Below, piece by piece: positions 1 through 64,000 of a DNA stretch of 64,000 bases. The DNA lies in NCBI RefSeq assembly GCF_002846415.1, contig NZ_PJMX01000001.1:7440001-7504000 (forward strand), written 5' to 3'. The stretch comes from Streptomyces sp. TLI_146. GTDB lineage: Bacteria > Actinomycetota > Actinomycetes > Streptomycetales > Streptomycetaceae. Under the pieces are notes generated by a model that was not told the DNA's origin, did not search any database, and saw nothing but the letters and a program-made list of their open reading frames with translations. Every line of letters starts with the position of its first letter. Within the stretch, counting starts at the first letter, position 1. The position numbers and the translations under genes were made by a program.

Positions 1-408
1 CTGTCGGAGTTCCTGGTCGACGTCCTCGGCGTCACGGACGTCGGCGCGTACTTCCCGCACACCGTCACCTATCACCCCTCCTGTCACGGTCTGCGCACGC
101 TGGGGCTCGGGGAGCGGCCGCGCCGGCTCCTGGAGGCCGTCAAGGGTTTGGAGCTGCGCGAACTGCCCGGCGCCGAGGAGTGCTGCGGCTTCGGCGGCAC
201 CTTCGCCCTGAAGAACCCGGCCGTGTCGGCGGCGATGGGCACCGACAAGGCGGACAGCGCGCTCACCACCGGCGCCGAGGTGCTCTGCGGCGCCGACAGC
301 TCTTGCCTGATGCACCTCGGCGGCATCCTGCGCCGCCGGGGCGACCCTCTGCGCCCTCTGCACCTCGCCGAGATCCTCGCCAGTACGGAAGCGGAGCCCC
401 ACCCATGA
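1..408 (+). CDS. lutA: L-lactate utilization protein LutA (Fe-S oxidoreductase), 3' part
   Basis: The gene runs in from the left edge, so only the last 135 residues are seen. They carry the cysteine motifs of the CCG-domain iron-sulfur family: HPSCHG at 73-90, EECCGFGG at 175-198 and DSSCLMHLGG just after 294. LutA works with LutB and LutC to oxidise L-lactate to pyruvate in the cytoplasm. The stop overlaps the start of the next gene as ATGA, so translation is coupled. The LutB and LutC neighbours make the assignment firm. Confidence 0.9.
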   Translation: MSEFLVDVLGVTDVGAYFPHTVTYHPSCHGLRTLGLGERPRRLLEAVKGLELRELPGAEECCGFGGTFALKNPAVSAAMGTDKADSALTTGAEVLCGADSSCLMHLGGILRRRGDPLRPLHLAEILASTEAEPHP

Positions 409-1823
409 GCGGCACCTTCGTCGGCATGCCCGCCTTTCCCGAGGCCGCCAGGGAGGCCGTCGGCAACAGCACCCTGCGCGCCAACCTCCGGCACGCCACC
501 CATACCATCCGCGACAAACGCGCCAGAGCGGTCGCCGAGCTCGCCGACTGGCAGCAGCTGCGCGAGGCGGGTAAACAGATCAAGAACCACACCCTGCGCC
601 ATCTCGACCGCTATCTGGTGCAGTTGGAGGAGTCCGTCGTACGGGCCGGGGGCACCGTCCACTGGGCCGCCGACGCCGACGAGGCCAACCGCATCGTCGC
701 CGACCTGGTCAAGGCCACCGGCGAGCGCGAGGTCGTCAAGGTCAAGTCGATGGCCACCCAGGAGATCGGCCTCAACGAGGCACTGGTCGCCGAGGGCATC
801 TCCGCGTACGAGACCGACCTCGCCGAACTGATCGTGCAGCTAGGCCACGACCGTCCGTCCCACATCCTGGTCCCGGCGATCCACCGCAACCGGGGGGAGA
901 TCCGGGACATCTTCCGCGAGGAGATGGGGAGTTGGGGCCGACCGGCCCCGGACGGTCTGACCGACAGCCCCGCCGAGCTGGCCGAGGCGGCGCGGCTGCA
1001 TCTGCGCGAGAAGTTCCTGCGCGCCAAGGTCGGCGTCAGCGGCGCGAACTTCATGGTCGCCGAGACCGGCACCCTCGTCGTCTTCGAGTCGGAGGGCAAC
1101 GGCCGGATGTGCCTGACCCTCCCCGAGACGCTGATCTCCGTCGTCGGAATCGAGAAGGTGATCCCCACCTGGCGGGACCTGGAGGTCTTCCTCCAGACGC
1201 TGCCGCGCTCGTCCACGGCCGAGCGGATGAACCCGTACACCAGCATGTGGACGGGCACCACGGACGGCGACGGCCCCTCGGTCTTCCACCTGGTCCTGCT
1301 GGACAACGGCCGCACCGACACCCTCGCCGACGAGGTCGGCCGCCAGGCGCTGCGCTGCATCCGCTGCTCGGCCTGCCTCAACGTCTGCCCGGTGTACGAA
1401 CGGGCCGGCGGCCATGCGTACGGCTCGGTCTACCCGGGCCCGATCGGCGCCATCCTCAGCCCCCAACTCCGGGGCACCGCGAGCGAGATCGACGCCTCGC
1501 TGCCGTACGCCTCCTCGCTCTGCGGGGCGTGTTACGAGGTGTGCCCGGTCGCGATCGACATTCCCGAGGTGCTGGTCCATCTGCGCGAGCGCGTGGCGGA
1601 CCGGGGCGGCAAGGGGCACCGCCTGGAGAAGGCGGCGATGAAGGCGGCGAGTTGGGCGATGGACCGGCCCGCGGTGCTGGCGGCGGCCGAACGCGCGGCG
1701 ACCCGGACGCGCCGACTGCACCCGAAGAAGGTGCCGGGCACCGGAGCGTGGACGGCCGGCCGCGAGCTGCCGGAGCTGCCGGAGAAGTCGTTCCGCGACT
1801 GGTGGAAGGGGGAGGGGCGGTGA
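405..1823 (+). CDS. lutB: L-lactate utilization iron-sulfur protein LutB
   Basis: 472 residues, started at the ATG that overlaps the lutA stop. The N-terminal two thirds is a LUD (DUF162) domain with the motif AETGTLVVFESEGNGR. The C-terminal part holds two ferredoxin-like [4Fe-4S] sites, CIRCSACLNVCP (about residues 316-327) and CGACYEVCP (about 371-379). This is the standard LutB/YkgF layout and length. It transfers electrons in L-lactate oxidation. Its stop overlaps a GTG start for lutC (GTGA), so three subunits lie in one coupled operon. No lactate permease or lactate-responsive regulator is visible next to it. Confidence 0.95.
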   Translation: MSGTFVGMPAFPEAAREAVGNSTLRANLRHATHTIRDKRARAVAELADWQQLREAGKQIKNHTLRHLDRYLVQLEESVVRAGGTVHWAADADEANRIVADLVKATGEREVVKVKSMATQEIGLNEALVAEGISAYETDLAELIVQLGHDRPSHILVPAIHRNRGEIRDIFREEMGSWGRPAPDGLTDSPAELAEAARLHLREKFLRAKVGVSGANFMVAETGTLVVFESEGNGRMCLTLPETLISVVGIEKVIPTWRDLEVFLQTLPRSSTAERMNPYTSMWTGTTDGDGPSVFHLVLLDNGRTDTLADEVGRQALRCIRCSACLNVCPVYERAGGHAYGSVYPGPIGAILSPQLRGTASEIDASLPYASSLCGACYEVCPVAIDIPEVLVHLRERVADRGGKGHRLEKAAMKAASWAMDRPAVLAAAERAATRTRRLHPKKVPGTGAWTAGRELPELPEKSFRDWWKGEGR

Positions 1824-2554
1824 CGGGGCCGGTGCCGATGGATGGGGGAAGGGCCGTGACGGGCTCGGTGACGACGGAAGGGGGAGCCGTGGCGGGACCG
1901 GTCCGGAGCGCGAGGGGTACGGGCGGAAGCTCCCGCGACCGCATCCTGGCCCGCGTCCGCACGGCCGTGGCCGACGCCCGCGAGGCCCCCGAGGTCACCC
2001 GGGCCTACCTGACCAGCCACACCCCGGACGACCCCGCGGCCGTACTCGACCTGCTGCACGAGAACCTGGCCGAGTACCGGGCGCTCGTCCACCGCACGGA
2101 CGCCGAGGGCCTGCCCGCGCTCCTGGCGCGGCTGCTCGCCGAGCACGGCTCGTCGACGGTCCTGGTTCCGCCCGGGCTGCCCCCGGAGTGGCTGGGCGAA
2201 GCCGGTCCCGAACGCGTCCAGGACCGGTCCGAATCCACCGCGGCCGAACTGGACACCGTGGACAGCGTCGTCACGGGGTGCGCCCTCGCCATCGCGGAGA
2301 CGGGCACGATCGTCCTGGACGGCGGCCCCGACCAGGGCAGACGCCGCATCACGCTCGTCCCCGACCACCACGTCTGCGTCGTACGGGCGCCGGACCAGGT
2401 CGTCGCGTCGGTGCCCCAGGCGATGGCGCGCCTCGACCCCACCCGCCCGCTGACCTGGATCTCGGGCCCGTCCGCGACGAGCGACATCGAGCTGGACCGG
2501 GTGGAGGGGGTACACGGCCCACGCACGCTGGAGGTCGTCCTGGTCATCGGCTGA
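1820..2554 (+). CDS. lutC: L-lactate utilization protein LutC (LUD domain)
   Basis: Third subunit of the lactate-oxidising complex, a LUD-domain protein. The motif ALAIAETGTIVLDGG near residues 154-168 followed by RRRITLVPDHHVCVV is typical of LutC/YkgG. The GTG at 1820 overlaps the lutB stop and gives 244 residues. An in-frame ATG at 1838 and further GTGs downstream are also possible. The first 35 residues are low-complexity (Gly, Thr, Val) and unlike the conserved core, so the true start may be later. Coupling to lutB favours 1820. Confidence 0.9.
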   Translation: MTGPVPMDGGRAVTGSVTTEGGAVAGPVRSARGTGGSSRDRILARVRTAVADAREAPEVTRAYLTSHTPDDPAAVLDLLHENLAEYRALVHRTDAEGLPALLARLLAEHGSSTVLVPPGLPPEWLGEAGPERVQDRSESTAAELDTVDSVVTGCALAIAETGTIVLDGGPDQGRRRITLVPDHHVCVVRAPDQVVASVPQAMARLDPTRPLTWISGPSATSDIELDRVEGVHGPRTLEVVLVIG

Positions 2555-2620
2555 GCCTCGCGGATGAGCCGATGAGCCGGTCAGGGGGACGGGGGGACGG
2601 GGAATCACGGGCGCAGCTGG

Positions 2621-3097
2621 TCAGCGGGTCAGTCGCGGCGCCTCGGCCCGCGCGTCCACCGGCCCCGGCAGCCGCTCGCTCAGCTTCCGCGCCCACGCCA
2701 TGAGCCCGCTCAGGTCGACCCCGTAAACCGCTGTCCCCGCATACCGCCCCAACGAGTCGGCGCCCCGCGCGAGCAGCGCGGCGCCGCCCTTCGCGTTGCC
2801 GCGCGCGGCGTGGGTGAGCCCGACGGCGAGCTGGGCGAGCCCCCGCCACAGTTCGCGCTCACTCTCCGGCCCCGACTTCCAGGCGTCCTCGAACACCTCG
2901 TGCGCGTGGAACGGCATCCCCGCGTCCAGCAACCGCTGCGCCTCCCGCACGGTCTCGTCCGGGGTGCGCACGACCCCCTCCGGCTGCCGCTCCACTCCGG
3001 CCGCCCCGTACGGCAGCGGCCGCCCGAGCCCGTCCCTGGGCCGCGCGTTGCGGGCCCGCCCCTCGGTGTCCCGGTCCCGGCGCGAAGAAGTCTCCAT
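2621..3097 (-). CDS. DUF309 domain protein
   Basis: 158 residues. The central segment FHAHEVFEDAWK followed by LWRGLAQLAVGLTHAARGN is the DUF309 signature, a small helical bundle of unknown biochemical role that is common in actinomycetes and cyanobacteria. The first 45 residues are basic and poorly conserved in appearance. The gene is convergent with lutC (66 bases apart). No partner gene suggests a function. Confidence 0.8.
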   Translation of the reverse strand: METSSRRDRDTEGRARNARPRDGLGRPLPYGAAGVERQPEGVVRTPDETVREAQRLLDAGMPFHAHEVFEDAWKSGPESERELWRGLAQLAVGLTHAARGNAKGGAALLARGADSLGRYAGTAVYGVDLSGLMAWARKLSERLPGPVDARAEAPRLTR

Positions 3098-3203
3098 GCG
3101 CCCATTGTCCCCCGCCGCCGCTCCCCGTACCGGAACACGGCCACGAGTGAGGTATGGTTCTCATGCACGACCGGCCAGGGGAAACCCCAGGTCAGACGGG
3201 CAA

Positions 3204-3280
<77 letters not shown>

Positions 3281-3298
3281 GCGTTCTTCGCAGGTCGA

Positions 3299-3341
3299 AG
3301 CCCGCTTTCGCAGAGATGCGAAGGCGGGCTCATCCGTTTTT
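3299..3341 (+). terminator. Rho-independent terminator of tRNA-Pro
   Basis: Arms 3299-3311 and 3318-3330 form a 13-bp stem with a single G-U pair and a 6-base loop. A run of five T follows at 3337-3341. This is the clearest intrinsic terminator with a U tract in the window. The next 200 bases to 3545 hold no gene that I can support. Confidence 0.9.
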
Positions 3342-3545
3342 CCAGGCGTTCGCGCGCGGGCTCCCGCCCAGCGTCGACCGCGGGCTGCCCCCGGCTCAGC
3401 GGGGGAGCTGATCTGGCCCAGGAGCAGCCCGCGTGCTGCCGTCGACTACGGCGCCGACACCGTGCCGGATCCCGGGCACGGTGCTGCCAACGTATCGCCG
3501 GGATCGACGTCGGCCGATCCGGGATGCGTGGCCGTTTCACGCAGG

Positions 3546-4559
3546 CTAGGGGGTGCCCAGGGTCTGCGAGGGGAGTTCGCCGAAGCGCCTGCGGTAGTTG
3601 TCGGCGAAGCGGCCCAGGTGGGTGAAGCCCCAGCGGTAGGCCGCCTCGCCCACGGTCAGTTGGGCGGGGTCGGCCTGGCGCAGCTCCGTGTGGACGCGGG
3701 TCATGCGGACGTCGCGCAGGTACGCCATCGGGGACATGCCCAGATGGCGGCGGAAGCCCTCCTGGAGCCAGCGGGCGCCGACTTGGCCTATGCCGGCGAG
3801 TTCCGTGGTGGTGAACGGGCGCTCGGGGTGGGCGTGGATCGCGTCCACGACCCGCTTGACCGGGCCGGGCAGCGCCGCCCCGACCGGCTCGTCGAGCTCC
3901 TCGCGGTAGGCGTGCTCGGTGGCCAGCAGCAGCCCCGTGAGCAGGGCGTCCTGGAGCCGGGCCGCCATGAGCGGCTGGGCGAGCGCCCCGTGCTCGTTGT
4001 CCATCTCCTTCACGACCAGCGCGACCAGGCGCGCCCAGCTCAGGCCCGGGCCCCGGCTGAGGTCGAATTCGGGCGCGAGCCGCACCCCGGTGGGGACCGA
4101 GCGGTCCAGCAGGACCTCCAGATGGCGCAGCAGGTCCGGGGCGCCGATCTTGACGGCGAGCAGGCGGCAGTCCCGGTTCCACCGCTCCAGGGTCGACTCG
4201 CCCCGGGGCTGGAAGACGGCCGCGCGCCGGGCGTTCGCGGTGGTGGGCGTCCGCGACCCCTGCCGCCAGGCGAGCTCCCCGGAGAGGGGGACGTCGACGT
4301 GGTACGCCCCCAAGTCGCCGAAGCGCATGTGCACATCGGTGCCGCAGCGCAGGTCGCCCAGGGTCAGCGGCCCCAGCTGCACCACTTCGAAGGCGGCGTC
4401 GAGCCGGTGCTCGCGGTCCAGTACGTCGATGGAGTTGGCGTAGTACATCTCACCGATCACCTGGCGGGCCTCGTCGAGGTCCCCGGTCCGGAACGAGAGC
4501 CGGGACGCGGTCGGCGCACGCCGCGTGCCGGTCTGCGAAGTTGCCTGCATGGCCCACAT
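3546..4559 (-). CDS. AraC-family transcriptional regulator
   Basis: 337 residues. The N-terminal 200 residues look like an AraC-type ligand/cupin domain (AraC_binding_2 type). The C-terminal 100 residues form the double helix-turn-helix: TTELAGIGQVGARWLQEGFR then a second helix pair ending GFTHLGRFADNYRRRFGELP, the usual AraC signature. The start could be the ATG at 4559 or the one three codons later. The gene faces away from the Tat lipoprotein gene at 4829, with 269 bases between them that may hold both promoters. Ligand and target are unknown. Confidence 0.9.
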   Translation of the reverse strand: MWAMQATSQTGTRRAPTASRLSFRTGDLDEARQVIGEMYYANSIDVLDREHRLDAAFEVVQLGPLTLGDLRCGTDVHMRFGDLGAYHVDVPLSGELAWRQGSRTPTTANARRAAVFQPRGESTLERWNRDCRLLAVKIGAPDLLRHLEVLLDRSVPTGVRLAPEFDLSRGPGLSWARLVALVVKEMDNEHGALAQPLMAARLQDALLTGLLLATEHAYREELDEPVGAALPGPVKRVVDAIHAHPERPFTTTELAGIGQVGARWLQEGFRRHLGMSPMAYLRDVRMTRVHTELRQADPAQLTVGEAAYRWGFTHLGRFADNYRRRFGELPSQTLGTP

Positions 4560-4828
4560 CTTCCCGGTGGGCGGGCCCGGCCGTCACCTGTCCTTCATGG
4601 ACCCGTCTCCGCCGGTGGCCGCGCACCCGGTCGGGTCGCGGGAATCGCCGTCGCCCTATGGCGGTCGTGCATTGCGGCCGTCGTGGAGAAATCCGGTGCG
4701 GCCCCTCTGTGTTTGCCGTGAAAGACGTTGAACGCGTCGTACTCTGAGGCGGTTATCGGCTATCGGGTTAATTCAGAACTCTCCGGTCCGTACGTCGAGG
4801 GCCCGTGGGACGACTGACGGGAGAGGCG

Positions 4829-6079
4829 ATGCGCGAGATCACCCGAAGGGGACTGCTCGGGGCCGGACTTGGTGCCGTCGCGGCGGCCGGCCTCGCCGGC
4901 TGCGGTACGGAAGGCCGGGACGGCGATGCGGGGCGAGCGCATGCGCCGGGGAACGGGCCAGGCCATCCGGCGGCGCCCAACGCGCCGGTAAAGCCCCAGG
5001 TCAAGCTGATCGGTGACGGTTCGACCGCTGACGCCGGGCCGCAACCGCACCAGCCCGACAAGCCCGTGCCGCTCGAACCGGGCCAGACCCCGCCGCAGTT
5101 CGTGATCTTCTCCTGGGACGGCGCCGGAGAGGTCGGCAATGGGCTCTTCCCGCGCTTTCTGGAGCTCGCCCGCGACCACGGCGCCTCGATGACGTTCTTC
5201 CTCTCCGGAATCTATCTGCTGCCCGAATCCAGCAAGTCGCGCTACCGCCCGCCGAACAATCCCGTCGGCGCCTCCGACATCGGCTATCTGACCGACGCAC
5301 ATGTGCGCGAGACGCTGAAATATGTGCGCGAGGCCTGGTACGACGGCCATGAGATCGGGACGCATTTCAACGGGCACTTCTGCGGCGGCTCCGGCTCGGT
5401 GGCCAACTGGTCGCCCGACCAGTGGCGCAGCGAGATCGAGCAGGCCGTCTCCTTCGTCACCGAGTGGCGCACCAACACCGGCTGGCACGACCTCGAACCG
5501 CTGCCCTTCGACTACCGCAAGGAGCTCGTCGGCGGCCGTACGCCGTGTCTGCTCGGGCAGGGCAACCTGCTGCCCACCGCCCGGCAGCTCGGCTGGCGCT
5601 ACGACGCCTCCTCGCCCGGCGGGCGTCAGGTGTGGCCCGACAAGCGCCAGGGCGTCTGGGACCTGCCGCTCCAGGGCGTGCCCTTCCCCGGGCACTCCTT
5701 CGAGGTGCTGTCGATGGACTACAACATCCTCGCCAACCAGTCGAAGAACACCACCCGCGGCATGCCGTCGCGCTACCCGGGCTGGCGCGAGCAGGCGACC
5801 CGCGCTTATCTCGCCGGGTTCCAGCGCGCGTACGAGACGAACCGCGCGCCCTTCTACATCGGCAACCACTTCGAGGAATGGAACGGCGGCATCTATATGG
5901 ACGCCGTCGAGGAGGCGCTGAAGGGGATGGCCGGGAAGAAGGACGTACGGCTGGTCTCCTTCCGCCAGTTCGTGGACTGGCTCGACGTCCAGGATCCCCG
6001 GGTGCTGGACAAGCTGCGCGCGCTGGACGTCGGCCAGGCCCCGGCGGGCGGCTGGAACGCGTACTTCAAGACCGGCTGA
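4829..6079 (+). CDS. Tat-exported lipoprotein with polysaccharide-deacetylase-like fold
   Basis: 416 residues. Start chosen at 4829 because GGGAGAGG lies just upstream. The N terminus ITRRGLLGAGLGAVAAAGLA with a following GC is a twin-arginine signal ending in a lipobox. The mature part starts with a Pro/His-rich linker and then FVIFSWDGAGE, resembling the opening strand of NodB-type polysaccharide deacetylases, and GHEIGTHFNGHF, similar to the metal-binding HxxxH region. The usual TFDDGP is altered to FSWDGAG, so enzymatic activity is not certain. It probably acts on the outer face of the membrane. Confidence 0.8.
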   Translation: MREITRRGLLGAGLGAVAAAGLAGCGTEGRDGDAGRAHAPGNGPGHPAAPNAPVKPQVKLIGDGSTADAGPQPHQPDKPVPLEPGQTPPQFVIFSWDGAGEVGNGLFPRFLELARDHGASMTFFLSGIYLLPESSKSRYRPPNNPVGASDIGYLTDAHVRETLKYVREAWYDGHEIGTHFNGHFCGGSGSVANWSPDQWRSEIEQAVSFVTEWRTNTGWHDLEPLPFDYRKELVGGRTPCLLGQGNLLPTARQLGWRYDASSPGGRQVWPDKRQGVWDLPLQGVPFPGHSFEVLSMDYNILANQSKNTTRGMPSRYPGWREQATRAYLAGFQRAYETNRAPFYIGNHFEEWNGGIYMDAVEEALKGMAGKKDVRLVSFRQFVDWLDVQDPRVLDKLRALDVGQAPAGGWNAYFKTG

Positions 6080-6084
6080 CTCCT

Positions 6085-6183
6085 ATGGCTCCGAGGCCGT
6101 CCGGGGAACTCGGCCGACCTACCGCCGACCCGGACCTGTCCGACGCCGACCGCTACTGCGCGGCCTGCATGGCGGCCTGCTGA
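6085..6183 (+). CDS. Possible 32-residue cysteine-rich peptide
   Basis: An ATG 5 bases after the lipoprotein stop opens a 32-codon frame that ends YCAACMAAC and stops. The three cysteines (CxxCxxxC) at the extreme C terminus are notable in a peptide this short. There is no clear ribosome site, so expression would depend on coupling to the upstream gene. It could equally be non-coding sequence that happens to stay open. Confidence 0.3.
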   Translation: MAPRPSGELGRPTADPDLSDADRYCAACMAAC

Positions 6184-6195
6184 GCGGGCGGTCCG

Positions 6196-6855
6196 TCACT
6201 TGCCGGAGACCTGCTCCTCGTGCCGTATCTCGGCCGGTACGTGCGGCGCCGCCAGCCGCGTGCCCAGCGTCAGCCACACCGCCGCGAACAGCCAGCCTCC
6301 GAGCACATCGGTGAGCCAGTGCACCCCGAGGTAGACACGGGAGAGGCCGACCGCCGCGCCCCACCCGAGGATCAGCGCGGCGGTGAGGTGCGCGGAGGTC
6401 GAACGGGAGCGCCTGGTCACGCCCCACACCAGGAGCCCGGCCGTCAGCGCGGCGGTGGTGGCGTGGCCGGAGGGGAAGGAGTGGCCCGAGGCGTGCGTGG
6501 CCCAGTCGGCCATCGCGGGGCGCGGGCGCCCGAGAGCGTTCATCACTCCGTACCGCACGGCCTGGCCGAGGGCGAGGACCGCGAGCGCCCCGGCCGCCGC
6601 GCACAGGCGCTGCCGGGCGTCCCGCCCGGCCAGCAGCCCGGCGCCCACGGCCAGGAGATACGGGAGCGCCCCGGTGCCGGTGGCGGTGACCGCGCGGGCG
6701 ACCGCGAGTGCCACCGGCGGCCGGTGCTCCAACGCCCAGGTGTGCGAGGCCCGGTCGCCGGGCAGCGGTGCCCCGTCCCGTACGGCGACGAGCACCGTGA
6801 GCAGGACGAACAGCAGCAGGCACACCGCCGCGCCGACGAGCCGGGCCCTCCTCAT
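6196..6855 (-). CDS. PAP2-superfamily membrane phosphatase
   Basis: 219 residues with about six membrane segments. PAP2 motif 2 is SFPSGHATT and motif 3 is SRVYLGVHWLTD, both with the catalytic histidines. Motif 1 reads NALGRPRP, with methionine where lysine is usual. Such enzymes hydrolyse lipid or prenyl pyrophosphates, for example recycling undecaprenyl pyrophosphate. Start is the ATG at 6855, which overlaps the upstream stop as ATGA. It is the last gene of a minus-strand set with the truncated PAP2-like ORF and DedA. Confidence 0.88.
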   Translation of the reverse strand: MRRARLVGAAVCLLLFVLLTVLVAVRDGAPLPGDRASHTWALEHRPPVALAVARAVTATGTGALPYLLAVGAGLLAGRDARQRLCAAAGALAVLALGQAVRYGVMNALGRPRPAMADWATHASGHSFPSGHATTAALTAGLLVWGVTRRSRSTSAHLTAALILGWGAAVGLSRVYLGVHWLTDVLGGWLFAAVWLTLGTRLAAPHVPAEIRHEEQVSGK

Positions 6856-7094
6856 CGGGCGGTCACCAGCGGGCGCGGCCGGGTCCCGCCGAGCCGGGCC
6901 ACGAGCGGCGCGGCCGACGCCGTGGCGAGCCGGGCGCCGCCGACCCGCCGGGCCCGCCACCAGGCGAGGACCATAAAGGCCGCGAAGAGCCCCGGACCGT
7001 AGTCCGACCAGAGCCGGACGGCGGTGTCGACCGGGCCGGGGGTGTCCCGCGCGAGCTCGGTGACCCGGCTGTACCACCCGTCGTCGAAGTGCAT
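6852..7094 (-). pseudogene. Truncated PAP2-like N-terminal fragment
   Basis: An 80-residue frame between DedA and PAP2. Its start MHFDDGWYSRVTELARDTPG and the following helix LFAAFMVLAWWRARR resemble the first quarter of actinobacterial PAP2 proteins, from memory. It then loses similarity and stops before any catalytic motif. It overlaps DedA (TGATG) and PAP2 (ATGA), so it still couples translation between them. Likely a decayed paralogue of the next gene, or a small membrane protein in its own right. Confidence 0.5.
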
Positions 7095-7759
7095 CAGGGG
7101 GTGTCCTCGGTAGTGCGGGCGCGGCGGGCCCGCAGGATCTCCAGGGCGATCGGGAGCAGCGAGACGGCGACGACAAGCGCCACGAGCGGGAGCAGATAGC
7201 GGTCGACGTCGGGGATGGAGGAGCCCAGCGCGTACCCGCCGAGGACCAGGCCACACGTCCACACCGCGCCGCCGATGACCTGCCAGAGCGCGAACACCCC
7301 GGCCGGGACGCCGAGCACGCCCGCCAGCGGGTTGAGCACGGTCCGGACGATCGGCACGAAGCGGGCCAGGACGATCGCCTTCGCGTGGCCGTACTTGGCG
7401 AGCAGCTCCTCGGCGCGGGCCGCGCCCTCGTGGAGCTTGCGGGACTTGGCGCGGGCCAGCAGCGCGCGGCCGCCGCGGCGGCCGATCCAGTACCCGACCT
7501 GCGCTCCGACGAGCGCGCCCGTGACGGAGGCGAGGAGGACCTGCGGCAGGGAGAGCGAGACCGGCCCGTCGCCGCCCGGCACGCACAGCAGCCCGGCGGT
7601 GAACAGCAGCGAGTCGCCGGGCAGGAAGAAGCCGACGAGCAGCCCGGTCTCGGCGAACAGCACGACGGCGACGCCGATCGCGCCGAACGCCGAGAGCAGC
7701 GAGCCCGCGTCCAGCACGTTCACGGCCTGGGGGGCGGCGGCGAACAGGGGTACGGCCAT
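7094..7759 (-). CDS. DedA-family membrane protein
   Basis: 221 residues from the ATG at 7759, chosen because GGGAGGG lies nine bases before it. An ATG six codons upstream is less likely. Hallmarks of the DedA/SNARE-associated family are ETGLLVGFFLPGDSLLFTAG in the first third and KYGHAKAIVLARFVPIVRT with the conserved glycine and arginines. These integral membrane proteins are linked to flipping of undecaprenyl phosphate or phospholipids, which fits the coupled PAP2 phosphatase. Its upstream region faces the BlaI-type gene and contains that gene's operators. Confidence 0.92.
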   Translation of the reverse strand: MAVPLFAAAPQAVNVLDAGSLLSAFGAIGVAVVLFAETGLLVGFFLPGDSLLFTAGLLCVPGGDGPVSLSLPQVLLASVTGALVGAQVGYWIGRRGGRALLARAKSRKLHEGAARAEELLAKYGHAKAIVLARFVPIVRTVLNPLAGVLGVPAGVFALWQVIGGAVWTCGLVLGGYALGSSIPDVDRYLLPLVALVVAVSLLPIALEILRARRARTTEDTP

Positions 7760-7814
7760 GGCGGTGGGCCCTCCCATAATGGATTTCGGGCCACGAGCAG
7801 CGCGGAGCCCGACT

Positions 7815-7851
7815 GACTACAGTGGTGTAGACGGTCTACAGAACTGTAGAC
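7815..7851. promoter_or_regulatory. Tandem BlaI/MecI-type operators
   Basis: Bases 7834-7851 form a perfect 8-2-8 palindrome (GTCTACAG AA CTGTAGAC). Bases 7815-7832 form a degenerate copy of the same element, 6 of 8 positions, with centres 19 bases apart. They match the TACA/TGTA half-site style of BlaI/MecI/CopY repressors. They lie 24 bases before the BlaI-type start and about 56 bases before the divergent dedA start, so both genes could be controlled. Confidence 0.8.
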
Positions 7852-7875
7852 GAAAGATCGAGGAGGATCGTTCCC

Positions 7876-8523
7876 ATGGCGGTCGTTGACGGGCCCGGCC
7901 ACTTCGGCGGCCGTGCGGGCGGCGACGCGCGGCGCCCCGCCGGTGAGCTGGAAGCGGGCGTGCTCGCGGCGCTGTGGGCCGCCGGAGGACCGCTCACGCC
8001 CGGCGAGGTGCAGGGCGCGCTTGGCGGCAGCCTGGCCCGCACCACGGTGACGACGATCCTCACCCGGCTGTACGAGAAGGGCGCCGTCACCCGCGGCCGC
8101 TCCGGCCGGGGCTTCGCCTACACCCCCACCGAGGACTCCCCGGGCCTCACGGCCCGCCGGATGCACACCGAACTCGCCAAGGAGGAGGACCGCTCCACGG
8201 TCCTCGCCCGCTTCGTCTCCCAGCTCAGCGACGAGGACGAGCAGTTGCTGCGAACCCTGCTCGACGGGGAGGCGGGGGCGTCCGGCGAGGCGATATCCGG
8301 CGCCGGGGCTGCCTCGGGCCATGACCGGTTCAGTTCGGGCCACGACCGGGCCGCCTCGGGTCATGAGCGGACCAGTTCGGGCCACGACCGGTTCGGTTCG
8401 GCCCGCGACCAGGCCGCCTCGGCCCACCGCCAGGCCAGCTCCGATCGCGGACGAGCGCCCTTGAGCCACGATCACGACCCGGCCCCCTCGGCCCCCGACT
8501 CCGCCGGCGGTGGCCGGGGATGA
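7876..8523 (+). CDS. BlaI/MecI/CopY-family repressor with repetitive tail
   Basis: 215 residues. Residues 20-130 are a winged-helix repressor: LEAGVLAALWAAGGPLTPGE, then the recognition region SLARTTVTTILTRLYEKGAV, then a dimerisation helix pair. Ribosome site GAGGAGG lies upstream. From residue 146 the protein adds about 70 residues of imperfect heptapeptide repeats (ASGHDRF type) rich in His, Asp, Arg and Ser, which I would not expect in this family (usually 120-140 residues). The stop overlaps the next start (ATGA). The partner M56 sensor protease is only a remnant, so normal proteolytic derepression cannot work through that gene. Confidence 0.9.
   Translation: MAVVDGPGHFGGRAGGDARRPAGELEAGVLAALWAAGGPLTPGEVQGALGGSLARTTVTTILTRLYEKGAVTRGRSGRGFAYTPTEDSPGLTARRMHTELAKEEDRSTVLARFVSQLSDEDEQLLRTLLDGEAGASGEAISGAGAASGHDRFSSGHDRAASGHERTSSGHDRFGSARDQAASAHRQASSDRGRAPLSHDHDPAPSAPDSAGGGRG
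8311..8478 (+). repeat. 21-bp tandem repeats coding a heptapeptide tail
   Basis: Eight units of 21 bases, the last ones degenerate. Encoded units in order: ASGHDRF, SSGHDRA, ASGHERT, SSGHDRF, GSARDQA, ASAHRQA, SSDRGRA, PLSHDHD. The repeat decays toward the 3' end, as expected of an in-frame expansion followed by drift. Confidence 0.85.
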
Positions 8524-8867
8524 TCTTCGCGGTGCGGATCCCGCCGCTCGTGCCCTTCCTCGCCGTCCCGGCCGCGCGCAGACTCGCCGATTCGCTGCCG
8601 CCAGGGCCCGCCGCCCCTCTGCACCCCGCGCTCCGCCCCCTGCGCGCGCCCCTCGAATACGCCCTGGAGCGCTGCGCCGACGAGGCCGCCGCCTCAGCCG
8701 TGGGCGACCGCGGGCTCGCCGCCCGCGCCATCGGCCGCGCCGCCCTCGCATCGAGACCGCCCAGGGCGAGGACTGACCCGTCCGGGCACGCGGTGGCACC
8801 CCAACGGCCCAGCAACGCTGAGGCCCGGCGCCCGCCGCCCCGGAGAGTGGATCCCGTACGCCCGTGA
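8520..8867 (+). pseudogene. Internally deleted M56 (BlaR1-like) metallopeptidase remnant
   Basis: The frame begins MIFAVRIPPLVPFLAVPAAR, like the first membrane segment of actinobacterial M56 proteases that follow BlaI genes. After about 30 residues it jumps to HPALRPLRAPLEYALERCAD, which resembles the segment that normally lies beyond the HExxH zinc site. The membrane segments and the catalytic HExxH between them are missing. The ATGA overlap with the repressor gene is preserved. The final 30 residues look like read-through into non-coding sequence. Family similarity is recalled, not searched. Confidence 0.7.
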
Positions 8868-8907
8868 CGGCGTGCCATGCCACGAACGGCCAGCGCGGGA
8901 GGCAGCC

Positions 8908-9477
8908 ATGACATGCATCAACCGACGGGACCTGGGACTCCTCGTCCTGCGGGTGGGCACCGGCGCCGTCCTCGCGGCGCACGGCACCCAGAAGCTCTTC
9001 GGCTGGTTCGGCGGCGGCGGGATCGAGGCCACCGCCGCCGGGATGGAGCACATGGGCTTCCATCCCGGCAAGCAGAGCGCGGTGGCCGCCGGGCTCGGCG
9101 AGGCCGGCGGCGGCGCGCTCCTGGCCCTGGGCCTGGCCACCCCGGCCGCCGGGGCGGCGGCGGCCGGAGCGATGGCGGGCGCGGTCGCCGTGCACGCCCC
9201 GGCCGGGTTCTTCGCCCAGGGCGGCGGCTTCGAGTACCCCGCGTTCCTCGGCTTCACGGCCGCCGCGATCGGCGTCGCCGGAGCCGGGCGCTACTCCCTC
9301 GACCACGCCTCCGGCCATGTCCTGGACCGGCCGTGGACGGTCGCCCTGGCGTTCCTCGGCAGCGCGGCGGCGGCCGCCCTGGTCGTCGGCCGACGGGCGC
9401 AGGGTCAGGACAACGGCGACGTCGAGGGGGAGCGGGCGGAGGCCGACGCCTCGCCGGAGGCCGGGACGTCCGCGTAA
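8908..9477 (+). CDS. DoxX-family membrane protein
   Basis: 189 residues. Start at 8908, behind GGGAGG. The N-terminal LLVLRVGTGAVLAAHGTQKL and the following FGWFGGGG are the DoxX signature, and four hydrophobic helices follow. DoxX proteins are small integral membrane proteins of uncertain role, some tied to oxidoreductase or redox-stress complexes. The last 25 residues are a charged cytoplasmic tail. The 159 bases that follow, up to panD, hold nothing I can name. Confidence 0.88.
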   Translation: MTCINRRDLGLLVLRVGTGAVLAAHGTQKLFGWFGGGGIEATAAGMEHMGFHPGKQSAVAAGLGEAGGGALLALGLATPAAGAAAAGAMAGAVAVHAPAGFFAQGGGFEYPAFLGFTAAAIGVAGAGRYSLDHASGHVLDRPWTVALAFLGSAAAAALVVGRRAQGQDNGDVEGERAEADASPEAGTSA

Positions 9478-9636
9478 CCCAGGGGCCCACGGCGGGCGCC
9501 GGGCATTCAACTCGCGCCGCTGTTGAGATCGAGACGCAGGCCACAGGCCCGCGCGGCGGACCGGGGCCGTACCCTGTCGTCGACGGCGCGTACCCCGACC
9601 GGGGGCGCGACCCTTTGTACGCCAGGGAGTGACGCA

Positions 9637-10095
9637 GTGCTGCGCACCATGTTCAAGTCCAAGATCCACCGAGCCACCGTGACCCAGGCGGACCTCCACT
9701 ACGTGGGGTCGGTGACGGTCGACGCCGAGCTGATGGAAGCCGCCGATCTGCTGCCCGGCGAGCTCGTCCACATCGTCGACATCGACAACGGCGCCCGCCT
9801 GGAGACCTACGTCATCGAGGGCGAGCGCGGCTCCGGCGTCATCGGCATCAACGGCGCCGCCGCCCATCTCGTCCACCCCGGCGACCTGGTGATCCTCATC
9901 AGCTACGCCCAGGTCGACGACGCCGAGGCGCGCACCCTGCGCCCCAGCGTCGTCCACGTCGACGCCGACAACCGCATCGTCGAACTCGGCGCCGACGCCT
10001 CGGCCCCGGTGCCCGGCACCGACCAGCGCCGCGGCCCGCACGCCGTGGCCGCCGTCCCCGTCCCTTCCAGCCCCGCCGCCGTTCCCCAGCACTGA
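9637..10095 (+). CDS. panD: Aspartate 1-decarboxylase (pyruvoyl enzyme)
   Basis: 152 residues from GTG 9637 (AGGGAG upstream). It begins [20 protein letters not shown] and reaches HYVGSVTV, which places the self-cleavage site between Gly24 and Ser25, exactly as in characterised PanD. The pyruvoyl group forms on Ser25. The enzyme makes beta-alanine from aspartate for pantothenate and CoA. Residues past 125 are a variable tail. A racemase-fold gene follows after 14 bases, so the two are probably co-transcribed. Confidence 0.97.
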
Positions 10096-10109
10096 TCCGG
10101 GAGAAACGT

Positions 10110-10739
10110 ATGCTCGCGCTGCTCCACACCTCGATGGTGCACGTGCCGGTCTTCAACGCCCTGCGCGACGAGAACCACCCCGGCCTCGAACTGCGCCACC
10201 TGGTGTACGAGGAACTGCTCGGCCGCGCCCGCGGGCTCGGCCCCGCCGGTGCCGCCGAGGCCACCAGGACGGTCATCTCCGAGATCACCGCCGAGGGCGC
10301 GACGGCGGTGCTGTGCACCTGCTCGACGATCGGCGCCGTCGCGGAGGCCGCCGGGGCCGAACTCGGCGTGCCCGTCCTGCGGGTGGACCGCCCGATGGCC
10401 GCGGCGGCGGTCGCGTACGGCTCCCGGATCACGGTCCTCGCCGCCCTGGAGGCCACCCTGCGCCCGACCTCGGACCTCCTCCACGAGGAGGCGGCCGCGG
10501 CGGGCCGCGAGGTCTCGCTGCGGCCGGTCCTGGTGCCCGACGCCTGGCGCCGCTTCGAGAAGGGCGACCTGGAGGGCTACGCGTGGGCGGTGGCCGAGGC
10601 CATCGAGGAGGTCGAGGACGCGGACGTCATCGTCCTGGCCCAGGCCTCCATGACACCGGGCGCGCAGCTCGTCCCGTCGAAGATCCCGGTCCTGTCCAGC
10701 CCGCGCCTCGGCCTGGAGGCGGCGGCGAAGCTGGTGTGA
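10110..10739 (+). CDS. Asp/Glu/hydantoin racemase-fold protein, one catalytic Cys
   Basis: 209 residues of the Asp/Glu racemase superfamily. The first-half nucleophile region is present (AVLCTCSTIGAVAEAAG near residue 69). The second-half site, normally with another cysteine, reads VIVLAQASMTPGAQL, so that cysteine is absent. Two-base racemisation therefore looks unlikely. Single-Cys relatives such as arylmalonate decarboxylase are precedents for other chemistry. It lies 14 bases after panD with a ribosome site GGGAGAAA, suggesting a job around aspartate or beta-alanine. Substrate unknown. Confidence 0.8.
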   Translation: MLALLHTSMVHVPVFNALRDENHPGLELRHLVYEELLGRARGLGPAGAAEATRTVISEITAEGATAVLCTCSTIGAVAEAAGAELGVPVLRVDRPMAAAAVAYGSRITVLAALEATLRPTSDLLHEEAAAAGREVSLRPVLVPDAWRRFEKGDLEGYAWAVAEAIEEVEDADVIVLAQASMTPGAQLVPSKIPVLSSPRLGLEAAAKLV

Positions 10740-10740
10740 A

Positions 10741-10781
10741 CGGGCGCGGTCCGGGGACCCTGGGCCCCCGGACCGCGCCCG
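10741..10781. terminator. Bidirectional terminator hairpin
   Basis: A perfect 16-bp GC-rich stem (10741-10756 with 10766-10781) and 9-base loop lie between the racemase-like gene and the convergent gnd. There is no U tract, as is usual in Streptomyces. Confidence 0.8.
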
Positions 10782-10785
10782 CCGC

Positions 10786-12228
10786 TCAGCCCGCCTCGAC
10801 CTCGGTGCGGTCCCCGCCCCACAGCGTGTGGAACGAGCCCTCGCGGTCCACCCGGCGATAGGTGTGCGCCCCGAAGAAGTCCCGCTGCCCCTGGGTGAGC
10901 GCCGCCGGCAGCCGCTCGGCCCGCAGCGCGTCGTAGTACGCCAGCGCCGCCGAGAAGCCCGGCACCGGCACGCCCTGGCGCGTCGCCGCCACGACCACCG
11001 CGCGCCAGTCCTCCTGCGCCGCCCCGATCTCCTCGCCGAACCGCTTGTCCGAGAGGAGGCTCACCAGGTCGGGCTCGGCGTCGTACGCCGCCCGGATCCG
11101 GTCCAGGAAGGCCGCCCGGATGATGCACCCGGCCCGCCAGATCGCGGCCACCGAGCCCAGGTCGACACCCCACTCGTACTGCTCGCTGCCCGCCCGGATC
11201 TGGTGGAAGCCCTGGGTGTACGACACGATCTTCGACGCGTACAGCGCCTGCTCCACCTGGGCGGCGAAGGCCTCCGCCGCCTTCTCGTCGAGCGGCTCGG
11301 GCACGGGTCCGGCGAGCGCGCCGGACGCCTCGCGCAGATCGGCGTGGCCGGAGAGGGAGCGCGCGAACACCGCCTCGGCGATGCCGGAGACCGGCACCCC
11401 GAGGTCGAGGGCGATCTGCACGGTCCAGCGCCCCGTGCCCTTCTGCTCGGCCCGGTCCTGCACGACGTCGACGAACGGCTTGCCGGTCGCCGCGTCCTCG
11501 TGGGCGAGCACCTCCGCCGTGATCTCGATCAGATACGAGTCGAGCCGGCCCGTGTTCCAGCCCCGGAAGGTCTCCGCGATCTTGGCGGGGGAGTAACCGG
11601 CGACCGTGCGCAGCAGGTGGTAGGCCTCGGCGATCAGCTGCATGTCGGCGTACTCGATGCCGTTGTGCACCATCTTCACGAAGTGGCCCGCCCCGTCCGG
11701 TCCGACGTGCGTCACGCACGGGGTGCCGTCCGGGGCCTTCGCCGCGATCTTCTCCAGGAGCGGGCCCAGCGACTCGTACGACTCGGCCGAGCCGCCCGGC
11801 ATGATGCTCGGGCCGTGCAGTGCGCCCTCCTCGCCGCCCGATACGCCCGCGCCCACGAAGTGGATGCCGCGCTCGCGCAGCTCGCGCTCGCGCCGGCGGG
11901 TGTCCTCGAAGTGCGCGTTGCCGCCGTCGATGATGACGTCGCCCTCTTCGAGCAGCGGGGCGAACTCCTCGATCACCGCGTCCGTCGGCTCGCCCGCCTT
12001 CACCATGACGACCAGCCTGCGCGGCCGCTCCAGCGCCGCCACGAACTCCTCGGGCGTCTCGGCGGGCACGAACCGCCCCTCCTCGCCGAACTCCTCGACC
12101 AGGGCCCGGGTCTTGGCCGCCGTCCGGTTGTGCACCGCCACCGTGAGGCCGTTGCGAGCGAAGTTGCGGGCGAGGTTGCGCCCCATGACGGCGAGTCCGG
12201 TCACGCCGATCTGGGCTGTTCCACTCAT
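10786..12228 (-). CDS. gnd: 6-phosphogluconate dehydrogenase, decarboxylating
   Basis: 480 residues, the long form of the family. The NADP-binding motif GLAVMGRNLARNFARNGLTV opens the Rossmann fold. IDGGNAHFEDTRRRERELRE and GVSGGEEGALHGPSIMPGG are the substrate-binding signatures, and the lysine/asparagine of GHFVKMVHNGIEY is the catalytic pair. The reaction makes ribulose 5-phosphate, CO2 and NADPH in the oxidative pentose phosphate pathway. It is a single-gene unit here; its partners are not adjacent. Confidence 0.97.
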   Translation of the reverse strand: MSGTAQIGVTGLAVMGRNLARNFARNGLTVAVHNRTAAKTRALVEEFGEEGRFVPAETPEEFVAALERPRRLVVMVKAGEPTDAVIEEFAPLLEEGDVIIDGGNAHFEDTRRRERELRERGIHFVGAGVSGGEEGALHGPSIMPGGSAESYESLGPLLEKIAAKAPDGTPCVTHVGPDGAGHFVKMVHNGIEYADMQLIAEAYHLLRTVAGYSPAKIAETFRGWNTGRLDSYLIEITAEVLAHEDAATGKPFVDVVQDRAEQKGTGRWTVQIALDLGVPVSGIAEAVFARSLSGHADLREASGALAGPVPEPLDEKAAEAFAAQVEQALYASKIVSYTQGFHQIRAGSEQYEWGVDLGSVAAIWRAGCIIRAAFLDRIRAAYDAEPDLVSLLSDKRFGEEIGAAQEDWRAVVVAATRQGVPVPGFSAALAYYDALRAERLPAALTQGQRDFFGAHTYRRVDREGSFHTLWGGDRTEVEAG

Positions 12229-12332
12229 GGCTGTGCTCCTGAATCATCGGATGCGCTGCTCGATCAACCCTACGGAAGACTCCAAGCCGCGCGACTCGGC
12301 CGGCATTCCCCTCGAAGCGTGGGTACGCACTC

Positions 12333-14500
<2,168 letters not shown>

Positions 14501-14569
14501 GCATCCACGATCTCTCGCGAATCGCCTTGCGTCGTCGTCCTTGAGACCGCATTGACACGTACTGCCATA

Positions 14570-14587
14570 GGAGTAGGCGTCTACTCC
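14570..14587. promoter_or_regulatory. Palindrome in DMT/FhuF divergent region
   Basis: GGAGTAG-GCGT-CTACTCC, perfect 7-bp arms with a 4-base spacer. A TTGACA box lies just upstream at 14552-14557. It is the only clear dyad in the 254 bases between the two divergent genes, so it could control either. It does not resemble an iron box. Confidence 0.45.
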
Positions 14588-14754
14588 AGAAGTCGTCCAT
14601 ACATCGGACATTCGGCACAACTGCTGGTGAGGGTGGGTGTCTCCGGACCTTTTCGGCCAGGTGCGCGACGGGGGATGTCCGGTAGTAGTCGTACGCGAGT
14701 TCGAGGGGAAATCTGTAAGAATCCACGGGTGGACGGCAGGAGATCGGGGGACGA

Positions 14755-15450
14755 GTGGTGGATCTGGCCGCGGTGGCGTCGGTGGGCGGGTTCTTCGCGC
14801 TGCGCACCGGACCGGCCGACGGTGCGCACCTTCCGCTGGCGCGGCTGTACGCGGGCGAGGGCGCCCCACTGACGGCCCGGATCGACACCGTCGCGGCCGC
14901 CCTGCGCGCGCCCGAGCGCCGGACCGCCGCCTCCATCGCCCACCTGGGACTCGTCGCCCGGCTCTGGTCGATCGCCCTCGGGTCCGCCGTGCTCCACGGC
15001 GAGCTGCCCGACCTCGATCCGAAGGCCCTGTCGTGGGACGGCGGCCGCGGCGCCCCCGACGACCTGTTGCTCGACGCGGTCCGGCCGCTGCCCGGCACCG
15101 CCGAGCGGATCCGCGAGAGCGTCCAGTACGGCCACCTCGTCCCGCTCGCCGAGGCCTTCCGCCGCGACACCTCCATCTCGTCCGGCCTGCTGTGGGGCAA
15201 CGCGGGCTCCGCGCTCGCCGGGGCCGTCCGCGAGCTGCACCGCTGGGCGCGGCGCGAGGGCCGCCCCGACGCCGCCCGGCGGGTGCTGGAGCTCGGCGCC
15301 GAGCTCTTCGCCCACCCCGACCTGGCGGGCACCGGCACCCTGCTCCCCGGCCCGGCCTTCCGGCGCCGCAGCTGCTGCCTCTACTACCGCTGCCCGGGCG
15401 CCGGACTGTGCGGCGACTGCGCCTTCGACCGGCCGCCGGCACGCGCCTGA
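14755..15450 (+). CDS. FhuF-like (2Fe-2S) ferric-siderophore reductase
   Basis: 231 residues, starting at GTG 14755 (GGGGGACGA upstream; a second GTG follows directly). The C terminus has RRSCCLYYRCPGAGLCGDCA, the C-C-x10-C-x2-C site that binds a [2Fe-2S] cluster in the FhuF family. The rest is helical and variable, as usual. The likely role is cytoplasmic release of iron from imported siderophores. No siderophore transporter is next to it. Confidence 0.82.
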   Translation: MVDLAAVASVGGFFALRTGPADGAHLPLARLYAGEGAPLTARIDTVAAALRAPERRTAASIAHLGLVARLWSIALGSAVLHGELPDLDPKALSWDGGRGAPDDLLLDAVRPLPGTAERIRESVQYGHLVPLAEAFRRDTSISSGLLWGNAGSALAGAVRELHRWARREGRPDAARRVLELGAELFAHPDLAGTGTLLPGPAFRRRSCCLYYRCPGAGLCGDCAFDRPPARA

Positions 15451-15580
15451 CCGGCGGCCGGTCAGGCTCGCGGTTTGGTGTGCGGTTTGGTATGCGGCGC
15501 CCTCGATCCGTACGATTCCGCTTTTGGGAACTTCCACACGCGGGCGAGACCGCACATATGACCGAGGAACGGCGACGGCG

Positions 15581-17116
15581 ATGACGGTGACAGAGGACAT
15601 CCAGGACCAGGGGTACGGTCCCGGCATCGGCCAGGAGCCCGGCGAACCCGACGTGGAGTACGGCCCCGGCATCGACCCGGAGCGGCTCGCCGTCTGCCTC
15701 AGCGTGCTCGACGAGCTCGACACCATCGAGGTCGACCACCCGGACGCGATCGCCGTGCGCCGCGCCACCGCCGCCATCTACCGGACCGTGAAGCAGCGCC
15801 GCCGCCAGGAGCGCCGGGCCGCCAAGACCGCCCACGACCGGGCCGTCACCGAGGCCACCGCCACCGGCTCCGCCGAGCGCATCGACGACGAGACCGAGGG
15901 CATCCTGCCGTCGTCCGCGACCCCCACCGGAGAGATCGCGGGGATACTCCAGCGCCCGCGCTCCTGCTACATCTGCAAGACGCGGTACGTCGAGGTCGAC
16001 TACTTCTACCACCAGCTCTGCCAGAAGTGCGCCGCCGAGAACCGCTTCCGCCGGGACGCCCGCACCGACCTGAGCGGCAAGCGCGCGCTGCTCACCGGCG
16101 GCCGGGCGAAGATCGGTATGTACATCGCGCTGCGGCTGCTGCGCGACGGCGCCCACACCACGATCACCACGCGCTTCCCCAAGGACGCCATCCGCCGGTT
16201 CAAGGCGATGGAGGACTCGGCGGAGTGGATGCACCGCCTGGAGGTCGTCGGCATCGACCTGCGCGACCCGGCGCAGGTGGTCGCGCTGGCCGAGCAGACC
16301 GCCGAGCAGGGTCCGCTGGACATCCTGATCAACAACGCCACCCAGACCGTGCGCCGGCTGCCCTCCGCCTACGCCGCCCTGGTCGACGGCGAGGGCGCCC
16401 CGCTGCCCGCCGGTGAGCTGCCCGCCCACCACGTCATCGGCGCCTTCAACTCCGGCGCGGTCGGTGAACTCGTCGGGTCGGCCGCGCTGCCGCTCGGCAC
16501 CTCCGGCCTCGACGCCCAGCAGGTCGCCGACCTCGCCCTGGTCGCGGGCAACGCCAGCATCGCCCGGCACCACGACGGCACCGCCATCGACGCGGGCGGT
16601 CTGCTCCCGGACGTCGTCGACACCAACACCTGGGTGCAGTCCATCGACCAGATCTCCCCGGTCGAGCTGCTGGAGACCCAGCTGTGCAACTACACCGCGC
16701 CGTTCATCCTGATCAGCATGCTCCGCCCGGTGATGGCCGAGGCCGCCCGCAAGGCGCCGAACGGCCGCGCGTACGTGGTGAACGTCTCGGCGATGGAGGG
16801 TGTCTTCAGCCGCGGCTACAAGGGCGCCGGTCACCCCAATACCAACGCCGCCAAGGCCGCCATGAACATGGTCACCCGGACCAGCGGCCAGGAGATGTTC
16901 GAGACCGACAAGATCCTGATGACCTCGGTCGACACCGGCTGGATCACCGACGAGCGCCCGCACCACGACAAGCTGCGGCTCGCCGAGGAGGGCTTCCACG
17001 CCCCGCTGGACCTGGTCGACGGGGCCGCGCGCGTGTACGACCCGATCGTGCGCGGCGAGGCGGGCGAGGACCTGCACAGCGTCTTCCTGAAGGACTACGC
17101 GCCCGGCAACTGGTAG
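15581..17116 (+). CDS. SDR-fold protein with N-terminal zinc ribbon
   Basis: 511 residues, about twice a normal SDR. Residues 1-125 are acidic then basic-helical. A zinc ribbon follows: CYICKTRYVEVDYFYHQLCQ with a second CxxC (CQKCA) near residues 128-150. A Rossmann segment GKRALLTGGRAKIGMYIALR starts near 165, and LINNATQTV matches the SDR NNAG strand. The usual YxxxK is TNAAK, so the catalytic tyrosine is replaced, although the lysine and an upstream serine (VNVSAMEG) remain. An insertion separates the NNA strand from the active site. Cofactor binding is likely but dehydrogenase activity is doubtful. Confidence 0.85.
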   Translation: MTVTEDIQDQGYGPGIGQEPGEPDVEYGPGIDPERLAVCLSVLDELDTIEVDHPDAIAVRRATAAIYRTVKQRRRQERRAAKTAHDRAVTEATATGSAERIDDETEGILPSSATPTGEIAGILQRPRSCYICKTRYVEVDYFYHQLCQKCAAENRFRRDARTDLSGKRALLTGGRAKIGMYIALRLLRDGAHTTITTRFPKDAIRRFKAMEDSAEWMHRLEVVGIDLRDPAQVVALAEQTAEQGPLDILINNATQTVRRLPSAYAALVDGEGAPLPAGELPAHHVIGAFNSGAVGELVGSAALPLGTSGLDAQQVADLALVAGNASIARHHDGTAIDAGGLLPDVVDTNTWVQSIDQISPVELLETQLCNYTAPFILISMLRPVMAEAARKAPNGRAYVVNVSAMEGVFSRGYKGAGHPNTNAAKAAMNMVTRTSGQEMFETDKILMTSVDTGWITDERPHHDKLRLAEEGFHAPLDLVDGAARVYDPIVRGEAGEDLHSVFLKDYAPGNW

Positions 17117-17122
17117 GCCCAC

Positions 17123-17181
17123 CGGATACGCGAAAGTGGCCGGCCTCCCTCGGGGGGAGCCCGGCCACTTTCGCGTATCCG
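17123..17181. terminator. Bidirectional terminator hairpin
   Basis: A 21-bp perfect outer stem (17123-17143 with 17161-17181) continues, after one mismatch, into an inner CTCCC/GGGAG stem. It lies between the convergent SDR and HD-domain genes. Confidence 0.85.
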
Positions 17182-17187
17182 CCGGGG

Positions 17188-17748
17188 TCAGGCGCCCCCG
17201 TGCCGCGCGGCCACCAGCTCCAGGACCGGCCGCCAGTCCTCCATCACGCCCACGTCCAGGCCGACCACCTTCCCCGCGTCGTCGGCCTGGCGCAGGGTGA
17301 GCGCCGCCTCGGCCTCCGGGCCGAGCGCGAAGGCGTCCGCCTCCTCGGGCGTCATCACCCCGCCCTGCGCCCGCAGGGTCAGCTCGCTCTGCGGCGACAG
17401 CGTCCGGTCGGGCTCGACCGCCGCGAGGTAGCGCTTGGCCGGAACGTGCAGCCGTACGAGCCGGGCGACCCGCGCCCCGAGCAGCGGGCGCACCGCGTCC
17501 GCCGCGCGGTCCGCGTGCCCGGCGTCGTCACCCGGACGGAGCAGATGCCCCAGATCGTGGACGAGCCCCGCGACCTGGAGCTCCTTGTCACTCGGATGGG
17601 CGCGCCGCAGCAGATGGGCGGTCTGCAGGGCGTGGTCGTGCAGATCGACCGGATCGCCGCTGCGGTCCGGTGTGTCCCAGGCGTCCCGGCAGGCGTGCAG
17701 CAGGTCCATCAGTTCCGCGACGGACCGAGGCCGGCTCGGCAGGTCCAT
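17188..17748 (-). CDS. HD-domain protein, PhnZ/MIOX-like
   Basis: 186 residues from ATG 17748, preceded by GGGGAGGAG. The motif set DLHDHALQTAHLLRRAHPSD, AGLVHDLGHLL, GHADRAADAVRPLLG and VRLHVPAKRYL has the H...HD...H...H pattern of HD proteins. In particular it resembles the PhnZ branch, in which HD residues bind a mixed-valence di-iron site and oxidise organophosphonates. No PhnY-type partner is adjacent, so the substrate is open. Phosphohydrolase activity is the alternative. Confidence 0.75.
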   Translation of the reverse strand: MDLPSRPRSVAELMDLLHACRDAWDTPDRSGDPVDLHDHALQTAHLLRRAHPSDKELQVAGLVHDLGHLLRPGDDAGHADRAADAVRPLLGARVARLVRLHVPAKRYLAAVEPDRTLSPQSELTLRAQGGVMTPEEADAFALGPEAEAALTLRQADDAGKVVGLDVGVMEDWRPVLELVAARHGGA

Positions 17749-18091
17749 GTGAACTCCTCCCCGGGTGGCGACCGACGCCGGCCAGCAGATCATGGCTGGA
17801 TGAACTCCGTGCTGAACGGGCGGCGAAGGAAAGTTGACGCAAAGGAAGTGGCCCCATCGAGCGGAGGCCCGCTCATTTGGTTACTCTGACCCCGACGGAA
17901 GCCATCAAAGGATCCACCAGTCCTCGATGCCCGTTCCGGGACCGGCCTGCAACCTGGCCGTGCTTCCGACAGAGTGCCGGCGCCACCGCGTCAGAACTGC
18001 CCCTGCCCCCTGCCCCCTTGGGCGGCCGGCGACCGGGAAGAGACCGGAGTCGCCAGTACGCCCAGGGTTACGCGACACAGAGGAGTGCGCG
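17749..18091. other. 343-base intergenic region
   Basis: It separates the HD gene from the 56-codon peptide gene. It contains a 6-4-6 hairpin at 17859-17874 and a C-rich stretch near 18000. A TTGACG at 17834 has no good -10 partner. I see no RNA gene or riboswitch. Confidence 0.5.
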
Positions 18092-18262
18092 GTGACACCA
18101 GAGATGACAGAACGCGAACAGCGGACGCCGGAACGCGGCGACCGGCCGGGCCGGCCCGAAAAGCTCCGCAACCTCGAAGTCTGGGCCCGTTCGGCCCCGA
18201 TCCGGCTGGCCGGATACGAGGACGACCTGGCCGAGCCGCACATTCTGCCTGGCATTGACTGA
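18092..18262 (+). CDS. 56-residue orphan peptide
   Basis: GTG at 18092 with GAGGAG eight bases upstream. The first half is charged and rich in Glu, Arg and Pro. The second half, RNLEVWARSAPIRLAGYEDD followed by LAEPHILPGID, looks ordered and selected. There is no signal peptide and no membrane helix. It stands alone between a 343-base leader region and a strong terminator, so it appears to be its own transcription unit. I do not recognise the family. A modified-peptide precursor is possible, but no modifying enzyme is nearby. Confidence 0.65.
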   Translation: MTPEMTEREQRTPERGDRPGRPEKLRNLEVWARSAPIRLAGYEDDLAEPHILPGID

Positions 18263-18273
18263 GTGGTTCCGTG

Positions 18274-18311
18274 CGACGTGTGCCCCCTGTTCCGGCAGGG
18301 GGCACACGTCG
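18274..18311 (+). terminator. Strong terminator after the 56-residue peptide
   Basis: A perfect 16-bp stem (18274-18289 with 18296-18311) with 6-base loop TTCCGG, starting 11 bases after the stop codon. Confidence 0.85.
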
Positions 18312-18430
18312 TTCCGGCGTGCCGCCAGGGGTGCGGCCGGGCTACCCGTATGCCGGTCGTCCGCTTGCGGGACCGGCGGACATCCGGCAGACAATAAGGG
18401 ATAACTCGGGGCAAGAGGTGGGAGATTTAC

Positions 18431-19645
18431 GTGCGCCCGATCCCGCGCCGGTTCACCCTGGCGGCAGCCGTCATGTCCATCGGAGTGTTCGTCGCGGCCT
18501 GTGGCAGCGACAGCGGCGGCAACAGCGCCTCCGATCAGAAGGAGCTGTTCCTGCAGCCCGTCGCGGCGTCCGGCCCCGACCCCTTCACGGAGTCGACGGC
18601 CAAGGCCGCCAAGCCGCTCACGCCCTCCCAGCCGCCGCCCAGCGCCCCGAGCAGCCCCACCGCGACCGTGCAGGCCATCCGCGCCGTGTCGGGCTCCACG
18701 CCCGGCCTCTACGGCGGCACCCAGTCGGTGGCCAGCTGTGACGTGGAGCAGCAGATCCGCTTCCTCAACGCCGACCGGGTCAAGGCGCGCGCGTTCTCGG
18801 AGACCGCCGGGATCAACCCCGACGACCTCCCGACGTTCCTGCGCGGGCTGACCCCCGTGGTGCTGCGGGCCGACACCCGGGTCACCAACCACGGCTTCAA
18901 GGACGGCCACGCCACGGCCTTCCAGTCCGTGCTCCAGGCCGGCACCGCCGTCATGGTCGACGACCACGGCACCCCGCGTGTGCGCTGCGCCTGCGGCAAC
19001 CCGCTGAAGCCGCCCGTCGCCACCCGGGGCGCCGCCTCGCGCGGCCAGTCCTGGCCCGGCTACCACCCGCAGCGGACCGTCGTCATCAACCGCACCACCA
19101 CGGTCATCAACAGCCTGATCATCGTGAACGTCATCAACAACACCTGGATCGAGCGGCCCACCGGCGACCACGGCATGCACGACCGCGAGCGGCCCGACAT
19201 CCAGATCGACCCGACGGCGCCGGTGGTCACCGACTCGCCGAGCACGCCGGTGAGCCCGGACCAGTCCAGCCCCGCCGTCTCGCCGAGCGAGTCCACGCCG
19301 TCCACCTCCAGCACCTCCCCGAGCACCAACTGCCCGAGCACGACCCCGACGGTCACCGTGACGAAGTCGCCCCCGTCGGTGCCGCCCGGCGGCACCACGC
19401 CGAGCGCGCCCACGACCTCGGGCTGCCCGACGGCCACCGTCACCGTCAGCCCCAAGGTGACGACGAAGCCGCCGTCGGTCCCGGTCACGCCGAGCGAGCA
19501 GATCGTGCCGACACCGTCCACCGAGCTGCCCACCCTGCCGTCCGAGCCGCCCCCGGTCTTCCCGCCCGACTCGTCGGGCGGCCAGATCCCGTCGGGCACC
19601 TCCGACTTCGACACCGAGCCGCCGCTGGACGCCAGACTCTCCTGA
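18431..19645 (+). CDS. Secreted lipoprotein, DUF6777-like
   Basis: 404 residues from GTG 18431. The signal ends in a lipobox, GVFVAAC, so it is anchored outside the membrane. The core (about residues 80-240) contains LYGGTQSVASCDVEQQIRFL and several conserved-looking Cys. From residue 250 on it is a Ser/Thr/Pro-rich stalk. It resembles Streptomyces lipoproteins annotated DUF6777, from memory. It lies 36 bases before the phosphatase gene on the same strand, so co-transcription is likely. Function unknown. Confidence 0.75.
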   Translation: MRPIPRRFTLAAAVMSIGVFVAACGSDSGGNSASDQKELFLQPVAASGPDPFTESTAKAAKPLTPSQPPPSAPSSPTATVQAIRAVSGSTPGLYGGTQSVASCDVEQQIRFLNADRVKARAFSETAGINPDDLPTFLRGLTPVVLRADTRVTNHGFKDGHATAFQSVLQAGTAVMVDDHGTPRVRCACGNPLKPPVATRGAASRGQSWPGYHPQRTVVINRTTTVINSLIIVNVINNTWIERPTGDHGMHDRERPDIQIDPTAPVVTDSPSTPVSPDQSSPAVSPSESTPSTSSTSPSTNCPSTTPTVTVTKSPPSVPPGGTTPSAPTTSGCPTATVTVSPKVTTKPPSVPVTPSEQIVPTPSTELPTLPSEPPPVFPPDSSGGQIPSGTSDFDTEPPLDARLS

Positions 19646-19681
19646 CCGGCGCCCCCGATCGGACCGAGGATCGGAGTGACG

Positions 19682-21721
19682 ATGGACGAGTGGCCCGCGC
19701 CCCCCGGTCTCGGCCTCGCCCTCAACCGCATGGGCACCTTCGACTGGGACCTCATCAGCGGGCAGCTGCACATGGACCGGTCCGCGCTCGCCGTCTTCGA
19801 CATGGAGCCCGAGGAGTACGACGGCCGGCCCGAGACCCTGGGCAGCCGGGTGACCCCGGCCGAGGGGACCCGGCTCGACGCCCTGGTCTCGCAGGCGCTG
19901 AAGAACGGCAGCGTCCACTACGGCGCCTACTTCCGCGTCCGGCTGCGCGACGGCTCCGCGCGCTGGACGCACACCCAGGGGTATGTGGAACGCGACGCCA
20001 CCGGCCGCCCGCAGCGCATCATCGGCGTGGTCCGGGACGCCACCCAGGAGCTCACCGAGTACTCCGACCGCCCCACCGCCGACGACGAGGAGCAGCGCCG
20101 CAGTACGAGCGTGGTGGACAGCACCACGGCCGCGCTGGCGCACGCCCGTACCGTGCAGGACGTCATCGACGTGCTCAAGGGCTCGCACGGCCTGGAGCAC
20201 CTGGGCGCCACCAGCCTGGTGATGGGGCTCCTGGAGGCGGGCCGGATCCATCTGGTGGCCGAGGGCCCCGAGGACAGCTTCGTGCCCGGCACCCGCTGGA
20301 CCCGGGTCGACGAGCAGTACCCGATGAGCGAGGTCGTACGCACCCTGGCCCCCCGGTTCATCCAGACCGCCGACGACTTCGCCCGCTCCTACCCGCGCCT
20401 GTGGCCGCACATCAGCGGCCTCGGCATCACCGCCGCCGCCTATCTGCCGCTGATCGCCCAGGCCCGCCCGATCGGCGCCCTCGGCCTGCTCTACAGCGAC
20501 AAGACCGGGTTCACCGCCGACGAGCGCAACCTCCTGGTGGCGCTGGGCAGTTCGATCGCGCAGAGCCTGCAGCGGGCGGTCCTGTACGAGCAGGAGCACG
20601 ACCTCGCCGAGGGGCTCCAGCAGGCCATGCTGCCGCGCCGCATCCCCGAGGTGCCCGGCGCCCAGATCGCGGTGCGCTACCGCTCGGCCCGGCTCGGCCG
20701 GGACATCGGCGGCGACTGGTACGACGTCATCCCGCTGCCCGGCGGCCGGGTCGGCGCGGTCATCGGCGACGTCCAGGGCCATGACACGCACGCCGCCGCC
20801 GTCATGGGCCAGCTGCGGATCGTGCTGCGCGCCTACGCCGCCGAGGGGCACACCCCGGCCACGGTGATGGCCCGCGCCTCGGTGTTCCTGGACGAGCTGG
20901 ACACCGACCGCTTCGCCACCTGCACCTACGCCGAGGCCGACCTGTCGACCGGAGTCGTCCAGCTGGTGCGGGCCGGACACGTCGACCCGCTGCTGCGGTA
21001 CTCCGACGGCAGCTGCCGCAGACTGCCCGTCGAGGGCGGCCTCCCGCTGGGCCTGTCGGCCGAGTTCGGGCGGCTGGAATACCCGGTCACCACCGTCGAG
21101 CTGGACCCCGGCCAGACGCTGCTGCTCTATACCGACGGCCTGGTCGAGCAGCCCGGCGCCGACCTCGACGACGGTATGCAGCTGCTCGCCGCCCTCGTGC
21201 GGTCGGGGCCCGGCGACCTCCAGGAGCTCGCCGACCGGCTGTGCGACGTGGTCGACGACCGGGCGGGCGACGACGACGTGGCGCTGCTGCTCCTGCGCCG
21301 GCGCGCCCTGGAGGCCCCGCGGAGCGGCGGCCGGCTCCAGCAGCACGTGGCGCAGAACGACCCGGAGGCGCTGAGCTCCTCGCGCCATATGATCCGGGCC
21401 GCCGTGCGGGCGTGGGGCGCCCGGGAGCGGGCCGACGAGATCGAGCTGGCGGCCGACGAGCTGATCACCAACGCGCTGATGCACACCGACGGCGGCGCCA
21501 TCGTGACCGTACGGGTGCTCGCCGGGCCCGAGCGGCGGATGCGCGTCGAGGTCGAGGACCGCTCCAGCGCCCTGCCGCGCCGACGCGAGGCGGGCGACTC
21601 CGGGGTGTCGGGGCGCGGCCTGATGCTGGTGGACCGGCTCGCGGACGTGTGGGGCGTGGAGTCGAGGGGCAGCGGCAAATGCGTGTGGTGCGAGTTCATC
21701 GTCCCCGAGCGCGCTACTTGA
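19682..21721 (+). CDS. PAS-GAF-SpoIIE phosphatase with ATPase domain
   Basis: 679 residues from ATG 19682 (GGAG five bases upstream; GTG 19676 is an in-frame alternative). Domains: PAS (about 10-115), GAF (about 140-300), PP2C/SpoIIE phosphatase (RDIGGDWYDVIPLPGGRVGA and VIGDVQGHDTHAAAVMGQ; about 325-535), and a HATPase_c/RsbW-like kinase (ELAADELITNALMHTDGG; about 550-678). Such proteins reset anti-sigma/antagonist switches in response to a sensed signal. It probably acts on an STAS antagonist encoded elsewhere. Confidence 0.93.
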   Translation: MDEWPAPPGLGLALNRMGTFDWDLISGQLHMDRSALAVFDMEPEEYDGRPETLGSRVTPAEGTRLDALVSQALKNGSVHYGAYFRVRLRDGSARWTHTQGYVERDATGRPQRIIGVVRDATQELTEYSDRPTADDEEQRRSTSVVDSTTAALAHARTVQDVIDVLKGSHGLEHLGATSLVMGLLEAGRIHLVAEGPEDSFVPGTRWTRVDEQYPMSEVVRTLAPRFIQTADDFARSYPRLWPHISGLGITAAAYLPLIAQARPIGALGLLYSDKTGFTADERNLLVALGSSIAQSLQRAVLYEQEHDLAEGLQQAMLPRRIPEVPGAQIAVRYRSARLGRDIGGDWYDVIPLPGGRVGAVIGDVQGHDTHAAAVMGQLRIVLRAYAAEGHTPATVMARASVFLDELDTDRFATCTYAEADLSTGVVQLVRAGHVDPLLRYSDGSCRRLPVEGGLPLGLSAEFGRLEYPVTTVELDPGQTLLLYTDGLVEQPGADLDDGMQLLAALVRSGPGDLQELADRLCDVVDDRAGDDDVALLLLRRRALEAPRSGGRLQQHVAQNDPEALSSSRHMIRAAVRAWGARERADEIELAADELITNALMHTDGGAIVTVRVLAGPERRMRVEVEDRSSALPRRREAGDSGVSGRGLMLVDRLADVWGVESRGSGKCVWCEFIVPERAT

Positions 21722-21758
21722 CGGTAACCATCCGTAATCCGACCGTACTTGACCGTAA

Positions 21759-21916
21759 ATGGCGCCGCTGGCCCGCGGCCGGTCCCTCGTGGTCGCCCTG
21801 TCCGCGTACGGCGGCCGGGTCCACGTGGGCCTGGTCGCCGACGGCAAGCCGTCCCGGACGTCGACCGGCTGGCGCGGGCGCTGGGCGAGGAGCTCACGGA
21901 GCTGGTTAATCTGTGA
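21759..21916 (+). pseudogene. 3' remnant of a WS/DGAT acyltransferase gene
   Basis: Bases 21777-21853 encode SLVVALSAYGGRVHVGLVAD, like the C terminus of wax-ester synthase/diacylglycerol acyltransferases. After 21853 the matching frame changes: a shifted frame reads VPDVDRLARALGEELTELVN and stops at 21914-21916. Only about the last 50 residues survive, with a frameshift inside. The rest of the gene (normally about 450 residues) is gone. Family match is from memory. Confidence 0.65.
21907..21912 (+). promoter_or_regulatory. -10 box of the Fpg/Nei gene (leaderless)
   Basis: TAATCT lies seven bases before the ATG at 21920, and no usable ribosome site is present. The box falls inside the final codons of the acyltransferase remnant. 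Confidence 0.5.
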
Positions 21917-21919
21917 GGT

Positions 21920-22780
21920 ATGCCGGAATTGCCCGAAGTGGAAGCGCTCCGCGACTTCCTCGCCACGCATCTCGTCGGCCATCGGATCGCCCGCGCGCAG
22001 CCGGTCGCGATCAGCGTCCTGAAGACGTACGACCCGCCGCTGACCGCCCTCGACGGGCGTGCGGTCACCGGGGTGGGGCGGTACGGCAAGTTCCTCGACA
22101 TCGACGCCGACGGCCTCCACCTGGCGCTCCATCTGGCCCGGGCCGGCTGGCTGCGCTGGCACGACGAGCTGCCCGCCGGGCCGCCGCGCCCCGGCAAGGG
22201 CCCGCTGGCGCTGCGGGTCGCTCTGGAGGGCGGCGCCGGGTTCGACCTGACCGAGGCGGGCACCCGCAAGAGCCTCGCCGCGTACCTGGTCCGCGACCCG
22301 CGGGAGGTGCCCGGCATCGCCCGGCTCGGGCCCGACCCGCTCGCCCCGGAATTCGACCGCGACCGGTTCGCCGGACTGCTCGCGGGGGAGCGGCGCCAAC
22401 TCAAGGGCGCGCTGCGCGATCAGTCGCTGATCGCCGGGATCGGCAACGCCTACAGCGACGAGATCCTCCATGTGGCGCGGATGTCGCCGTTCAAGCAGGT
22501 GGACCGGCTCACCGACGACGAGACCACCACGCTGTACGAGGCGGTCCGCGCCACCCTCACCGACGCGGTGGAGCGCTCGCGCGGGCTCGGGGCGGGCCGC
22601 CTCAAGGCGGAGAAGAAGAGCGGGATGCGGGTGCACGGCCGCACCGGCGAGCCCTGCCCGGTCTGCGGCGACACGGTCCGCGAGGTCTCCTTCGCGGACT
22701 CCTCGCTCCAGTACTGCGCCACCTGCCAGACCGGCGGCAAGATCCTCGCCGACCGCCGGATGTCCAAGCTGCTCAAGTAG
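21920..22780 (+). CDS. Fpg/Nei-family DNA glycosylase
   Basis: 286 residues. Begins MPELPEVEALRDFL, so after removal of Met the catalytic proline and following glutamate are in place. The helix-two-turn-helix LKGALRDQSLIAGIGNAYSD binds DNA. The C-terminal zinc finger is CPVCG with CATCQTGGK. It excises oxidised bases and cuts the abasic site. Whether it acts as Fpg (8-oxoguanine) or Nei (oxidised pyrimidines) cannot be told from sequence alone. It is convergent with the anti-sigma-like gene, 32 bases apart. Confidence 0.93.
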   Translation: MPELPEVEALRDFLATHLVGHRIARAQPVAISVLKTYDPPLTALDGRAVTGVGRYGKFLDIDADGLHLALHLARAGWLRWHDELPAGPPRPGKGPLALRVALEGGAGFDLTEAGTRKSLAAYLVRDPREVPGIARLGPDPLAPEFDRDRFAGLLAGERRQLKGALRDQSLIAGIGNAYSDEILHVARMSPFKQVDRLTDDETTTLYEAVRATLTDAVERSRGLGAGRLKAEKKSGMRVHGRTGEPCPVCGDTVREVSFADSSLQYCATCQTGGKILADRRMSKLLK

Positions 22781-22812
22781 CGCTTCCCGTACGGAGGATG
22801 GTCACCCCGTAC

Positions 22813-23460
22813 TCAGCCCGACCTGGTCAGGGTCGCGAGCCGGGCCCCGTCCCGGGTCCGTACCTCGAAATGGGAGATGTCGGCGGGCGCCAGCGCCGCG
22901 GCCCCGCGCATCGTCACCTGGGCCCCGTCCTGAACCGCCCAGGTCGCCACCGTGTCCTCCTCGCCGCCGCGCCCCACCGCGACCAGCGTGCACACCGCCG
23001 GGCCGCGCACCCCGCCCACGTCGAGCCCCACGTCGGTGCCGAACCCGGCGGGCGCGGCCGCCAGCGTCGCCGTCACCCCGGGCGCCGACGCGGTCGCCGT
23101 CCAGTGCGGCGCGGCCGGGTCCGCCATCAGGCCGAGCGCCGCGAAGGGCGCGCCCACCACCAGCGCCGCCGCGGCCACCAGCAGCCCTAGCCGCCTCCTG
23201 CGCCGCGCCCGCAGCCGGGCGCCCACCGCGCCGAGCGCCGCGTGGAGCAGCCCGGGCGACGGCGCGGCGACCGGGTCCACCCCGGGCGGCGTCCAGCGGG
23301 CGTACGCGGCGAGCAGCGCCTCCACGCTCCCGAGCTCCTCCAGCAGGCGCGCGCAGTGCGCGCACCCCGCCAGGTGCTCCTCGAAGCGGAAGGTTTCGGC
23401 GACACCGAGCACCCCGAGCGCGTACGCCCCGACGTCCCGGTGGAGTTCCAGCGGCCTCAT
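22813..23460 (-). CDS. Membrane zinc-finger anti-sigma factor
   Basis: 215 residues from ATG 23460. N-terminal ELHRDVGAYALGVL and HLAGCAHCARLLEEL form the His-x3-Cys-x2-Cys zinc-binding anti-sigma motif. One membrane helix (LGLLVAAAALVVGAPFAALG, about residues 93-112) follows, then an extracellular beta-rich domain. This is the layout of anti-ECF sigma factors of the RskA type. No sigma gene is adjacent on this strand; the nearest is the ECF gene 1.6 kb away. A TTG start 12 codons upstream is less likely. Confidence 0.88.
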   Translation of the reverse strand: MRPLELHRDVGAYALGVLGVAETFRFEEHLAGCAHCARLLEELGSVEALLAAYARWTPPGVDPVAAPSPGLLHAALGAVGARLRARRRRRLGLLVAAAALVVGAPFAALGLMADPAAPHWTATASAPGVTATLAAAPAGFGTDVGLDVGGVRGPAVCTLVAVGRGGEEDTVATWAVQDGAQVTMRGAAALAPADISHFEVRTRDGARLATLTRSG

Positions 23461-23532
23461 GCCGTCTGGTACGCAGACGGCGGCCCAATCACTCAAGTCA
23501 CACGGGAAGGGACAGTAAGGAGTCGGCGCACC

Positions 23533-23538
23533 TACAAT
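23533..23538 (+). promoter_or_regulatory. -10 box of the LytTR gene (leaderless)
   Basis: TACAAT eight bases before the ATG at 23547, with no ribosome site at normal spacing. Confidence 0.45.
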
Positions 23539-23546
23539 CCGACCGC

Positions 23547-24308
23547 ATGCTGCGCGTACTGGCCGTCGACGACGAAGCCCCCGCCCTGGAGGAGCTGCTG
23601 TACCTCCTGCGCTCCGATCCGCGGATCCGCAGCGCCGAGGGAGCCACCGGGGCCACCGACGCGCTGCGCCTGATCGGCGGCGCGCTGGACGCCGGGCCCG
23701 ACGACGAACAGGGCGTCGACGTCGTCTTCCTCGACATCCACATGGCCGGGCTCACCGGACTCGACATCGCCCGGCTGCTCGCCGGGTTCGCCCGGCCGCC
23801 GCTGATCGTCTTCGTCACCGCGCACGAGGGCTTCGCCGTCCAGGCCTTCGACCTGAAGGCGGTCGACTACGTGCTCAAGCCCGTCCGCAGGGAGCGGCTC
23901 GCGGAGGCGGTGCGCCGGGTGGCCGAGATGACGGGGGAGCGCGGCCCGGCGCTCCCGGAGGTGCACGAGTCCGCCACGGCCCACATAGCCGTCGAGCTCG
24001 GCGGCGTCACCCGGTTCCTGGCCGTCGCCGACATCGCGTACGCCGAGGCGCAGGGCGACTACGCCCGGCTGCACACCGATTCCGGCAGTCATCTGGTGCG
24101 CGTGCCGCTGTCGACGCTGGAGGACCGCTGGCGCGCGCACGGGTTCGTGCGGATCCACCGCAGCCACCTGGTGGCGCTCGCCAGGATCGACGAACTGCGC
24201 CTGGAGGCGGGCAGCATGACCGTCCGCATCGGCGGGGCCGAGCTCCCCGTCAGCCGCCGCCATGCCCGCACCCTCCGCGACCAGCTGATGCGTCGCGGCG
24301 GTCGTTGA
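23547..24308 (+). CDS. LytTR-family response regulator
   Basis: 253 residues. Receiver domain: acidic pair in VLAVDDEAPALEEL, phosphoacceptor Asp in VDVVFLDIHMAGLTGLD, then FVTAHEGFAVQAFDLKAVDY and the lysine of VLKPVRRERL. The C-terminal 100 residues are LytTR (AYAEAQGDYARLHTDSG, FVRIHRSHLVALARI, LPVSRRHARTLRD). It should bind DNA as a phosphorylated dimer. No sensor kinase lies beside it, so its partner is elsewhere. It is convergent with the hypothetical gene at 24338. Confidence 0.93.
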   Translation: MLRVLAVDDEAPALEELLYLLRSDPRIRSAEGATGATDALRLIGGALDAGPDDEQGVDVVFLDIHMAGLTGLDIARLLAGFARPPLIVFVTAHEGFAVQAFDLKAVDYVLKPVRRERLAEAVRRVAEMTGERGPALPEVHESATAHIAVELGGVTRFLAVADIAYAEAQGDYARLHTDSGSHLVRVPLSTLEDRWRAHGFVRIHRSHLVALARIDELRLEAGSMTVRIGGAELPVSRRHARTLRDQLMRRGGR

Positions 24309-24337
24309 CGCTCCACCGCCTGCCTACTGATGGTGCG

Positions 24338-24829
24338 TCAGAACAGATGGATCGCCAGATGCCCGAGCGGCAGGCCGAGTTCCCACGCCGGGGTCCACAC
24401 CCGCGGCTCGTCCTCGGCCTCGGCGCGCGGGTCGACCCCGCCCGGCACGACCGCGTCCAGGTCCGCGGCCAGCAGCTCGGTCTCCTCCAGCCACCGCCAC
24501 GCGTCCCGCGCCAGCGCCAGGTCGGGGCCGGACCCGGCCGCCTCCCGCTCGCGCAGGCGCTCGCGGACCCAGCCGTGCCACGGCCGCCCGGCCGCGGTGA
24601 GCGAACTCCACTCGTCGAGTCTGGCCACCACCCGCGCGCCGCCGACCGCGCCGTCCGACAGGAAGATCGTCAACGCCAAGGCGTTGCGTCCGGCCCTGAA
24701 TTCGAGCGTCGTCGGCGGCATGAGATCGCCGGTGCGCAGTAATTCGTCGGCGATGTACTCCGCGTACATCCATGCCATCGGCACCAGCAGTTCGCCACCA
24801 CTGGTCCCGTTCGTACCCTCCGGACGCAT
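24338..24829 (-). CDS. Hypothetical protein
   Basis: 163 residues, soluble, acidic. No domain is recognised. Features seen: an N-terminal helix MAWMYAEYIADELLRTGDL, a region rich in Trp (WHGWVRERL, AWRWLEETELL) and a C terminus ending LGLPLGHLAIHLF. Codon use is normal for the window, with strong G+C at third positions, and GAGGCGAGA precedes the ATG. It is divergent from the short zinc-finger gene at 24951. Confidence 0.7.
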   Translation of the reverse strand: MRPEGTNGTSGGELLVPMAWMYAEYIADELLRTGDLMPPTTLEFRAGRNALALTIFLSDGAVGGARVVARLDEWSSLTAAGRPWHGWVRERLREREAAGSGPDLALARDAWRWLEETELLAADLDAVVPGGVDPRAEAEDEPRVWTPAWELGLPLGHLAIHLF

Positions 24830-24950
24830 TCCGTCTCGCCTCTTTCATCGACTGTCCAGGCGCTCCAGGGAGCTCCAGGGAGCATTGAACCGGGGGCGCG
24901 TGCCCGCCGTGGCCAGAAGGGCAGGATCCGTCATCCCCTACGAGGTGCCC

Positions 24951-25139
24951 ATGCATGTGCGGCAGTCGCTCGGCGCGTACGTCCTCGGCGCCCTCGCGCC
25001 GGACGAGGACCGCCGGGTCGCCGGTCATCTGCGCACCTGCCCGGACTGCCGCGCGGCCTACCTGGAGGTCGCGGAGGCGCCCTCGATGCTGGCCCTGCTC
25101 TCCGAGGAGGACCTGGCGGACGGGCCGCCGGACGAGTAG
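24951..25139 (+). CDS. Minimal zinc-finger anti-sigma-like protein
   Basis: 62 residues from ATG 24951 (GAGG just upstream). SLGAYVLGALAPDEDRRVAG then HLRTCPDCRAAYLEV gives the His-x3-Cys-x2-Cys anti-sigma zinc motif and resembles the first 45 residues of the membrane anti-sigma protein at 22813. There is no membrane helix or sensor domain. Its last 82 bases run antisense through the 3' end of the ECF sigma gene, an unusual tail-to-tail arrangement for such a pair. Confidence 0.8.
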   Translation: MHVRQSLGAYVLGALAPDEDRRVAGHLRTCPDCRAAYLEVAEAPSMLALLSEEDLADGPPDE

Positions 25140-25705
25140 CCCGGCAGGACCCGCGCCAGGGCCCGCAGAGCATAGTACGAGCGGGACTTGACGGTGCCGC
25201 ACGGCACCCCCAGGACCTCCGCCGCCTCGGCCACGCTCAGTCCCCGGAAGTAGATCTGCGCCAGCACCGCCCGGTGCTCGGGGCTCAGGGTGCGCACCGC
25301 GTCCCGGACGTCGAGCGCCGCCGCCGACCGCTCGGCGTGGTCGTCCTGCGCCTCCACGCGCGCGTCGAGCACGGCGTCGTGCACCTCGACCGGCCGCGCC
25401 TGCCGGTTGCGGCGGGCGTCGATCGCCAGCCGCCGCCCGACGGTGAACAGCCACGGCCGCATCGAGGCGTACGGGCCCTCGAACGCCTCCGGGTGCTGCC
25501 AGGCCCGCACCAGCGTCTCCTGGAGCAGGTCCTCGGCGCGCTGACGGTCGCCGTAGGTGAGGCCGAGCAGGAAGTGCATCAGGGCGGGGCCGTGCTCGCG
25601 CTGGAGTGCCGCGAGGTCGGGCTCGCGGGTGTACCGCCGCGGCGGCGCCGCACCTCGTGGGGCCGCGTCCGCCCGTGGGGCCGCGTCCGAGATACCCGTG
25701 CTCAC
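25058..25705 (-). CDS. ECF-family RNA polymerase sigma factor
   Basis: 215 residues from GTG 25705 (GGGAG upstream). Sigma region 2 is LTYGDRQRAEDLLQETLVRA with YASMRPWLFTVGRRLAIDAR. Region 4 is LSPEHRAVLAQIYFRGLSVA with LGVPCGTVKSRSYYALRAL, where the recognition helix lies. The family core ends near ARVLPGY. The last 25 residues (Ser/Arg-rich) are encoded by the strand opposite the zinc-finger gene. No extra SnoaL-type C-terminal domain. It is likely controlled by one or both zinc-finger proteins nearby. Confidence 0.93.
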   Translation of the reverse strand: MSTGISDAAPRADAAPRGAAPPRRYTREPDLAALQREHGPALMHFLLGLTYGDRQRAEDLLQETLVRAWQHPEAFEGPYASMRPWLFTVGRRLAIDARRNRQARPVEVHDAVLDARVEAQDDHAERSAAALDVRDAVRTLSPEHRAVLAQIYFRGLSVAEAAEVLGVPCGTVKSRSYYALRALARVLPGYSSGGPSARSSSESRASIEGASATSR

Positions 25706-25869
25706 CGTGGTGCTCCCTTCCCGAGAAGTCCGCAGGCCGCAGCCCGTATCCGAGCGCAGTCGGGCGCGAAGGGACAGCCGCCGGACCGCGACATGCGACG
25801 AACGGTCGAATGGAGCGGCGAATGGTGCGGCGAACGGTTGGGGAATCGGACTATCTATGCATGATGTGG

Positions 25870-25892
25870 ATATCTGATAATCAATCAGGTAT
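25870..25892. promoter_or_regulatory. AT-rich inverted repeat before the CapA-like gene
   Basis: Nine-base arms ATATCTGAT and ATCAGGTAT (one mismatch) are separated by five bases. A GATAAT hexamer at 25876-25881 inside it could be the -10. The patch is strikingly AT-rich for this genome and lies 25 bases before the start at 25917, so a repressor site over the promoter is plausible. Confidence 0.5.
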
Positions 25893-25916
25893 TTCCGACC
25901 CATGGAGCCCGGTGCC

Positions 25917-27128
25917 ATGACCAGCAGCACGAGCCGGCGGACGGCGGCCGTCGCGGCCCTCGTCCTCGCCGCGACCGCCGGGTGCGCGGTGGAGCACCCC
26001 GCCCCCGCGCGCCTGCCGCACCACCAGGACTCCGAGCGGCCCGGCACGCCGTCGCCGGCCGGCGGCTCCGCGAAGGCGGGGCCGCGCCCGTTCACGCTGG
26101 TCGCCACCGGTGACGTACTGCCGCACTCCTCGACCATCGAGCGCGCCGCGGCCGACGCGAGCGGGGACGGCTACGACTTCCGGCCGATGCTCGCCGGGGT
26201 CAAGCCGGTGATCTCCCGGGCGGACCTGGCGATCTGTCACATGGAGACGGTGTACGGGCCGGACGGCGGGCCCTTCACCGGCTATCCGGCGTTCAAGTCG
26301 CCGCCGCAGGTGGCCGCCGCGCTCAAGGACACCGGGTACGACTCGTGCTCGACCGCGTCCAACCACAGCCTCGACGACGGGGCGGACGGGATCGCCCGGA
26401 CCCTTCGCGCCTTCGACAAGGCGGGCCTCAAGCACACCGGATCGGGCCGCACGGCCACGGAGTCGGCGGCGCCCGCCCTGCTGGAAGCGGGCGGCGCCAA
26501 GGTCGCCCAGCTGGCGTACACATACGACACCAACGGCTATCCGATGCCGGACGGCCAGCCGTGGGCCGTCCACCTCATCGACGAGCGGAAGATCCTCGCG
26601 GACGCGCGCGCGGCGCGGAAGGCGGGGGCCGACGTGGTCGTCGTCAGCCTGCACTGGGGCACCGAGTGGCAGACCGAGCCCGACGAGCAGCAGCTCACGC
26701 TGGGCAAGGCGCTCACGGCCTCCCGCACCGGCGGCCGCCCCGACATCGACCTCGTCCTGGGCACGCACGCGCACATCCCGCAGGCGTACGAGAAGGTCAA
26801 CGGCACCTGGATCGTCTACGGCGAGGGCGACCAGATCGCGGGGGAGATGTTCAACAACTCCGGCGCGCGCGATCCGCGCGGCAACATGAGCTCCATCGCC
26901 CGCTTCACGTTCACGCCGCCCGCCCGGGAGGGGGCGCGCTGGGAGGTCACCAAGGCGGAGTTCATCCCCCAGTGGGTCGACGCGGACCGCGGCCGCGTCA
27001 TCAACCTCCCCGAGGCCCTGCGCACCTCCCCCGACCGGGAGGACTACCGCACGGCACAGACGGAGATCCGGGAGGCGGTGCTGGGCCGCGGGGCGGTGAG
27101 GGACGGACTGACGATGGCGACGGGGTAG
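25917..27128 (+). CDS. CapA-family lipoprotein (PgsA-like)
   Basis: 403 residues from ATG 25917 (ATG 25902 is an alternative). The N terminus ends in a lipobox, LAATAGC, so it is a surface lipoprotein. The core has the CapA metallophosphatase-like motifs: FTLVATGDVLPHSS, ADLAICHMETVYG, STASNHSLDDGADGI, VVVSLHWGTEW and VLGTHAHIPQAYEKV. CapA is needed for poly-gamma-glutamate export, but many Streptomyces copies stand alone, as here with no capBC. Probable cell-surface phosphoesterase-fold protein. Confidence 0.9.
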   Translation: MTSSTSRRTAAVAALVLAATAGCAVEHPAPARLPHHQDSERPGTPSPAGGSAKAGPRPFTLVATGDVLPHSSTIERAAADASGDGYDFRPMLAGVKPVISRADLAICHMETVYGPDGGPFTGYPAFKSPPQVAAALKDTGYDSCSTASNHSLDDGADGIARTLRAFDKAGLKHTGSGRTATESAAPALLEAGGAKVAQLAYTYDTNGYPMPDGQPWAVHLIDERKILADARAARKAGADVVVVSLHWGTEWQTEPDEQQLTLGKALTASRTGGRPDIDLVLGTHAHIPQAYEKVNGTWIVYGEGDQIAGEMFNNSGARDPRGNMSSIARFTFTPPAREGARWEVTKAEFIPQWVDADRGRVINLPEALRTSPDREDYRTAQTEIREAVLGRGAVRDGLTMATG

Positions 27129-27140
27129 GGGACCTCTCGT

Positions 27141-27240
27141 TCGGCTGCGGACCGTGGGTGGCTGGTCGCGCAGTTCCCCGCGCCCCTAACCACCTAGGGG
27201 CGCGGGGAACTGCGCGAGCAACCCACCACTCAGCCGCGGA
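27141..27240. repeat. Dispersed inverted repeat (copy 1), terminator-like
   Basis: Two near-complementary arms of about 48 bases (27141-27188 and 27193-27240) meet at a 4-base centre. The inner part pairs the sequence around CGCGCAGTTCCCCGCGCCCC with its complement. A 29-base core of the left arm (27158-27186) recurs in reverse orientation at 45547-45575. It lies between the convergent CapA-like and stress-protein genes, so it may end transcription on both strands. Confidence 0.8.
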
Positions 27241-27257
27241 CAAAGGCCGGGCCGGAC

Positions 27258-27707
27258 CTACGGCACCACCGTCACCGGCCACCGCCCCGCCTTGACCAAC
27301 CGCACCGCCACCGACCCCACGATCCGGTGCCCCGCAGACTCCGACGCACCCACCACCACCGCGTCCGCCTTCAGCGAATCCGCGGCCGCCACCAGCCCCC
27401 CGTACGCGTCCCCGCGCAACGTGTGGAACTCCCAGCGCACGGTCCAGATGTCCCGCACCCGTTCCGCCGCCGCGCGGATCTCCTCGGCGAGGCCCTCCGC
27501 GATCTCCCCGGTGGTGTCGGGGACCGGCGCCCCCATCGCGGCGCCCGCGGGCACCAGTGGCTGGACGTAGACCACCGCGAGCAGCGCGTTCTGGCGCCGG
27601 GCCAGCCCGCTCGCGTACGCCGCCGCGCGCAACGAGGAGTCGGAGCCGTCCACCCCGACGACGATGACCTTGGGACCGTCCGTACCGCGTTCGAAGGCTG
27701 CTGTCAC
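27258..27707 (-). CDS. Universal stress protein (UspA family)
   Basis: 149 residues from GTG 27707. [20 protein letters not shown] opens the Usp fold with the nucleotide-contacting Asp. [20 protein letters not shown] near the C terminus corresponds to the ATP-binding loop G-x2-G-x9-G(S/T), here slightly altered. A single Usp domain; many Streptomyces paralogues have two. Divergent from lysX, with starts 73 bases apart. Confidence 0.9.
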
Positions 27708-27767
27708 ACCATCGAGGCTAGTCCCACGCGGGGGCGCGCCCGACAGGCGGCCCGGCGTGCCGCTCCC

Positions 27768-27773
27768 TAGAGT
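27768..27773 (+). promoter_or_regulatory. -10 box of lysX (leaderless)
   Basis: TAGAGT seven bases before the ATG at 27781, with no ribosome site at a suitable distance. Confidence 0.5.
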
Positions 27774-27780
27774 GCAAGGC

Positions 27781-30700
27781 ATGCGTGTCAGCGAGGAGAC
27801 GCCCATACCGGCACGGGCCCGGACGCCCGCGCGGTCCCGGTTCCTGAGCCGGGTGCCGGAGGCCTTCGCGATGTTCTTCGCCGGGCTCGGGCTGTACTGC
27901 GGCGCCATCGCGCTGGTGCCCGTGCTGCGCCGATGGCTGCGGCCCCTCTCCTGGTTCCTCGACCGGGTCACCGTCCCCGTCAGCGCCAACCTCGCCTACG
28001 CCGTCTTCCTGCTGCTGCTCGCCGCCGCGATCGGCGCCCGCAAGAAGGTCGCCTGGTGGCTGGTGGTCGGCTACCTCGGGCTGCTCTTCCTCGCCGACGT
28101 GCTGCTCGTCGCCGTCGCCGAGTGGATGTGGGCCGCCAACGGCATCGTGTGCGGGGCCGCGCTCCTCGTGCTGATCCTGGCGCGCGGCGAGTTCTACGCC
28201 GAGACCCGGCGCGGCGCGGTCCGGCGCGCGCTGCTCGTCCTGGTGCTCGGACTCGCCGCGGGCGTCGTGGCCGGCTGGGCCCTGGTGGAGATCTTCCCCG
28301 GCACGCTCCCGCGCGGCCAGCGGCTGCTGTGGGCCAGCAACCGGGTGCTCGGCGGCCTCGCCTCCAGCGGCCAGTTCGACGGCCGCCCGCCCCGCCCGCT
28401 CTACTTCTTCCTCGGTCTGTTCGGCGCGATCGCCCTGCTCAGCGCGGCCACCACGCTCTTCCGCTCGCAGCGCATGGAGGCCGCGCTGCACGGCGACGAG
28501 GAGCCGCGCATCCGGGCCCTGCTGCGCGCCTACGGCCGGGACGACTCGCTCGGCTACTTCGCCACCCGCCGCGACAAGGCGGTGGTGTTCTCGCCGAGCG
28601 GCAAGGCGGCCGTCACCTACCGGGTGGAGGCCGGGGTCGCCCTGGCCAGCGGCGACCCCGTCGGCGACCCGGAGGCGTGGGGGCCCGCCATCGCCGCCTG
28701 GCTGGACGTGGCCAGGAAGTACGCCTGGGCGCCCGCCGTGATGGGCGCGTCCGAGGAGGGCGCCACCGTCTACGCCCGGTACGGTCTGGGCGCCATGCAA
28801 CTGGGAGACGAGGCGATCCTGCACGTCGCCCGGTTCGACCTGGACGGCCGCGAGATGCGGGTGACCCGGCAGGCCGTCCGCCGCGTCGCCAGGACCGGCG
28901 CCACCACCCGGATCCGCCGCCACTCGGCGCTCACCGACGAGGAGATGGGCCAGATCGTCGACCGGGCCGACGCCTGGCGGGACACCGAGACCGAACGCGG
29001 CTTCTCCATGGCGCTCGACCGCCTGGGCGACCCGGCCGACGGCGACTGCCTGCTGGTGGAGGCGTTCGACGCGGACGGCAAGCTGATCGCGCTGCTCTCG
29101 TTCGTGCCCTGGGGCCCGGACGGCATCTCGCTCGATCTGATGCGGCGCGACCGCAGCGCACCCAACGGCGTCATGGAGTTCATGGTGGCCGAGCTCTGCG
29201 CGTACGCACCGAAGCTGGGCGTACGGCGGATCTCGCTCAACTTCGCGGTGTTCCGCTCCGCCTTCGAGGAGGGCGCCCGGATCGGCGCGGGCCCGGTGCT
29301 GCGGCTGTGGCGTCGGCTGCTGCTGTTCTTCTCCAAGTGGTGGCAGCTGGAGGCGCTGTACCGGTCGAACGTGAAGTACCAGCCGCAGTGGTTCCCGCGC
29401 TTTCTCTGCTACGGGGACGCGGGCTCGCTCGCCCGCGTCGGGCTCGCCTCCGGCATCGCCGAGGGCTTCGTCTCCGTACCCAGTCTGCGCAAGCTGTGGG
29501 GCAAGGGGCACCCCAGGGGCGTCACCAGTCCTGGCAGCACCGAGGGCCTGCCGTCCATCGAGGCGCTCGGCCTGTCCGAACAGGGCGCCGCGGGGGCGGG
29601 GGAGCGGCGGCTGCCCGATCAGGTGCGGGTGCGCCACCGCAAGCTGGAGCGGCTGCGGGCCGAGGGCGCCGAACCGTATCCGGTGGTCATTCCGACGCGC
29701 ACCCACACCCTGGCGGACCTGCGCGCGGCCGGTGCGGGCACGGCCGCCACGGTGGCCGGGCGCGTGATGGCCGTACGCGACTTCGGCGGGGTCGTCTTCG
29801 CCGTACTGCGCGACTGGTCGGGCGACCTCCAGCTGGCGCTCACCCGGGACGGCACGGGCGCGCGGGTGCTCGACCACTTCACCCGTGACGTCGACCTCGG
29901 CGACCACATCACCGCCACGGGCACCACCGGCACCACGGTCAAGGGCGAGTACTCGCTCTTCGTCACCGGCTGGCAGATGACCGGCAAGTGCCTGCGCCCG
30001 CTGCCCGACAAGCGGCTCGGCCTGGCCGACCCCGAGGCCCGGGTGCGCCGCCGCTACCTCGACCTGGTGGCCCGCCCCGAGGCCCGCGACGTCGTACGGG
30101 CCCGCTCCACCGCCGTCCAGGCGCTGCGGCAGGGCCTGCTCGACCGCGGCTATCTGGAGGTCGAGACACCGATGCTCCAGCAGATCCACGGCGGCGCCAA
30201 CGCCCGCCCCTTCACCACCCACATCAACGCCTACGACCTGGACCTGTATCTGCGGATCGCCCCCGAGCTGTATCTCAAGCGGCTGTGCGTCGGCGGGGTC
30301 GAGAAGGTCTTCGAGATGGGCCGCACCTTCCGCAACGAGGGCGTCTCGTACAAGCACAACCCCGAGTTCACGATGCTGGAGGCCTACCAGGCCTTCGCCG
30401 ACTACGACGTGATGCTCGATCTGACCCGCGAGCTCATCCAGGGCGCCGCGACCGCCGCGTTCGGCGCGCCGGTGGCGCGCAAGGCCGGTCCCGACGGGCG
30501 GCTGGTGGAGCACGACATCTCCGGACCCTGGCCGGTCAAGACGCTGTACGGGGCGCTCTCCGAGGCGCTGGGCGAGGAGGTCGACGCCGACACCGAGGAG
30601 CGGGAGCTGCGCCGGCTGTGCGACCGGGCCGGGGTCCCGCATACACCTGAGAACTCCCGGGGCGACGTGGTGTTGGAGATGTACGAACGGATGGTCGAGG

Positions 30701-31068
30701 AGAGGACCCAGCTGCCCACGTTCTACAAGGACTTCCCGACCGACGTCTCGCCGCTCACCCGCCAGCACCGGAGCGATCCCCGGCTGGCCGAGCGCTGGGA
30801 CCTGGTGGCGTTCGGCACGGAACTGGGCACCGCCTACTCGGAGTTGACCGACCCGGTGGAGCAGCGGCGGCGGCTCACCGCGCAGTCGCTGCTCGCGGCA
30901 GGCGGCGACCCGGAGGCGATGGAGCTCGACGAGGAGTTCCTGGACGCGCTCGAATACGCCATGCCGCCCACCGGCGGACTCGGCATCGGAGTGGACCGGC
31001 TCGTCATGTTCCTCACCGGCCTGACGATCCGTGAGACACTGCCGTTCCCGCTGGTACGCCGCCACTGA
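27781..31068 (+). CDS. lysX: LysX: lysyl-phosphatidylglycerol synthetase fused to lysyl-tRNA synthetase
   Basis: 1095 residues. Residues 20-230 have about six membrane helices. Residues 240-580 are the MprF-type DUF2156 transferase ([40 protein letters not shown]). From about 615 on comes a lysyl-tRNA synthetase: OB fold ([20 protein letters not shown]), then class II motifs [20 protein letters not shown] and [16 protein letters not shown]. It charges tRNA and moves lysine to phosphatidylglycerol, making the membrane less anionic and more resistant to cationic peptides. A separate housekeeping LysRS should exist. Confidence 0.96.
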
Positions 31069-31189
31069 GCCACGGCCGTCAACGGTTCGCCCGGGTGCGT
31101 CCCAACGGGTGTTTTCGGCCGCGCGGGCGGTGCGCTTCAGCCGCCGGGACCGCGTGTCGTGCGAGCCATGGGTCATGAAAAAGGATGAG

Positions 31190-32017
31190 ATGCTCCCCGG
31201 GCGGCGCATGTTCCTGCGCGTCGGCGCCTGTCTGGGAGCCGCCGCCGCCCTGCGGATGCTGACCGCCGAGGACACCGGCGCTCCGGAGCGGAAGGCCGCG
31301 CAGGCCGCCGCCGGCCCGCAGGCCGCGGCGCCCCGGCTGAAGTCCACCGCGTACCGACTGGAGCCGATGACCGCCGAGGCCCCGCCGCAGTACCGCACCG
31401 CGCTGCCGCCCGTGCGGCGCCGGCCGTTCCTGAGCATGCCCGAGCTCGGCCCCGACACCATGGTGCTGACCTTCGACGACGGCCCCGACCCGCGCTACAC
31501 GCCGGAGATCCTGCGGACCCTGCGCGAGCACGACGTGCGCGCGATGTTCTTCGTCTGCGGCGAGATGGCCACCGACAACCGCGACCTGCTGCGCGAGATG
31601 CGCGACGACGGGCATGTGATCGGCAACCACTCCTGGACGCACCCGCTGCTCATCAAGATGTCGCGGGAGGCGGTACGCGACGAGATGACCCGGACCAGCG
31701 AGGTCGTCGAGGAGGTGCTCGGCGAGCGGCCGCAGTGGTTCCGCGCCCCCTACGGCGCCTGGAACCGCAACTCGTTCCAGATCGGCGCCGAACTCGGCAT
31801 GGAGCCGATGGGCTGGACCCTCGACACGCTGGACTGGACGACGCCCGGCACCGACACGATCGTGCGCCGGGTCCAGCAGGGCGCCGCCCCGGGCGTCGTG
31901 GTGCTCTCGCACGACGCGGGGGGCGACCGCTCGCAGAGCGTGGCGGCGCTGCGCACCTATCTGCCCCGGCTGCTGGCCGCGGGCTACCGCCTGCGCGTAC
32001 CGCCCAAGCGGCGCTGA
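31190..32017 (+). CDS. Tat-exported polysaccharide deacetylase (NodB domain)
   Basis: 275 residues from ATG 31190 (AAGGA five bases upstream; ATG 31175 is in frame). GRRMFLRVGACLGAAAALRM is a twin-arginine signal. The NodB domain is complete: TFDDGPD with the catalytic Asp pair, GNHSWTHP with two metal-binding His, FRAPYGAWN, and VVLSHDAGGDR with the final His. It should remove N- or O-acetyl groups from peptidoglycan or another surface glycan. It is convergent with the sortase gene, 12 bases apart. Confidence 0.93.
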   Translation: MLPGRRMFLRVGACLGAAAALRMLTAEDTGAPERKAAQAAAGPQAAAPRLKSTAYRLEPMTAEAPPQYRTALPPVRRRPFLSMPELGPDTMVLTFDDGPDPRYTPEILRTLREHDVRAMFFVCGEMATDNRDLLREMRDDGHVIGNHSWTHPLLIKMSREAVRDEMTRTSEVVEEVLGERPQWFRAPYGAWNRNSFQIGAELGMEPMGWTLDTLDWTTPGTDTIVRRVQQGAAPGVVVLSHDAGGDRSQSVAALRTYLPRLLAAGYRLRVPPKRR

Positions 32018-32029
32018 GGGCGGGGAGGT

Positions 32030-32689
32030 TCAGCGGGTGGCCACCATCCGGGCGAAGACCACCACGTTGCCGTCGTAGCCCTTGGTCCTGGTGAAGCCGC
32101 CGCCGCAGGTGATCACCCGCAGCTCCGGGTGCCCGGTGTCGCCGTACACCCGGGCACCCGGGAAGTTGTTCTTGTCGTAGACCTCGACGCCGTAGACCTC
32201 GAAGACGGCCACATGCCCGTCGTAGCGGGTCACCTCGACGTGGTTGCCCTTCTTGAGCGAGCCGAGTCCGTAGAAGACGGCGGGGCCCCGCAGGGTGTCG
32301 ACGTGGCCGACCATCACGGCGGTGCCGCGCTGGCCGGGGGCGATCGCGTTCTGGTACCAGCCCGCCAGATTGGGGTCGTCCGGCGGCGGCGCCTGCACCC
32401 AGCCGTCCTGGTCGATGCCGACCTCGATGACCGGGGCGTCGACCTTGATCGCGTCGATCCTGACCCGGGAGGCCGGCGCGTACCCCAGCGGCTCCACCGG
32501 GGCGGTGGAGGTGGCCGGGACGAACACCTCCGGCCGGCCCGCCAGCGCGGCGGCCGCCGCGGGCTGCGGGGGGCCCATCGTGACGTCCGCGCCGTTCCGC
32601 ATCAGCGCCAGACCGGTGAGCATCACCAGGGCGAGCGCCCCCCACGGCGACCGCCTCCGATGCTCCGAGCCGCCCTCTTCCTGCCCCAT
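32030..32689 (-). CDS. Class F sortase
   Basis: 219 residues from ATG 32689, behind GGAGGGAGCGAG. One N-terminal membrane helix (WGALALVMLTGLAL). Catalytic residues are visible: His in VMVGHVDT, Cys in LRVITCGGGF, and a downstream Arg in FARMVATR or TRTKGY. Class F sortases are common in actinomycetes and their substrates are poorly known. No LPxTG-type protein is encoded in this window, and the two neighbouring secreted proteins lack that motif. Confidence 0.92.
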   Translation of the reverse strand: MGQEEGGSEHRRRSPWGALALVMLTGLALMRNGADVTMGPPQPAAAAALAGRPEVFVPATSTAPVEPLGYAPASRVRIDAIKVDAPVIEVGIDQDGWVQAPPPDDPNLAGWYQNAIAPGQRGTAVMVGHVDTLRGPAVFYGLGSLKKGNHVEVTRYDGHVAVFEVYGVEVYDKNNFPGARVYGDTGHPELRVITCGGGFTRTKGYDGNVVVFARMVATR

Positions 32690-33031
32690 CTCGCTCCCTC
32701 CAAAGCCCTCCGTGCCACCTCTAGGCACGGTAAGGGCGTACTCGCACCCCGGCGATCAGAGAGGTGCGAACGGGTGGTGGCGGAGGCGGCCGCCGATCCG
32801 GGCGGCCACGGGGGGTGACCCATCCGTGTCATTGGTCCGACAAAAATTCTGACGGTCTGTGACCTGCGGGTCCGTCAGATCGGCGGTTCGCTCACCGGCG
32901 TGTCGGCTCACCAGGGTGGACCAGCGCGACATGCGAGGTGAGAAGCCTGCGGTGAGGGTTCGTCATGGGAGGCGTACTCGTCGAATTTCCCGGAGCACGG
33001 CTTTGGGGCGCCCTCCCTCGGAGGTTCAACC
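32690..33031. other. 342-base intergenic region
   Basis: Divergent promoter region between the sortase and the first of two sister secreted proteins. It holds a CCGTGCC/GGCACGG hairpin (32710-32730) and a CTGACGG/CCGTCAG hairpin (32849-32878) preceded by a short A run. No coding potential that I can support. Confidence 0.5.
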
Positions 33032-33511
33032 ATGCGTGCTGCACGCGCTCTCCCGGTGGCCGTGGCCGCCTTCGCGGCGGTGGGGCTCTCAGCCCCGCTC
33101 GCCTCCGCCAACTTCGGCCCGAGCAACGTCACCGTCAACCCCAGCGCGGTGCACCCGGGCTCCACGCTGACGATCACGGCCAACGGCTGCGGCCACGGCG
33201 GCATCGTGACGTCGAACGCCTTTTCCCCCACGTCCCTCTCGGGCGGTGACACCGGGTTCGCGACCGCCAGGATCCACGACCACATCACCCCCGGGTCGTA
33301 CAACCTGTCGGTCCGCTGCAACGACAACCCGCGGACGGAGACGCGCAGCTTCACCGTGCTCCCCGGCCGCGGCGCGATGGGCGGCCTCGGGGGCGCCGCG
33401 GGGCCGACCCAGACCGAGATGGCCGTCGGCGGGTCCCTGGTGGCGCTCGCCGCCATCGGCGGTGCCGTGTTCGTGGCACGGCGCCGCCGCACGAGCGGCG
33501 GGCGGGTCTGA
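33032..33511 (+). CDS. Small secreted protein with C-terminal membrane anchor (sister 1)
   Basis: 159 residues. Signal peptide ends at PLASA (residue 26). The mature part starts NFGPSNVTVNPSAVHPGSTL, an Ig-like beta fold with a Cys pair (NGCGHGG and RCNDNP). A Gly-rich linker (MGGLGGAAGPTQTEMAVGG) leads to a hydrophobic helix and RRRR, so it is anchored by its C terminus. Same plan as the convergent gene at 33625. The role is unknown; surface structural or adhesive proteins are the best guess. Confidence 0.8.
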   Translation: MRAARALPVAVAAFAAVGLSAPLASANFGPSNVTVNPSAVHPGSTLTITANGCGHGGIVTSNAFSPTSLSGGDTGFATARIHDHITPGSYNLSVRCNDNPRTETRSFTVLPGRGAMGGLGGAAGPTQTEMAVGGSLVALAAIGGAVFVARRRRTSGGRV

Positions 33512-33530
33512 CCGGCCGAACCTCCCGGAC

Positions 33531-33596
33531 AGAGCCGAACCGCCCGTCGCCCCGAGTCCTGGCCAGGACTCGGGGCGACGGGCGGTTCGCGGCTCT
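33531..33596. terminator. Bidirectional terminator between sister secreted genes
   Basis: A 26-bp perfect inverted repeat centred on CCTGGCCAGG, extended by AGAGCC/GGCTCT after a 2-base bulge. It lies between two convergent genes. Confidence 0.85.
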
Positions 33597-33624
33597 CTGT
33601 GCCGGAGCTTGCCTGCCGGACGGG

Positions 33625-34167
33625 CTAGTTGTCGCGGCGGCGCAGATAGAACATCAGGCCGCCGCCGGCCGCGGCGACGAGCGCGAGGCCGACCGCGATC
33701 TCGCCCTTGTCGATGCCGTCCGCGGTGCCGCCGAGGCCGCCCCGCACACCGCGCGAGGGCGCGGTGGTGGTGCTGATGGTGGGCCTGGTCGTGGGGCGGA
33801 GCGTCTGCGGCCCGCCGGTGATCGTGAGATCGGTGGTGCCCCGCTCGCCGGCGCACATGAACGTCACGGTGTAGGTGGCACCGCGCCTGGCGTTGAAGTC
33901 GACCTGGGCGGTCGTGGAGCTGTTCGGCGAGATGGTCACCGTGTTGAAGACGCCGGAGGAGGCGGTGGCGGTGGAGGGGCACCCGGTGACGTTCAGCGTG
34001 ACCGTACCGCCGGGGGCGATGGTGGAGGGGGACACACTGAACGCGAACGACGTGATGTTGCTGCCGTGCGCGCCGCCGCCGTCGGCGGCCAGCGCTGCCG
34101 CGGGGGTGGCGAGGGAGAGAGCCGCGGCGCCGAGCAAGGTGGCGGATGCGATGCGTATCGCGCCCAT
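33625..34167 (-). CDS. Small secreted protein with C-terminal membrane anchor (sister 2)
   Basis: 180 residues from ATG 34167 (CCGGAGGATT upstream). Signal peptide to about residue 29, then FAFSVSPSTIAPGGTVTLNV with a Cys pair (VTGCPST, TFMCAGE), a Thr-rich linker, GGLGGTADGIDKGEIAVG, a membrane helix and RRRDN. Domain order and the linker motif match the gene at 33032, so the two are diverged paralogues in convergent orientation beside a class F sortase gene. Confidence 0.8.
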   Translation of the reverse strand: MGAIRIASATLLGAAALSLATPAAALAADGGGAHGSNITSFAFSVSPSTIAPGGTVTLNVTGCPSTATASSGVFNTVTISPNSSTTAQVDFNARRGATYTVTFMCAGERGTTDLTITGGPQTLRPTTRPTISTTTAPSRGVRGGLGGTADGIDKGEIAVGLALVAAAGGGLMFYLRRRDN

Positions 34168-34394
34168 GGACAATCCTCCGGGTCCCCGAGGAGCACTGCG
34201 GAACCGTTTTCCACAAAAAGCGGGAAATGCACCTCGTGCCCGACACGCTAGGAGCGGGCGGCCCCGGTCGCGATCGGTGTCCGGCGAATGGGGCATTCGC
34301 TTCCCCCACCCGGCGGACCTGTCGGGGTGTCACCGGGGATTTCGGCTGAGCGTGCCGGGCGTCGGGGCGCAGGCGGGGGTCCGAGGACAGGCGC

Positions 34395-35159
34395 TCAGGT
34401 GAACAGGTCGGGGAAGAGGTCGCGGAACGGCGCCGAGGTGGCGGACAGGCCCCGGCCGAACGGTGCGTCGAAGTCCCAGATCAGGAAGAGCAGGAAGGCG
34501 ATGAGCACGCTGAAGAGCCCGGCCAGCAGCAGTTCGCGCCCGGTGCGGCGGATCTGGAGCGTGAAGATCAGGCCGACGGTCACCACGGCCCCCGTGATCA
34601 GCCCGAACCAGACGACCCCGGGCATCGTGGCCCCGGCGCCCGCGCCGCGCGTGTTGCGGGCTTCGTCGACGGCCGCCACCTGGTCGACCAGCGGCTGGTA
34701 CGCCTGGCCCTCGTGGTCGGTCTTGGGCTCGTAGTCCGTGACGTCCCGGCGCAGCTGGGCGAGCAGGACCGACCCCCGGTCGCCGAGCTCGCCCTTGACC
34801 TCCATGTGGTGCCACTCGGAGCGGACGACGTAGGTGACGTACGAGTCGACGTCGGCGCGGATGCGCTCGCGGGCCGGGCCCGGGTAGACCTGGACGCGCT
34901 CGCTGATCTCGTGGAGCGCCTGCGCCTCCTGGCGGACGGTCTCCGAGGCCGAGCCCCGGGCCTCCCAGACGCCCGCGATGGCGAGGCCGAGGACGATCGC
35001 GTAGATCACTCCCATCATCATCGTCATGTACTCCATGACGTCCGGGGTCTGGGAGGGGTCGTCGTCCTCGCCGATGCGGCGGTGGTTGACGATGACGATG
35101 GTCAGCACGACGACGCAGGCCGCGGCCATCGCGATGGCGAGGACGATCCAGTCCTTCAA
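34395..35159 (-). CDS. DUF4239 (bestrophin-like) membrane protein
   Basis: 254 residues from a TTG at 35159, supported by GGAGG eight bases upstream. Helices at residues 4-24, 46-65, about 180-200 and 210-232. MMMGVIYAIVLGLAIAGVWE in the second helix region is typical of DUF4239 proteins, which are distantly related to bestrophin channels. The soluble segment between carries a long helix. The proline-rich gene ends 53 bases upstream on the same strand, so they may form one transcript. Function unknown. Confidence 0.82.
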   Translation of the reverse strand: MKDWIVLAIAMAAACVVVLTIVIVNHRRIGEDDDPSQTPDVMEYMTMMMGVIYAIVLGLAIAGVWEARGSASETVRQEAQALHEISERVQVYPGPARERIRADVDSYVTYVVRSEWHHMEVKGELGDRGSVLLAQLRRDVTDYEPKTDHEGQAYQPLVDQVAAVDEARNTRGAGAGATMPGVVWFGLITGAVVTVGLIFTLQIRRTGRELLLAGLFSVLIAFLLFLIWDFDAPFGRGLSATSAPFRDLFPDLFT

Positions 35160-35212
35160 GGGGGAACCTCCGACGAGGGAGAAGCGGGAACGGCGCGGCG
35201 CGGGGCCGACGG

Positions 35213-35809
35213 CTAGCTGGAGCGGGGGCGGAGCACCGCGACGGCGACCACCGCGGGCACCGTGACGAGCAGGGTGAGCGTCACCGTGGAGAGCCCCGGA
35301 GCGTGCTTCTTCCGCGGCGGCCTGCGGTACGCGGGCAGCGCGATGGGCCGCTGCCGGGGCGGCGGAGTGGCGGAAGGGCTCGGCGGCACGGGCGCGGGGG
35401 GCGGCGGGGGCGCCGGCTCCGGTGGTACGGGCGCCACCGGCCGGGGCTTCGGTGGCTGCGGCGCGGGCGGAGCGGGCGGCGCGGGAGGGACCGGCTTCGG
35501 CGGGGCCGGTGGATGCGCCGGCGGGGGCTTCGGCGGCGCTGGAGGCTCGGGCGGTTCGGGAGGCTTGGGCGGCGGCGGTTTCGGCGTGGGCGGCGGGGGC
35601 GACGGCGTGCAGATGCCGCCCCCGGCGACCGCCACCGCCCAGTCGTCCCCGGCGCCGCCGGAGACCGAGGCGTACGCGCAGGCGTCCGCGCGCGCGTACG
35701 GCGCCGGGCCGGTCAGCAGCAGGGCGAGGGCGGCGGCCGAGAGCAGCCGCCGCGCCAAGTGGGTTACGGGCACGCCAGGATCATCCGGCCCGGGGGACCG
35801 CACGGCCAT
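35213..35809 (-). CDS. Proline-rich secreted protein
   Basis: 198 residues if started at ATG 35809; GTG 35773 is an alternative and would trim the first 12 residues before the signal peptide LLSAAALALLLTGPAPYARA. About 100 residues are Pro-rich (repeats of PPxPPKPP type), followed by a basic stretch and a C-terminal membrane helix LSTVTLTLLVTVPAVVAVAV. It is probably a rod-like protein crossing the cell wall. Low complexity prevents family assignment. Confidence 0.65.
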   Translation of the reverse strand: MAVRSPGPDDPGVPVTHLARRLLSAAALALLLTGPAPYARADACAYASVSGGAGDDWAVAVAGGGICTPSPPPPTPKPPPPKPPEPPEPPAPPKPPPAHPPAPPKPVPPAPPAPPAPQPPKPRPVAPVPPEPAPPPPPAPVPPSPSATPPPRQRPIALPAYRRPPRKKHAPGLSTVTLTLLVTVPAVVAVAVLRPRSS

Positions 35810-35861
35810 GAGACCGACGCGGATTCGCCTGATGGGGGGAGGTTGGGTGGGTTTGCGTTTG

Positions 35862-35881
35862 GAACCGCCGGGGGGCGGTTC
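35862..35881. repeat. Intergenic hairpin
   Basis: Perfect 8-bp arms GAACCGCC and GGCGGTTC with a GGGG loop, in the divergent region between the proline-rich gene and the SCO0930-like lipoprotein gene. Could be part of a 5' leader. Confidence 0.4.
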
Positions 35882-36000
35882 GGCGGGTGCGGGAAAATTC
35901 TTTCGCAGGCTTTGAACACTCCAGGGGCCGCCACGCGTACCTAGGGCCATGAAAGGCGCACCCAGGCGCCACAAGAAGCAGCGGATCAAAGGGAGTTGAC

Positions 36001-36978
36001 ATGGCAACCTGGCGCAACGCCTCGCTCGCGGTGACGGCGGCGGCAGTACTGGCACTCACGGCGACGGCCTGCGGCCAGGACAAGGGAAGTGCCTCGCCGA
36101 AGGGCCAGTCCGTCGGCAACGCCGCTCAGGCCGCGGGCAGTGGGAACGCGTACGGATACGGCGACGCGGGCTACGGCTCGGGGTCGGGCACGGCCAACCA
36201 GGCGGCGGCCAAGGCGGCCGGGCAGCTGGCGGTGTGGGACAGCAAGGAACTGGGCAAGGTGGTCACCGACAGCGCCGGATTCACGCTCTACCGCTTCGAC
36301 AAGGACACCGCGAGCCCGCCCAAGTCGAATTGCGACGGCGACTGCGCGAAGCTGTGGCCGGCCGTGCCCGCGGGCAGCGTCACGGCGGCTCCCGGCACCG
36401 ACGCGAGCCTCATCGGCGAGGTGACCCGGACCGACGGCAGCAAGCAGCTGACGCTCGCGGGCTGGCCGATGTACCGGTACACCAAGGACACCAAGCCCGG
36501 CGACGCGACCGGGGAGGGCGTGGGCGGCACGTGGCACGCCTCGGCCCCCGACGGCAAGAAGGCGACGCCGTCCGCCGACAGCGCCGGGGCCGGGGGCGGG
36601 GCGGAGACGCCGAGCCTGCCGGGCCTCTCGGTCCGCGAGGACCCCAAGCTCGGCAAGATCATCGTCGATTCCCGCGGGATGACCGTCTACCGGTTCAAGA
36701 AGGACTCCGCCTGGCCCATGAAGTCGGCCTGCACCGGCGACTGCCTCAAGAAGTGGCCGGTGGTCGCGCCGGTCGACAAGAAGGACACCGAGGGCATCAT
36801 CCAGAAGGGCTTCGTCACCTTCAACCGGCCCGACGGGATCAAGCAGCAGTCGGTCAACTGCTGGCCGATCTACACCTACGCCGGTGACAGCAAGCCTGGC
36901 GACACCAATGGCCAGGGCGTGGGCGGCACCTGGTGGGCCGTCTCTCCCGAGGGAAAGCTGATCGCCACCGCCAAGTGA
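36001..36978 (+). CDS. SCO0930-family lipoprotein with two secreted-repeat domains
   Basis: 325 residues with AAGGGAG before the ATG. Lipobox LTATAC at residue 24. Two copies of the secreted repeat of unknown function (Lipoprotein_15): residues 78-180 (KVVTDSAGFTLYRFDKDTAS, CDGDCAKLWPAV, GWPMYRYTKDTKPGDATGEG) and 205-325 (IIVDSRGMTVYRFKKDSAWP, CTGDCLKKWPVV, CWPIYTYAGDSKPGDTNGQG). The paired CxGDC-W motifs suggest redox or metal binding. Function not established. Confidence 0.9.
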   Translation: MATWRNASLAVTAAAVLALTATACGQDKGSASPKGQSVGNAAQAAGSGNAYGYGDAGYGSGSGTANQAAAKAAGQLAVWDSKELGKVVTDSAGFTLYRFDKDTASPPKSNCDGDCAKLWPAVPAGSVTAAPGTDASLIGEVTRTDGSKQLTLAGWPMYRYTKDTKPGDATGEGVGGTWHASAPDGKKATPSADSAGAGGGAETPSLPGLSVREDPKLGKIIVDSRGMTVYRFKKDSAWPMKSACTGDCLKKWPVVAPVDKKDTEGIIQKGFVTFNRPDGIKQQSVNCWPIYTYAGDSKPGDTNGQGVGGTWWAVSPEGKLIATAK

Positions 36979-36999
36979 CCCCCCTCCCAAGGTCGTCGG

Positions 37000-37030
37000 C
37001 CCGTCACCGTGTCCCCCGCGCGGTGGCGGG
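37000..37030 (+). terminator. Possible terminator after SCO0930-like gene
   Basis: Ten-base arms CCCGTCACCG and CGGTGGCGGG with one mismatch and an 11-base loop, 21 bases after the stop codon. Confidence 0.45.
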
Positions 37031-37196
37031 TTCGACGTGCGTTCCGGCGGGTGTGACCGAACTTGTGTGTGACCAATAACGGATCGGCATTTTCCGTTTT
37101 TACTCGCCCTCCTGCCTGACGATCAGTAGCCTCAGCTCGAACACTGACCATGCACATGGCCATCACACCCCCCGCGGCGAGTTGTTGGAGACATAG

Positions 37197-38009
37197 ATGG
37201 AGCGTCCGGCCTGGGCCCCTACGGGCATCGACATCTCGGTGCCGAGTGTGTCCCGCATCTACGACTACTACCTGGGCGGCTCGCACAACTTCGAGGTGGA
37301 CCGGGAAGCCGCGCGCAAGGCCATGGAGTTCATCCCCGGGCTGCCCAAGGTGATGCAGGCGAACCGGGCCTTCATGCGGCGGGCGGTCCGTTTCGCCCTG
37401 GATGAGGGAATCACCCAGTTCCTGGACATCGGCTCGGGCATCCCGACGTTCGGCAACGTCCATGAGGTCGCCCAGAGCGCTGCCCCCGAGGCGCGGGTGG
37501 TCTACGTCGACCACGACCCGGTCGCCGTCGCGCACAGCAAGGCCGTCCTGGAGGGCAACGACCGGGCGGGCGTGGTCGCCGCCGACCTGCGCAAGCCGCA
37601 GGACATCCTCAGCAGCCCGGAGGTCACCCGGCTGCTCGACCTGGACCGGCCGGTCGCCCTCCTGCTGGTCGCCGTCCTCCACTTCGTGGAGGACTCGGAC
37701 GACCCGCGCGCCGCGGTCGCCGCGTTGCGCGACGCGCTCGCCCCCGGCAGCCTGCTGATCCTCACCCACGCCGCGTACGAGGGCATCCCGCTCAGCGAGG
37801 ACCGGGCCGGCGGCGCGGTGGGCGTCTACCGCAACATCCGCAACCCGCTGGTCATGCGTACCAGCGAGGAGATCGCCACCTTCTTCGACGGGTTCGAGCT
37901 GGTCGCGCCCGGTCTGGTGCAGATGCCGATGTGGCGCCCGGAGAACTCGCCGGAGCAGGAGGACCCCTATGCCTTCTCGGGGTTCGCCGGCGTGGGACGC
38001 ATAGCGTGA
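37197..38009 (+). CDS. SAM-dependent methyltransferase, DUF574 family
   Basis: 270 residues, GGAG eight bases upstream. Starts with the family hallmark VSRIYDYYLGGSHNFEVDRE. The SAM-binding glycine loop is QFLDIGSGIPTFGNVHEV, with an acidic residue in VVYVDHDPVAV. DUF574 proteins are numerous in Streptomyces and largely uncharacterised. The stop overlaps the GTG start of the c-di-GMP enzyme gene (GTGA), so the two are translationally coupled, which implies a shared process. Confidence 0.92.
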   Translation: MERPAWAPTGIDISVPSVSRIYDYYLGGSHNFEVDREAARKAMEFIPGLPKVMQANRAFMRRAVRFALDEGITQFLDIGSGIPTFGNVHEVAQSAAPEARVVYVDHDPVAVAHSKAVLEGNDRAGVVAADLRKPQDILSSPEVTRLLDLDRPVALLLVAVLHFVEDSDDPRAAVAALRDALAPGSLLILTHAAYEGIPLSEDRAGGAVGVYRNIRNPLVMRTSEEIATFFDGFELVAPGLVQMPMWRPENSPEQEDPYAFSGFAGVGRIA

Positions 38010-40180
38010 GCACCCCGATCCGCACGGACGGGCAGCTCGTCGATCCGGACGGCCCCGAGTCGCGGCTGAAACGGTTCGCCACGATCTGGAGCCGGGCCAT
38101 CTTCCCGGTGACGGCCACATCGCTGACCCGCCCCGAGTTCGAGCGCCATCTGCTGCCGCTGGCGCGCCGCCTCATCGAGGCGCTGCACCGCCGCCACTTC
38201 GACCCGGCGCCCGCGCACGAGATCGGCGCCGCGCTGGTCGGCGCCCACTGCACCGACCCGGACGCGCTCAGCCGTACGCTCGGCGTGGTCGACTCCTACC
38301 TCGTCCTGTACTGCGGTACGGGTGGCGACCTGCGGGCCGAGGAGGCGCGGGCCCGCTGTGCCCGCCTCCAGCACGCGATGGCCGCCGGGTTCGCCCAGGC
38401 GCTGCGCGAGCGCACCCTGAGCGAGCAGGAGGCCATCGCCCGCTCCGCGCTGTCCGCGCGCAGCGCCGCCGAGGAGGCCCTGCACACCACCGAGGCCCGG
38501 TTCCGCGCGGTCTTCGAGGGCGCCGCCGTCGGCATCGGTATCGCCGACCTCGAAGGCCGCGTCCTGGAGGTCAACGAGACGCTCACCCGGATGTTCGGCG
38601 GCGTCGAGGGCCAGCTCCGCAGCCGCAACGTCAGCGAGTGGGTGCACCCCGAGGACGCGCCGCAGGTCTGGAAGCTGTACGAGGAGCTGGTGCGGGGCGA
38701 GCGCGACCACTACCGGGTCGAGAAGCCGTACTACCGCGGCGACGGCACCGTCCTGTGGACCAATCTGACGGTCTCGCTGCTGCGCGACGCCGAGGGCCGC
38801 CCGCAGTACCAGCTGGCCCTCCTGGAGGACACCACCGAGCGGCGGCTGCTGAATCTGCGGCTGCGCTACGAGGCCACCCACGACGCGCTGACCGGCCTGC
38901 CCAACCGCACCCTGTTCTTCGAGCGCCTGGACAAGGCGCTGGCGGCGGGCGAGGGCAAGCGCTTCGGGCTCTGCTATCTCGACCTCGACGGCTTCAAGGC
39001 GGTCAACGACAGCCTCGGCCACTCGGCGGGCGACCGGCTCCTGGTGGAGGTCGCCGACCGGCTGCAGAGCTGTGCGACCGGGCCCGGCGAGATGGTGGCG
39101 CGGCTCGGCGGCGACGAGTTCGTGGCGCTGACCACCGGCACCGACACCCTGCGCGAGGTCGACGAACTGGCCTCGCGCATCCTCGGCGTGCTCTCCGCGC
39201 CGATCCGGCTGGAGGGCCGCGAGCTCACCGTGCGCGGCTCGATCGGCGTGGTCGAGGGCCCGGCGGGCGAGCGCGGCCCGGCGGAGGTGCTGCGCAGCGC
39301 CGACATCACGATGTACCGGGCCAAGGCGGCCGGCGGCAACCGCTTCGAGCGGGCCGACCCGGAGGCCGACGCCCGTGCGATCACCCGGCACGGGCTCACC
39401 AACGCGCTGCCCGCCGCCCTGGAACGCGGCGAGTTCTTCATCGAGTACCAGCCGCTGGTGCACCTGGGCGACGGCAGTGTGCACGGGGCGGAGGCGCTGG
39501 TGCGCTGGTCGCATCCGCAGCACGGCGTCCTGGGCCCGGACCGGTTCATCCCGCTCGCCGAGCACACCGGTCTGATCGTGCCGCTCGGGCGCTGGGTGAT
39601 GGAGGAGTCCGTACGCCAGGCGAGGTCCTGGCAGGAGCGCCACCCGGGCTCGCGGGCGGGCGGCCCGCTGCGGGTCAACGTGAACCTGTCGCCGACGCAG
39701 CTGCACCACCCGGGCCTGGTGGCCGACACGGTGGAGATGCTGGAGCGCTCCGGTCTGGAGCCGGGCGCGCTGTGCCTGGAGGTCACCGAGTCCGCGCTGA
39801 TCGGCGCCGACGACGATCTGCTCAAGCCGCTGCGCCAGCTCGCGGACATGGGTGTGGACATCGCCCTGGACGACTTCGGCACCGGCTACTCGAACCTGGC
39901 GAACCTGCGGCGCCTCCCGGTGAGCGTGCTGAAGCTGGACCGTTCCTTCACCCAGTCCATGCAGCAGCACCCGGCCGACCCCGTCGACATCAAGATCGTC
40001 GAGGGGATCGTGTCACTGGCCCACAGTCTGCAACTGGCCGTCACCGTCGAGGGCGTGGAGACCGGGGCCCAGGCCGAGCAGCTGCGCGAGCTGGGCTGCG
40101 ACACCGCCCAGGGCTGGTACTACGCCCGCCCGGGCGCACCCGACCGCATTCACTCGCTGGCGCTCACCGACGCGGTCTGA
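38006..40180 (+). CDS. rmdA: PAS-GGDEF-EAL c-di-GMP turnover protein, RmdA-like
   Basis: 724 residues from GTG 38006. An N-terminal helical region (1-155) resembling that of cytoplasmic Streptomyces RmdA; PAS/PAC (about 160-285); GGDEF domain with the intact motif RLGGDEFVAL (about 290-460); EAL domain with intact GAEALVRW and DDFGTGYSNLANLRRLPVSV (about 470-715). No membrane helix. Intact motifs mean both synthesis and breakdown of c-di-GMP are possible; RmdA is known chiefly as a phosphodiesterase affecting development. The symbol rests on layout and length. The 3' end overlaps the LysR gene by 31 bases. Confidence 0.88.
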   Translation: MSTPIRTDGQLVDPDGPESRLKRFATIWSRAIFPVTATSLTRPEFERHLLPLARRLIEALHRRHFDPAPAHEIGAALVGAHCTDPDALSRTLGVVDSYLVLYCGTGGDLRAEEARARCARLQHAMAAGFAQALRERTLSEQEAIARSALSARSAAEEALHTTEARFRAVFEGAAVGIGIADLEGRVLEVNETLTRMFGGVEGQLRSRNVSEWVHPEDAPQVWKLYEELVRGERDHYRVEKPYYRGDGTVLWTNLTVSLLRDAEGRPQYQLALLEDTTERRLLNLRLRYEATHDALTGLPNRTLFFERLDKALAAGEGKRFGLCYLDLDGFKAVNDSLGHSAGDRLLVEVADRLQSCATGPGEMVARLGGDEFVALTTGTDTLREVDELASRILGVLSAPIRLEGRELTVRGSIGVVEGPAGERGPAEVLRSADITMYRAKAAGGNRFERADPEADARAITRHGLTNALPAALERGEFFIEYQPLVHLGDGSVHGAEALVRWSHPQHGVLGPDRFIPLAEHTGLIVPLGRWVMEESVRQARSWQERHPGSRAGGPLRVNVNLSPTQLHHPGLVADTVEMLERSGLEPGALCLEVTESALIGADDDLLKPLRQLADMGVDIALDDFGTGYSNLANLRRLPVSVLKLDRSFTQSMQQHPADPVDIKIVEGIVSLAHSLQLAVTVEGVETGAQAEQLRELGCDTAQGWYYARPGAPDRIHSLALTDAV

Positions 40181-41067
40181 CCCGTACCGATGCTCAGCAG
40201 GACCCGCTGCAACTCCCGTGCGGCGCGCGGCGGGTCCACGTCGCTGCGGTGGGCGAGCGCGATCGTGCGGCGCAGGCCCGGGCGGGCCAGCGGGGTCACC
40301 CGCAGATCGCGGCCCGCCCGCGCCGCCACCATGCTCGGCACCACGGCGATGCCGAGCCCGGCCCGTACGAAGCCGAGCACCGCGTCCATCTCGCCGCCCT
40401 CGACCGTGAACACCGGCTCGAAGCCCTCGCCGCGACAGGCCGCCACGGTGAGCTCGCGCAGGTCGTAGCCGTGCCGGAACATCACCAGCGGCGCGTCGCG
40501 CAGATCGCGGATATGCACCCGGCCGCCGCTGCCCGGGGCGGGTTCGGCGGCGGCCGAGACCACCACCAGGTCCTCGTGGAAGAGCTCGACGCTGGTCAGC
40601 GCGGGGGAGCCGGGCGGCAGCGGGAGCACCACCAGGGCCAGGTCGAGGGCGCCGCGCGCCAGCTCCCGTACGAGGTCGTGCGAGCCGCCCTCCTCGATCA
40701 GGAGCTGGATCCCCGGATGGCGGTCGTGGAAGGCGCGCAGCACGTCCGGCAGCAGACCGGTGCACAGGCTCGGGGTGGCGCCGAGCCGGACCCGGCCGCG
40801 GCGCAGCTGCGCCAGCTCCTGCACCTCGATCCGGGCGGTGTCCGCGTCGGCGAGGATGCGGCGGGCCAGCGGCAGCAGCGCCTCGCCCGCGTCGGTCAGC
40901 GCGATATTGCCCCGGGCGCGGCTGAACAGCTCGGCGCCCAGCTCCTTCTCCAGCGCCCTGATCTGCTGGGAGAGCGAGGGCTGCGCGACATGGACCTGCT
41001 CGGCGGCGCGGGTGAAGTGGCGGGTCTCCGCGACGGCCACGAAGTACAGGAGCTGCTGGAACTGCAT
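40150..41067 (-). CDS. LysR-family regulator, probable sdh regulator
   Basis: 305 residues from ATG 41067. N-terminal helix-turn-helix MQFQQLLYFVAVAETRHFTR through QPSLSQQIRALEKELGAELF, then the periplasmic-binding-like effector domain. The start is 84 bases from sdhC on the other strand, and a T-N11-A dyad lies between them. By analogy with other LysR proteins it should bind there to control itself and sdhCAB. The inducer is unknown. A longer start at 41109 would run through the dyad. Confidence 0.92.
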   Translation of the reverse strand: MQFQQLLYFVAVAETRHFTRAAEQVHVAQPSLSQQIRALEKELGAELFSRARGNIALTDAGEALLPLARRILADADTARIEVQELAQLRRGRVRLGATPSLCTGLLPDVLRAFHDRHPGIQLLIEEGGSHDLVRELARGALDLALVVLPLPPGSPALTSVELFHEDLVVVSAAAEPAPGSGGRVHIRDLRDAPLVMFRHGYDLRELTVAACRGEGFEPVFTVEGGEMDAVLGFVRAGLGIAVVPSMVAARAGRDLRVTPLARPGLRRTIALAHRSDVDPPRAARELQRVLLSIGTGQTASVSASE

Positions 41068-41074
41068 GGGCCCA

Positions 41075-41093
41075 CGATAGGCCATGGCTATCG
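41075..41093. promoter_or_regulatory. LysR-type T-N11-A operator
   Basis: CGATAG-N7-CTATCG, perfect 6-bp arms. It contains ATAG-N7-CTAT, the T-N11-A form bound by LysR proteins. It starts 8 bases before the LysR start codon and ends 57 bases before sdhC. Confidence 0.75.
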
Positions 41094-41112
41094 AATTGAG
41101 CGTATTCATGTC

Positions 41113-41143
41113 TTGGACCTCTCGGGACCTCCGGCCCTAGCGT
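41113..41143 (+). promoter_or_regulatory. Promoter of sdhCAB (leaderless)
   Basis: TTGGAC at 41113-41118 and TAGCGT at 41138-41143 are 19 bases apart. The -10 ends seven bases before the ATG at 41151 and there is no ribosome site, so the transcript probably starts at the ATG. Confidence 0.55.
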
Positions 41144-41150
41144 CTACGAC

Positions 41151-41858
41151 ATGGCTCTGGCAACGCGGACGGACCGAAAACCGTCCTTGACGCGCACCGT
41201 GTGGGACTCGACCGTCGGCAAGAAGGCGGTCATGGCCGTCAGCGGCCTGATCATGCTGACGTATCTGGCCGTCCACATGTTCGGCAACCTCAAGATCTTC
41301 TTCGGGGCGGGCGACTTCAACGGGTACGCGCACTGGCTGCGCACCGTCGGTGAGCCGTTCCTGCACTACGAGTGGGCGCTCTGGATCATCCGGGTGGTGC
41401 TCGTCGCCGCCGTCGTCGCGCACGCGGTCTGCGCGTACCAGCTGAGCCGGCGCGACCTCAGGGCGCGCCCCAGCCAGTACGTGCACAAGCGGCCGCGCGC
41501 GAGCTACGCCACCCGCACGATGCGCTGGGGCGGGATCATCCTCGGCCTGTTCATCGTCTGGCACGTCCTGGACCTGACCACCGGGACCGTGCACCCAGGC
41601 GGCTTCCAGTCCGGGCACCCGTACCAGAACGTGATCGACACCTTCTCCACCTGGTACGGCAACACGATCTACATCGTGGCGATGCTCGCCCTCGGCCTCC
41701 ATGTCCAGCACGGCTTCTGGAGCGCCGCCCAGACCCTCGGCGCCGGCAGCGCGGCCCGCGACCGGATCCTCAAGACCCTCGCCAACGTGCTCGCGCTGGT
41801 GCTGACCCTCGGATTCATCTCCGTCCCCGTCGCCGTCATGACCGGAGTGGTGAGCTGA
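41151..41858 (+). CDS. sdhC: Succinate dehydrogenase cytochrome b558 subunit
   Basis: 235 residues with five predicted helices. [20 protein letters not shown] near residue 24 and the later WHVLDLTTG and [16 protein letters not shown] supply the histidines that hold two hemes in the b558-type (Bacillus/Wolinella-like) membrane subunit. It passes electrons between the iron-sulfur subunit and menaquinone. sdhA begins directly after its stop. Confidence 0.94.
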
Positions 41859-43813
<1,955 letters not shown>

Positions 43814-43817
<4 letters not shown>

Positions 43818-44569
43818 AGCTCACCCTGCGCGTCTGGCGGCAGCGGAACGCCGACGCCGAAGGAGCGATGTCCACGTACGAAGTGGACGGCATCTCGGCC
43901 GACATGTCCTTCCTGGAGATGCTCGACACGCTCAACGAGGAGCTCATCCTGGGCGGCGAGGACCCGGTCGCCTTCGACCACGACTGCCGCGAGGGCATCT
44001 GCGGCGCGTGCAGCCTGGTCATCAACGGCGACGCGCACGGCCCCGAGCGCACGACCACCTGCCAACTGCACATGAGGGCGTTCGAGGACGGCGACACCAT
44101 CGATGTCGAGCCGTGGCGGGCCGCCGCGTTCCCGGTGGTCAAGGACCTGGTGGTGGACCGCTCGGCGTTCGACCGGATCATCCAGGCGGGCGGCTACATC
44201 AGCGCCCCGACGGGAGCCGCGCCCGAGGCGCACGCCACGCCGGTGCCCAAGCCGGACGCCGACTTCGCCTTCGAGCACGCCGAGTGCATCGGCTGCGGCG
44301 CGTGCGTGGCGGCCTGTCCCAACGGCTCGGCCATGCTGTTCACCTCGGCCAAGGTCAACCACCTCAATGTCCTGCCGCAGGGCGCGCCCGAGCGCGAGAC
44401 CCGGGTGCTCGACATGGTCGGCCAGATGGACGCGGAGGGCTTCGGCGGCTGCACCCTCACCGGCGAGTGCGCCACCGCCTGCCCCAAGGGCATTCCGCTG
44501 CCCTCGATCGCGGCGATGAACAAGGAGTGGCTGCGGGCCACCAGGAAGGCGAAGAAGGTCGGCCGCTGA
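43814..44569 (+). CDS. sdhB: Succinate dehydrogenase iron-sulfur subunit
   Basis: 251 residues. [2Fe-2S] site [15 protein letters not shown] with a later C in TTTCQLHM; [4Fe-4S] site [15 protein letters not shown]; and a third site [19 protein letters not shown]. This is the usual three-cluster electron wire. Coupled to sdhA and followed by a terminator hairpin, so the operon is sdhCAB. Confidence 0.97.
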
Positions 44570-44585
44570 GCGGTCGGCCGGTGGA

Positions 44586-44620
44586 CGTGCCCCGGGCCGC
44601 GGGTCCGGGGCACGCCCCTT
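44586..44620 (+). terminator. Terminator of sdhCAB
   Basis: Perfect 10-bp stem (44586-44595 with 44605-44614), then CCCCTTT. Seventeen bases after the sdhB stop and just before the convergent secreted-protein gene. Confidence 0.7.
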
Positions 44621-44632
44621 TCGGCGTACGGC

Positions 44633-45448
<816 letters not shown>

Positions 45449-45546
45449 TCAGCTTGTCGCCCGGTGCAGTTCTGCTACTGATCGGCGCTCGAATGCCGAC
45501 TGGCCGAGCGGACTCGTGGCAGGCCGGTGCGGTACCGCGCCCTATG

Positions 45547-45575
45547 GGGGCGCGGGGAACTGCGCGACCAGCCAC
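45547..45575. repeat. Dispersed repeat, copy 2
   Basis: 29 bases identical, in reverse orientation, to 27158-27186 in copy 1 (core GCGCGGGGAACTGCGCGACC). Here only a short left arm (CCGCGCCC at 45536-45543) can pair, so the copy is partial. It lies just after the 3' end of the UvrA-like gene, again in a terminator position. Confidence 0.8.
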
Positions 45576-45593
45576 GGACGCCCCGCAGTCGAA

Positions 45594-47972
45594 TCACGGC
45601 GCTTCCAGCGGAGCGCTCAGCGCCTTCGCCAGATACGGGGCCGTGCGCCCGGCCCCCGCCGACGCGACCTCGCGCGGCGGGCCCGCCGCCACGATCCTGC
45701 CGCCCTCGTCACCGCCGCCGGGCCCGAGGTCGACCACCCAGTCGGCGCCCGCCACCACGCTCATGTCGTGCTCGACGACCACCACCGAGTGGCCCGCGTC
45801 GACCAGGCCGTGCAACTGGCGCAGCAGCACCTCGACATCGGCCGGATGCAGCCCGGTCGTGGGCTCGTCCAGGAGGTAGAGGGTGTGGTCGCGGCGTACG
45901 CGCTGGAGTTCCGCCGCCAGCTTGATGCGCTGGGCCTCGCCTCCGGAGAGCTCGGTGGCGGGCTGGCCGAGGCGCAGATAGCCGAGGCCCACGTCGAGCA
46001 GCGCGGTCAGGCTCCGGGCGGCGGCCGGGGTGTCGGCGAAGAAGTCCGCCGCCGCCTCCACGGTCAGGTCGAGCACCTCGGCGACGGTGAGCCCCCGGTG
46101 GGTGACCTCCAGCGTCTCGGGGTTGTACCGGGCGCCGTGGCAGTCCGGGCAGGGCGCGTACGTACTGGGCAGGAACAGCAGCTCCACCGAGACGAACCCC
46201 TCGCCCTGGCAGGTCTCGCAGCGCCCGCCGGGCACGTTGAAGGAGAACCGGCCCGCCTTGTAGCCGCGCGCCCTCGCCTCCTCGGTGGCGGTGAAGAGCT
46301 TGCGTACGACGTCGAAGAGGCCGGTGTAGGTGGCGAGGTTGGAGCGGGGGGTGCGGCCGATCGGCTTCTGATCGACCGTCACCAGGCGCCCCACACCCGG
46401 TAGTTCCTCGGTGACCTCGCCCACCAGGGTCGACTTCCCGGAGCCCGAGACGCCGGTCACCGCCGTGAAGACGCCCAGCGGCAGCCGGGCCGTCAGGCCC
46501 CGCAGATTGTGCCGGGTCACCGGGCCGACCTCCAGCCACCCGGACGGCTCGCGCACCTCGCGTACGGGCGCGGGCGCCGTGTCGAAGAGGAAGCGGCGGG
46601 TCTGCGAGGCGGCCACCTCGGCCAGCTCGTGCGGCGGTCCGCTGTGCAGCACCCGCCCGCCGTGCACTCCGGCGTGCGGACCCACGTCCACCAGCCAGTC
46701 CGCGTGCCGCACCACATCGAGGTGGTGCTCGACCACGAACACCGAGTTCCCGGCCGCCTTCAGCCGGTCGAGGACCGTGAGCAGGGCCTCCGTGTCGGCC
46801 GGGTGCAGCCCCGCCGACGGCTCGTCCAGGACGTACACCACGCCGAAGAGCCCGGACCGCAGCTGGGTGGCGAGCCGGAGCCGTTGCAGCTCACCGGCGG
46901 AGAGGGTGGGCGCGGTCCGGTCCAGGCTGAGGTAGCCCAGGCCGAGCTCGGTGACGGGGTCGATCCGGCTCAGCAGGTCGGCCGTCAGGACCTCGGCCGT
47001 GGGCCCGCCGTCGGCCGAACGCAGCACCTGGGCGAGGGAGGTGAGCGGGAGAGCGGCCAGCTCCGCGATGGTGCGGCCCGCGAAGGTGACCGCCAGAGCC
47101 TCCGGCCGCAGCCGGCTGCCGCCGCAGACCGGGCAGTCGGCGGCGGTGAGGAACCGCTCGGCCTTCGTCCGCAGGGTGGGGCTCTTGCTCTCGGCGAACG
47201 TCTTCATCACATAGCGGCGGGCGCTCATGTACGTGCCCTGGTACGGGCGTTGGATGCGGTTCGCCTCGCGCACCGGGTGCACCGTGACCACCGGCTGCTC
47301 GTCGGTGAACAGGATCCACTTCCGGTCCGCCGGGTCGAGCTCGCGCCAGGGCCGGTCCACGTCGTACCCGAGCGTGTCCAGGACATCGCGCAGGTTCTTG
47401 CCCTGCCAGGCGCCCGGCCAGGCCGCGATGGCGCCCTCCCGGATCGACAGGGACGGGTCGGGGACGAGGAGCCCCTCGCTGGTGCGGTGGACGCGGCCCA
47501 GGCCGTGGCACTCGGGGCAGGCCCCGGCGGCCGTGTTGGGCGAGAAGGCGTCCGAGTCCAGGCGCGCGGCGCCCGCCGGATAGCTGCCCGCGCGGGAGAA
47601 CAGCATCCGCAGCGAGTTGGAGAGCGTGGTGACCGTGCCGACCGAGGAGCGCGAGGTCGGCGACGAGCGCCGCTGTTCGAGCGAGACGGCGGGCGGCAGC
47701 CCCGAGATCTCCGCGACCTTCGGCGCGCCCACCTGGTGGATCAGCCGCCGGGCGTACGGTGCCACCGACTCGAAGTAGCGCCGCTGGGCCTCCGCGTAGA
47801 TCGTCCCGAAGGCGAGCGAGGACTTGCCCGACCCGGAGACCCCGGTGAAGACCGCCAGCGCGTCCCGGGGGATGTCCACGTCGACCCCGCGCAGATTGTG
47901 CTCGCGGGCGCCCCGCACCCGTACATACGGGTCGTGGGCGCGGTCTTCGGGGGCTCCGGCGGGGCTTTGCAT
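45594..47972 (-). CDS. UvrA-like ABC-type excinuclease paralogue
   Basis: 792 residues, about 150-200 shorter than housekeeping UvrA. Two ABC modules: Walker A GVSGSGKSSLAFGTIYAE near residue 43 and GVSGSGKSTLVGEV in the second half; signature motifs TLSAGELQRLRLATQL and ELSGGEAQRIKLAAEL; Walker B YVLDEPSAGLHPAD and YLLDEPTTGLHPAD. Zinc sites CPECHGLG, CPVCGG, CETCQGEGF and CPDCHG. These UvrA-like proteins occur in antibiotic self-resistance and DNA protection. Nine bases after the LLM gene, same strand, so one operon. Confidence 0.93.
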   Translation of the reverse strand: MQSPAGAPEDRAHDPYVRVRGAREHNLRGVDVDIPRDALAVFTGVSGSGKSSLAFGTIYAEAQRRYFESVAPYARRLIHQVGAPKVAEISGLPPAVSLEQRRSSPTSRSSVGTVTTLSNSLRMLFSRAGSYPAGAARLDSDAFSPNTAAGACPECHGLGRVHRTSEGLLVPDPSLSIREGAIAAWPGAWQGKNLRDVLDTLGYDVDRPWRELDPADRKWILFTDEQPVVTVHPVREANRIQRPYQGTYMSARRYVMKTFAESKSPTLRTKAERFLTAADCPVCGGSRLRPEALAVTFAGRTIAELAALPLTSLAQVLRSADGGPTAEVLTADLLSRIDPVTELGLGYLSLDRTAPTLSAGELQRLRLATQLRSGLFGVVYVLDEPSAGLHPADTEALLTVLDRLKAAGNSVFVVEHHLDVVRHADWLVDVGPHAGVHGGRVLHSGPPHELAEVAASQTRRFLFDTAPAPVREVREPSGWLEVGPVTRHNLRGLTARLPLGVFTAVTGVSGSGKSTLVGEVTEELPGVGRLVTVDQKPIGRTPRSNLATYTGLFDVVRKLFTATEEARARGYKAGRFSFNVPGGRCETCQGEGFVSVELLFLPSTYAPCPDCHGARYNPETLEVTHRGLTVAEVLDLTVEAAADFFADTPAAARSLTALLDVGLGYLRLGQPATELSGGEAQRIKLAAELQRVRRDHTLYLLDEPTTGLHPADVEVLLRQLHGLVDAGHSVVVVEHDMSVVAGADWVVDLGPGGGDEGGRIVAAGPPREVASAGAGRTAPYLAKALSAPLEAP

Positions 47973-47981
47973 ACCGGAATT

Positions 47982-48992
47982 CTAGGCGGGGCCGCCGAAG
48001 AGGCCCGCGAGCCGCCGGTAGGAGTCCAGCATCGCGCCCCGGTCGTACGTACTGGTCGTGACCAGGTACTCGTCGGCCGCGCTGCGCGAGAGCAGCTTCT
48101 CCAGGGCGTCCTCGACCTCGTCCTCGGTGCCGTGGATCTGGCCGCGCAGGGCCTCCTCGAAGAGCGCTCGCTCGCGGCCGGTCATCGCCAGGGCCTGGAT
48201 CTCCTCGGCGGGGGAGAGCGGCGGGAACTCGCCACGGGTGCGCGAGTACGCCGTCGACCAGGCCTCGGGCAGCAGGATGCGGCGGGCCTCCTCGGTGGTG
48301 TCCGCCACCGCGACCGTGCCGGAGACCACCACGTACGGGCGGTCGTTCCACGCGGACGGGCGGAACGCGTCGCGGTAGTCGTCGATGGCGCGCAGCATCG
48401 TCTCCTCGCCGCGCACATTGGCGATGACCAGGGCGAGACCCGCCTCGGCGGCGAGCCGGGCGCCCTGCCCGGTGGCGAGGACGAAGGCGGGCACCCGCAG
48501 GCCCTCGGCGGGGCGGGCGTGCACCTGGGGGTGGGCCGTCTGCGTACCGTCGAAGTAGCCGAGGAGCTCGGTCAGCTGCCCCGCGAAGTCGTCGGCGTCC
48601 CGCTTGTCGCGGCCGAGCGCCGCGCGGATGCCGTCGGTGAACCCGACCGAGCGGCCCAGGCCCATGTCGATACGGCCGGGGAAGAGGGATTCCAGCACCC
48701 CGAACTGCTCGGCCACCACCAGCGGTTGGTGGTTGGGCAGCATCACCCCGCCCGTGCCGACCCGGATCGTGGAGGTGGCGGCGGCGACGGCCGCGGCGAG
48801 CACGGTCGGCGCGGAGCCCGCGACGCCCGGCACGCTGTGGTGCTCCGAGACCCAGAAGCGGTGGTAGCCGAGCCGCTCGGCCTCCTGGGCGAAGGCCACG
48901 GTGTCCCGCAGCGCCCGCGGGCCGTCGTGTCCCGCGCGGATGCGGGAGCGGTCCAGGACGGAGAAGCGCGTCGACGCGATCACTGAGCTCAC
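47982..48992 (-). CDS. Luciferase-like (LLM) flavin-dependent oxidoreductase
   Basis: 336 residues from GTG 48992. EAERLGYHRFWVSEHHSVPG near residue 38, TSTIRVGTGGVMLPNHQPLV, and FPGRIDMGLGRSVGFTDGIR are typical of the bacterial-luciferase-like superfamily, group 1 (single-chain alkanal monooxygenase-like). It uses FMN or F420. The substrate cannot be inferred. Co-transcribed with the UvrA-like gene, and divergent from a small HAD phosphatase gene with 47 bases between starts. Confidence 0.9.
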   Translation of the reverse strand: MSSVIASTRFSVLDRSRIRAGHDGPRALRDTVAFAQEAERLGYHRFWVSEHHSVPGVAGSAPTVLAAAVAAATSTIRVGTGGVMLPNHQPLVVAEQFGVLESLFPGRIDMGLGRSVGFTDGIRAALGRDKRDADDFAGQLTELLGYFDGTQTAHPQVHARPAEGLRVPAFVLATGQGARLAAEAGLALVIANVRGEETMLRAIDDYRDAFRPSAWNDRPYVVVSGTVAVADTTEEARRILLPEAWSTAYSRTRGEFPPLSPAEEIQALAMTGRERALFEEALRGQIHGTEDEVEDALEKLLSRSAADEYLVTTSTYDRGAMLDSYRRLAGLFGGPA

Positions 48993-49027
48993 ACAACCTT
49001 CAACGTCTGTGCCGCGCCAGGATTCCC

Positions 49028-49033
49028 TAGGGT
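49028..49033 (+). promoter_or_regulatory. -10 box of the HAD gene (leaderless)
   Basis: TAGGGT six bases before the ATG at 49040, without a ribosome site. Confidence 0.5.
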
Positions 49034-49039
49034 GGGCGC

Positions 49040-49528
49040 ATGACCGAGAACAGCAGGCCACTGGCCGTATTCGATCTGGACGGCACGCTCGCGGACAGCG
49101 GCCACCGCCAGCACTTCCTGGAGGGCGCGAAACGGGACTGGACGGCGTTCTTCGCCGCGGCCCCGGCCGACCCGCCGCTGGCGGAGGGCATCGCGCTGTG
49201 CCTGGCGGCCGCCGAGGAGTGCGAGGTCGTCTACCTCACCGGCCGCCCGGAGCGCTGCCGCCGGGACACCCGGACGTGGCTGGCCGCGCAGGGCCTGCCC
49301 GACGGGACGCTCCATATGCGGCCCAACGCCGACCGCAGGCCCGCCCGGACCACCAAGCTGGAGCTGCTGCGCCGGCTCGGCGCGGGGCGCGAGGTGCGGA
49401 TGCTGGTGGACGACGACGAGCTGGTCTGCGACGCCGCCGAACGGGCGGGCTTCCGGGTCGTACGGGCGCGGTGGGCCGCCCCTTCCGAGGCGCTCAAGGA
49501 CGCGCAGGAGCGGGAGGGGCGGACCTGA
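49040..49528 (+). CDS. Small HAD-family phosphatase
   Basis: 162 residues. Motif I VFDLDGTLADSG with the nucleophile Asp, motif II VVYLTGRPERCRRDT, motif III lysine in KLELLRRL and motif IV LVDDDELVCDAA. The TGRPERxRxxT motif is typical of the PNKP-like branch of HAD (polynucleotide-kinase 3'-phosphatase type), so a nucleic-acid or nucleotide phosphate is a plausible substrate. No cap domain insertion beyond a short helix. Ends at a terminator. Confidence 0.88.
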   Translation: MTENSRPLAVFDLDGTLADSGHRQHFLEGAKRDWTAFFAAAPADPPLAEGIALCLAAAEECEVVYLTGRPERCRRDTRTWLAAQGLPDGTLHMRPNADRRPARTTKLELLRRLGAGREVRMLVDDDELVCDAAERAGFRVVRARWAAPSEALKDAQEREGRT

Positions 49529-49531
49529 GCG

Positions 49532-49554
49532 GGCGGGGTCCGTCGGACCCCGCC
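49532..49554. terminator. Bidirectional terminator
   Basis: Perfect 10-bp GC stem with a 3-base loop between the convergent HAD and dodecin genes. Confidence 0.75.
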
Positions 49555-49564
49555 GCCCCGGCCG

Positions 49565-49786
49565 TCACACCTCCTGGTCGTCGTCCAGCCGGAAGCCGAC
49601 CTTCAGACCCACCTGGTAGTGCTCGATCCGCCCGTCGGCGATCTGGCCGCGTACTTGGGTTACTTCGAACCAGTCCAGATTGCGCAAGGTCTGCGACGCG
49701 CGGGCGACGCCGTTGCGAATGGCCTGGTCGACGCCCTCGGGGGAGGTGCCGACGATCTCGGTGACGCGGTACGTGTGATTGGACAT
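49565..49786 (-). CDS. Dodecin (flavin-binding protein)
   Basis: 73 residues from ATG 49786 with GAGGAG upstream. The sequence HTYRVTEIVGTSPEGVDQAI, NGVARASQTLRNLDWFEVTQ and HYQVGLKVGFRLDD matches the whole dodecin fold, including the Trp that stacks on flavin. Dodecins form dodecamers that store or buffer FMN or CoA. Stands alone between a terminator and the promoter of the sugar-binding gene. Confidence 0.95.
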   Translation of the reverse strand: MSNHTYRVTEIVGTSPEGVDQAIRNGVARASQTLRNLDWFEVTQVRGQIADGRIEHYQVGLKVGFRLDDDQEV

Positions 49787-49902
49787 GGAGGTGCACTCCT
49801 CTTCGTCGCGTCCCTCCACCGTGCCCCACCTCGCGCCGGTTCGCGAGGCGTCGGCCGGGCGCGGGCGCGGGGACGGGGGCGGCCTCGGTTCCGTAACGGG
49901 GC

Positions 49903-49931
49903 TTGACCGGTCCATTGGTACAGACCAAAAT
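49903..49931 (+). promoter_or_regulatory. Promoter with DasR/GntR-like operator
   Basis: TTGACC (49903-49908) and CAAAAT (49926-49931) are 17 bases apart. Between and over the -10 lies the dyad TTGGT-ACAG-ACCAA (49915-49928). It agrees with the core TGGTxxAGACCA of DasR-responsive elements at 11 of 16 positions. Sugar-binding proteins are classical DasR targets. Confidence 0.55.
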
Positions 49932-50037
49932 CGGCCGCACCCGAACTAGCCAACAGCGCTTTCCCCCAGAAGAGCCGTCTGCGCTTTCCCCACGTCGGGT
50001 CATGACTGCCCGTGCCATGACGCAGAAGGTGACCTCC

Positions 50038-51291
50038 GTGAAGAACCGCTTCCTCCATGCCCCCGTCGTGCTCGTCACGGCCCTCGCACTCGGCGGCTGC
50101 GGCGCGCTGCCGGGCGTGGGCGGGGACTCCGGCACCACCGTCACCGTGTGGCTGATGAAGGACAGCGCCTCCGACGACTTCGTCAAGCGGTTCACCGACG
50201 AGTTCGAGAAGGAGCACCGCTCGGTCAAGCTCGACGTACGGATCCAGGAGTGGACCGGCATCGGCCAGAAGGTGAGCGCCGCCCTCAAGACCGGCGAGGC
50301 GCCCGACGTCATCGAGGTCGGCAACACCCAGGTCTCCCAGTACGCGGCGAGCGGCGGACTGCTCGACCTCACCCTGGAGTCGCTGCGCGACTGGGGCAGC
50401 AAGGACTGGCTGCCGGGCCTCGCCGAACCCGGCAAGGTCGACGGGGTGCAGTACGGCATCCCCTGGTACGCGGCGAACCGCGTCGTCATCTACAACAAGG
50501 ACCTGTTCGACGCGGCGGGCATCACCAAGGCCCCGAAGACCCGCGCCGAGTGGCTGGCCGACACCGACAAGCTGAACACCGGCGCGCAGCAGGGCATCTA
50601 CCTGGCCGGACAGGACTGGTACACCCTCGCCGGGTTCGTCTGGGACGAGGGCGGCGAGCTCGCCCAGGAGAACGCGGGGGAGTGGACCGGCACCCTCGCC
50701 ACCCCCGCCGCGCTGCGCGGCATGGACTTCTACCGCCGCCTCCAGGCGCTCGGCGCGGGCCCCAAGGACGCCGACGAGGCCACACCCCCGCAGGCCGAGG
50801 TCTTCGCCAAGGGCAAGGTCGCCCAGATCATCGCGGTCCCGGGCACCGCCAAGGCCATCCAGAAGGCCAACCCCGCGCTCGCCGACAAGCTCGGCTACTT
50901 CCCCATCCCCGGCAAGACCGCGGCCGGTCCGGGCGCGGTCTTCACCGGCGGTTCGGACCTCATCGTGCCCAAGCGGTCCGCGCACCACACCGAGGCCGTG
51001 GAGGTGGTCAAGGCGCTCGCCGGGGAGAAGTGGCAGCAGGACCTCGCCGCCACCATGAGCTATGTACCGAACAAGCCCAAGCTCGCGGCCGCCGTGGAGA
51101 ACCAGGCGGGCACGGCCGCGATGGCGCAGGGCGCGGCCCGGGGCCGGGCCACGCCCAACTCGCCCCAGTGGGCCGCCGTCGAGGCCGACAACCCGATCAA
51201 GCCGTACATGACCGCCGTGCTCACGGGCGCGGACCCGAAGACGGCGGCCCGTACGGCCTCTTCGCGGATCAGCTCACTGCTGTTCCCGTGA
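50038..51291 (+). CDS. Orphan sugar-type solute-binding lipoprotein
   Basis: 417 residues from GTG 50038 (AAGGTGA upstream; ATGs at 50002 and 50017 are in frame but lack ribosome sites). Signal ends in the lipobox ALALGGC. The mature part TVTVWLMKDSASDDFVKRFT, APDVIEVGNTQVSQYAASGG, YGIPWYAANRVVIYNKDLF is an extracellular binding protein of family 1 (carbohydrate ABC uptake). No permease or ATPase gene follows, so it must work with components encoded elsewhere. The last 23 bases overlap egtD tail to tail. Confidence 0.92.
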   Translation: MKNRFLHAPVVLVTALALGGCGALPGVGGDSGTTVTVWLMKDSASDDFVKRFTDEFEKEHRSVKLDVRIQEWTGIGQKVSAALKTGEAPDVIEVGNTQVSQYAASGGLLDLTLESLRDWGSKDWLPGLAEPGKVDGVQYGIPWYAANRVVIYNKDLFDAAGITKAPKTRAEWLADTDKLNTGAQQGIYLAGQDWYTLAGFVWDEGGELAQENAGEWTGTLATPAALRGMDFYRRLQALGAGPKDADEATPPQAEVFAKGKVAQIIAVPGTAKAIQKANPALADKLGYFPIPGKTAAGPGAVFTGGSDLIVPKRSAHHTEAVEVVKALAGEKWQQDLAATMSYVPNKPKLAAAVENQAGTAAMAQGAARGRATPNSPQWAAVEADNPIKPYMTAVLTGADPKTAARTASSRISSLLFP

Positions 51292-52273
51292 CGCGGCCCT
51301 CGCTGCCCAGGACCGCCAGCGACAGCGCGAACCGGCCGTCGGCGTCGGTCCACCAGTGGGTGGCCGTCAGCCCGGCGGCCGCGAGCTCCGCCCGTACGCC
51401 CTCGCGGCGGAACTTCGCCGAGATCTCGGTCCGCAGCTCTTCGCCCTCCTCGAAGCGGACGACGAGGTCCAGCTCGGGGATCTTCACGGTGAGGTCGGCG
51501 CGGGCCCGCAGCCGCATCTCGATCCACTCGTTCCCGGCGTCCCAGCGCGCCACGTGCGCGAAGTCGTCGAGGTCGAAGTCCGCGCCGAGCTCCCGGTCGA
51601 TGACGGCGAGCACGTTCTTGTTGAACTCGGCCGTCACCCCCTCCCGGTCGTCGTACGCCCGCACCAGGACCGACTCCTCCTTCACCAGGTCGGTGCCGAG
51701 CAGGAAGCTGTCGCCGGGCTCCATCATCGCGGCGACCGAGGCCAGGAACCGCGCGCGCTCGGCGGGCAGCAGATTGCCGATGGTGCCGCCGAGGAAGACC
51801 ACCAGGCGCGGCCCCGGCGTGGCGGGCAGGGCGAGCGGCCGGGTGAAGTCGGCGATCAGGGCGTGCACTTCGAGCTTCGGCCGCTCCTCGATCAGTGCTT
51901 TCGCCGCCCCTGTCAGGGCGCTCTCGCTGACGTCCACCGGGATGTACGTGAGCGGGTCCGGCAGCGCGTCGAGCAGCAGCCGGGTCTTCTCCGAGGAGCC
52001 CGAGCCCAGCTCGACCAGGGTGCGGGCGCCGGAGGCGGCCGCGATCTCGGCGGCCCGGCGGTCGAGGATCTCGCGCTCGGCGCGCGTCGGGTAGTAGTCG
52101 TCGAGCCGGGTGATCTCCTCGAACAGCTCGCTGCCCCGGGCGTCGTAGAACCACTTGGGCGGCAGGGTCTTGGGCGTACCCGTCAGCCCGTGCAGCACGT
52201 CGGCGCGCAGCGCGGCCCCGGTGGCGTCCTCGGGCAGGGTGCGGGTCAGCTGGAACGGGTGGGACTGGTGCAC
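51269..52273 (-). CDS. egtD: L-histidine N-alpha-methyltransferase EgtD
   Basis: 334 residues from GTG 52273, overlapping the end of egtC by 28 bases. SAM loop LVELGSGSSEKTRLLLDALP, then YIPVDVSESAL and FLGGTIGNLLPAE are the family hallmarks. The enzyme trimethylates histidine to hercynine, the first step of ergothioneine synthesis. Start choice: it follows EgtC so closely that coupling is likely. Confidence 0.96.
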   Translation of the reverse strand: MHQSHPFQLTRTLPEDATGAALRADVLHGLTGTPKTLPPKWFYDARGSELFEEITRLDDYYPTRAEREILDRRAAEIAAASGARTLVELGSGSSEKTRLLLDALPDPLTYIPVDVSESALTGAAKALIEERPKLEVHALIADFTRPLALPATPGPRLVVFLGGTIGNLLPAERARFLASVAAMMEPGDSFLLGTDLVKEESVLVRAYDDREGVTAEFNKNVLAVIDRELGADFDLDDFAHVARWDAGNEWIEMRLRARADLTVKIPELDLVVRFEEGEELRTEISAKFRREGVRAELAAAGLTATHWWTDADGRFALSLAVLGSEGRVTGTAVS

Positions 52274-53025
52274 GAGGAAGGCTCCTTGAGGGGGGTCAGT
52301 ACGAGGTCGGTACGGGTCGCGGACAGCAGGGTGCGGTCGGGGACCTCGTGCCAGTGCGGATCGTCGTCGTAGGGCTCCGAGGCGACGACCGTGCGGTCGC
52401 CCGGCCGGGCCAGGTACCACAGGGTGTCGCCCCAGGCCGTGGCGGCGATCGTCTCGCCGTCCGTGAGCAGCAGGTTCAGCCGCGAGCCCGGCGCGGCCCC
52501 GGCGACCTCGGTCACCGTCTCGGCGAGCGCCCGGCCCGGCTCGTCGCCCGCCCGCAGGCGGTGCAGCAGCAGGGCCCACACCAGTGCGGAGTCGCAGCGC
52601 GCCTCCAGGCGCAGCAACTCCTCCGCGGGCAGGGTCGCGGCCAGTGGGGCGAGCGAGCCGGGCCAGCCCTTGACCGCCCCGTTGTGGCTGAACAGCCAGT
52701 TCCCGGCGGCGAAGGGGGCGGCCGCGGCCTCGCCGTCCGCGCCGGGTTCGGTGGCGTCCCGGACCGCCGCGAGCAGCGCGCCGGTGCGCACCACCCGGGC
52801 CAGGTCCGCGAACGACGGGTCGGCCCAGATCGGCCCCGGGCGGCGGTAGCGGCCCGGCACCGGGTCGCCGTCCGCGTACCAGCCGACGCCGAAGCCGTCC
52901 GCGTTGACCGTCCCGTACCGCTGGCGGCGCGGCGCCCAGGACTGCCGGTACAGCGCGTGCGGCGGGCTCACCAGGAGCTCTCCGAGCGCCAACGGCTCGC
53001 CCAGAAAGGCGAGGTGACGGCACAT
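52246..53025 (-). CDS. egtC: Gamma-glutamyl hercynylcysteine sulfoxide hydrolase EgtC
   Basis: 259 residues. The N-terminal nucleophile follows Met directly (MCRHLAFLGEPLALGELL), as in class II glutamine amidotransferases. NADGFGVGWYADGDPVPGRY and NWLFSHNGAVKGWPG complete the active site. It removes glutamate from the hercynyl-gamma-glutamylcysteine sulfoxide made by EgtB. The ATG overlaps the egtB stop (TGATG). Confidence 0.95.
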   Translation of the reverse strand: MCRHLAFLGEPLALGELLVSPPHALYRQSWAPRRQRYGTVNADGFGVGWYADGDPVPGRYRRPGPIWADPSFADLARVVRTGALLAAVRDATEPGADGEAAAAPFAAGNWLFSHNGAVKGWPGSLAPLAATLPAEELLRLEARCDSALVWALLLHRLRAGDEPGRALAETVTEVAGAAPGSRLNLLLTDGETIAATAWGDTLWYLARPGDRTVVASEPYDDDPHWHEVPDRTLLSATRTDLVLTPLKEPSSCTSPTRSS

Positions 53026-54356
53026 CAGGCATCCCTCGCGGTCCGGAACCCGGCGAAGATCTGCCGCCGCACCGGAAGGTCCCAGTTGCGGAAGGTGCCC
53101 CGGCAGGCGACCTGGTCCACGGCGAAGGAGCCGCCGCGCAGCACCTTGTGGTCGGGCCCGAAGAACACCTCCGAGTACTCCCGGTAGGGGAACGCCACGA
53201 AGCCCGGGTAGGGCATGAAGTCGCTGGACGTCCACTCCCACACGTCGCCGATCAACTGCCGTACCCCCAGCGGGGACTCGCCCGCCGGATAGGCCCCGGC
53301 GGGGGCCGGGCGCAGATGGCGCTGGCCCAGGTTGGCGTGGTCGGAGGCGGGGTCGGCGTCGCCCCACGGGTAGCGCCGGGAGCGGCCGGTGGCCGGGTCG
53401 TGCCGGGCCGCCTTCTCCCACTCCTCCTCGGTGGGCAGCCGCCGCCCGGCCCAGCGGGCGTACGCGTCCGCCTCGTACCAGCTCACATGGAGCACGGGCT
53501 CGTCCAGCGGTACGGGCTCGGTTACCCCGAAGCGGCGGCGCAGCCACTGGCCGCCCTCGCGGTGCCAGAACAGCGGGGCCGTCAGCTCGTGCCGGCGGAC
53601 CATGGCCCAGCCCTTGGGCTCCCACCAGCGCTCGTCGGTGTAGCCGCCGTCCTCGATGAACCGCAGATACGCGCCGCAGGTCACCGGGGTGGTGTCGAGA
53701 TGGAAGGCCGGGACGATCCGGTGGTGGGCCGGGCGCTCGTTGTCCAGGGCCCACGGCTCGGCCGAGGTGCCCATGGTGAACGGGCCGCCGGGTACCAGGA
53801 CTTCGGCGGGCAGGTCCGCGGTGGAACCCTTCGGCGGCTCGGGGGCGGCGAGCGCGGCCGGGCCCTTGCGGAGCTGATGGGTGATCAGCATCGTCTCGTC
53901 GTGCTGCTGTTCGTGCTGGGCGATCATCCCGAAGGCGAAGCCCGCGTCGACGAGCCGGGGGCCGCCCTCCAGCGGGGTGCTCTCCAGGACGTCGAGCGCC
54001 CGGCCGCGCACCTCGGCGGCGTACCGGCGTGCCTCGGCGGGCGAGAGCAGCGGCAGCGAGGGCCGGGAGGCGCGGGGGTGCTCGAAGGCGTCGTACAGCG
54101 AGTCGATCTCCGGGCGCATCGCGTCCCGCCCGGCGACGGCCCGCAGCAGCCACTGCTCCTCCTGGTTGCCGATGTGCGCCAGGTCCCAGACCAGCGGCGA
54201 CATCAGCGGCGAGTGCTGGGCGGTGAGGTCGTGGTCGTCGACGCAGGAGGTGAGGGTGGCGGTGCGCGCCCGTGCGGCGGTCAGCGCCGCAAGCGCGCGC
54301 TGCCGCAGCGCCTCCGGGTCGGTGGGGGCCGCTCCGGTCGGTTCGGGGCCGGTCAT
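53025..54356 (-). CDS. egtB: Hercynine oxygenase EgtB
   Basis: 443 residues. N-terminal DinB-like part with the iron ligands: His in WDLAHIGNQEEQ and the His-x3-His of AQHEQQHDETM. The C-terminal half is a sulfatase-modifying-factor (FGE) domain: PFTMGTSAEPWALDNERPAH, RRLPTEEEWEKAAR, GDVWEWTSS and VLRGGSFA. It couples hercynine to gamma-glutamylcysteine using O2 and non-heme iron. Overlaps egtA (ATGA) and egtC. Confidence 0.97.
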   Translation of the reverse strand: MTGPEPTGAAPTDPEALRQRALAALTAARARTATLTSCVDDHDLTAQHSPLMSPLVWDLAHIGNQEEQWLLRAVAGRDAMRPEIDSLYDAFEHPRASRPSLPLLSPAEARRYAAEVRGRALDVLESTPLEGGPRLVDAGFAFGMIAQHEQQHDETMLITHQLRKGPAALAAPEPPKGSTADLPAEVLVPGGPFTMGTSAEPWALDNERPAHHRIVPAFHLDTTPVTCGAYLRFIEDGGYTDERWWEPKGWAMVRRHELTAPLFWHREGGQWLRRRFGVTEPVPLDEPVLHVSWYEADAYARWAGRRLPTEEEWEKAARHDPATGRSRRYPWGDADPASDHANLGQRHLRPAPAGAYPAGESPLGVRQLIGDVWEWTSSDFMPYPGFVAFPYREYSEVFFGPDHKVLRGGSFAVDQVACRGTFRNWDLPVRRQIFAGFRTARDA

Positions 54357-55606
54357 GAGGAGGTGTCCTTCCCGGGGGCGGGCGCGGGCGAGGTGTCCGC
54401 GGGGGAGAGGCCCCGTGCGACGTAACGGTCCGTGAAGGCGGCGACCGCCCGCCGGACCTCGGGGGTGGCGCCGAGCCGGGGCAGCGCCTCGATGGCGGCG
54501 GCGAAGCAGATCTCGGCCGCCTCCCGCAGTTCGGGGTCGGTGAGCCCCGAGCGGGCCGCGTCGACCCAGAGCGGGTTGCGCGGCGCGGGCGGCGAACCGG
54601 CCCTCTCGGCAAGGGACTTGACGGCCCGGTAGGCGGTCTCGGCCGCCTCCTGGTCGTCGAAGAGCGCGGTGGTCACGGCGAGCGGGACGATCCAGCCGTC
54701 CTCGCCCGGCTGCGCGTCGATCATGCGCAGCTCCAGGTGCCCGCGCGGCCGCACCGGCGGGAAGAGCGTGGTCAGGTGGTAGTCGAGGTCCTCGCGGGTG
54801 GGCCGGCGCGGCTCGCCCGTGCGCAGCCACTCCCGGAAGGTGAGCCCCTCCGGCGCGTCCCAGGGGCCCTCGTCGGAGCGGACGCACATCACCGGCGCGT
54901 CCAGGACGTGCGCGGCCCAGGCCGCCCGGGGCTCGGCGTCCAGCGGCGGCGCCAGCGACCGCACCGGGTCGATCGCGGTCCACACCGCCTGCCGGGAGGA
55001 GCGCCAGTCGGTGCGTCTGCCCTCCTGCCAGGGGGAGTTGGCGAACGCGGCCACCAGGACCGCGCCGAGCAGGTGGGCCAGGCGCCAGCGGCGCCCGAAG
55101 CCGAGCGGGCCCGGCTCCTCGTACCCGGCGTCGAGGCAGACCTGGACGGAGGCGGAGGTGCACATCATGGCCCGCCCGGCCGGGCCCGTCCGGTCGAAGT
55201 GGGCTTCCATGGCGTCGTACCGGGGGTCGTGCAGGAAGCGGCGCGGCGGCTGCCACGGATCCTGGCCGAGCCCGGTGAGAGTGAGGTCCCTGGCGCGAAG
55301 AGCGGCCCGGACGGCCGTCAGATCGGCCGCCACGGAGTCGATGCACTCCATGAGGGAATCGGCGGGAAGCGAGCTGAGCTCCAGCTGGCCGCCGGGTTCG
55401 ACGGTGAGTGCCGACCGCAGGGGCAGTGCCCTTAACGAGGCGTAGGCGGCGGCGAGTCGATGGTGCTGTACGGGGAGGTGCGGGTCGTGCAGATCATGGA
55501 CGAGCCATTCCACTTCGACGCCGACGGCGCGAGGTGGGCCGGTCTTGAAGCAGATACATCGAAGCAGATCATCCGCTTCCGTTTCTGTGAACTGTCTGGT
55601 CAGCAT
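54353..55606 (-). CDS. egtA: Glutamate-cysteine ligase EgtA
   Basis: 417 residues from ATG 55606 (GGGGAAG upstream). GVEVEWLVHDLHDPHLPVQH near residue 29, RYDAMEAHFDRTGPAGRAMM and CTSASVQVCLDAG are typical of the GCS2 family, EgtA branch. It makes gamma-glutamylcysteine for EgtB. First gene of the minus-strand operon egtABCD. No egtE lyase follows. Confidence 0.95.
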   Translation of the reverse strand: MLTRQFTETEADDLLRCICFKTGPPRAVGVEVEWLVHDLHDPHLPVQHHRLAAAYASLRALPLRSALTVEPGGQLELSSLPADSLMECIDSVAADLTAVRAALRARDLTLTGLGQDPWQPPRRFLHDPRYDAMEAHFDRTGPAGRAMMCTSASVQVCLDAGYEEPGPLGFGRRWRLAHLLGAVLVAAFANSPWQEGRRTDWRSSRQAVWTAIDPVRSLAPPLDAEPRAAWAAHVLDAPVMCVRSDEGPWDAPEGLTFREWLRTGEPRRPTREDLDYHLTTLFPPVRPRGHLELRMIDAQPGEDGWIVPLAVTTALFDDQEAAETAYRAVKSLAERAGSPPAPRNPLWVDAARSGLTDPELREAAEICFAAAIEALPRLGATPEVRRAVAAFTDRYVARGLSPADTSPAPAPGKDTSS

Positions 55607-55740
55607 GGTCGCTTCCCCAACTCGGGGGCCTTTTCGGTGCACTGTCCCACCTAAGCCACTGCCGTCGTCTCGCACAAGAGTGCCCATCCGGACGGAAAGT
55701 ATGTTGCGGGAGTGTCGTCCCGACGTCAACGATGCTAGAT

Positions 55741-56565
55741 ATGAGTGCACGACTGCGCGAGCTCGCGCGCCACACCGTGGCGATCACCGAAACCGGGGCG
55801 TACGAGGCGCCCGGCGGGGCCACGGTCTCGATCGCCGCCTGGCTGGCGGCGGCCGTCGACGGAACCCGGCTCTTCGGCCCCGGCCCGGTGCCGGTGACAC
55901 CCGACCTCGACCGCTCCAGCGTATGCGCGGTGACCGGCGAGAGCAGCCTGGAGGCGGCCCGGCGGCTGGTGGGCGAGGGCCCCGGCGAGGTGGCCGTGCT
56001 GAACTTCGCGTCCGCACGCAACCCCGGCGGCGGCTTCCTGAACGGCGCGCAGGCCCAGGAGGAGGCGCTCTGCCGCTCCTCCGCGCTGTATCCGACGCTG
56101 CTGACGGAGCCCGGGTTCTACGAGCACCACCGCGCCGACCGCGATGTCTTCTACACCGACCGGGTGATCCACTCGCCGGGTGTGCCGGTCTTCCGGGACG
56201 ACCGGGGACGGCTGCTCGACGAGCCGTTCCGGGTGGGATTCCTGACCTCGCCCGCGCCCAACGCGGGAGTGATCCGCCAGCGCAGCCCGCAGGCCCTGGA
56301 CCGTATCCCGCAGGCCCTGGCGCGGCGCGCCGAGCGGGTGCTGGAGACGGCTGCCGTCTGCGGCTACCGGCGCCTGGTGCTCGGGGCCTGGGGCTGCGGT
56401 GTCTTCCGCAACGACCCGGCGGGGGTGGCGGGCGCCTTCCACGGCCGGCTCACCGGCGAGGGCCGCTTCGCGCGCCACTTCGACGAGGTCGTCTTCGCGG
56501 TCCTGGACCGCACGCGGGACCGGGCCACGCTGCGGGCCTTCGAGACGGTGTTCGCGACGGCCTAG
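55741..56565 (+). CDS. Bacterial poly(ADP-ribose) glycohydrolase-like protein (TIGR02452)
   Basis: 274 residues from ATG 55741 (ATG 55732 also in frame; neither has a ribosome site). VAVLNFASARNPGGGFLNGA followed by QAQEEALCRSSALYPTL is the GGG-x(6)-QEE signature of PARG macrodomains, with the catalytic Glu in the QEE pair. Also VLGAWGCGVFRNDPAGVA, the usual macrodomain closing loop. It should remove ADP-ribose chains or units from targets. Divergent from egtA. Confidence 0.88.
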   Translation: MSARLRELARHTVAITETGAYEAPGGATVSIAAWLAAAVDGTRLFGPGPVPVTPDLDRSSVCAVTGESSLEAARRLVGEGPGEVAVLNFASARNPGGGFLNGAQAQEEALCRSSALYPTLLTEPGFYEHHRADRDVFYTDRVIHSPGVPVFRDDRGRLLDEPFRVGFLTSPAPNAGVIRQRSPQALDRIPQALARRAERVLETAAVCGYRRLVLGAWGCGVFRNDPAGVAGAFHGRLTGEGRFARHFDEVVFAVLDRTRDRATLRAFETVFATA

Positions 56566-56657
56566 CGGCCCCCGTGGGGTGAGAGCCGCCTGCCCGCTTG
56601 CGCCGGACGGCGCAGTGTGCGGGGCCCCGGGGGCGGACGGCGGCCAGGCTCGGGGGC

Positions 56658-57698
56658 ATGATCATCCGAGCCCTCACGGCGCTGCTCGCCGCCCTTCTCG
56701 CCGTCGCCGCACCCCCGCCCGCCTCCGCCGCGGAGCCCGCGCCGCCGCGCACCGTCTCCGCCTGGCTGCCGTACTGGGACCAGGAGGGCGCGTACCAGGA
56801 CGCCCTGCGCCACGCCGCCCAGCTCCACACCGTCAGCCCGTTCTGGTACCAGGCGATCAGCGCCGAGCGCGTCGACGGCCACCCGGGCGCGGGCGACCGG
56901 CGCATCGTCGACGGGCTGCACGCGGCCGGGATCGCCGTGGTCCCCACCGTCATGGAGACCATGAAGCCCGGCGTCCTCGCCACGATCCTCGCCGACCCGG
57001 CCCGCCGCGCCGCCCACATCACGGCCCTGCTCGCGGTCGTGGGCAGCCGCTCCTACGACGGCCTGGACATCGACTACGAGTCGATCGCCCCGACCGGCGA
57101 CGCCGCCTACCCCGCGGTACGGGCGAACTACGCCACGTTCGTCACCGAGCTGTGCGAGCGCCTGCACGCCCTGGCCAAGAGCTGCGTCAGCACCGTCTCG
57201 CCGCAGACCGCGACCACCGGGCGCGTCTGGGACTACGCGACGCTCGGCCGGGCCGCCGACCGGGTGCGGATCATGGCGTACGACCGGCACTGGTCGGGCG
57301 GCGCCCCCGGCCCGCTCGCCGGGGTCGACTGGTACGAGGAGATCCTGCGCCGGGCCACCGCGCTGATCCCGCCCGACCGCATCGAGATGGCCCTGCCCGC
57401 GTACGGCTGGGACTGGCCGGCGGACGGCGGCGCCCGCGCCCGGCACGTCACCATGCGCGAGGCGGAGGCCCTGCGCGTGGCCGAGGGCAGGCCGTACCGC
57501 CTCGACCCCGTCTCGCAGACCCCGCACTTCAGCTACCAGGACGGGGACACGGCCCGCGAGGTCTGGTACCAGGACGCCCGGGGCATCGAGGCCGACCTGC
57601 CGGTGCTGGCCCGCCACGGCATCCGCAACACCTCCCTGTGGGCCCTGAACTTCGAGGACCCGGCGGTGTGGCCGGTGCTGGCCAAGGTCAGCCCGTGA
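56658..57698 (+). CDS. Secreted GH18-family glycosidase
   Basis: 346 residues. Signal peptide to AASA near residue 24. The barrel contains YDGLDIDYESIAP, the DxxDxDxE catalytic motif, with Glu as acid. VRIMAYDRHWSGGAPGPLAG and MALPAYGWDW are typical of the YdhD/spore-cortex-like or chitinase-like branch. It probably cleaves GlcNAc-containing polymers outside the cell. The 3' end overlaps the convergent GH2 gene by 11 bases, and the two likely act on related substrates. Confidence 0.9.
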   Translation: MIIRALTALLAALLAVAAPPPASAAEPAPPRTVSAWLPYWDQEGAYQDALRHAAQLHTVSPFWYQAISAERVDGHPGAGDRRIVDGLHAAGIAVVPTVMETMKPGVLATILADPARRAAHITALLAVVGSRSYDGLDIDYESIAPTGDAAYPAVRANYATFVTELCERLHALAKSCVSTVSPQTATTGRVWDYATLGRAADRVRIMAYDRHWSGGAPGPLAGVDWYEEILRRATALIPPDRIEMALPAYGWDWPADGGARARHVTMREAEALRVAEGRPYRLDPVSQTPHFSYQDGDTAREVWYQDARGIEADLPVLARHGIRNTSLWALNFEDPAVWPVLAKVSP

Positions 57699-60372
57699 CG
57701 ATGGCGGTCGGGGTGTTCCACCCCGAGATCCGCAGCCGGGGCGCGGAGCCGTGCAGGTCGGCGGTGCGGTAGGTGGCGGTCAGTGTCGCCGACTCGCCGG
57801 GCCACAGGCTGACCTGGTTGTCGGACCAGTGGACGGGCAGCACCGGGGTGTCCTCGGCGTCCACGAGGTGGGCGTCGGTGAGCAGGGCCGGGGTCCTGCC
57901 CGGGCCGGTGTTGGTGAGCGTGACGGAGGTGGTCGAGATGCCGTCGCCGCTGGTGGTCGTCGCGGTGGCGCCCACCCGCGCCTTCGCCATCGCGCTCAGG
58001 CCCTTCAGATCGGCGTAGGCGGTGGTGGGGGTGTGGTACCAGTCGGTGTGCGCGTAGTCGAGGACGTCCGCCTTGGTGGAGAGCCAGTAGACGTTGCGGC
58101 TGACCTCCTTGCCGGTGGCGTCGGTGAGCAGTAGCCGGGCCAGGTACGTCGTGGACAGGCCGCTCACGTTCGCCGGAACGGTCAGCGCGGTCGTCCTCGC
58201 CCCGTCGCCGCCCACGGCCACACCCGTCGCCGTCCTGTCGTACTTCTGCGTCCCGTCGGTGCTGAACAGCGTCACCCGGGCGGTGAGACCGGACACGGGG
58301 GTGTGCGCGCCGTTCACCACGGCGACCGTGCGGTTGTCGTAGGAGTACTGGATGTGCAGCGGCTCGTTCGCCTTCTTCGCGCCGAAGTACGCGCCGCCCT
58401 GGTCGAGGTATCGGTCCGTCAACTGCCAGTGCAGGGAGGTCCAGCCGCTGTTGAACATCCAGTGGACGACGCCGGTCGCGGGCTTCGATGCGTCCTTGGC
58501 GTTGCGGGCGTACGCCTCGTACTGGGCGCGCACGTTCTCGTACTGGGCGAGCTGCGCCTTGCGCACATAGTCGTCCAGGCCCGTCGGGGCGCCGTAGCGG
58601 CCGGTCAGGGCCGCGTCGTAGAGGGCCAGGGTGGCGAAGGCCGAGGAGGGGGAGCGGTGGTACTGCTTGGCCGACGGGCTCTTCCAGAGCGTGTCCAACT
58701 CGGCCGGTGACATCATGCGGCGCAGGGTGTCCAGGGTCGGGACGTCGGGGCCCGCGCTGGTCTCGGAGTTGAAGCCGGTGGCCCCGCCCTCCTGCTTGTT
58801 GTACCAGTAGGCGGGCGGCACCCAGTCGTACGGGCCGGTCATCTTCATGCCCGAACTGCCGGTGATCGGCGCGGAGTTGTCGGAGGCGGCGGCCACGACC
58901 GGGGTCGGCCAGTCGGCCGCCCGCAGCGCGTCCACGTACCCCTTCTCGATCGTCTTGTCCGGGGCGAAGTCGCTGCCGATCAGGAACGAGATCACACTGG
59001 GGTGGTCGCGCAGCCGGGCCGCCTCGGCGGCCATCGACGCCTTCGCGACCGGGTAGTCCGCCGCGGTCCACTTCTCGCCCGGCTCGCTCCCGTTGACCTG
59101 GCCCTCCCACTTGTCGCAGCACTCCCAGCCGGGCAGCGTGAGGATGCCGTACCGGTCCGCGAGGTCGAAGAACTCGTCCGGCTCGATGTGCCCTTCGAGC
59201 CGGACGGTGTTGAGGCCCAGATCGAGCGCGTACTTGAGCCGGTCCTCCACATAGGTGCGGTCCCAGCGCAGATACTCGTCCGGTGACCAGCCGCCGCCCT
59301 TGATCAGCAGCGGGCGGCCGTTGACGGAGTACTGGCGGGCGCCGTCCGCGTTGAGCGGTGCCTTCACGTCGCGGATGCCGAACGACTCGTGCGCGGTGTC
59401 GGAGGGGGCGCCGGAGACCGACGCGGTCAGGTCGAGTCCGTACAGCGCCTGCTCGCCCATTCCGGCGGGCCACCACACGCGCGGTGAGGTGAGATGGAGT
59501 TGGGGGAAGGCGGCCGGGGTGAAGGTGACCGTCTTCGTCTCGTGCGCGGCGAGCGTGACGTCCTGGCTGAAGGAGGCCGCGCCGATCGTGCCGGAGACGG
59601 TCGCGGTGACCGTCCCCGCCGAGTCGTTGCGCGCCTGGGCCTTCACCGTCAGGTCGGCGCTCGCGAGCGACGGCACGGCGAGGGCGGTGACGACGTGCGC
59701 GTCCCGCAGCGCGACCGGACCGCCGCGCCGCACCAGCACGTCCCTGACGATGCCCATGTTCTCGTCGGGCGGGGGTTGCAGCCAGTCGATCCACCCCATG
59801 GTGAGGTTCTTCCTGGGATCGTTGGGCTGGATACGGAAGGCCACGGTGTTGGTGCCGGACCTCACCGCCGAGGTGATGTCCAGCTCATGGCGGGTGTACG
59901 CGCCGGCGACCGCGCCCTTCTCCGCGACCTGCTGCCCGTTGACGAACACGTCGGCGGCCGAGATCACCCCGCTGAAGTCGAGATACGTACGGGAGGAGGT
60001 GTCCGCGACGGTGAAGTCCGAGCGGTACCACCAGGGGACGGCGAAGTCCGCTGTGGGGATGTTCTTCTGGTTGGTGGAGTAGAAGGGGTCGGCGTACCTG
60101 CCCGCCGCGAGCAGGGCCGCGAGGACAGTGGAGCGGGGCCCTGCCGGGTACCAGCCCGCCGCCGGGTAGCCGGGGCTGGAGACGGCCGCGGCGGAGTCGG
60201 TGACCTTGGCGGAGGACTGGATGGTGTACCCGGAGAGCGCCATCGTGGTGGGGACAACTGCCGTGTGGGCGGCGGGAGTTGCCTGCTGGACGCCCGAGGC
60301 GAGGGCGAGGGTCAGGGTGAGGGCGGCGGCCGCGGCGGTCCTTCGGCGGACGAAAGCTCGACGGTGGAACAC
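57688..60372 (-). CDS. csxA: Secreted GH2 exo-beta-D-glucosaminidase
   Basis: 894 residues with a signal peptide (RRRTAAAAALTLTLALASGV). GH2 domains: sugar-binding jelly roll, Ig-like, then the TIM barrel. SVISFLIGSDFAPDKTIEKG holds the acid/base Asp and TGFNSETSAGPDVPTLDTL the nucleophile Glu, matching the CsxA exo-chitosanase pattern rather than plain beta-mannosidase. Two more beta domains end the protein. It should release glucosamine from chitosan oligomers. An operator-like dyad lies 33 bases upstream of the start. Confidence 0.9.
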   Translation of the reverse strand: MFHRRAFVRRRTAAAAALTLTLALASGVQQATPAAHTAVVPTTMALSGYTIQSSAKVTDSAAAVSSPGYPAAGWYPAGPRSTVLAALLAAGRYADPFYSTNQKNIPTADFAVPWWYRSDFTVADTSSRTYLDFSGVISAADVFVNGQQVAEKGAVAGAYTRHELDITSAVRSGTNTVAFRIQPNDPRKNLTMGWIDWLQPPPDENMGIVRDVLVRRGGPVALRDAHVVTALAVPSLASADLTVKAQARNDSAGTVTATVSGTIGAASFSQDVTLAAHETKTVTFTPAAFPQLHLTSPRVWWPAGMGEQALYGLDLTASVSGAPSDTAHESFGIRDVKAPLNADGARQYSVNGRPLLIKGGGWSPDEYLRWDRTYVEDRLKYALDLGLNTVRLEGHIEPDEFFDLADRYGILTLPGWECCDKWEGQVNGSEPGEKWTAADYPVAKASMAAEAARLRDHPSVISFLIGSDFAPDKTIEKGYVDALRAADWPTPVVAAASDNSAPITGSSGMKMTGPYDWVPPAYWYNKQEGGATGFNSETSAGPDVPTLDTLRRMMSPAELDTLWKSPSAKQYHRSPSSAFATLALYDAALTGRYGAPTGLDDYVRKAQLAQYENVRAQYEAYARNAKDASKPATGVVHWMFNSGWTSLHWQLTDRYLDQGGAYFGAKKANEPLHIQYSYDNRTVAVVNGAHTPVSGLTARVTLFSTDGTQKYDRTATGVAVGGDGARTTALTVPANVSGLSTTYLARLLLTDATGKEVSRNVYWLSTKADVLDYAHTDWYHTPTTAYADLKGLSAMAKARVGATATTTSGDGISTTSVTLTNTGPGRTPALLTDAHLVDAEDTPVLPVHWSDNQVSLWPGESATLTATYRTADLHGSAPRLRISGWNTPTAIVTG

Positions 60373-60404
60373 GGTGGTCTCCCGGCATCCAGGTCAGGCA
60401 TCAA

Positions 60405-60425
60405 AGTTAGGAACCCTTACTAACT
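60405..60425. promoter_or_regulatory. ROK-type operator before the GH2 gene
   Basis: AGTTAGGAA-CCC-TTACTAACT, a 21-base dyad with 8 of 9 arm positions matching. It resembles ROK/NagC-like sites of Streptomyces and shares AGTTARGWACCYTTACT with the site between the ROK gene and the permease gene. Confidence 0.65.
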
Positions 60426-60459
60426 CGCATCCTGAAGGTAGAGACCTGAGGAAGCCATG

Positions 60460-61647
60460 TCAACGACCGGAGTTGCCCGAGCGGGTGCGCCGCTCGAACG
60501 TCACGTCGCGTGCCGTCCCCAGCGCCGTCGCCACCGCCCCCAGCAGCACCGCGTCCTCGCCGAGCGAGCTCGGTGCCACCTTCGGGCGCAGCGGCGTCAG
60601 GGTGCGCAGGGTCTCCCGTACGGTCCGCAGCAGCAGATCCGCGCTGTGGCCCACGCCCCCGCCGAGCACCACCAGATCCGGGTCGAGCACCGCGGCGACG
60701 GCCGCCACCGTGTGGGCCAGGCGCTCGCCCTCCAGCTCGACCGCCTTGACCGCGGCGGGATTTCCGGCCCGCGCGGCCTCGAAGACGTCCTTCGCCGTGA
60801 GCGGCCCGGCCATGCCGTGCGAGCGCGCCGCGGCCACCACCGCGTCGCCGGAGACCGCGTCCTCAAGGGTGTCGGGCTTCTGCCGCCCGGGCCAGGGCAG
60901 GAAGCCGATCTCACCGGCCCCGCCGTGCGCGCCGGTGAAGAGCTGGCCCTCGCTGACGACGCCCATGCCGAGGCCGGTGCCGATCATCACGTACACGAAG
61001 AGGCGGCTGCCCGAGCCGACGCCGAACGTGTATTCGCCGAGCGCCGCCAGATTGGCGTCGTTGTGGACCGCCAGCGGCATCCCGAGCCCGTCGCGCATCC
61101 GGTCGAACAGGCCAGGGCGGCCCCAGCCGGGCAGGTGCTGGGCATAGCGGACCCGCCGCTTCTCCGCGTCGTACACACCGGGCGTGCCGACGACCGCCTG
61201 GGCGATCTTCTCCGGGTCCACGCCCGATCCGGCGACGAGCTGATGGGCGGTGGTGACCACCAGATCGGCCATCGTGGAGGAGGTACGGGCCTGGTTGCGG
61301 ACCTCCGAACGGGCCACCACCGTGCCGTCCAGATCCGCGAGCGCGACCCGCAGCCAGGCCCGCCCGATGTCGATGCCCAGCGCGTATCCGGCGGTCGGGT
61401 CCGGGGCGTAGAGCACCGCGGACCGGCCGCGCTCGGGGATATGCGTGCCCGCCTCGCGGACCAGGCCGGTGGCGGCGAGCGCGGCCAGCGCGCTGGAGAC
61501 CGTGGGCTTGGACAGGCCGCTCTCGCGGGCGAGCTGGGCCCGCGAGGAGGGGCCGCCCGCGCGCAGCCGGTCGAGCAGCAGCCGCTCGTTGCTGTTGCGC
61601 TGACGCTGTGGGTTCCAGGGCTGCTCACCCTCGTCGCTGCTGGTCAT
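60460..61647 (-). CDS. ROK-family transcriptional regulator
   Basis: 395 residues if started at ATG 61647 (ATG 61665 is in frame and adds 6). N-terminal winged helix: AQLARESGLSKPTVSSALAA and LAATGLVREAG. Then a sugar-kinase-like ROK fold: GYALGIDIGRAWLRVALADL, VGTPGVYD, MIGTGLGMGVVSEGQLFTGA and GAGEIGFLPW. No zinc CxCGxxGC motif is present; that stretch reads LPWPGRQKPDTLED, so kinase activity is improbable and it is a regulator. Flanked by operator-like sites facing the GH2 and permease genes. Confidence 0.92.
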   Translation of the reverse strand: MTSSDEGEQPWNPQRQRNSNERLLLDRLRAGGPSSRAQLARESGLSKPTVSSALAALAATGLVREAGTHIPERGRSAVLYAPDPTAGYALGIDIGRAWLRVALADLDGTVVARSEVRNQARTSSTMADLVVTTAHQLVAGSGVDPEKIAQAVVGTPGVYDAEKRRVRYAQHLPGWGRPGLFDRMRDGLGMPLAVHNDANLAALGEYTFGVGSGSRLFVYVMIGTGLGMGVVSEGQLFTGAHGGAGEIGFLPWPGRQKPDTLEDAVSGDAVVAAARSHGMAGPLTAKDVFEAARAGNPAAVKAVELEGERLAHTVAAVAAVLDPDLVVLGGGVGHSADLLLRTVRETLRTLTPLRPKVAPSSLGEDAVLLGAVATALGTARDVTFERRTRSGNSGR

Positions 61648-61692
61648 CGCATCATTCTCACGCATCGCTCCGGACGGTTTCCCGGCGACCTC

Positions 61693-61721
61693 TTGACGCC
61701 AAAAGTAAAGGTACTTAACTT
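61693..61721 (+). promoter_or_regulatory. Promoter and ROK-type operator of the APC permease gene
   Basis: TTGACG (61693-61698) and TAACTT (61716-61721) are 17 bases apart. The dyad AGTAAAG-GTA-CTTAACT (61704-61720) covers the spacer and -10. Its reverse complement shares AGTTARGWACCYTTACT with the site before the GH2 gene. A repressor bound here would block the promoter and could also act on the divergent ROK gene. Confidence 0.65.
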
Positions 61722-61817
61722 GAGCACGCCCGGCGCCGGGGCGCATCCCCGCACTGGCGAAGAACCGCCGCTCGCACCGCCGTTGCCCACGTCCCCCGAG
61801 CCCCAGGGAGGTCCCTC

Positions 61818-63257
61818 GTGTCCGGAACCCCGCCGCCGACCGGCGGCTTCGTCCGCCGTATCGGACTCTTCCAGGCCACCGCCATCAACATGAGCCAGAT
61901 GTGCGGCATCGGCCCGTTCGTCACCATCCCGCTGATGGTCGCCGCCTTCGGTGGACCGCAGGCCGTCCTGGGCTTCGTCGCCGGGGCGGTGCTCGCCCTC
62001 GCCGACGGGCTGATCTGGGCCGAACTCGGCGCGTCCCTGCCCGGTTCCGGCGGCAGTTACGTCTATCTGCGCCAGGCCTTCCAGTACCGCACCGGGCGCC
62101 TGATGCCGTTCCTGTTCGTGTGGACGGCGATGCTGTTCATCCCGCTGATCATGTCCACGGGCGTGGTCGGCTTCGTCCAGTACCTCGGCTATCTCGCCCC
62201 GGACATGGGCAGCACCACCGGCGACCTGGTCGGGCTCGGGGTGATCGCGCTGGTCGTCCTGCTGCTGTGGCGCGGCATCGAGCACATCGCGCGGATCACC
62301 ACCGTCATGTGGGCCGTGATGATCGCCTCGGTGGCCCTGGTCATCATCGCCTCGGCCACCCACTTCAGCGCCGACCGCGCCTTCACCTACCCCTCGGGCG
62401 CCTTCGAGCTCACCAGCAACCACTTCTGGCTCGGCTTCGCCGCGGGTCTCACCATCGGTATCTACGACTACCTCGGCTACAACACCACCGCGTACATGGG
62501 AGCCGAGATCAAGAACCCCGGGCGCACCCTGCCGCGCTCCATCGTCTTCTCGATCCTCGGCATCATGGTGATCTATCTGCTCCTCCAGATAGGCACCCTC
62601 GGTGTCATCAACTGGCAGCGGATGACCGACCCCGGCGACATCGCCTCCACGTCCGTGGCGTCCGCCGTCCTGGAGAAGACCTGGGGCAAGGGCGCCGCCG
62701 ACGTCGTCACGGTCCTCATCCTCGTCACGGCCTTCGCCTCCGTCTTCACCGGACTGCTCGGCGGCTCCCGGGTGCCCTACGACGCGGCCCGCGACCGCGT
62801 CTTCTTCCGCCCGTACGCCAGGCTCCACCCCCGGCACCGCTTCCCGACGCTGGGCCTGGCCACGATGGGCGTCATCACGGCGATCGGCTTCCTCATCGGC
62901 CGCCACACCGACCTGGCCACGCTGATCCAGCTGCTCACCACGGTGATGGTGCTGGTCCAGGCGCTGGCCCAGATCGCCGCGGCGACGGTCCTGCGCAGCC
63001 GCCAGCCGAGCCTGCGCCGCCCCTACCGGATATGGCTCTACCCCCTGCCCAGCGTCGTCGCCCTGGTGGGCTGGCTGGTGATCTACGGCTACGCCGACAA
63101 GAACTCCCCCGGCCGCCACCCGATCGAATGGTCCCTGGCCTGGGTCGCGTTGGGCTGCGTGGCGTTCGTGGCGTGGGCGCGGTTCGAGAAGGTGTGGCCG
63201 TTCGGGGCGCGGGAGGTTCGGGAGGAGTATGTGGAGGAGGGGGTGGGGGCGGTCTGA
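61818..63257 (+). CDS. APC-family amino acid permease
   Basis: 479 residues from GTG 61818 (AGGGAGG upstream). About 12 membrane helices. The first helix has the broken-helix motif NMSQMCGIGPFVTIPLM of APC transporters. GSGGSYVYLRQAFQY and GYNTTAYMGAEIKNPGRTLP are further family marks. The substrate should be an amino acid or amine; regulation with a glucosaminidase gene hints at an amino-sugar-linked role. Not a sugar ABC system. Confidence 0.9.
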   Translation: MSGTPPPTGGFVRRIGLFQATAINMSQMCGIGPFVTIPLMVAAFGGPQAVLGFVAGAVLALADGLIWAELGASLPGSGGSYVYLRQAFQYRTGRLMPFLFVWTAMLFIPLIMSTGVVGFVQYLGYLAPDMGSTTGDLVGLGVIALVVLLLWRGIEHIARITTVMWAVMIASVALVIIASATHFSADRAFTYPSGAFELTSNHFWLGFAAGLTIGIYDYLGYNTTAYMGAEIKNPGRTLPRSIVFSILGIMVIYLLLQIGTLGVINWQRMTDPGDIASTSVASAVLEKTWGKGAADVVTVLILVTAFASVFTGLLGGSRVPYDAARDRVFFRPYARLHPRHRFPTLGLATMGVITAIGFLIGRHTDLATLIQLLTTVMVLVQALAQIAAATVLRSRQPSLRRPYRIWLYPLPSVVALVGWLVIYGYADKNSPGRHPIEWSLAWVALGCVAFVAWARFEKVWPFGAREVREEYVEEGVGAV

Positions 63258-63364
63258 GTGTCGTACGGGGTGAGTTCTGATGGCCCCCCGGCCGGGCCCG
63301 GCCCGGTTCCGGGTTCCGGCGGGGCCAACTCCGCACTGTCCGTGCCGCACTCGACAGCGTGTCC

Positions 63365-63370
63365 TACGCT
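63365..63370 (+). promoter_or_regulatory. -10 box of the HAD gene (leaderless)
   Basis: TACGCT six bases before the ATG at 63377; no ribosome site. Confidence 0.45.
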
Positions 63371-63376
63371 TCCACC

Positions 63377-64000
63377 ATGATCCGCACAGTGGCCTTCGAC
63401 GTCGGTGAAACCCTCGTGCGCGACGACCGCTACTGGGCTTCCTGGGCCGACTGGCTCGACGCCCCCCGGCACACGGTGGCCGCCCTGGTCGGCGCTGTGG
63501 TCGCCCAGGGGCGGGACAACGCGGACGCACTGCGGCTCATCCGGCCGGACATCGACGTCGCCGCCGAGTACGCGGCTCGCGAGGCCGCCGGGCAAGGCGA
63601 GTTCCTGGACGAATCCGATCTGTACCCGGACGTACGCCCGGTCCTGACGGCCCTGCGCGACCGGGGCGTACGGGTCGTGATCGCCGGAAACCAGACGGCT
63701 CGCGCCGCCGAACTCCTGCGGGCCCTGGACCTGCCCGCCGACGTGATCGCCACGTCCGGCGAGTGGGGCGTGGCGAAGCCCTCGGCCGCCTTCTTCGCCC
63801 GAGTCGTCGAGGCCGCACGGACCGCGCCGGGCGAGACGCTGTACGTCGGCGACCACCCGGCGAACGACGTCGGTCCCGCCCTCGCCGCAGGCCTGCGGAC
63901 GGCACACCTGCGGCGGGGCCCGTGGGGCCACCTGTGGGCGGACACGGCGGAGGCGGCTGCGGCGGACTGGCGGATCGACTCCCTGGACGAGCTGGTGCGG
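63377..64000 (+). CDS. HAD-superfamily hydrolase, 3' end missing
   Basis: 208 codons to the right edge. Motif I TVAFDVGETLVRDDRYWASW with nucleophile Asp, motif II VVIAGNQTARA, motif III GVAKPSAAFFARVV and motif IV LYVGDHPANDVGPALAAGLR. HAD subfamily IA with a small helical cap (residues 20-80). Motif II has Asn instead of the usual Ser/Thr, though IAGNQ is seen in some Streptomyces members. Substrate unknown. Confidence 0.88.
   Translation, partial: MIRTVAFDVGETLVRDDRYWASWADWLDAPRHTVAALVGAVVAQGRDNADALRLIRPDIDVAAEYAAREAAGQGEFLDESDLYPDVRPVLTALRDRGVRVVIAGNQTARAAELLRALDLPADVIATSGEWGVAKPSAAFFARVVEAARTAPGETLYVGDHPANDVGPALAAGLRTAHLRRGPWGHLWADTAEAAAADWRIDSLDELVR

Follow-up and report, generated by a model that had tools for sequence, protein, structure and literature searches.

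A SigL-type sigma factor gene of Streptomyces overlaps, tail to tail, the gene of a minimal zinc-finger anti-sigma-like protein that it may itself control

The window analyzed in this work is a stretch of 64,000 nucleotides from Streptomyces sp. TLI_146. The genes and sites on which the argument depends lie in it as follows, with the basis of each assignment in parentheses:

25058..25705, minus strand: SIG, an ECF sigma factor of the SigL type (Pfam Sigma70_r2/r4; NF007227/PRK09645; M. tuberculosis SigL 6dv9)
25136–25147, minus strand: LPGY, the end of the SIG core; the 25 residues beyond it have the antisense ZAS gene as their template (sequence)
24951..25139, plus strand: mini-ZAS, a 62-residue zinc-finger anti-sigma-like protein (HLRTCPDC) with helices 1–3 only (zf-HC2, RslA match, AF2)
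25058..25139, both strands: antisense overlap of the SIG and mini-ZAS coding regions, 82 bp (sequence; 64 loci)
24886..24913, plus strand: SigL/ECF-type promoter-like site of mini-ZAS, TGAACC-N16-CGTGGC (motif conservation)
24338..24829, minus strand: P4, a 163-residue protein, the co-directional neighbor downstream of SIG (recurrent neighbor, no family match)
23547..24308, plus strand: LytTR response regulator, on the opposite strand and nested between P4 and ASF (Pfam LytTR, Response_reg)
22813..23496, minus strand: ASF, a full-length ZAS anti-sigma factor on the SIG strand, with a hydrophobic segment (zf-HC2; RslA match)
25795..25838, minus strand: region upstream of SIG with three direct repeats ACC[AG]TTCG[CT]CGC, a putative operator (repeat scan)

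The SIG reading frame starts with GTG and that of mini-ZAS with ATG; both end with TAG, and mini-ZAS is nested on the opposite strand between SIG and P4. An earlier note on this DNA had reported the coordinates of the two genes and their tail-to-tail overlap of 82 bases, which both open reading frames bear out, and its domain calls, made from motifs (ECF sigma factor; ZAS), agree with the Pfam matches to Sigma70_r2/r4 and zf-HC2. It was also right that the sigma core ends near LPGY, where the homologues end theirs (with one LPDY and one MPGY), and that the last 25 residues of SIG are the reverse strand of anti-sigma codons. The likely start of ASF is at 23460 according to a crude gene finder, and its membrane segment was read by eye. 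Between 22500 and 26000, a search for intrinsic terminators found none, and there is one sigma-70 promoter-like match, at 23509–23538.

SIG scores 231.4 bits against NF007227/PRK09645, above the curated cut-off of 202; we take PRK09645 to be SigL. In a single-sequence search, the best solved relative of SIG is M. tuberculosis SigL (6dv9, E 2.9e-30). The three repeat units upstream of SIG have their starts 12 and 20 bp apart in the window, and they are a regular companion of the gene: at least two units occur in 96 of the 100 SIG loci scanned and at least one in all 100, the background being 0.09 per 330 bp. Control of SIG by the LytTR regulator via these repeats was considered and is not claimed, since the repeats occur also in islands that contain no LytTR gene.

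The usual Streptomyces island has FPG, ASF, P4, SIG, and CAPA, in this order, with the LytTR regulator, a symporter, and a histidine kinase encoded on the other strand between ASF and P4. The symporter and histidine kinase genes, found in many related islands in the LytTR–P4 interval, are absent from the window (24309–24337) and from S. melanogenes (L116); the LytTR regulator of the window is left with no neighboring kinase. P4 has no match in Pfam or NCBIfam, and its all-helical AF2 model has no credible match in Foldseek (best E 4.3); it is seen at nearly all sigma loci (it is absent from L089 and L232) and may be part of the sigma pathway.

Mini-ZAS matches zf-HC2 with an E-value of 1.1e-9 (38.6 bits; Pfam cut-off 22.2), and its best solved relative in a profile search is RslA (3hug_B, E 1.1e-13), the match ending at residue 80 of the 108 of RslA. 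The H-x3-C-x2-C zinc motif is present, with H26, C30, and C33 invariant in an alignment of 54 rows. The AF2 model (mean pLDDT 87) contains the three-helix anti-sigma bundle (helices 2–11, 17–29, and 31–40); past helix 3 it has only short pieces (43–48 and 52–55), that is, helix 4 is not in the model. When this model is submitted to Foldseek, the top seven matches are all RslA chains (3hug; prob 1.00, E 0.007–0.044, none under 0.001). A membrane helix and an extracytoplasmic part are absent from the protein, which has 62 residues in total. In most of 18 aligned loci, a GAG(G) block precedes its start codon.

What such a short protein could do is suggested by the available parts of two papers: in anti-sigma factors, helices 1–3 form the bundle, with helix 1 touching region 4 of the sigma factor and helix 4 touching region 2, the latter by co-evolution analysis (PMC7406223), and of these two regions RslA holds region 4 the more tightly (PMC2877774). 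Because RslA prefers region 4, capping of this region alone is plausible; lacking helix 4, mini-ZAS may also be a weak binder or have another role. Twelve mini-ZAS copies are not tail to tail with a sigma gene; from the start of the match they have 61–102 residues, that is, they are also fairly short, so the shortness of mini-ZAS is not caused by the overlap. In a tree of ZAS proteins, all mini-ZAS proteins, tail to tail or not, group together and apart from the full-length ones; the tree is too short, and its root too poor, to tell which of the two genomic positions came first.

The overlap is real and is conserved beyond chance. Synteny in other Streptomyces, which the earlier note had proposed as a check, is present in 64 of 105 distinct sigma loci; because these loci were picked partly by sigma rank and partly by ZAS matches and are no random sample, this fraction is not usable as a frequency. 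The overlaps are 52–100 bp long and fall into few classes (67 bp in 46 loci; 82, 64, and 100 bp in five each; 79, 70, and 52 bp in one each). The other 41 loci comprise one in which the two genes are adjacent with no overlap, six with a mini-ZAS elsewhere in the island (from five genomes, one of which has two sigma genes), and 34 that contain no mini-ZAS. In an even sample of the genus (295 genomes), 228 genomes have a match to SIG at E ≤ 1e-50 and 55 have one to the mini-ZAS profile at E ≤ 1e-10; 34 of these 55 have the tail-to-tail overlap (all 34 confirmed on the DNA), one has the genes adjacent and not overlapping (G225, locus L076), and five have mini-ZAS elsewhere in the island. Thus at least 34 of 295 genomes carry the overlap, a lower bound that leaves aside 15 genomes among the 55 with weaker matches to the mini-ZAS profile. 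A ZAS reading frame lies opposite the 3′ end of the sigma gene in 30 of 30 loci when the window is taken together with the 29 best sigma matches from other genomes for which DNA is available (L009–L037), and among the best 80 of 143 relatives in a named collection the overlap is found also in S. melanogenes, S. griseus, S. atratus, S. anulatus, and others.

On a sigma-core tree of 104 loci (midpoint-rooted, some nodes weak; L232 left out here and in the stop analyses that require LPGY), the overlap state needs five steps, which is compatible with one early origin and a few losses. Homologues that have no overlap, which the earlier note had named as a case that would count against it, do exist, and 40 of the 105 loci show neither overlap nor adjacency; at least four of them (L086, L087, L088, and L093) look like ZAS losses because the ZAS promoter motif remains (vide infra), and do not refute the pair. 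The 41 sigma genes with no overlap end 5 to 24 residues past the Tyr in 36 cases, 34 residues past it in four, and 50 in one. Since L076 lost the overlap and several lineages have no ZAS, neither the overlap nor ZAS is essential.

The two genes share their stop codons with each other's reading frames. In the overlap, the third codon positions of the two genes are paired with each other, and the first and second positions of one gene with the second and first of the other. A Tyr codon with a C before it then reads TAG on the opposite strand. The sigma TAG is the complement of C|TA at Tyr37 of ZAS in 63 of the 64 overlap loci (in L163, Gln comes first), and the ZAS TAG is the complement of C|TA in the Gly-Tyr of the sigma LPGY in 62 of 64 (two ZAS stop earlier). 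At the codon read immediately ahead of the sigma stop, the last base is C or T in all 64 loci (30 GCC, 17 GAC, 12 GTC, 2 GCT, and 3 others; Ala, Asp, Val, Ile, Gly, or Leu is encoded), although in the rest of these genes only about half of the Ala and Val codons end this way. When changes are counted on the tree, column 36, that is, the codon before Tyr37, has no third-base change between purine and pyrimidine despite nine amino-acid changes; of the 40 usable columns, it alone has no such change (mean 7.2, median 7; L082 left out of the column table). Columns 3 and 55 show one such change each, so low counts arise also where there is no stop to keep. A control Ala-Tyr pair (columns 9–10), in the same antisense frame beyond the sigma stop and outside the overlap, has nine changes. 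On the sigma side, the third base of the LPGY Gly codon is C or T in 64 of 64 overlap loci versus 29 of 40 non-overlap loci (Fisher 1e-5, relatedness not corrected; one further non-overlap locus has no LPGY and lies outside this comparison). Each gene's stop therefore looks maintained, and both stop codons look selected.

The sigma tail itself is another matter. Read in reverse, the codons of ZAS helix 3 mostly turn Leu into Ser or Arg, Glu into Ser, Ala into Ala, and Val into Thr, which makes a loose tail. In the overlap, 22 of 63 C/G changes are non-synonymous, which gives a ratio of non-synonymous to synonymous rates of 0.66; in an untranslated control frame, 56 of 139 are, and the ratio is 1.14. 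This sign of constraint on the tail at the protein level is not significant (p 0.13), and selection on the sigma tail as a protein is not claimed.

A promoter-like motif may link the two genes. TGAACC-N16-CGTGG stands upstream of mini-ZAS in 65 of 65 tail-to-tail loci. The sequence available for the 64 overlap loci, in many cases no longer than 3.6 kb, contains 69 matches to TGAACC-N15-18-CGT, of which 64 are upstream of ZAS, one is upstream of SIG, and four are elsewhere. Thirty-three co-directional SigL-type loci, some closely related to each other and one of them (L002) from the window's own genome, were searched for TGAAC[C/G]-N15-18-CGT near the sigma start: 22 have it (0.024 expected per 360 bp), at −55 to +22 of the extrapolated start and with N16 spacing in 21 of the 22; the 11 with no match include L002, a paralogue. 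The −10 region of M. tuberculosis sigma-L prefers C-G and then T-G, as given in the accessible part of PMC6372665; the motif near the co-directional sigma starts fits both SigL-type autoregulation and this published region. For the 12 mini-ZAS loci that are not tail to tail, nine have no motif match and three have off-consensus matches only. It could also be a different ECF factor, one that shares this specificity, that uses the motif. In the window's genome, the strict motif has eight matches (the ZAS site is one) versus two for a reversed control, and the surroundings were read at one other site (L240); a genome-wide regulon is not claimed. In the four loci from which ZAS is gone, the motif that is kept lies inside the sigma frame (L086) or 59, 59, and 139 bp off, pointing at the sigma end (L087, L088, and L093, respectively). 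The location of the SigL-type motif, upstream of ZAS in 64 of 64 loci and of SIG in 1 of 64, predicts that the sigma factor would raise both its own inhibitor and an antisense RNA, that is, negative feedback.

We consider it probable (about 0.6), as judged from these sequence comparisons, that SIG drives its own soluble anti-sigma-like partner from the antisense strand and that the arrangement is a feedback limiter rather than an either/or switch. We infer that active SIG would transcribe mini-ZAS from TGAACC-N16-CGTGG on the opposite strand; the mini-ZAS protein, with helices 1–3 a soluble and minimal RslA-like partner, would bind and cap sigma region 4, and the ZAS transcript would also reach across the sigma gene's 3′ end, so that capping and transcript together would damp the response. 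The overlap would then be an old arrangement held by mutual coding, in which each gene supplies the Tyr codon that contains the other's stop; the sigma tail would be mainly a by-product of ZAS codons, and interference at the RNA level would be a possible extra. Such an RNA-level effect is not indispensable because L076 lost the overlap.

We would give roughly even odds to an ordinary convergent pair, in which mini-ZAS is a functional anti-sigma factor under sigma control and the overlap, produced accidentally by loss of a stop codon, has no regulatory meaning; this explanation has its protein part in common with the feedback limiter, so the odds of the two sum to more than one. SIG persists in L076 and in the 40 other loci from which the overlap is absent, and the sigma tail shows no significant constraint, as expected if the overlap were an accident. 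However, the arrangement has been retained through much divergence in a small number of length classes, and the four loci that lost ZAS have kept the promoter motif, either within the sigma 3′ end or close to it; both points speak against an accident.

The locus also encodes a conventional candidate for the inhibitor. ASF lies 1.6 kb downstream of SIG and is co-directional with it; it matches zf-HC2 (1.2e-5) and RslA (3hug_B, 2.6e-5). Because this full-length ZAS protein is encoded on the SIG strand, mini-ZAS is an additional anti-sigma copy. The statement in the earlier note that an anti-sigma gene, normally co-directional with its sigma gene, is here antisense therefore holds for mini-ZAS, which is on the opposite strand in 65 of 65 tail-to-tail loci, but not for the locus as a whole, in which ASF occupies the usual co-directional downstream position. 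ASF is on the SIG strand in every island in which both were seen, and L109, L111, L113, L114, L229, and L231 have the plain co-directional run SIG, P4, ASF; the loci from outside Streptomyces in the named collection are co-directional sigma–ZAS pairs, except that of Wenjunlia (L127), which has a ZAS and no sigma gene in the stretch. In 29 complete islands with a tail-to-tail ZAS, ASF is missing from 15, a fragment in three, and present in 11; in 28 complete islands that have no ZAS, the corresponding numbers are six, one, and 21 (p 0.028 for the absence of ASF, relatedness not corrected). All five islands with ZAS elsewhere have ASF. These counts omit 10 of 72 stretches in which SIG or FPG is absent, and they omit the window, in which ASF is present. 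Three of the six ASF-less islands with no ZAS (L086–L088) fall inside the overlap clade of the sigma tree and appear to have lost ZAS secondarily.

These observations bear on the reading that ASF is the true anti-sigma factor of SIG and that mini-ZAS acts as a decoy, senses zinc or redox state for a different partner, or is a duplicate in decay. The strand of ASF, its usual membrane-anchored build, and the missing helix 4 of mini-ZAS are as this reading expects; however, more than half of the complete islands with a tail-to-tail mini-ZAS (the 15 of 29 above) have no ASF, the zinc ligands of mini-ZAS are invariant, and the RslA match is far better for the mini-ZAS profile than for the single ASF sequence (a comparison that is not a fair one). 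We regard this reading as unlikely, although one to be reckoned with. A bolder form of the feedback limiter, dual inhibition by one gene, in which the RNA promoted by SIG and antisense to the 3′ end of the sigma gene would also encode the helix-4-less anti-sigma protein, is in our opinion rather doubtful; on this view, the promoter motif survives in the four ZAS-less loci as if an RNA-only limiter remained.

The earlier note had proposed either/or control by opposed transcripts that interfere with each other; as a switch, these would silence each other and give two stable states. Models in which cis-antisense transcription is able to yield switches are described in the accessible part of PMC4519249, and convergent transcription across a long overlap, with no intrinsic terminator found at 22500–26000, would suit one. 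However, autoactivation needs a SigL-type motif upstream of SIG, which is present in only 1 of 64 overlap loci, and it is ZAS that such a motif precedes in all 64, so SIG activity should raise ZAS expression; the proposal is not borne out, and we think a switch improbable. That the ZAS reading frame is no real gene and only an antisense shadow of the sigma gene (long antisense reading frames are common in GC-rich genomes) is hardly credible, since more than half of it (107 of 189 bp, with the codons of the zinc ligands among them) lies beyond the sigma gene, it has a conserved upstream motif, the GAG(G) block, and a constrained stop, and members of its protein family are also encoded at other positions in the island, free of any overlap.

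The antisense mini-ZAS is a variant on the known pairing of sigma factors with ZAS anti-sigma factors. The closest solved relatives of SIG and mini-ZAS, M. tuberculosis SigL and RslA, are known partners, and the likeness extends to the HxxxCxxC anti-sigma domain, a −10 region with CGTG, and the motif that 22 of 33 co-directional relatives have close to the start of the sigma gene. As far as the available parts of the sources go, the genes for SigL and RslA form one operon (PMC13002591) and RslA, which resides in the membrane, has an anti-sigma domain of four helices (PMC2877774); in contrast, mini-ZAS is predicted to be soluble, has no helix 4, and is encoded on the opposite strand by a gene that overlaps the sigma gene. 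The three-helix zinc-binding fold is shared with class I ZAS proteins such as RsrA, ChrR, and RshA. Unlike mini-ZAS, the known soluble ZAS proteins are larger (RsrA has about 105 residues) and keep helix 4, and we know of no soluble ZAS protein that is encoded antisense to its own sigma gene. The accessible text of PMC7406223 puts the share of class I anti-sigma factors with predicted solubility at about a third.

The locus resembles a noncontiguous operon or excludon in that opposite-strand genes are nested in a co-directional run (SIG, [ZAS], P4, [LytTR], ASF). Noncontiguous operons and excludons are defined by transcript mapping; unlike them, the present locus is known here from gene order, and the feedback through a sigma-dependent promoter would be peculiar to it. 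No description of an antisense-overlapping sigma/anti-sigma pair was found in literature titles and the starts of abstracts, a weak negative in that subscription journals were mostly outside the search; PMC9308784, in its accessible part, is unrelated to such an overlap.

In bacteria, long antisense overlaps between coding regions are often dismissed. The present one joins a regulator and its likely inhibitor, is kept in dozens of Streptomyces, has both stops apparently constrained, and comes with a putative promoter link. If the feedback limiter is true, a ZAS protein can work in the absence of helix 4, to which the blocking of sigma region 2 is attributed. As a minor observation, one island with mini-ZAS away from the sigma 3′ end (L077, 1794–3095, in G285) has tandem SIG-type sigma genes, with transposase-like reading frames nearby (by eye) and mini-ZAS beside the LytTR gene.
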